Virus record (IMG/VR): IMGVR_UViG_3300017772_000179
Span: 1 to 20,374 of that record
Reading direction: 5' to 3' (one strand)
Length of the DNA stretch: 20,374 nucleotides
Source: a virus
Within the stretch, counting starts at the first letter, position 1, and the number at the start of each line of letters is the position of its first letter. A program made the position numbers and the translations under genes. The notes under the pieces are model-generated. The model was not told the origin of the DNA. It searched no databases and worked only from the letters and a program-made list of their open reading frames with translations. Of this stretch, positions 1-20,374 are shown one piece after another.

Positions 1-1
1 C

Positions 2-259
2 AAAGTTAATGGAATGGTAACATTGGCAATATATGCCACTAACTATACAGGTGACTTTTATATACAAGGTGCATTAGAAGAAAACCCTACAGAAAGTGAC
101 TGGTTTAATATTATATTAGGAACCTACACAGAAGAACATTATCCATATATCAACCAAACTGGCATTGATCCATGGACATTCAGAACTAATATAAAATATA
201 TTAGAGCAAAATTCACACAAACGCAAGGAACACTTGACAAAGTCATCATAAGAGTGTAG
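2..259 (+). CDS. 3' end of an unidentified phage protein (5' truncated by the window)
   Basis: The reading frame is open from base 2 of the window to the TAG at 257-259, so this is the C-terminal part of a protein that begins outside. A methionine codon lies at 14, but the residues before it (KVNG) continue the frame and there is no ribosome binding site, so I treat the gene as partial. The visible 85 residues alternate short beta-prone stretches with aromatic and polar residues (for example IYATNYTGDFYIQGAL) and end in IIRV. This looks like a small beta-rich domain of a virion protein, but I do not recognise the family. Its last codons overlap the -10 region of the promoter proposed for the primase gene. 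Confidence 0.6.
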   Translation, partial: KVNGMVTLAIYATNYTGDFYIQGALEENPTESDWFNIILGTYTEEHYPYINQTGIDPWTFRTNIKYIRAKFTQTQGTLDKVIIRV

Positions 260-268
260 TATATACAC
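234..268 (+). promoter_or_regulatory. Sigma70-like promoter for the primase gene, ATG at predicted +1
   Basis: A perfect TTGACA at 234-239 is followed after exactly 17 bases by TAGTAT at 257-262 (4 of 6 to the -10 consensus). The primase ATG at 269 begins 7 bases after the end of the -10, which is where transcription would start. There is no Shine-Dalgarno sequence before the ATG. The same geometry occurs before the nuclease gene at 11533. An inverted repeat, GTGTA (254-258) and TACAC (264-268), overlaps the -10. The promoter call is inferred from motif and spacing only. Confidence 0.5.
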
Positions 269-1276
269 ATGAGCTTAATGATCGACTACGTTAGAAATCT
301 GGTTCCGGTTAATTGGAAACCTAGTCCTAGTGGCTGGCATTCTGGCAATTGTCCTATGTGTATAACAAATGGACAAGCTAGGCCAGACACCCGTGGACGT
401 GGTGGATTTCACTTTGATGACGATAAGTTTCAGTATCATTGCTTTAACTGTCATTATAAGACAGGTTGGAGCCCAGGCAATAAAATTAACGAACGTCTAA
501 AAAGATTATTAGTGCAATTTGGTGCTGATCCTACACAAGTGCAACGGTTACAATTAGAATTATTACGTGAACAAGATATTGCACAAACATTAATAGTGCA
601 AGAGCGTAGACAAAAACTTACTATTGACTGGCCTACTGTTGAATTGCCTGAAAATGCAAAACCTTTTATGGAACATACACCAACACCTGATTGGACAGAA
701 GCAGTAACATACTTAACAGACAGAGGATTTGATATAACAGATCCTAGACTTATGTATAGTCCTGCTAAATTGCCTGCTAGAATGTTTAAGCGTTTTGTAG
801 TTCCGTTTTATTACAAAGGTAATGTAGTTGGATATACAGCAAGATGGATAGGTAATCCACCTGATAAAATGCCTAAGTATTTTAATCAGCAACCAGCTAA
901 AAACTTTGTATATGGACTAGATAGACAACATGCTGATAAAGAAATTGTTATATTGACAGAAGGCCCATTAGATGCTATAATAACAGATGGAATCAGTGCT
1001 GGAACTAACACTATTAGCGATGAACAAGCAGACGTTATTTTGAGCTTAAATAAACACATTGTTGTATTACCAGATGCCGACGAGGCAGGAATGAAAATGG
1101 TAGATGCAGCAATTAAGTATGGCTGGAGTGTTGCATTTCCTGAATGGGAAGATTGCAATGATGCCGGTGATGCTTTGATGAAATATGGTAGATTATTTAC
1201 AGTGCGTAGTATATTAGACAGTGCTATAAGTAATCCAACAAAAATACAGGTTATTGGAAGGAAATATTGTAAATGA
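269..1276 (+). CDS. DNA primase, T4 gp61 / DnaG type
   Basis: This 335-aa protein should synthesise the RNA primers for lagging-strand replication together with the helicase encoded next. A zinc-binding domain is visible at the N-terminus with Cys28-x2-Cys31 and Cys58-x2-Cys61. A TOPRIM catalytic domain follows: the glutamate motif TEGPLDAI has Glu231 and Asp235, and VVLPDADEAG supplies the DxD pair at Asp269/Asp271. The length is close to T4 gp61 (about 340 aa). The start at 269 has no Shine-Dalgarno; Met4 at 278 is an alternative start, also without one. The stop overlaps the helicase start as ATGA, so the two are translationally coupled. The function is well supported by the motifs; the exact start is less certain. 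Confidence 0.93.
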   Translation: MSLMIDYVRNLVPVNWKPSPSGWHSGNCPMCITNGQARPDTRGRGGFHFDDDKFQYHCFNCHYKTGWSPGNKINERLKRLLVQFGADPTQVQRLQLELLREQDIAQTLIVQERRQKLTIDWPTVELPENAKPFMEHTPTPDWTEAVTYLTDRGFDITDPRLMYSPAKLPARMFKRFVVPFYYKGNVVGYTARWIGNPPDKMPKYFNQQPAKNFVYGLDRQHADKEIVILTEGPLDAIITDGISAGTNTISDEQADVILSLNKHIVVLPDADEAGMKMVDAAIKYGWSVAFPEWEDCNDAGDALMKYGRLFTVRSILDSAISNPTKIQVIGRKYCK

Positions 1277-2670
1277 GTGAACAAAAAGAATACACAGCAG
1301 AGTTACAGAAATTATTTGTAGAATTTTTAGCACATGATCAAGATTTATTTGTTCGTGTAAATGGTATTTGTAACGCAGAGTTCTTTTCTAGAGAATTACG
1401 TAAGACAGTAGAGTTCATTCAAGACCATGCAAATGAATATGGAGCACTTCCGACACATGAACAGATTCTAGCAACAACTGGATTAGAACTACAGAGTTTA
1501 AAAGACATAGATCCTAGACATCACGAATGGTTTATTGATGAATTTGAAACATTTTGTAAACATAAAGCATTAGAAAGTGCTATATTGGGTTCAACTGATT
1601 TACTTGAACAAGGTGAGTTTGGTGCAGTTGAAAAAATGATTAAAGATGCAGTAGGTATTGGACTTGCTAAACACATGGGAACAGATTATTGGGCAAATCC
1701 AGTAGAGCGTATTGAAAAAGTTCGCAATGCACGTGGTGGAACAAGCACAGGTTGGACTGAAATTGATAAAAAACTGTATGGCGGATTTAATAGAGGCGAA
1801 TTAAACATATTTGCTGCACCATCTGGTGGTGGTAAAAGTTTATTCTTGCAGAACTTAGCATTAAATTGGGCATTAGATGGACATAATGTATTGTATATTA
1901 GTTTGGAACTTAGTGAAGAACTATGTAGTATGCGATTAGACAGTATGCTAACAGGATATAACACAAAAGAAGTATTTAAAAATGTAGAAGATGTTGGATT
2001 AAAGGTTGGAGCAATCAGTAAAAAAGCAGGTAACCTACAAATTGTGCAAATGCCAAATGGTGTTACAATAAATGATTTGAATAGTTACATGAAAGAGTTT
2101 GAAGTAAAGAATAATGTTAAATTAGATGCAGTATTACTTGATTATTTAGACTTAATGATGCCAGCACAACGTAAAGTGCCACCAAGTGACTTGTTTATTA
2201 AAGATAAATTTGTATCTGAAGAGTTACGTAACTTTGCAGTAGAAAAAGATCTACTATTTGCAACAGCATCTCAGTTAAACAGAGCGGCAGTAGAAGAAGT
2301 AGAGTTTGACCACTCTCATATTGCTGGTGGTATTAGTAAAATTCAAACAGCTGACAACGTAATTGGTATTTTTACAAGCACAGCAATGCGTGAACGTGGA
2401 CGCTATCAAATTCAATTTATGAAAACACGTAGTAGTGCCGGAGTTGGACAAAAAGTAGACTTAGCATTTGATATTGCAGGTTTACGTATAACAGATTTGC
2501 CAGAAGATGAAGAAGGAACAACAATGCATCAACCTAGTGCAATGCTAGATAAAATAAAAAGAAATACAAACGTAACACATCAAGAAAAAACTATTGCAGA
2601 AGAAAGCATTATTGAAGATACTGCCGCTAATGACAGGTTACGCAGTATGTTGAAAAAAGTCAACAAATAA
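1273..2670 (+). CDS. Replicative DNA helicase, T4 gp41 / DnaB family
   Basis: This 465-aa hexameric-type helicase should unwind the replication fork 5' to 3' and recruit the primase. The C-terminal RecA-like ATPase domain starts near residue 160. It shows a Walker A P-loop PSGGGKSL (183-190), the catalytic-glutamate strand ISLELSEE (near 212) and Walker B VLLDYLDLM with Asp290. It also has TASQLNRAAV (331-340), matching the conserved glutamine/asparagine-arginine motif of DnaB proteins, and MKTRSSAGVG (383-392), where the family carries its arginine finger. Residues 1-140 are helical and divergent, as in gp41. The length fits T4 gp41 (475 aa). The gene starts inside the primase stop codon. 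The tail after residue 420 is polar and probably disordered. Confidence 0.95.
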   Translation: MSEQKEYTAELQKLFVEFLAHDQDLFVRVNGICNAEFFSRELRKTVEFIQDHANEYGALPTHEQILATTGLELQSLKDIDPRHHEWFIDEFETFCKHKALESAILGSTDLLEQGEFGAVEKMIKDAVGIGLAKHMGTDYWANPVERIEKVRNARGGTSTGWTEIDKKLYGGFNRGELNIFAAPSGGGKSLFLQNLALNWALDGHNVLYISLELSEELCSMRLDSMLTGYNTKEVFKNVEDVGLKVGAISKKAGNLQIVQMPNGVTINDLNSYMKEFEVKNNVKLDAVLLDYLDLMMPAQRKVPPSDLFIKDKFVSEELRNFAVEKDLLFATASQLNRAAVEEVEFDHSHIAGGISKIQTADNVIGIFTSTAMRERGRYQIQFMKTRSSAGVGQKVDLAFDIAGLRITDLPEDEEGTTMHQPSAMLDKIKRNTNVTHQEKTIAEESIIEDTAANDRLRSMLKKVNK

Positions 2671-2680
2671 CTATAAAATA

Positions 2681-2688
2681 GATAAATA
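2681..2688 (+). promoter_or_regulatory. T4-type late promoter octamer GATAAATA
   Basis: GATAAATA matches seven of eight bases of the T4 late promoter element TATAAATA. It lies in the short gap after the helicase gene. With T4 spacing (+1 about six bases downstream) transcription would begin near 2694, just before the Shine-Dalgarno GGAG (2704-2707) of the next gene. Motif match only. Confidence 0.5.
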
Positions 2689-2716
2689 CAAGTAATAACA
2701 GTTGGAGCTTGAGCTG

Positions 2717-2965
2717 ATGAAAAAGAGAACACGTAGTTTATTAGAAGAAATTAATAATCTATCTCCCACTAAAGATAGAATTAATATATTAGAATCACGC
2801 GGCACCAATGCCATTAGTGCGATTATGAATGTATTAGAAATGGTGGATGCAAACTACAGTGAACAAGATGCTCAAGATATCCAAAAACGTATAATGCTTA
2901 GTATTAAAAACAGAGATCCTGAACGTTTTAATAGAGGTATTAAAAATCTAAGGAATAAAAAATGA
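2717..2965 (+). CDS. Small helical protein of unknown function
   Basis: I do not recognise this protein. I place the start at the ATG at 2717, nine bases after a GGAG Shine-Dalgarno (2704-2707). The open frame also reaches a TTG at 2702, but that codon overlaps the ribosome binding site and is less likely. The resulting 82 residues are charged, probably all alpha-helical, and end in a lysine/arginine-rich tail (RGIKNLRNKK). It contains no cysteines and no obvious motif. It overlaps the following nucleotidyltransferase gene by ATGA, so it is the first cistron of that group and may act with it. Confidence 0.7.
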   Translation: MKKRTRSLLEEINNLSPTKDRINILESRGTNAISAIMNVLEMVDANYSEQDAQDIQKRIMLSIKNRDPERFNRGIKNLRNKK

Positions 2966-3909
2966 AAATCCAAGATATTGTAGGCACAGTTAAGCGTAAA
3001 GACCGCAATAACAGAAAGCACCGAAAGGTTCAGCCTGACAATTTATATAAAGTTAATGTAAAAAAGCTACACGAAGGCGGTGCAATGCCTGGAGTTGGTT
3101 CAATTCATCATACTGAAATTGATGCTACTATTGATGCATTAGAAAAGTCATTGGGTGTTTCATTAAAAGCAAATGTATTAGGTAGTGTTGGTAAAAAAGA
3201 ATTTAGTGGCGACATTGATGTTGCTATTAATATAAAGCCAGAGCAACTAAAAGACTTTGCAGCAAAATTAGAAGCATCACCGTTAATACAAGATGTTAAA
3301 AAATCAAGTGTTTTTATGACATCAGTTGATATTGTTGGATATGATGCAGCAAATACTAAGCCAGGATTAAACAGAACAGGTAAAGTTCAAATTGACTTTA
3401 TGCCAGGCGATCCAGATTGGATGAAAACATACTACCACAGTCCACATGAAAAAGGATTTGATAAAGAAGGCGGCAAATCAAGCCAATATAAAGGCACTTT
3501 CCGTAATATTATGTTAGCAACAATGGCTGCAATATATCAAGCCAAATCAAGTAGCGAAACAATCGAAGACGGTCGTCCAGTAGAACAACAACGTTGGATT
3601 TGGAGTCCATCGGATGGACTAAATTGGATCTCACGTAAACCTAAGCCAAAAGCAAACGGCGAAGGTTATACAAAAGCAAAAATTGATACAGTATTAAAAG
3701 GCCCAATTAAAAATGCAGATGAAATTGCAAAAGCACTTGGGTTAGACAGTAAAGAAGATTTATATAGCTTTGAAACATTACTAGCAACTATTAAGAAAAA
3801 CTATCCTAGCGATGTTTATGCTAAAGTAGTAGATGCATTTAAAGATAATGGACAAATTCAATCAATGGGTATACCATCAGAATTAGAGGATACGCCAAAT
3901 GAAAATTAA
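2962..3909 (+). CDS. Nucleotidyltransferase (polymerase-beta fold), phage-specific
   Basis: This 315-aa protein carries the hallmark of the polymerase-beta nucleotidyltransferase superfamily. It has Gly74-Ser75, then after eight residues Asp84-Ile-Asp86 (motif GDIDVAI), and a third acidic residue, Asp145, in KVQIDFMPGD. All three metal-binding aspartates are present, so catalysis looks intact. Residues 1-35 are very basic (KRKDRNNRKHRK), suggesting contact with nucleic acid. The region after 200 contains a second helical domain of unknown role. The family transfers nucleotides to RNA, DNA, protein or antibiotics; the substrate here cannot be read from sequence. The gene overlaps its neighbours on both sides (ATGA upstream, 11 bases downstream), which ties it to the ligase-like protein that follows. 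Confidence 0.75.
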   Translation: MKIQDIVGTVKRKDRNNRKHRKVQPDNLYKVNVKKLHEGGAMPGVGSIHHTEIDATIDALEKSLGVSLKANVLGSVGKKEFSGDIDVAINIKPEQLKDFAAKLEASPLIQDVKKSSVFMTSVDIVGYDAANTKPGLNRTGKVQIDFMPGDPDWMKTYYHSPHEKGFDKEGGKSSQYKGTFRNIMLATMAAIYQAKSSSETIEDGRPVEQQRWIWSPSDGLNWISRKPKPKANGEGYTKAKIDTVLKGPIKNADEIAKALGLDSKEDLYSFETLLATIKKNYPSDVYAKVVDAFKDNGQIQSMGIPSELEDTPNEN

Positions 3910-5014
3910 TCAGATTATAATGGAGAAAGCCAGTGGTGCTAGAATCCAACACTTAGAAGATTTAATTATTTGGGACGGCAAAGCAGGTGCCCAAAAAGCA
4001 ATAGCATCATTACACAGTTTAGAAAGCAACCCAAGTGATACAACTATCAAATGGGATGGCTCACCAGCCGTTATCTTTGGTCGCAATGAGAATGGTGAAT
4101 TTGTTCTTACAGACAAAAGTGGATTTGGTGCTAAAGGTTATAATGGCAGAGTAAAATCACCAGACGAAATGGAAGCCATGTTAAAGAACCGCCCAGGTTA
4201 TGCTAAAAACCCACAAGGGTATGGAGACTTTATTGGACAAATGAAAAAAGTTTGGCCTGCATTTGAACAAGCAACACCAAACGATTTCAGAGGTTATGTT
4301 CATGGTGACTTACTTTGGTTTGATACTCCAAGCGAGCAAGAAGGTAGATTGTCATTTATGCCAAATACAACAAAGTATACAGTTGACCCAGCAAGTGATA
4401 TTGGCAAGAAAATTGCTAACAGTAGCGTTGGTGTTGTATTACATGCACATATTGATTTAGAAGGAAATAAAAACAAAGTAGATACTACTAGATTCCAAGA
4501 AGGACCATTGTTAGCAATGCCTCCTGTTTCTATTACAGATGTTCCAGATATTGATAGTCCTAAGTTAGGTGAACTTGAAAGTTTCATTACACAAGCAGGA
4601 AATGATATTGATGCAGTATTGGCTCCACCAGCAGATCTTAAAATGAAAAACTTTCCAGACATTTTATATATGTATATGAATAACCTAGCAAAAACTAGAT
4701 CGGTAAATAGTATTGGTAGCAAACATTTTGTCAATTGGCTAACAGCAGATGGTTCTAAAGTAAGTAAAGCAAAACAAGGTAGACTTGTAGAATACTTAAA
4801 ACAGCACCAAAAAGGTTTAGACGCCGTATTTGCATTTATACGCAGTATAGGACCTATTAAAGATAGCATTATTGCACAACTGGATGCCAATCCAGCTGAT
4901 ATTGAAGCAACAACAGCCGGACAAAAAGGTGGCGAAGGTTATGTAATTGGCAAGGATGTCAAACTAGTAAACAGAGCAGGCTTTACAGCCGCTAATATGG
5001 AAAAGAATAATTAG
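3899..5014 (+). CDS. Ligase/capping-type covalent nucleotidyltransferase-like protein with capsid-targeting-like N-terminus
   Basis: The 371-aa protein shows the motif series of ATP-dependent ligases and capping enzymes. Motif I is Lys51-Trp-Asp-Gly54 (IKWDGSPAVIFGR). A motif III-like stretch is GYVHGDLLWFD (132-142), motif IV is EGYVI (346-350), and motif V is DVKLV with Lys355. About 200 residues separate motifs III and IV. The protein ends 16 residues after motif V, so it lacks the C-terminal OB domain of DNA ligases. It resembles a family of T4-like cyanophages that I recall being labelled DUF6267 (from memory). The N-terminus MKINQIIME-KA resembles the T4 internal-protein signal MKTYQEFIAE, which the prohead protease cleaves after (I/L)xE. 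AMP transfer or nick sealing is inferred, not shown. It overlaps the nucleotidyltransferase gene. Confidence 0.7.
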   Translation: MKINQIIMEKASGARIQHLEDLIIWDGKAGAQKAIASLHSLESNPSDTTIKWDGSPAVIFGRNENGEFVLTDKSGFGAKGYNGRVKSPDEMEAMLKNRPGYAKNPQGYGDFIGQMKKVWPAFEQATPNDFRGYVHGDLLWFDTPSEQEGRLSFMPNTTKYTVDPASDIGKKIANSSVGVVLHAHIDLEGNKNKVDTTRFQEGPLLAMPPVSITDVPDIDSPKLGELESFITQAGNDIDAVLAPPADLKMKNFPDILYMYMNNLAKTRSVNSIGSKHFVNWLTADGSKVSKAKQGRLVEYLKQHQKGLDAVFAFIRSIGPIKDSIIAQLDANPADIEATTAGQKGGEGYVIGKDVKLVNRAGFTAANMEKNN

Positions 5015-5212
5015 ATGTTAAGTAAGCAATGTAAGTTACACTTACACGAAGCAAAAATGACACGTTGGCAACACTTTAAACATGCATGTAGCATTAGTTG
5101 GCGTTTAGAGAAAGCAGCATGGGCAGTATTTTTACATGCACTTGCGCCAAGATACTTTAAAACATACGCAAGTGATACATGTGATGCAATAGCAAAAGAG
5201 AATAAAAAATGA
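5015..5212 (+). CDS. Small protein resembling the DUF6356 family
   Basis: The 65-aa product has a pattern I associate with DUF6356, a small family common in Alphaproteobacteria. It has an N-terminal HLHEA, an aromatic/His segment (RWQHFKHA), then a hydrophobic amphipathic stretch containing FLHALAPRYFKTYASDT, close to the family's HALxPxLFxxTxS core. The role of the family is not known to me. The hydrophobic middle could lie along or cross a membrane. The ATG follows directly on the TAG of the ligase-like gene and the stop overlaps the next start (ATGA), so it is translated as part of the same group. It may be a host-derived gene. The family assignment rests on recalled similarity only. Confidence 0.6.
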   Translation: MLSKQCKLHLHEAKMTRWQHFKHACSISWRLEKAAWAVFLHALAPRYFKTYASDTCDAIAKENKK

Positions 5213-5967
5213 ACGAAAAACAATATACAGCAAAGCAATGGGCAGAACTAGAAGGTGGGCATACTATGAGTGAAGATTCAAAAGAACTTTCATTTATGCA
5301 ATCACTAGGCGAAGCACGTATGTATAAATCAAGACCACAAATTGCTCGTGAAGGTGCCCGTAGTATTACAGATCATGCATTTGTTAGTTTACTAAGTTTA
5401 TATGCAATGAGCCAAGATTATAAATCGGCACCTATTGCTAGTAAATATGCAAAATCAACAATCTCCAGAGGAAGCTTCTCACAACCTAGCCCAGGTGGAA
5501 CAGATCTATATCAAACATTGTTTACATTAAGCAAACCAAAAGGAATGTTTAAAGCAGAAAAAGATACAATGTTAATGGATAAAGTTAACTTTAATCCTAA
5601 TAAGACTAAAGCATTTTTAAGAAGAATGCAATCAGGACAAGTAACACAAAGCGAAGCACAGTCATTCTTTTTTAGATTAGAAAAGGATCTAGCAATACAA
5701 GATCCAAAACTAAAAGCAGCAAGACGCCTAACACAAAATTGGGGTGGATTAACTACAGCACAACGCACACTAGTAGCATCACAACTTGACAGACATTATA
5801 GAGCAAATGCGTTACGTAGCGATATGTATCCATTATTCAAACGATTTGCAAAAAATAATGCCTTAATTGCAGGCAGTGGAACAACTAAGAAAATTGCTAA
5901 ACGTATCGCAAGAGGCGCCGCAGCATTTGCCGTTGGTTACGCAGCTGCTAAAGCCACAGAATTATAA
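5209..5967 (+). CDS. Unknown phage protein with alanine-rich hydrophobic C-terminus
   Basis: I do not recognise this 252-aa protein. It is basic, rich in Ser, Lys and Arg, and contains a helical middle. The C-terminus, from about residue 225, reads KKIAKRIARGAAAFAVGYAA, a cationic stretch followed by a short hydrophobic alanine-rich helix that could be a membrane anchor. Two starts are possible. The ATG at 5209 overlaps the previous stop; the ATG at 5266 (Met20) follows a better Shine-Dalgarno-like GAAGGTGGG at 5251-5259. With the second start the protein begins MSEDSKELSFMQSLGEAR, which contains an LGE-A sequence of the type cut by T4 prohead protease. That is suggestive only. Confidence 0.75.
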   Translation: MNEKQYTAKQWAELEGGHTMSEDSKELSFMQSLGEARMYKSRPQIAREGARSITDHAFVSLLSLYAMSQDYKSAPIASKYAKSTISRGSFSQPSPGGTDLYQTLFTLSKPKGMFKAEKDTMLMDKVNFNPNKTKAFLRRMQSGQVTQSEAQSFFFRLEKDLAIQDPKLKAARRLTQNWGGLTTAQRTLVASQLDRHYRANALRSDMYPLFKRFAKNNALIAGSGTTKKIAKRIARGAAAFAVGYAAAKATEL

Positions 5968-5970
5968 GAC

Positions 5971-6438
5971 ATGTATACAAAAAGTAATCAGCGACCTACG
6001 GAAGTCATTGGTCGTAACACATCTTTCTATTCAATTTACACATTGATAGATGTAACTGATTCAAATGTATCTAGTCCTAAAATAAATGCAAAAAAGTTTT
6101 ATCAAAGTCAAAACTTAAACACATTTATGCAAGTAATTGGATTAAGAACACAGCCAATTATAAGTAGTGTCACAAAATTAGAATCACAAAATATGGCAGA
6201 ATATAATTTTGGAAATGATTATACTGGCACACATACCCTTTGGTTAATGAAATTTGTATCAGAAACTGAAGGTGCATGGAAGAAAGATAATATTGAAACT
6301 GCATTATTAGTAGAAGATTTTAACTTTGTTCCTATACACGATAATTTAGATGAAACCGCTACAATAGACGGAGATATTATAAATACTGATAACGAAGATA
6401 AGTTAAATACTTACTTCAGTTTTAGTGAAAACATATAA
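5971..6438 (+). CDS. Unknown acidic beta-rich protein
   Basis: The 155-aa product is not one I recognise. It has beta-type alternation (HTLWLMKFVS, ALLVEDFNFVPI), few charged residues at the N-terminus and an acidic tail of Asp, Glu and Asn after residue 125. There is no signal peptide, cysteine or obvious catalytic motif. The position among late-type genes suggests a minor virion or assembly component, but this is inference from context. Its stop codon (6436-6438) is embedded in the TATAAATA late promoter of the next transcription unit. No strong Shine-Dalgarno precedes the ATG, so translation may depend on coupling to the gene ending three bases upstream. Confidence 0.7.
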   Translation: MYTKSNQRPTEVIGRNTSFYSIYTLIDVTDSNVSSPKINAKKFYQSQNLNTFMQVIGLRTQPIISSVTKLESQNMAEYNFGNDYTGTHTLWLMKFVSETEGAWKKDNIETALLVEDFNFVPIHDNLDETATIDGDIINTDNEDKLNTYFSFSENI

Positions 6439-6441
6439 ATA
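6434..6441 (+). promoter_or_regulatory. Perfect T4-type late promoter TATAAATA
   Basis: The octamer is identical to the T4 late promoter consensus read by the gp55/gp33-modified RNA polymerase. It overlaps the end of the upstream gene. With T4 spacing the first transcribed base would be about 6447, at the base of the hairpin at 6446-6465, leaving a leader of about 67 bases before the ATG at 6514. Confidence 0.7.
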
Positions 6442-6445
6442 GTAG

Positions 6446-6465
6446 TATATACACGATTGTATATA
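6446..6465 (+). promoter_or_regulatory. Hairpin at the predicted 5' end of the late transcript
   Basis: TATATACA (6446-6453) pairs perfectly with TGTATATA (6458-6465) around a CGAT tetraloop, giving an eight-base-pair stem. It begins at the base predicted as +1 of the TATAAATA promoter. It does not include the Shine-Dalgarno region near 6498-6505, so mRNA protection is more likely than direct blocking of translation. The stem is nearly all A-U and of limited stability. Confidence 0.45.
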
Positions 6466-6513
6466 TAAAAGCAAATCAGCTCTTTAAGAGACTGCAAACA
6501 GGATGGACGGATT

Positions 6514-6801
6514 ATGTCAATGCAACAGTCAAGACTAGAGCGTGAAAACCTAGAAGCACATGTAGATTTATGTGCAGAGAGGTACCGCGTTTTGGAAGAA
6601 AAATTTACACGATTAGAAAACAAGGTTGACGACCTCGTAGACTCTGTTCAGAAGTTAGCCGATAAGGCAACAGCAGACAAAGTCTCAGGTAACAAATTAG
6701 TCCTTGGAGCAGCTGCAACAGTCATTGCAGGATTGCTATCAACTATAGTATTACTATTGTTGAATCTTCAAGGTATGCAAGGGTTTATACCACCGGGATA
6801 A
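6514..6801 (+). CDS. Coiled-coil protein with C-terminal membrane segment (holin- or haemolysin XhlA-like)
   Basis: The 95-aa protein starts with a long charged amphipathic helix (about residues 5-55, heptad-like leucine/valine spacing through RLENKVDDLVDSVQKL). It is followed by one strongly hydrophobic segment (62-86, KLVLGAAATVIAGLLSTIV) and a short tail ending GFIPPG. This architecture is typical of small phage XhlA/holin-associated proteins and other tail-anchored lysis factors. It would sit in the inner membrane with the coiled coil in the cytoplasm or periplasm. A lysis role is inferred from architecture and from the late promoter just upstream. A Shine-Dalgarno-like AGGATGG precedes the ATG. 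Confidence 0.7.
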   Translation: MSMQQSRLERENLEAHVDLCAERYRVLEEKFTRLENKVDDLVDSVQKLADKATADKVSGNKLVLGAAATVIAGLLSTIVLLLLNLQGMQGFIPPG

Positions 6802-6806
6802 TAGTA

Positions 6807-7094
6807 ATGATATTGAACGAATCATATAGTAACGTTGTTACAGAAGCTAAGGTAGTATATGCCAGAAGAGGCAAAAGTGTTACTACTAAGTTTAGATGCA
6901 CAGTAGGACCAAGAAAAGGTCGTGTTGTAGCCTCTCCAGCTCAATGTAGCAAACCTATAGATTTAAAAAAGAGATTCGTGCTTAAAAAAACGAGAATGTC
7001 AAAAGGTTCACGTATGATGAAAAAAGCACAAAGAACAAAACGAACTAACCCTCAAAGTAGAGTTGTTAGACAATTAAATAAAGCGAGAAGGTAA
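6807..7094 (+). CDS. Very basic small phage protein, possible internal head protein
   Basis: This 95-aa protein is dominated by Lys and Arg. It has a central FRCTVGPRKGRVVASPAQC segment with two cysteines, followed by a long cationic tail (KKTRMSKGSRMMKKAQRTKR). I recall similar small basic proteins with a GPRKGR-like core in T4-like marine phages, of unknown function. Such charge implies binding to nucleic acid. The N-terminus contains VVTE-A at residues 10-14, a sequence of the kind cleaved by T4 prohead protease, so packaging with the DNA inside the head is possible. That role is inference. The gene sits five bases after the membrane protein gene. Confidence 0.7.
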   Translation: MILNESYSNVVTEAKVVYARRGKSVTTKFRCTVGPRKGRVVASPAQCSKPIDLKKRFVLKKTRMSKGSRMMKKAQRTKRTNPQSRVVRQLNKARR

Positions 7095-7095
7095 T

Positions 7096-7791
7096 ATGTC
7101 ATCAGAATCATTAATAAATAAATTACAAAAATTTTTAACAGATAACGATATTAAAATAGAACAGGATCTATTGTCTACTTCGCTTAGAGAATTAAATTTT
7201 ACTCAAACACTTGGTCTAATAGATAGCTTAAAAGTAAATGATAAAAATGCAGTATTAGAGTTGTTAAATATTAATGCTCCTGTAACAGAAGCAGGATCAC
7301 CGTGGACAACAACAGGTAAACATCCTGAAGATATGGACGCAGATGAACTAAGAGATGAACTTGCAGTATTTGATGAATTAAGAGATAGAGGTGATTATTT
7401 GTCACCACAAGAATTAGCACGTGAAGATACATTGTTTGATTACTTAGAGCAAATTGACGGACCACAAGTAGATGAAGCATATGGAACAGTTGGAACACAA
7501 CAACCATCAGCATCAACAATTAAAGCACAGACAACAAAAGATAACAATAATCAGCGTGACTTTACAAACAATCAACAAGATCAACAACGAGATGTCCAAA
7601 ACGTTCAACGCACAGTTGGAGGCGGTAATAAACAACCAACCGGACAAGGCGCAGCAAGATCAGTTGGCGCAGATCCAGATGATGTTCAACGTGGACAAAA
7701 TGCAGCACAGTCAAATGCAAACGCACAATTATCAACTCAAAATGCTATGGAAATTGAGCGATTAAAACAATTAGCAATGGGCAGAAGATAA
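7096..7791 (+). CDS. Unknown protein with Gln/Asn-rich C-terminal half
   Basis: I do not recognise this 231-aa protein. The first 60 residues look alpha-helical. Residues 60-130 are acidic and helical (DADELRDELAVFDELRDRGD). From about 130 to 215 the sequence is low-complexity, rich in Gln and Asn (for example NNQQDQQRDVQNVQ), and probably disordered. A short charged helix closes the protein (EIERLKQLAMGRR). A VTE-A tetrapeptide lies at 63-66. No enzyme motif is visible. The last base of its TAA is the first base of the next ATG (TAATG), so the genes are coupled. A scaffold or assembly role fits the context but is unproven. Confidence 0.72.
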   Translation: MSSESLINKLQKFLTDNDIKIEQDLLSTSLRELNFTQTLGLIDSLKVNDKNAVLELLNINAPVTEAGSPWTTTGKHPEDMDADELRDELAVFDELRDRGDYLSPQELAREDTLFDYLEQIDGPQVDEAYGTVGTQQPSASTIKAQTTKDNNNQRDFTNNQQDQQRDVQNVQRTVGGGNKQPTGQGAARSVGADPDDVQRGQNAAQSNANAQLSTQNAMEIERLKQLAMGRR

Positions 7792-8000
7792 TGAGATCAA
7801 TATTAGGCCCAGGTGGAATCCCGACATTTGTAAACAAATTAGAAAATAAAGTATATGAATGCATGATGGAAGAAAGAGTATGCAAAGACGACCTTTCTGA
7901 ACGTGACATGTATCTTATGCAAAGTCTAGTAAATAAGAATTTAGTTAACAAACAAGTAGAAGGCAAAAAAGTCTACTACAAACAAGCGAGGAGTATATAA
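7791..8000 (+). CDS. Small unknown protein
   Basis: The 69-aa product is not one I recognise. It begins MRSILGPGGIPTFVNKLENK, followed by a helix with two cysteines (YECMMEERVCKDDLSERD) and a basic C-terminus (KKVYYKQARSI). The length of the second half and the pattern LSERDMYLMQSLVNKNLVNKQ would suit a compact helix-turn-helix-like fold, but no known domain is clear. The gene is linked to both neighbours by TAATG overlaps, which supports it being real despite its size. Confidence 0.65.
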   Translation: MRSILGPGGIPTFVNKLENKVYECMMEERVCKDDLSERDMYLMQSLVNKNLVNKQVEGKKVYYKQARSI

Positions 8001-8617
8001 TGCCATCATCTGACGATGTCCAAGGGATGCAGGACATATTAAATAAATTAGCAAACGCAACAGACCCAACATCAGCGACACCACAAGTTGTTAATAAACC
8101 AGTGGTATCTTCGAATGTTTCATCTGATGCAAAAGCTATGTATGAAATATTACAGAAATTAGATGAAGCAACCACCAACGCTACAAAGAAAGCAATTACA
8201 AAAGAAGATACAGAATCTTCTATGTTAACAGCGGTTGCACTTAAAGAAAATGACAATATTGCTATCAATGGTAATTATAACGTTGAAATAGTTCAAAAGT
8301 ATGTTATTGATGGTGTTAAAAAGAAATACTACAATGTTAAAGATGCAGAAGGTAATGTGTTATACGAGGACGTAGCATTATTTGAAAGTGCTATGGGAAT
8401 TGTTAAACATTTAATGTTTGGCAAGACAGCACACAAAGTAGATCAAATTGCAAAGTTAGACGAGCGTTATGCAGGATATCTAACAGAGGCTGCAATGTAT
8501 AAACAAAAGTCAATGACTTTAACTGAAAGTTATAAGACAGATGTATACGTAGCCAAGCAAGGAAATGCAATACAAAAGATGTCAAATTGCAAAAAACAGA
8601 TCAAATCACTGCTCTAA
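8000..8617 (+). CDS. Unknown protein of the late gene cluster
   Basis: This 205-aa protein has a Ser/Thr/Ala-rich, probably flexible N-terminal third containing two short similar helices (GMQDILNKLANAT at 9-21 and AMYEILQKLDEAT at 46-58). A more ordered beta-like centre follows (YNVEIVQKYVIDGVKKKYY), then a basic helical C-terminus. The two N-terminal helices look like an internal repeat of a binding motif. LDE-A (54-57) and LTE-A (161-164) match the recognition pattern of T4 prohead protease. I cannot name a family. It is the last gene before the late-type octamer at 8619 and overlaps the preceding gene by one base. Confidence 0.7.
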   Translation: MPSSDDVQGMQDILNKLANATDPTSATPQVVNKPVVSSNVSSDAKAMYEILQKLDEATTNATKKAITKEDTESSMLTAVALKENDNIAINGNYNVEIVQKYVIDGVKKKYYNVKDAEGNVLYEDVALFESAMGIVKHLMFGKTAHKVDQIAKLDERYAGYLTEAAMYKQKSMTLTESYKTDVYVAKQGNAIQKMSNCKKQIKSLL

Positions 8618-8618
8618 G

Positions 8619-8626
8619 CATAAATA
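8619..8626 (+). promoter_or_regulatory. T4-type late promoter octamer CATAAATA
   Basis: This is a seven-of-eight match to TATAAATA in the 47-base gap between genes. The predicted start near 8632 leaves about 33 bases of leader before the ATG at 8665, which contains a GGGG-type ribosome binding site near 8653. Motif match and position support it. Confidence 0.55.
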
Positions 8627-8664
8627 CAATATAAGTATATTAATCAGAAAAATGGGGTTCTAAA

Positions 8665-9429
8665 ATGGAATTACAACAATTAAAAGAAAACAAACTAACA
8701 ACACTCAAGCGTGTGCTTGACGAAGTGTTTAGTTTGAAGTTAGACTTTAATGCACCTAGCTCTAAGTTAGAAGCAATACAAGAGTCTACACAAAGAAAAA
8801 TTACAGATCTTCGAGAAAGCGGTCAAGACGTTAGTAACAAAGATTTTCAAAAGCTACTACTAATTGCGGAAGGAATGGATATGGCAATAGAAAAAAAGAA
8901 GCTAGAAGAATCAGCTGATTTGGATCAAGCTGAAGTCCTACTAGCTGCAAAACAAATGGCAGATGACTTACAAAAAATGGCTGAAAACTTAGCAAGTATG
9001 CAAGTTGAAGACTTAATGAGTATTCATAACGCTATGAAAGAACAAGTTGGAACAGCAGAAGCAGATGCATTTAATTCAAGTGCAGAAGCGGCAATTGGCT
9101 CGGCATTAGATGCAGTTAAGTCTGCAAATGAGCAAGTTGGTAATGCAGTGTTAACAGCACAAGGTATGGCACCAGAAACAACAGACATGGATATGCCAGT
9201 GGGTGAACCAGAAGGCGATCTAGGTTTAGATGCACCAATGGACGAACCAGCAATGGATGACGATTTTGGTGGAGCAGATGCAATGGACGCCGATTCAGAC
9301 ATGGACGGGCGTGAAATGAAAGAAGATGCATACTTGGCAGCAGTTCGCACAATTAAAGAAGCACAAGCAGAAGGCAAAGTTTCACCAGCTATTCTTAAAC
9401 AAGCATTTGCACAGTTAAAGAATAAGTAA
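8665..9429 (+). CDS. Virion-associated acidic helical protein, possible scaffold-type
   Basis: The 254-aa protein is largely helical up to about residue 170, with regular leucine spacing and a segment (AKQMADDLQKMAENLASMQV) that I recall from virion structural proteins of T4-like cyanophages. Residues 172-218 form a strongly acidic, Asp/Met/Pro-rich linker (MDEPAMDDDFGGADAMDAD). A final basic/helical region (about 225-254) resembles a binding tail. An acidic helical protein with a conserved C-terminal helix is typical of scaffolds, and LEE-S (about 81-84) and IQE-S (about 38-41) would fit prohead protease sites. I cannot confirm that it is the gp22 equivalent. The late octamer directly upstream supports a late structural role. 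Confidence 0.7.
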   Translation: MELQQLKENKLTTLKRVLDEVFSLKLDFNAPSSKLEAIQESTQRKITDLRESGQDVSNKDFQKLLLIAEGMDMAIEKKKLEESADLDQAEVLLAAKQMADDLQKMAENLASMQVEDLMSIHNAMKEQVGTAEADAFNSSAEAAIGSALDAVKSANEQVGNAVLTAQGMAPETTDMDMPVGEPEGDLGLDAPMDEPAMDDDFGGADAMDADSDMDGREMKEDAYLAAVRTIKEAQAEGKVSPAILKQAFAQLKNK

Positions 9430-9430
9430 A

Positions 9431-9730
9431 ATGAGGTATAACGATTTAATAAGGCATACTCTAATAGATATGCTGTCAGTAATGACAGCGGAGGAAGCCA
9501 CATCTATTTCGTTAGACACACTAGAAAAAACATTGGATGCACAAAATATGCATGTTGATGAACAAGAACTACGTGAGCTACTTGATAGTATCCCCATTGT
9601 AAACACTATCAAGGACAACGTAGTTTTCTTTAACGTCGACGGCGATGTTGATGCACCTGATCCAGAAAAACAAGACAAGACAGTTGCAAAACTGGCTAAG
9701 AAAAAAGTAGACAAAGAGATGAGCAAATGA
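9431..9730 (+). CDS. Small unknown phage protein
   Basis: The 99-aa product begins MRYNDLIRHTLIDMLSVMTA and forms helices in the first 60 residues, including a repeated acidic pattern (DEQELRELLDSI). A short beta-hairpin-like stretch (NVVFFNVDGDV) follows, then a lysine-rich tail. The layout of three helices plus a two-strand wing is reminiscent of a winged-helix fold, but the similarity is weak and I do not assign it. It starts one base after the previous stop and overlaps the next gene by ATGA, so it is part of the late structural operon. Confidence 0.65.
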   Translation: MRYNDLIRHTLIDMLSVMTAEEATSISLDTLEKTLDAQNMHVDEQELRELLDSIPIVNTIKDNVVFFNVDGDVDAPDPEKQDKTVAKLAKKKVDKEMSK

Positions 9731-10344
9731 ACATAGGATTAAACGCAGCACAGGCTAGAGCAAAGAGCTCACAAGATATGATTGTATTCGATGAATGCAC
9801 AGCAATCATGAAAGCCGTAGTTACAAACAGTGTTGCAGGTGATTATGATACATATGTATCAGATGGAACTACAATGACAGAATCCACACCAGCCACACTA
9901 AAAATTGGCACAGTAAATAATCCTACAATTTCAGTCGGCGACACTCTTATTATTAACGATACTACTATTACATTGGGAACTACTGGAACGAATTTAAATT
10001 CTGTTATAGCAGATATAAATGACGCTAATGTTACAGGTGTAACAGCAAGCAAAGACGCAGGTTACTTAGTTTTAAATATAATTTTACCTGCTACAACTAC
10101 ATGGTCATATGAAATAGGAACAGGCACGGCAAACACAGCATTAGGTATTACAGATGGCATATATGTCCCTCCTACACCTAGTAGCACAACCTATTTTACA
10201 TCATGGCAAGGCACTATAACTAATAGGGCTTTGGAAAATCAAATGAATTCAGTTATTAAATATTTTAATAACTTGGGTTATAAATTAGAAAGATTAACTA
10301 ACTCAGCTACAGGAAAAACATTCAAGTGGCATATATATTGGTAA
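9727..10344 (+). CDS. Virion structural protein, unknown position
   Basis: The 205-aa protein has a helical N-terminal part (residues 1-40). A Thr/Ser/Gly/Ile-rich, beta-strand-dominated centre follows (40-160; for example VGDTLIINDTTITLG), and the end is a helix and strand (LENQMNSVIKYFNNLG, then TFKWHIYW). The Thr-rich beta middle looks like an inserted domain between two conserved ends, which I recall as a pattern in small virion proteins of T4-like marine phages. No catalytic residues are seen. It overlaps the preceding gene (ATGA) and is followed by a strong Shine-Dalgarno for the next gene. A structural role is inferred. Confidence 0.7.
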   Translation: MNIGLNAAQARAKSSQDMIVFDECTAIMKAVVTNSVAGDYDTYVSDGTTMTESTPATLKIGTVNNPTISVGDTLIINDTTITLGTTGTNLNSVIADINDANVTGVTASKDAGYLVLNIILPATTTWSYEIGTGTANTALGITDGIYVPPTPSSTTYFTSWQGTITNRALENQMNSVIKYFNNLGYKLERLTNSATGKTFKWHIYW

Positions 10345-10360
10345 TTAAAGGAGCATAAAC

Positions 10361-10663
10361 ATGGCACACAAGATGACAATTAAAGTCTCACCAGAACTAT
10401 TAGAAAGAAACGCAGACGGTGTTGAAGACCCAATGATGGTACTCACCAATGAAGCAATGGCAATAAACGATACGTTTGTAGCTGAAGGCAAAATGACAGA
10501 AGTAACAGAATCAGATCCAGATATAAACGATGGATCATATATCTTAACAACTATCTTTGTTGACTCAGCTGCATGTGATGAATACTTAGCGGCAATGGCT
10601 GCTATTGGCGAACACGAAAAAAGTGGTTCTTCTAGAAGTGAATTTTCTAGAGAAGATATATAA
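10361..10663 (+). CDS. Small acidic unknown protein
   Basis: The 100-aa product has an excellent ribosome binding site (AAAGGAG at 10347-10353, seven bases before ATG), suggesting high expression. It starts MAHKMTIKVSPELLERN and has beta-type segments around residues 45-70 (YILTTIFVDSAACDEYL). The acidic, serine-rich tail ends SGSSRSEFSREDI. The fold of one helix plus beta strands is similar in size to ferredoxin-like small domains, but nothing identifies a family. The gene lies between a virion protein and a nitroreductase-family gene. Confidence 0.65.
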   Translation: MAHKMTIKVSPELLERNADGVEDPMMVLTNEAMAINDTFVAEGKMTEVTESDPDINDGSYILTTIFVDSAACDEYLAAMAAIGEHEKSGSSRSEFSREDI

Positions 10664-10723
10664 AAAATAATATCACCGTAGATATTAATACGACACGAGT
10701 CGCTTAAATATAAGGGGAATAAC

Positions 10724-11428
10724 ATGATAGACCTACAAGCATCAATCGATGCAGTAAACAGAGCAAAAATATGTGCAAGAAATTTTGCAGCTAAACCGGT
10801 AGAAGCAGAACTAATTAACCATTTAGCACAAGTGGCAATGGGTGGCCCATTTAAGCAAGGTCGCAGGTATTTTGATATCTATACAATTACAGACCCAGAC
10901 AAAGTAGATGCAATTTGGAGACACACAGCACGTCCAGACGAAGAAGCGGCTTTAAAGGCTTGGCCAAAAACAAATAAAGATGGAACACAAGCAACATTTG
11001 TAGGTAATGCTCAAGTGTTAGCACCAGCACTATTTGTATTTGCTGGATTAGATGAACCAACACCAGCTTACCCAGAAGAAGATCATTGGGATCCAACTCA
11101 AATTGATATAGACCAAGAAGAAAAGCAAAACACTCAATTTGCAATAGGCTCTGCAATGGGAATGCTAACATTTGAAGCCAATAGGTTAGGATTACACACA
11201 GGAAATTGTGTATGTTTTGATCCACCTCCAGTTACAGCAATGATTAAAGAATGGTCAGGTAGAGATGACTTTGATCGTGCATCACTAATGGTAGGTGTTG
11301 GATATCCAACACACGAATGGGGCAACGAAGCACTATGGGAAATGAGAAAACATCCACACGTTGTTGATCATGTTTACGAACCACCATATCCAAAAGATAG
11401 AGGCGACCCAGCTCATTATACAATTTAA
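10724..11428 (+). CDS. Nitroreductase-family FMN enzyme
   Basis: The 234-aa protein resembles the nitroreductase superfamily of FMN-dependent NAD(P)H oxidoreductases. The N-terminal segment AVNRAKICARNFAAKPV (about 10-26) corresponds to the family's Arg-rich FMN phosphate site, with Arg13 and Arg19. AMGGPFKQGRRYFDI (38-52) follows where the family has its A-P-S-xx-N/Q region. IGSAMGMLTFEANRLGLHTG (141-160) is the characteristic central helix followed by the glycine turn. LMVGVGYPTHEWG (188-200) matches the conserved G-Y-P strand. The length is typical. A good Shine-Dalgarno (AGGGGA) precedes the ATG. The substrate is unknown; in a phage it would be an auxiliary metabolic gene. It is the last gene before the terminator at 11440. 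Confidence 0.78.
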   Translation: MIDLQASIDAVNRAKICARNFAAKPVEAELINHLAQVAMGGPFKQGRRYFDIYTITDPDKVDAIWRHTARPDEEAALKAWPKTNKDGTQATFVGNAQVLAPALFVFAGLDEPTPAYPEEDHWDPTQIDIDQEEKQNTQFAIGSAMGMLTFEANRLGLHTGNCVCFDPPPVTAMIKEWSGRDDFDRASLMVGVGYPTHEWGNEALWEMRKHPHVVDHVYEPPYPKDRGDPAHYTI

Positions 11429-11439
11429 CAACTATAAAT

Positions 11440-11467
11440 GGCTACAACAATGTTGTAGTCATTTTTC
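11440..11467 (+). terminator. Intrinsic terminator after the nitroreductase gene
   Basis: GGCTACAAC (11440-11448) pairs with GTTGTAGTC (11452-11460) around an AAT loop, a nine-base-pair stem including one G-T pair. It is followed directly by ATTTTTC. Position right after the gene and before a sigma70-like promoter supports a true transcription-unit boundary. Confidence 0.85.
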
Positions 11468-11497
11468 TATAAACTTCCAAAAAATTAAGTAAACAAC

Positions 11498-11532
11498 TTG
11501 ACAAGAAAGTATTTTTCGTGTAACATATAAGC
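11498..11532 (+). promoter_or_regulatory. Sigma70-like promoter for the nuclease gene, ATG at predicted +1
   Basis: A perfect TTGACA (11498-11503), a 17-base spacer and TAACAT (11521-11526) form a host-type promoter behind the terminator. The ATG at 11533 starts seven bases after the -10, at the expected transcription start, and there is no Shine-Dalgarno. The result would be a leaderless mRNA. Confidence 0.65.
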
Positions 11533-12228
11533 ATGGCTGAATTAATTAAACTCTACGACTATAAAGAACTTACCCGTCAAACACAAGCTGACGGCAAACG
11601 CATGTATGAGAATCCATACGGCGATCCAGTTCCAAGTGTCACAACAATTTTAGGTGCAACGCAACCCGCAGAAAAACGTCAAGCATTAGCTAACTGGCGC
11701 AAACGTGTAGGTAAAGAAGAAGCACAACGTATAACAACAACTGCTGCCAATAGAGGCACAGTAATGCATAATATCCTGGAACACTGGGCATTAGGCGAAT
11801 ATGAAACTTATAATCCAGGTAACAATATTGTTCATCAACAAGCTAAGGCAATGGCACAGGTTGTTGTAGATAATATCGACAAAGATATTGATGCAATATG
11901 GGGCACAGAAGTTATGCTATGTGCAGCAAACTTATATGCAGGAACAACAGATTTAGTTGGTATGTATAAAGGTAAGCCAACTATTATGGATTTTAAGCAA
12001 ACTAACAAACCCAAAAAGCGTGAATGGATCGACGACTACTTTTTACAAGGAGCCGCATATGCATTAGCACACAATGAAATGTTTGAAACAAAGATTCAAA
12101 ACATTGCTATCTTTATGTGTAGTGGTGATTGTCAATGGCAACTGTTTGAAGCAGATGAAACTGAATTTCCCTATTGGACTACACAGTGGGCTAAAAGATT
12201 AGAGAAGTTTTATGGCATGTCATCATAA
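11533..12228 (+). CDS. RecB-type PD-(D/E)XK exonuclease
   Basis: The 231-aa protein shows the order of motifs of RecB-like PD-(D/E)XK nucleases. There is a PSVTTIL region (34-40), then RGTVMHNILE (74-83) with His79 and Glu83, and GTEVML with Glu126. GTTDLVG carries Asp140, MDFKQTNK carries Asp153 and Lys155, and QGAAYALAH (172-180) supplies the glutamine motif. All catalytic residues are present. The family degrades or resects DNA in recombination, repair or replication, and T4-like cyanophages carry a comparable exonuclease. A separate sigma70 promoter and terminator isolate the gene from late structural neighbours, which suggests early expression. Met1 is preferred because the following LYDYKEL segment looks like part of the domain; Met24 at 11602 is an alternative. 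Confidence 0.88.
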   Translation: MAELIKLYDYKELTRQTQADGKRMYENPYGDPVPSVTTILGATQPAEKRQALANWRKRVGKEEAQRITTTAANRGTVMHNILEHWALGEYETYNPGNNIVHQQAKAMAQVVVDNIDKDIDAIWGTEVMLCAANLYAGTTDLVGMYKGKPTIMDFKQTNKPKKREWIDDYFLQGAAYALAHNEMFETKIQNIAIFMCSGDCQWQLFEADETEFPYWTTQWAKRLEKFYGMSS

Positions 12229-12231
12229 ATA
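12224..12231 (+). promoter_or_regulatory. T4-type late promoter octamer CATAAATA
   Basis: A seven-of-eight match to TATAAATA overlapping the end of the nuclease gene. The predicted start is near 12237. The following leader holds GAGGAT (12247-12252) as ribosome binding site before the ATG at 12259. Confidence 0.55.
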
Positions 12232-12258
12232 CAGTATATAGAAAACGAGGATAGGCTA

Positions 12259-13032
12259 ATGGCAATAACAACAAAAGTATCGCAAATTATTATTAGAAAA
12301 GACAACTTAGGAATGGTTCCAATTTTGTCAGCAGGTGAATTTATGCTTGCTGAAGATGAACAAAGACTTTTCTTAGGCCAAAAACCGCTTGTAGGTAATT
12401 TAGAGAGTTCAACAACTTCCACAGCATCTGTATCATTTTCGATTACAGTAGGTGGAAATATTACTCCATTATTTTTAAATGATATTGCTGATTATAAAAT
12501 TGTTGTAACCAAAGCCTCAGATTCTTCTACTACAGAAATTTCATCAGGTGCTGCTATTACAGTAAGCGATGCAGATGGTAAAGGCGGTAATCATCCAATT
12601 TATACATTCGATCATGGATTAGGTGGAACACCAGATGGAGCAGATACATTTGTATTGTATTATAATAAAGAAGTAACAAATACACAAGCAGATGACAGAG
12701 TAAAGAGAAATTCTACAACATTCACTAACAGTGGCAATGTAGTTGAAACAACAGGTATTAATTTCTTCAGTAATGTTATGAATGATATTACTATGGATTA
12801 TACATTGTTTGATGCAACATATATGCGTAAAGGCACATTAAACATTTTAGTCAATGGAAACACCACTTCGTCTATAGAAGATAAATTTATAGGTGATAGT
12901 GAACTAAGTGATGTAGAATTTTCTATAACAAACGATGGTGCAGGAAAATTTATCCTGAACTTTAAAACATCATTAACCACTGGATTACAATTTAACTATA
13001 CACAATCTGTATCAAAATTCATTACAAATTAA
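12259..13032 (+). CDS. Tail-fibre-like structural protein
   Basis: The 257-aa protein begins with a phage fibre motif. IIIRKDNLGMVPILSAGEFM and EDEQRLFLGQKPL (about residues 11-43) match the R-x(n)-P-x-L-x-x-G-E-x-x-x-x-x-D-x-x-R-L-x-x-G pattern of adhesin and tropism-determinant N-termini. The rest is Thr/Ser/Asn-rich and beta-dominated with few charged clusters, consistent with a fibre or baseplate-attached receptor-binding component. There are no cysteines, and no reverse transcriptase is in the window. A late octamer directly upstream supports expression with virion genes. The specific virion location is unknown. Confidence 0.72.
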   Translation: MAITTKVSQIIIRKDNLGMVPILSAGEFMLAEDEQRLFLGQKPLVGNLESSTTSTASVSFSITVGGNITPLFLNDIADYKIVVTKASDSSTTEISSGAAITVSDADGKGGNHPIYTFDHGLGGTPDGADTFVLYYNKEVTNTQADDRVKRNSTTFTNSGNVVETTGINFFSNVMNDITMDYTLFDATYMRKGTLNILVNGNTTSSIEDKFIGDSELSDVEFSITNDGAGKFILNFKTSLTTGLQFNYTQSVSKFITN

Positions 13033-13041
13033 GATAATATT

Positions 13042-13476
13042 ATGAATGAATTTTGGCAGTGTTCGCCGAAGCAACGTCTTGTCATGTGGAGGCAGTTTCG
13101 AAAGACTTTATCGAGTATGGAATACTTCGAAAGACTACAGGCAGTTGTAGACTTTTGGAAAATGGCACCAATGTCTAGTATGCACACAGACATCTACGAT
13201 GCTAAAACATGGGCTCAACCTTGGGACTTTATTTGGGAAGGTGTCTATGATGAAAACAATGTAGCATTGGGTATGGCATATACTTTACAGTTAGAAAGTT
13301 ATGCACAATGCGAGATTTTACTTGTGCAGAATACAAAGAAAAGTTATATAAACTTAATAGTTTTGGTAGACAAAAAGCACATTTTAAACTATAATTATGG
13401 TATAGTAAATGATATGAGTGAGCTAGATAATGACACAACTATTCTAGAAAAAATTAATGTTAGCGAGTTAACGTAA
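13042..13476 (+). CDS. Conserved T4-like marine phage protein of unknown function
   Basis: The 144-aa protein starts MNEFWQCSPKQRLVMWRQFR and has a tryptophan-rich central part (TWAQPWDFIWEGVYDEN). It ends in a beta-rich region (LILLV-like strands, ILNYNYGIV). I recall similar proteins (FW..SP.QR...WR.FR, WP.PWE..., LNY..G) in T4-like cyanophages, always without function. The size and strict Trp/Pro spacing indicate a small globular protein. The preceding ATG context (AAGATAATATT) has no Shine-Dalgarno. It lies just upstream of the RNR genes, separated by a 62-base gap containing inverted repeats. Confidence 0.72.
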   Translation: MNEFWQCSPKQRLVMWRQFRKTLSSMEYFERLQAVVDFWKMAPMSSMHTDIYDAKTWAQPWDFIWEGVYDENNVALGMAYTLQLESYAQCEILLVQNTKKSYINLIVLVDKKHILNYNYGIVNDMSELDNDTTILEKINVSELT

Positions 13477-13520
13477 CACTTTATGCTTTGATTGTTATTG
13501 TAAATAACTTATTAGCTAAC
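13459..13520 (+). promoter_or_regulatory. Inverted repeats in front of nrdA
   Basis: GTTATT (13494-13499) and AATAAC (13503-13508) form a six-base-pair hairpin with a GTA loop. The wider arms GTTAGC (13459-13464) and GCTAAC (13515-13520) could close a longer stem. No U-run follows, so a terminator is unlikely. It may be an operator or an mRNA structure affecting nrdA. I see no convincing promoter in this gap. Confidence 0.3.
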
Positions 13521-13538
13521 AACAGAAACGGATGAAAA

Positions 13539-15860
13539 ATGACAAATAATATTACGGTTATTAAAAGAGATCAAACAAGCGAACAGTTAGATCTAGAAAA
13601 AATGCACAAGGTAGTTTTTTATGCCTGTGAAGGGATTACAGGAGTTAGTCCAAGTGAAGTAGAAATCAAAAGTCATATTTCATTCTATAATGGAATAGAA
13701 ACAGCAAAAGTTCAAGAAACACTAATCAAAGCAGCCGCAGATCTTATCAGCGAAGAAACTCCTAACTACCAATGGGTAGCAGGACGTTTAATCAATTATC
13801 ACTTACGTAAAGAAGTGTATGGCAAGTTTGAGCCATGTAGTCTTAATGAAATTGCTACACGTAATGTAGAGCTAGGTTATTACGATGAGAATTTTTTCTC
13901 CGTTTATAACCCCGAAGAAATTTTTCAACTTGACCATTATATCAAACATGACAGAGATGAAAATATTGCATTTGCTGGAATGGAACAATTCCGTGGAAAA
14001 TATCTAGTTCAGAATAGAGTAACTGGTGAAATATACGAGACACCACAAATTGCATACATGATGATTTCAGCAACATTGTTTGCCAATTATCCAAAGAAAA
14101 CAAGATTAAAATATGTAAAGGATTTCTATGACGCTATTAGTAATTTCGATATTAGTTTACCTACTCCTATTATGGCCGGGCTCCGCACACCACAACGTCA
14201 ATTCAGTAGTTGCGTTCTTATTGAGACCGACGACAGTCTTGATAGTATTAATGCTACTTCTAGTTCTATAGTAAAATACGTTAGCCAGAAAGCAGGTATT
14301 GGTATTGGTGCAGGTAGTATCCGTGCTATTAATTCACCTATTCGCAATGGTGATGCAAGTCACACAGGTGTTATTCCTTTTTACAAAATGTTTCAAAGTG
14401 CGGTTAAGTCATGTAGCCAAGGTGGAGTGCGTGGCGGAGCAGCAACATTATATTATCCAATATGGCATTTAGAAGTTGAAGATTTACTAGTGCTAAAAAA
14501 CAATAAAGGCACAGAAGACAACCGTGTAAGACACATGGATTATGGAGTGCAATTTAATAAACTTATGTATGAACGTTTGCTAACAGGTGGAAATATTACT
14601 CTTTTCTCACCAAGTGATGTTCCAGGACTTTATGAAGCGTTTTTTGGTGACCAAGACAAATTTAAAGAATTATACGAAACTGCTGAACGTAATACACGAT
14701 TGCGTAAAAAAACAGTTACAGCAATTGAATTGTTTAGCCAGTTTATTGAAGAACGTAAGAATACAGGTCGTGTATATCTAATGAATGTAGATCATGCAAA
14801 TACGCATGGCGCATTTGATGAACAAGCGGCACCAATTAAACAAAGTAATTTATGCTGTGAAATTAACCTACCTACTAAACCATTGAAACATGTGTTTGAC
14901 GACGAAGGTGAAATTAGTTTATGCACACTAGCGGCAATCAATTGGGGTAATATTAGAACACCAAAAGATTTTGAACGTGTTTGTAGATTGTCAGTAAGAG
15001 CATTAGATGAATTATTAACATATCAAGACTATCCAGTTGATGCGGCAGAACGTAGCACAAAAAATAGACGCCCATTGGGTGTTGGTATTATTAACTTTGC
15101 ATACTGGTTAGCTAAGAATGATTTAAACTATCAAGACATTAACGAAGACGGATTAGCATTAGTAGACGAATGGGCAGAAGCATGGAGTTATTACTTAATT
15201 AAAGCAAGTGCAGATTTAGCCGAAGAAAAAGGTGCAATTCCTAAAAACAATGAAACTAAGTATAGTCAAGGTATTACACCTAATCAAACTTATAAGAAAG
15301 ATGTAGATGAGCTAGTGCCTCACACAGAAAGACAAGACTGGAAAGAATTACGTAAACAACTTAAAGCAACAGGTATTCGTAATTCAACTCTAATGGCACT
15401 TATGCCTGCAGAAACATCAGCACAAATTAGCAACAGCACAAACGGTATTGAACCACCACGTAGTCTTGTTAGTATTAAACAATCAAAGCATGGCGTGTTA
15501 AAGCAAGTGGTTCCTGGTTTTGCTAGGTTAAAGAACAAATATGACCTACTATGGGATCAAAAGTCTCCAGAAGGTTATTTAAAAATTATGGCAGTATTAC
15601 AAAAGTATATCGATCAAGGTATCAGTGTTAACACAAGCTACAACCCACAGTTTTACGAAGATGACAAAATACCAATGAGTGTTATGTTACAACATCTAAT
15701 GATGTTTTACAAATACGGTGGAAAACAATTGTATTATTTTAATACATTTGATGGACAAGGCGAGCTCAATATAGATGAACTTAATGAGACAAATGCTTTG
15801 CCCGAATACGAAGGAACATCAGACCTCGATGACGAGGACTGTGATAGTTGCACAATATAA
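13539..15860 (+). CDS. nrdA: Ribonucleotide reductase class Ia, large (alpha) subunit
   Basis: The 773-aa protein follows E. coli and T4 NrdA closely throughout. It reduces ribonucleoside diphosphates to deoxyribonucleotides. An ATP-cone covers residues 4-90. The catalytic residues fall at the E. coli numbers: Cys225 (RQFSSCVLIE) and Cys462 (ISLCTL) form the reducible pair, Cys439 is the thiyl-radical site in SNLCCEI with Asn437 and Glu441, and the radical-transfer tyrosines are in KQLYYFNT. The C-terminal CDSC pair, which passes electrons from glutaredoxin or thioredoxin, is present. Nothing is truncated. It is directly followed by nrdB and a glutaredoxin, a complete dNTP-supply unit for phage DNA synthesis. 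Only a weak Shine-Dalgarno (CGGATGA) precedes the ATG. Confidence 0.98.
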   Translation: MTNNITVIKRDQTSEQLDLEKMHKVVFYACEGITGVSPSEVEIKSHISFYNGIETAKVQETLIKAAADLISEETPNYQWVAGRLINYHLRKEVYGKFEPCSLNEIATRNVELGYYDENFFSVYNPEEIFQLDHYIKHDRDENIAFAGMEQFRGKYLVQNRVTGEIYETPQIAYMMISATLFANYPKKTRLKYVKDFYDAISNFDISLPTPIMAGLRTPQRQFSSCVLIETDDSLDSINATSSSIVKYVSQKAGIGIGAGSIRAINSPIRNGDASHTGVIPFYKMFQSAVKSCSQGGVRGGAATLYYPIWHLEVEDLLVLKNNKGTEDNRVRHMDYGVQFNKLMYERLLTGGNITLFSPSDVPGLYEAFFGDQDKFKELYETAERNTRLRKKTVTAIELFSQFIEERKNTGRVYLMNVDHANTHGAFDEQAAPIKQSNLCCEINLPTKPLKHVFDDEGEISLCTLAAINWGNIRTPKDFERVCRLSVRALDELLTYQDYPVDAAERSTKNRRPLGVGIINFAYWLAKNDLNYQDINEDGLALVDEWAEAWSYYLIKASADLAEEKGAIPKNNETKYSQGITPNQTYKKDVDELVPHTERQDWKELRKQLKATGIRNSTLMALMPAETSAQISNSTNGIEPPRSLVSIKQSKHGVLKQVVPGFARLKNKYDLLWDQKSPEGYLKIMAVLQKYIDQGISVNTSYNPQFYEDDKIPMSVMLQHLMMFYKYGGKQLYYFNTFDGQGELNIDELNETNALPEYEGTSDLDDEDCDSCTI

Positions 15861-15872
15861 AAGGTAATATAA

Positions 15873-17003
15873 ATGTCAGTATTTAATTCAGCGAACAAAA
15901 CAGATCACACTAAAGCATTAGCTTTTATGGACCCAGCAGGTGCAGTTGCAATCCAGCGATATGACACTATGAAGTATAAGCAGTTTGATAAACTAACTGA
16001 TAAACAGTTGGGTTTCTTTTGGCGTCCAGAAGAAGTAGATGTTCTACGAGATGCAAATGACTTTAAACTTCTTACAGAACACGAGCGTCATATCTTTACA
16101 AGTAATCTTAAAAGACAAATATTGTTAGATAGTGTTCAAGGTAGAGCACCAGTTGAGGCATTTGGTCCATTGGTATGTTTACCAGAACTAGAAGCATGGA
16201 TCCAAACTTGGACATTTAGTGAAACAATTCACTCACGTAGTTATACACATATTATTCGTAATGTTTATTCTAACCCAAGTGTTGTATTTGATGGAATGAT
16301 AGACATTGATGAGATTATGGATTGTGCAGGAGATATCTCAAAATGCTACGATGAACTTATTGAACTTACTTCTTATTATAACTTATTAGGTGAAGGCAAG
16401 CATACAGTTAACGGTAAAAAAATTACAATTGACAAGTATGAAATTAAAAAGTTACTATACAAAACACTAATGAGTGTTAACATTTTAGAAGGTGTTCGTT
16501 TCTATGTATCATTTGCATGTTCATGGGCATTCGCAGAACTTAAAAAGATGGAAGGTAATGCTAAGATTATTAAACTAATTGCACGTGATGAAAACTTGCA
16601 CTTAGCATCTACACAATCACTTCTTAAGATTTTACCAAAAGATGACCCAGACTATATTAAGATTGCTAAAGAAACAGAAGAAGAGTGTATTCAAATGTTT
16701 GTTGATGCAGTTGACCAAGAAAAAGCATGGGCTGAATATTTGTTCAAAGATGGATCAATGATTGGATTAAATACACAGCTATTAAGTGATTATATTGAAT
16801 GGATTGCATCAAAGCGTATGACAGGTGTAAGCCTAAAATCTCCATACAGTGTATCACAAGCAAACCCACTACCATGGACACAAAAATGGATTTCAGGCGC
16901 AGAAGTGCAAGTTGCTCCGCAAGAAACTGAAATAAGTTCTTATGTTGTTGGTGGTGTTAAACAAGACGTATCCGAGGATACATTTAAAGGATTTAGTTTA
17001 TGA
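15873..17003 (+). CDS. nrdB: Ribonucleotide reductase class Ia, small (beta) subunit
   Basis: The 376-aa protein generates the tyrosyl radical used by NrdA. Diiron ligands and radical site are all visible. Asp86 (LLDSVQGR), Glu117 and His120 (SETIHSRSY) and the radical Tyr124 form the first set. The glutamate of ILEGVRFY and the glutamate/histidine of ARDENLH form the second. The C-terminal tail ends TFKGFSL, the type of acidic/aromatic peptide that docks on the alpha subunit. The length equals E. coli NrdB. A Shine-Dalgarno-like AAAGGT lies before the ATG, 12 bases after nrdA. Its stop overlaps the glutaredoxin start (ATGA). Confidence 0.98.
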   Translation: MSVFNSANKTDHTKALAFMDPAGAVAIQRYDTMKYKQFDKLTDKQLGFFWRPEEVDVLRDANDFKLLTEHERHIFTSNLKRQILLDSVQGRAPVEAFGPLVCLPELEAWIQTWTFSETIHSRSYTHIIRNVYSNPSVVFDGMIDIDEIMDCAGDISKCYDELIELTSYYNLLGEGKHTVNGKKITIDKYEIKKLLYKTLMSVNILEGVRFYVSFACSWAFAELKKMEGNAKIIKLIARDENLHLASTQSLLKILPKDDPDYIKIAKETEEECIQMFVDAVDQEKAWAEYLFKDGSMIGLNTQLLSDYIEWIASKRMTGVSLKSPYSVSQANPLPWTQKWISGAEVQVAPQETEISSYVVGGVKQDVSEDTFKGFSL

Positions 17004-17257
17004 CAAATGTAGTAATATACAGTAAGCCACATTGTCCTTATTGCGATAAGGCCAAGGCATTACTTGAAAGAATGAATATCGAGTTTGAAGCAAAGATGCT
17101 TGATAAAGATTTTACAAGAGAAGATTTAATGGAAGTTGCTCCAAGGGCTCGAACCTTCCCACAAGTGTTTATTAATGGAACAAACATTGGCGGGTATGAT
17201 CAATTGACAACATACATTGAAACAACTAATTTTAACGGAACAGGATTTACATTATGA
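17000..17257 (+). CDS. nrdC: Glutaredoxin, electron donor for ribonucleotide reductase
   Basis: The 85-aa protein is a classic glutaredoxin. It has the redox motif Cys12-Pro-Tyr-Cys15 in YSKPHCPYCDKA, the cis-proline strand TFPQVFING, and the GGYDQL glutathione-binding turn. It regenerates the NrdA dithiol (glutathione-dependent) and is the functional counterpart of T4 NrdC. The gene overlaps nrdB and the next gene by ATGA on both sides, so it is translated with the RNR subunits. Nothing is missing. The symbol follows T4 usage; grx-type naming would be equally acceptable. Confidence 0.95.
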   Translation: MTNVVIYSKPHCPYCDKAKALLERMNIEFEAKMLDKDFTREDLMEVAPRARTFPQVFINGTNIGGYDQLTTYIETTNFNGTGFTL

Positions 17258-17550
17258 TTATTGAAGCACCTTATAAAGTAGGGGACGTAGTAAGTATCAA
17301 ACTAAGCAGTGGCGAAGAAATGATTGCGAAACTTGAAGAAGAAACAGCAACACACATTTCACTGAACAAGCCACTTATTTTAGTAGCAGCAGAAAAAGGC
17401 GTAGGCCTATCACCATTTATGTTCACAGTTAGCCCAGATGCTAAAGTGCGTTTGAATATAAATAGTATTATATGTGTAGTTAAGTCGGCGAAGGACGCAG
17501 GTGATACATATATCCAACAAACAACAGGTATACATTTAGCAAAAGCATAA
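17254..17550 (+). CDS. LSm/Hfq-like small protein
   Basis: The 98-aa protein has the layout of an Sm-like fold. A first strand-turn-strand unit, VVSIKLSSGEEMIAKLEEET (residues 12-31), corresponds to the Sm1 pattern (hydrophobic strand, L-x-x-G-x-x-x-x-G-x-L). HISLNKPLIL (34-43) follows as the next strand, and KVRLNINSIICVVKS (64-78) resembles the Sm2 strand pair. Related small proteins with a K-L-x-S-G-E-E-x-x-A-K core occur in T4-like marine phages as I recall. Sm proteins form rings that bind RNA, so RNA binding is possible but unproven. Gene overlap with the glutaredoxin ties it to the RNR unit. A SH3-like or other small barrel cannot be excluded. Confidence 0.55.
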   Translation: MIIEAPYKVGDVVSIKLSSGEEMIAKLEEETATHISLNKPLILVAAEKGVGLSPFMFTVSPDAKVRLNINSIICVVKSAKDAGDTYIQQTTGIHLAKA

Positions 17551-17551
17551 T

Positions 17552-17842
17552 ATGGCAGGAGTTCACCGAAATACAGATAATCGCCCATGTGGTGCCACAA
17601 CTTCAGTTCGTGGACAAGGCACAGTCTATGTCAATAATAAATTGTGTAGTGTGAACAACGATCCTAATACACACGGCGGTGGTGAACTAAAAGCAGCTAA
17701 TCCAAATGTTTTTGTTAATAACAAACTTGTGGTAATTTTAGGTAATAGTGCCGCACCAGATAGCTACTGTCCATTACCTGGTGGTAGTCATTGTAACCCT
17801 AAAGCCAGTAGTGCCAGCAGTGATACATTCGTAGGCGGATAG
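17552..17842 (+). CDS. PAAR-type membrane-puncturing spike tip protein (T4 gp5.4-like)
   Basis: The 96-aa protein has the PAAR-repeat character. It contains repeated short beta hairpins with glycine turns (GQGTVYVNNKLCSVNNDPNTHGG, read in two parts; FVNNKLVVILGNS), conserved His and Cys residues suitable for metal binding (His near 42, Cys near 73, His near 79, Cys near 81) and the repeating FVNNK phrase. In T4, gp5.4 caps the gp5 needle of the central spike and pierces the outer membrane. Size and sequence fit that role. It lies upstream of a large virion gene in the same operon, which supports a baseplate/spike function. Confidence 0.8.
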   Translation: MAGVHRNTDNRPCGATTSVRGQGTVYVNNKLCSVNNDPNTHGGGELKAANPNVFVNNKLVVILGNSAAPDSYCPLPGGSHCNPKASSASSDTFVGG

Positions 17843-17843
17843 T

Positions 17844-19133
17844 ATGTCAGATTTTGAAACAGCAGCCAATTATTTAAAAAACACTAATGTTGATTTGGTT
17901 ACAGGCACTACTGTAGACTTAGGCACAGGTGAAGTAGAAACAACTACAACCAGTATGAGTCTAAGAGAAATTATCTGTAGTTTACTTGCAGGTAATGGAA
18001 TTAAACTTCCTAATTTACAATTGTGTCTAAAAATTAACTTAGGTAGATTACTAGGTGTATCAGGAATCCCACCAGAGCTATATAAAGCACTTGCAGAAGC
18101 AGAAGCAGCCTTAGACGAATTTATTGCACATACAAATATTGATAACGTGTTAGGCAGACTAAACGCCGCAATTGCAGAATTTGCCGCAATTGCTAACATG
18201 ATTAACTTCTGTGGCACGCCAGTTAATCCAAAACCTATTCCAAACGTTTTGAAAGAAATATTTGGTTCTTATTTAGGTGCAGGTAAAAGTATACTTGACA
18301 AATTAGGAACTATGTTAGACAGTGACATAGGAGGATGCACAGGCGGTAGCGGATTTAATGCAGGCATATTCCAAGGCGGAATTCTTAAATCGCTAGGTGA
18401 TTTAATTGATGAATTTGGTAGTATTGCAAATGCTCCACAATCAGTAATAGATGGACTAGTCAGTGAACTAAATGCATTTTCGTCAGATATGAAAAACTTA
18501 GTTACACTTGAAAATAACTTTAGTGGAACAAATTCAAATGGCGGTAGTGCGTTTGCAGATGCATCAACACAAGAAACACATACAGGTGTTGGAACAGCAA
18601 TAGACACTAGCACACTTACTTTAGCAAAAGCACAAGGATTAGCAGGTTCACTAAAATCTGCATACGATAGCCTAAGCGGTTATGTAGTTGATGATCAAGA
18701 TAATAACATATTTGATTACTTATTAGATGCTCAAATGTTAGCTAAATTAAAACAAAATGACTTACCTACAGTTAATGTAGTAGAAAGAACACCAGTTTAT
18801 GATTACTGTGGCGTAGTTACTGGATATACAACAGCACCAGATTATAGTGCGCCGAAAAGCGAAGGATCACCTGTTACTGTTCCAACTGCACCTGGTATAA
18901 CAGGATTAGCAGAAAGTGGAACAATAAGCAATAATTCACCTGCTACAACAACAAACTTAACGAATCCTAATCCAATGATAAGAAGTAGTGTTCCAGCTAC
19001 TAATATTGGTAGTTCGGGTGATAAAAAAGGTGATATAGCTTCAGATTCAACACACATATACATAGCAAATGCAGATTACGATGGATCTACTGCAATTTGG
19101 GTAAGATCCGCCGTAGATCAGACCTGGTCGTAA
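17844..19133 (+). CDS. Large virion structural protein, baseplate or tail-fibre associated
   Basis: The 429-aa protein begins with a helical, acidic domain. It has a Cys-containing centre (LQLCLKINLGRLLGVSGIPP; MINFCGTPVNP; GGCTGGSG) in residues 45-170. A Thr/Ser/Pro-rich linker follows (about 310-385). The end is a compact module (GDIASDSTHIYIANADYDGSTAIWVRS, read in parts) that I recall at the C-terminus of many T4-like marine phage virion proteins, where it is written roughly GD..G.I...D...IY.A...YDGS..IW.R. It starts one base after the PAAR gene. The function is structural by context. No terminator is seen after it; the next gene has its own promoter. Confidence 0.75.
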   Translation: MSDFETAANYLKNTNVDLVTGTTVDLGTGEVETTTTSMSLREIICSLLAGNGIKLPNLQLCLKINLGRLLGVSGIPPELYKALAEAEAALDEFIAHTNIDNVLGRLNAAIAEFAAIANMINFCGTPVNPKPIPNVLKEIFGSYLGAGKSILDKLGTMLDSDIGGCTGGSGFNAGIFQGGILKSLGDLIDEFGSIANAPQSVIDGLVSELNAFSSDMKNLVTLENNFSGTNSNGGSAFADASTQETHTGVGTAIDTSTLTLAKAQGLAGSLKSAYDSLSGYVVDDQDNNIFDYLLDAQMLAKLKQNDLPTVNVVERTPVYDYCGVVTGYTTAPDYSAPKSEGSPVTVPTAPGITGLAESGTISNNSPATTTNLTNPNPMIRSSVPATNIGSSGDKKGDIASDSTHIYIANADYDGSTAIWVRSAVDQTWS

Positions 19134-19161
19134 AAAAATCTAAAAAAACAAGACATTTCGG

Positions 19162-19190
19162 TTGACAAAAGGTTATCTTACTGTTATATT
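19162..19190 (+). promoter_or_regulatory. Strong sigma70-like promoter with extended -10
   Basis: TTGACA (19162-19167), a 17-base spacer and TATATT (19185-19190), preceded by TG at 19182-19183 as TG-T-TATATT, make the best host-type promoter in the window. The predicted start near 19197 leaves about 30 bases before the ATG at 19227. It should be read by unmodified host RNA polymerase, so early in infection. Confidence 0.8.
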
Positions 19191-19226
19191 ATATATAATT
19201 GTATTAAATAAAGAAACGATACGAAT

Positions 19227-19514
19227 ATGAGAGCACAAATATATAATGATGGAATTAAGCGAATCAATGCTAAAATTGAAGTTCCGCTTAGTAATGATGA
19301 TGTAGGTGATTATATCTTAAGCGCCTTAGTTGGTGAATCTATAGATTTAAGAAGTCTACAACAAATGAACAAACGACAACTCTTGCATCTTGCTAAAGAA
19401 GAAATTAAAACGTTTGGAACAGAAAATCCAAGAGAACGAGTTAATGGAATCGACAACGATACAAAAGTTATTGTTAAAAACTATGTGAAACAAATGTTTC
19501 CAGAACTACAATGA
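19227..19514 (+). CDS. Small unknown protein behind a host-type promoter
   Basis: I do not recognise this 95-aa protein. It is basic and probably alpha-helical, with a charged centre (LRSLQQMNKRQLLHLAKEEI) and an ending NYVKQMFPELQ. There is no signal peptide, cysteine or enzyme motif. Its own strong sigma70 promoter, in contrast to the late-type octamers of most genes here, marks it as a likely early gene. Small early T4-like proteins often redirect host functions, but that role here is inference. Its TGA stop overlaps the ATG at 19511. The true start of the next gene is probably 19529. Confidence 0.7.
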   Translation: MRAQIYNDGIKRINAKIEVPLSNDDVGDYILSALVGESIDLRSLQQMNKRQLLHLAKEEIKTFGTENPRERVNGIDNDTKVIVKNYVKQMFPELQ

Positions 19515-19528
19515 TTAGGAGATCAACT

Positions 19529-20071
19529 ATGAATAAACTTAAATATGGTATTATACTAACAACAATCTTATTTGCACAATCAGTATTTGCTGAATCAAGA
19601 ACAATTGACGTAGTAAATGTAACTGGTTACGTAACTAAAACAAATGAATATAATATTCAGTCTAAAGTAGTTAACACACCAATTAGAACATGTAACATTG
19701 TAAATGTTCCAATTTATGGAAGTAATGGTAAAGCACAAACCGGTGAAGTATTAGGTGGTGCAATTATTGGTGGCATACTAGGTAACCAAGTAGGTGGTGG
19801 TAAAGGTAAAGATGCCGCAACTATACTAGGTGCTATACTAGGAGCAGACTTTGCCAATAAAAAAGGTGGACAACAAAAAATTGTTGGATACAAACAAGTA
19901 GAACAATGTGAGGTAACATATGAAAAAACATATGAAACTCAAACTGCATGTGACGTATGGGTAGACATACCAGCAATAGAAGGTGTTACACATATGTATA
20001 CTACTGATAAATGTCCTGCTAGAAATAGTAAAGTTGGACTTGTTGCAGAAGTTCGTGTTCAACTTAGATAA
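19529..20071 (+). CDS. Secreted glycine-zipper protein, 17-kDa surface antigen-like
   Basis: I place the start at 19529, seven bases after a Shine-Dalgarno AGGAGA (19516-19521); an in-frame ATG at 19511 overlaps the previous stop but would add residues ahead of the signal peptide. The 180-aa protein has a signal peptide (residues 1-21, MNKLKYGIILTTILFAQ) with a clear cleavage site VFA-ES. A glycine-zipper block follows (73-108, LGGAIIGGILGNQVGGG and ATILGAILGADFANK), matching the 2TM glycine-zipper of 17-kDa rickettsial surface antigens and SlyB-type proteins. The remainder has four cysteines (55, 127, 141, 162) that could form disulphides. There is no lipobox. It would act in the periplasm or outer membrane. 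It is likely host-derived. Confidence 0.8.
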   Translation: MNKLKYGIILTTILFAQSVFAESRTIDVVNVTGYVTKTNEYNIQSKVVNTPIRTCNIVNVPIYGSNGKAQTGEVLGGAIIGGILGNQVGGGKGKDAATILGAILGADFANKKGGQQKIVGYKQVEQCEVTYEKTYETQTACDVWVDIPAIEGVTHMYTTDKCPARNSKVGLVAEVRVQLR

Positions 20072-20074
20072 ATA
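20067..20074 (+). promoter_or_regulatory. T4-type late octamer GATAAATA before tRNA-Thr
   Basis: Seven of eight bases match TATAAATA. The octamer overlaps the TAA of the glycine-zipper gene. A start about six bases downstream (near 20080) would give a 13-base leader before the tRNA. Motif match only. Confidence 0.4.
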
Positions 20075-20092
20075 AAAAGTAAGAAAAATAAT

Positions 20093-20168
20093 GCCGGTAT
20101 AGCTCAGTTGGTAGAGCAACTGATTTGTAATCAGTAGGTCGAGTGTTCGAATCATTCTACCGGCACCA
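20093..20168 (+). tRNA. tRNA-Thr (anticodon UGU), CCA encoded
   Basis: All 76 bases fold as a standard cloverleaf. The acceptor stem pairs GCCGGTA with TACCGGC. The D arm is GCTC-AGTTGGTA-GAGC. The anticodon stem ACTGA/TCAGT encloses TTTGTAA, with TGT at positions 34-36. The T arm is GAGTG-TTCGAAT-CATTC, with the discriminator A and a genomically encoded CCA at 20166-20168. UGU reads ACA (and related threonine codons), which is a frequent codon in this window. The anticodon and the CCA end are directly visible. It has no terminator of its own. Confidence 0.96.
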
Positions 20169-20267
20169 GATATAAAGAAAAGGCGATTGGACTGCCGGGC
20201 TGCAAAATGCCTTAAAACGGAAATACAAAAGAGAAACAATTTAATAACTATAAATATAAAGAGACAT
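20169..20267 (+). other. Gap between the two tRNA genes
   Basis: The 99-base gap contains no open reading frame of note. Its first half is markedly richer in G and C than the surroundings. AAGGC (20180-20184) could pair with GCCTT (20209-20213), giving a five-base-pair stem around a 24-base loop containing CTGCCGGGCTGC. It could be a processing or leader structure, or a degraded third tRNA, but it does not fold as a cloverleaf. The second half is A+T-rich and contains the late-type octamer at 20249-20256. Confidence 0.4.
20249..20256 (+). promoter_or_regulatory. Perfect T4-type late promoter TATAAATA before tRNA-Ala
   Basis: The octamer is identical to the T4 late consensus. A start about six bases downstream would lie at 20262, six bases before the 5' end of the tRNA. 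The perfect match together with this geometry supports direct late transcription of tRNA-Ala. Confidence 0.6.
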
Positions 20268-20343
20268 GGGGCTGTAGCTCAGTTGGGAGAGCGACTGGTT
20301 TGCAACCAGTAGGTCGTAGGTTCGATCCCTATCAGCTCCACCA
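20268..20343 (+). tRNA. tRNA-Ala (anticodon UGC), CCA encoded
   Basis: The 76 bases fold as a complete cloverleaf. The acceptor GGGGCTG pairs with CAGCTCC, including a G-U pair at position 3:70, the main identity element of alanine tRNA. The D arm is GCTC-AGTTGGGA-GAGC. The anticodon stem ACTGG/CCAGT encloses TTTGCAA with TGC at 34-36. The T arm is GTAGG-TTCGATC-CCTAT, with the discriminator A and encoded CCA at 20341-20343. UGC reads GCA and related alanine codons. It is followed by an intrinsic terminator six bases downstream, so it closes the transcription unit. Confidence 0.97.
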
Positions 20344-20348
20344 TTATC

Positions 20349-20374
20349 AACCCAGCCTTAGTGCTGGGTTTTTA
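20349..20374 (+). terminator. Intrinsic terminator after the tRNA genes
   Basis: AACCCAGC (20349-20356) pairs perfectly with GCTGGGTT (20363-20370) around a CTTAGT loop, and the run TTTA follows to the end of the window. It is a GC-rich eight-base-pair stem with a T-tail placed directly behind tRNA-Ala. The T-run is cut by the window edge, so its full length is unknown. Confidence 0.85.

Follow-up and report, generated by a model that had tools for sequence, protein, structure and literature searches.

Locus and question

The window, a 20,374-nucleotide stretch of viral DNA (IMG/VR record IMGVR_UViG_3300017772_000179), carries two overlapping genes that resemble a nucleotidyltransferase (NT) and a ligase (LIG), and the question is whether their products act together on nucleic acid ends, on which substrate, and at which stage of the infection. 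The two ORFs share 11 bases, as the initial annotation had stated, and the product of the small gene upstream of them matches PHROG 11854, ‘virion structural protein’ (E 3.9e-21).

2702..2965, + strand: small upstream gene, 87 aa; TTG start as listed, ATG at 2717; overlaps NT by 4 bases
2962..3909, + strand: NT, family-X-like (Pol beta) nucleotidyltransferase, 315 aa; from alignment, model, and fold and profile comparisons
3899..5014, + strand: LIG, DUF6267 ligase-like protein, 371 aa; Pfam PF19782, E 3.3e-32 over profile positions 4-374 of 376, with model and fold

Viral contigs contain many relatives of the two families (548 and 531 confirmed, of which the best 80 of each were used), and their catalytic motifs are therefore far beyond chance.

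NT resembles a family-X polymerase

The polymerase-beta active site that had been read from the letters alone, GS-x8-DID plus a third Asp, is borne out by both the alignment and the fold.

3181..3219, + strand: NT motif GS-x8-DID, residues 74-86; D84 and D86 invariant
3394..3396, + strand: third catalytic Asp of NT, D145; invariant

Across the 43 rows of the NT alignment, G83, D84, D86, Q143, D145, M147 and G219 are fully invariant, G74 is nearly so, and S75 is not among the invariant columns. The model (pLDDT 87.5) predicts a minimal polymerase beta/X fold of palm and thumb, and Foldseek returns 78 matches to it at E<=0.001 (best 8.4e-06), of which the 50 listed are entries for DNA polymerase beta or lambda, one title omitting the type. 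In VIA, the model superimposes on Pol beta 146-335 with Z 9.9 and rmsd 3.3 over 159 residues, and the NT profile aligns with that of 14 bacterial PolX proteins (E 4e-05, probability 70) through GS, GDIDV and the third-Asp region. NT thus has the Pol-beta palm with GS, D-x-D and the third Asp of family X; YFTGS is not intact, its aligned place holding YYH[SA]P, an insert and then S-x-YKG. In Pfam, NT has no match, including to the family-X profiles PF14792 and PF14791, and the Polbeta profile reaches the NT part of one fused relative at E 0.048, below the cut-off.

The identification of NT as RlaP was considered and rejected: comparison by hhalign with a profile of three RlaP proteins, shallower than the PolX one, gives E 0.28, and there is no match to PF10127. 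By profile comparison, NT resembles PolX, not RlaP.

LIG models as a ligase without an OB domain

The series of lysine-adenylation motifs attributed earlier to LIG also holds, since motifs I, III, IV and V of the ligase superfamily occur in order and their key residues do not vary.

4049..4060, + strand: LIG motif I, KWDG, with Lys51 as the candidate adenylylated residue; K51, D53 and G54 invariant
4292..4324, + strand: motif III-like GYVHGDLLWFD, from residue 132; D137 invariant
4934..4948, + strand: motif IV, EGYVI, from residue 346; E346 and G347 invariant
4955..4969, + strand: motif V, DVKLV, from residue 353; K355 invariant

These seven residues are among the invariant columns of a 77-row alignment. 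Motif III of covalent ligases usually has Glu, where LIG has Asp (D137). From D137 to E346 there are 209 residues, in agreement with the stretch of about 200 residues noticed before between motifs III and IV, and the model (pLDDT 93.3) contains a long helical insert. The chain ends 14 residues past DVKLV, with only a helix there in the model, so that an OB domain could not fit at the C terminus; its absence had likewise been recognized.

Of the 50 VIA matches listed for LIG, 48 are ligases by title, and the other two, chains of NHEJ complexes, are probably ligase IV judging by length. The best match has rmsd 4.0 over 174 residues and Z 7.7, a value that, according to the tool, is common when a model lacks clear relatives; by class, RNA ligases score 7.7 to 6.2 (Naegleria 7.7, REL1 7.0, T4 Rnl2 6.8, Trl1 6.8) and DNA ligases 6.5 to 6.1. 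Foldseek finds nothing at E<=0.001 for LIG, the best match being at 0.056 with unrelated helical proteins interspersed. Taken together, Foldseek and VIA support both enzyme families first proposed, Foldseek alone being weak for LIG, which, in its predicted structure, is a covalent nucleotidyltransferase ligase without an OB domain. ASFV ligase chains are among the Foldseek matches of LIG. Four profiles searched against PDB sequences gave no significant match, and the Pfam RNA_ligase profile meets the LIG counterpart of phage Atu_ph07 at E 9.8e-4, below the cut-off. DUF6267 equals PHROG 455 and ‘T4-LIKE GC 71’, a family without a described function, and literature searches for DUF6267 and for ‘cytitidyltransferase’ with phage found no paper.

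Pairing, fusion and neighbourhood

NT and LIG occur together in 138 of 204 loci, of which 104 have them adjacent in the order NT-LIG and 31 have them fused, and in 100 of 157 merged groups; these viral-contig loci are best-scoring subsets, with some contigs counted twice, and their counts therefore over-represent the kin of the window. In the LIG tree, the fused state requires at least five changes, and 30 of the 31 fused ORFs place NT first. In three jumbo phages, a divergent ligase-like gene adjoins NT, and its products match LIG around motif I only (E 1.8e-5, probability 78, three-sequence profile). The pairing is real, many large phages having the small repair-type polymerase and the unusual ligase side by side or fused, and a functional link is supported by adjacency, by the fusions and by the ligase-like gene beside NT in the jumbo phages. 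As to co-occurrence, on which the initial annotation had staked its two-enzyme module, the claim stands for the DUF6267 clade of the window, where NT is in the locus or fused for 53 of 60 representatives, and does not extend to the whole family: NT occurs without DUF6267, LIG occurs without NT, and the cyanophage branch of DUF6267 lacks NT, pairing instead with a different nucleotidyltransferase (HxGH). DUF6267 also adjoins or is fused with a CTP_transf_like (HxGH) domain.

Of 48 distinct NT+LIG loci whose upstream sequence spans 4.5 kb or more, 47 have a relative of the 2702..2965 gene upstream, and in the same 48 a DnaB-type helicase (33) and a primase (28) are found, the helicase within 4.5 kb upstream. 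The helicase neighbourhood is seen in 2 of 10 loci with NT and no LIG and in 15 of 25 with LIG and no NT, and in HTVC008M and three cyanophages a UvsX/RecA-like protein and a DNA polymerase stand beside these genes. No kinase match, as expected for the polynucleotide kinase-phosphatase of the T4 Pnkp/Rnl1 RNA repair set, was obtained among the genes scanned, a part of those of the window, itself a fragment. A common nuclease-like third component upstream of LIG is not claimed, because PHROG 13937 does not match the cyanophage gene CYX or HTVC008M P0003 (hhalign E 0.028 and 0.071). Sites resembling the T4-type late promoter, TATAAATA, are not above chance.

Leaders that resemble T4 head-targeting signals

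Both proteins begin with a short leader, a new observation that was absent from the earlier reading.

2962..3075, + strand: NT leader, residues 1-38, predicted disordered (pLDDT <50); ends K-L-H-E, followed by GGAMPG
after E38, + strand: predicted prohead-protease site of NT; [LI]-x-E pattern at the leader end
3899..3925, + strand: LIG leader MKINQIIME, with a predicted prohead-protease site after E9; pLDDT <50 for residues 1-13

In the excerpts of PMC9026906 and PMC9958956, head proteins of T4 are described with a short N-terminal leader, of 7 residues in Alt and about 10 in IPII/IPIII, that ends in L/I-x-E and is cut by gp21; judged by sequence pattern, both leaders of the window end in this motif where the fold begins. 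For NT, 98 of 108 distinct sequences have [LI]-x-E directly ahead of the domain; for LIG, 110 of 125 have it within 16 residues ahead of H-x-E-D. Compared with shuffled leaders, the motif is present in 93 of 102 distinct NT leaders (shuffled mean 2.7, maximum 9) and 99 of 114 distinct LIG leaders (shuffled mean 35.8, maximum 51); the common ancestry of the relatives makes these counts non-independent. The motif is rare in the replication enzymes encoded at these loci (helicase 4/41, primase 2/40), and 257 of 810 background ORFs have it in their first 16 residues. In each of the 31 fused ORFs, [LI]-x-E lies no more than 16 residues ahead of the LIG domain, and in the 30 NT-first ORFs this motif is in the linker. 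The motif is kept though the leaders vary in sequence and in length, from about 5 to more than 100 residues. Among cultured phages, Pelagibacter phage HTVC008M has a LIG with a leader. Neither the LIG of cyanophages nor the NT of jumbo phages has one, and the leaderless NT begins MGGAAF or MGGRAF, with Met at the position of E38. The downstream genes g252 and g95b also carry the motif (42/60 and 54/69).

A 112-kb relative (G005), whose NT and LIG are 93% and 96% identical to those of the window, encodes a T4-type gp21 (E 2.4e-19), gp23 and gp20, and its gp23 has L-S-E in the N-terminal region; no gp21 was seen in the window fragment. The depositors of phage PA5oct gave its NT homologue the label ‘structural protein, ESI-MS/MS’, which is absent from the ligase-like gene and may reflect contamination, because 14 of the 22 features of that stretch carry it, ribonucleotide reductase included. 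With T4-like head-loading tags on both proteins, NT and LIG may enter the cell alongside the viral DNA as a repair kit; by analogy with T4, the module is plausibly packaged and injected. The excerpts on T4 head cargo mention no polymerase or ligase (PMC9026906; PMC9958956).

Ligases in genomes with DUF6267

Nine Kyanoviridae genomes and MED4-213, all ten of which carry DUF6267, gave no match to the ligase families PF01068, PF01653 and PF09414. DUF6267 is present in 13 of 19 phage records, which were chosen partly because they carry it, and PF01068 is found in 3 of these 13 DUF6267 genomes and in 5 of 15 long contigs (L081, L090 and L097, with NT and LIG; L111 and L119, with NT and no LIG). A general replacement of the phage DNA ligase by LIG thus cannot hold for every NT-LIG phage. 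In Kyanoviridae, such a replacement is possible, which raises the question of the ligase used by T4-like cyanophages.

Proposed mechanism and alternatives

From the computed motifs, predicted folds, pairing, fusions and leaders, and from the gp21 of the close relative, we infer an enzymatically active fill-and-seal module, with DNA as the likelier substrate, that would be processed and packaged by means of its leaders and injected, a reading to which we give an even chance. NT, as a minimal DNA-polymerase-X-like enzyme, would extend the 3' end at a break or gap by one or a few nucleotides, and Lys51 of LIG would take AMP from a nucleotide cofactor, after which LIG would pass it to the 5'-phosphate and seal the end. 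As happens to Alt and the internal proteins of T4, each would be synthesized as a precursor whose leader ends in (L/I)-x-E, would be incorporated in the core of the prohead and would be trimmed by a gp21-type protease, mature NT starting with GG; once delivered with the genome, they could mend gaps, nicks or breaks in the entering phage DNA before new proteins are made. A more specific version is advanced tentatively, with clearly more doubt than belief: a head-delivered kit of NT, LIG or a protease-split NT-LIG polyprotein would mend the incoming genome before phage expression, and in T4-like cyanophages the leaderless DUF6267 protein would be the missing ligase of the phage.

That the same enzymes are made in the infected cell and serve solely for replication there, the leader having another role, such as that of a linker, a constraint on the start region or a translation control, is a real possibility, if short of an even one, and is consistent with the replication neighbourhood and the cyanophage members without a leader; against it stand the persistence of the motif while leaders vary, its rarity in the replication enzymes of the same loci, the Met that takes the place of Glu in leaderless NTs, and its recurrence downstream in g252 and g95b. 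Repair of RNA, in which NT would restore nucleotides at the end of a cleaved tRNA or other RNA and LIG would seal it, has a model in trypanosome editing, which pairs a TUTase with REL1, and draws on the top VIA matches of LIG, which are RNA ligases level with or above the DNA ligases, on the sub-threshold RNA_ligase match of the Atu_ph07 counterpart, and on a pairing of RlaP with RNA ligase already published according to the excerpt of PMC7824862. This reading is nonetheless unlikely: NT is like PolX and unlike RlaP, which is a separate gene in 3 of the 20 records searched, the neighbours are primase, helicase and, in some phages, a UvsX/RecA-like protein and DNA polymerase, and the scores of DNA ligases differ from those of most RNA ligases by no more than about 1 Z.

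LIG might otherwise have a protein or a small molecule as the acceptor for AMP or for a different nucleotide, with NT and the HxGH enzyme as alternative nucleotide-handling partners, a notion suggested by the missing OB domain, the long helical insert and the CTP_transf_like domain next to or fused with DUF6267. The HxGH fold often makes nucleotide cofactors. This transfer is improbable in view of the listed VIA matches, which are ligases joining nucleic acid ends, of a partner that looks like a polymerase, and of the three canonical ligase families not found in the ten DUF6267 cyanophage and pelagiphage genomes. The virion-type neighbours and the leaders would also suit catalytically dead head proteins that keep their folds for structural use, but the catalytic residues are among the invariant columns of both families, and this explanation is very improbable.

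Comparison with known systems

Polymerases and ligases that are fused or cooperate, as NT and LIG would, include bacterial LigD and ASFV PolX with the ASFV ligase; the LigD polymerase has the archaeo-eukaryotic primase fold, and the LigD and ASFV sequence families differ from those of NT and LIG. If the fill-and-seal reading is right, DUF6267, so far of no described function, and the NT family, which has no Pfam match, gain a testable function, and a bacterial-virus case would be added to the coupling of PolX and ligase; if the leaders act as in T4, the polymerase-ligase pair would be delivered by the virion. To our knowledge, no such virion-delivered pair has been described. A literature search by titles and abstract openings found none, the paper on phage ‘polyvalent proteins’ (PMC5512222) being outside this scope.

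For the pairing itself, the view of the initial annotation that no such system was known has to be revised, as two are published, both with sequence families that differ from those found here. PgVPolX of Phaeocystis globosa virus is a PolX-ligase fusion shown to fill and seal gaps, according to the excerpt of PMC5537341, and, like the NT-LIG fusions, it has a Pol-beta-like core ahead of a ligase in one chain of a large DNA virus. It differs in that its ligase is of the NAD+-dependent type, where LIG matched only DUF6267 in Pfam, its polymerase part has recognizable PolX homology, it belongs to a virus of eukaryotes, and the excerpt makes no mention of a head-targeting leader (PMC5537341). RlaP, an RNA ligase-associating Pol-beta family of jumbo phages in the excerpt of PMC7824862, is similar in placing a Pol-beta-superfamily nucleotidyltransferase beside an ATP-type ligase in large phages; NT differs from it by profile comparison, and some of the same phages carry a separate RlaP gene. 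In cells, NT was seen on one contig only, from a planctomycete MAG, and its neighbours there look viral.

Predicted fold and family of the two proteins

The 20,374-base window encodes a primase, a DnaB-type helicase, virion-type genes and two tRNA genes, with ribonucleotide reductase genes downstream (translations read by eye), and carries the following gene pair:

2962-3909, + strand: NT, a polymerase-beta-type nucleotidyltransferase (315 aa)
3899-5014, + strand: LIG, a ligase-like protein of family DUF6267 (371 aa)

The 11-base overlap of the two genes and all the motifs quoted in the initial annotation are present as described there; NT also overlaps the gene preceding it by four bases. The polymerase-beta-type palm proposed for NT is supported by its AlphaFold model (40 sequences; pLDDT 87.5, residues 1-38 under 50), for which Foldseek gives 78 matches at E<=0.001, the 50 listed including DNA polymerases beta and lambda, and which VIA places by residues 45-271 onto residues 146-335 of Pol beta, the palm and thumb (Z 9.9, 159 residues). 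By profile comparison, NT matches 14 bacterial PolX proteins at E 4e-05 over 145 columns; four further profiles gave E 0.011 to 0.84. A Pfam search with NT returned no match, and Pfam Polbeta reached E 0.048, below cut-off, on the NT part of one fused relative.

LIG belongs to Pfam DUF6267 (E 3.3e-32); a literature search for "DUF6267" found no paper naming the family. The ligase type proposed for LIG is favoured by VIA, in which 48 of the 50 listed matches of the model (69 sequences; pLDDT 93.3) are titled ligases and the other two are NHEJ complex chains, but less so by Foldseek, whose ligase matches are weak (a fungal tRNA ligase leads at E 0.056, followed by T4 Rnl1, DNA ligase III and REL1, and unrelated helical proteins are interspersed). 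Among the 50 listed VIA matches, RNA ligases score Z 7.7 to 6.2 and DNA ligases 6.5 to 6.1, differences too small for the fold to separate an RNA from a DNA substrate. In both the NT and the LIG family, the catalytic residues are among the invariant columns. Short DUF6267 proteins of ~300 residues that span the full profile occur in the syn9 (148828-149724) and P-SSM4 (151285-152181) records; they are about 90 residues below other cyanophage members, and a large part of the helical insert that separates motifs III and IV may be absent from them.

Pairing, fusion and alternative partners

Among 204 loci, the best-scoring relatives from viral contigs, both families occur in 138, as adjacent ORFs (within 200 bases) in the order NT-LIG (104), within one ORF (31, one in reverse domain order) or further apart (three). 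When loci sharing a protein end are joined, both families are present in 100 of the 157 resulting groups (as separate genes in 74, fused in 26), LIG alone in 36 and NT alone in 21, some of the latter two kinds being contig ends. Co-occurrence differs by branch of the LIG family. A quick tree built from 77 LIG proteins resolves two clades (SH-aLRT 100), and NT accompanies 53 of the 60 members of the window's clade (in 40 as a gene of the locus, in 13 as part of a fusion) but none of the 17 in the other, 13 of which have instead an HxGH (CTP_transf_like) nucleotidyltransferase gene or CYX, a cyanophage gene upstream of LIG. On this tree, explaining the fused state takes a minimum of five changes, of which well-supported branches force three. 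Searching 26 records for NT (10 contigs with LIG in a locus lacking NT, six of them <30 kb; 13 DUF6267 phages; T4, KVP40 and Aeh1) gave one positive, elsewhere on the contig of locus L162 (G014), and no NT in the other 25.

In cyanophages, the DUF6267 gene overlaps a gene annotated as cytitidyltransferase, in which PF01467 is above cut-off in S-WAM1 and below it in ACG-2014j, and PHROG 455 covers both domains. Fusion or overlap of DUF6267 with an HxGH cytidylyltransferase-like domain is found at:

L196:5293-7224, an actual DUF6267-HxGH fusion
L050:7176-8231
L147:7106-7747, where NT, LIG and HxGH are consecutive

Moreover, NT lies beside a large HxGH protein in 6 of the 25 loci with NT and without LIG (L021, L111, L112, L113, L118, L126). 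NT, LIG and the HxGH enzyme therefore occur in pairwise combinations.

No DUF6267 match was found in the NT-bearing jumbo phages PA5oct, Phosso and Atu_ph07, in which a protein with KLDG/KIDG...EG-x-V...K lies upstream. In a profile comparison this protein aligns with LIG around motif I (E 1.8e-5); in Pfam searches the Atu_ph07 copy reaches RNA_ligase at E 9.8e-4, below cut-off, the Phosso copy E 0.085, and the PA5oct copy has no match. The Phosso record (PV764938.1) holds two NT copies in one genome (330084-330575 and 118659-119138).

Across 19 phage records, selected partly for carrying DUF6267 or NT, DUF6267 occurs in 13, ATP-type DNA ligase (PF01068) in seven, NAD+-type (PF01653) in two and RNA ligase (PF09414) in seven. 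DUF6267 without these three families characterizes nine Kyanoviridae records (HTVC008M, S-WAM1, ACG-2014j, P-SSM2, P-SSM4, syn9, Syn1, S-CAM9, S-CAM4) and cyanophage MED4-213; since the ten are related, this amounts to about a single observation, and a host ligase may serve the role there. T4, KVP40 and Aeh1 carry PF01068 and PF09414 without DUF6267, and XG4, DLP_6 and Vibrio phage 2.275 combine DUF6267 with PF01068.

Proposed activity

Based on the predicted folds and the pairing, we infer that NT and LIG would perform fill-and-seal chemistry. DNA is favoured as the putative substrate because of the similarity to PolX and the replication neighbourhood; a helicase lies within 4.5 kb in 33/48 loci with both genes, 15/25 with LIG alone and 2/10 with NT alone. 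The initial annotation knew of no such pairing, a statement that does not stand: PMC7824862 pairs RlaP, a Pol-beta family, with RNA ligases, and PMC5537341 describes PgVPolX, a PolX-ligase fusion. Assignment of NT to RlaP was rejected, the profile comparison with three RlaP proteins giving only E 0.28.

N-terminal leaders and putative packaging

Model confidence is very low over the N-terminal stretch of both proteins. Among 108 distinct NT sequences, 98 have [LI]-x-E at the end of this leader, immediately followed by GG; of the ten exceptions, three have another residue for L/I, three a Met start there, three were misplaced by the anchor pattern (the motif comes a few positions later) and one is of no clear type, and the pattern also missed the PA5oct protein (MSGNAF). 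For LIG, 110/125 have [LI]-x-E among the 16 residues preceding H-x-E-D; 12 of the 15 exceptions, largely cyanophage types, carry a Met there instead, and 3 have neither. With similar leaders collapsed, the counts are 93/102 for NT (2.7 in shuffles) and 99/114 for LIG (35.8 in shuffles). By a different measure, the first 16 residues, the motif occurs in 4/41 helicases, 2/40 primases and 257/810 background ORFs, and among virion-type neighbours in 29/55 (g254), 14/59 (g155) and 68/69 (the 87-aa gene upstream of NT). Every one of the 31 fused ORFs has it no more than 16 residues ahead of the LIG domain, and in the 30 NT-first cases it sits in the linker after NT.

In PMC9026906, (L/I)-x-E is the cleavage motif of the T4 prohead protease gp21, and the propeptides have between 7 residues (Alt) and 65 (gp23). 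For targeting of IPIII, the first ten residues are reported to be enough. G005, a long close relative, encodes homologues of gp21, gp23 and gp20, and its gp23 reads ...SYLSE-SAAAG... in the N-terminal region, near the T4 site, the columns not being aligned. The NT and LIG leaders suggest that both proteins may be packaged in the virion. For the PA5oct NT homologue, the record carries a mass-spectrometry detection label, but so do 14/22 features of that stretch.

[LI]-x-E also occurs near the N-terminus in relatives of two genes downstream of LIG, g95b (window 6807-7094; 54/69) and g252 (window 5209-5967; 42/60), candidates for further packaged proteins. In L098 (3838-6864) and the similar L099, L104, L120 and L121, NT forms the C-terminal part of long ORFs that resemble, in their N-terminal portion, the gene following NT in L021; [LI]-x-E just ahead of NT in L098, L099, L104 and L121 gives an arrangement as in a processed polyprotein.

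Directly 3' of LIG, a DUF6356 gene (5015-5212; PF19883, E 1.1e-09) is kept in several close relatives, not all, and a nitroreductase-family gene (PF00881, E 1.2e-05) lies at 10724-11428 of this phage. Several phages (L022:10335-11420, L053:5049-5990, L002:6644-7660) have, close to NT or LIG, a member of the PHROG 13937 family, whose conserved FGG...E...D...SxK pattern, read by eye, suggests a candidate PD-(D/E)xK nuclease.
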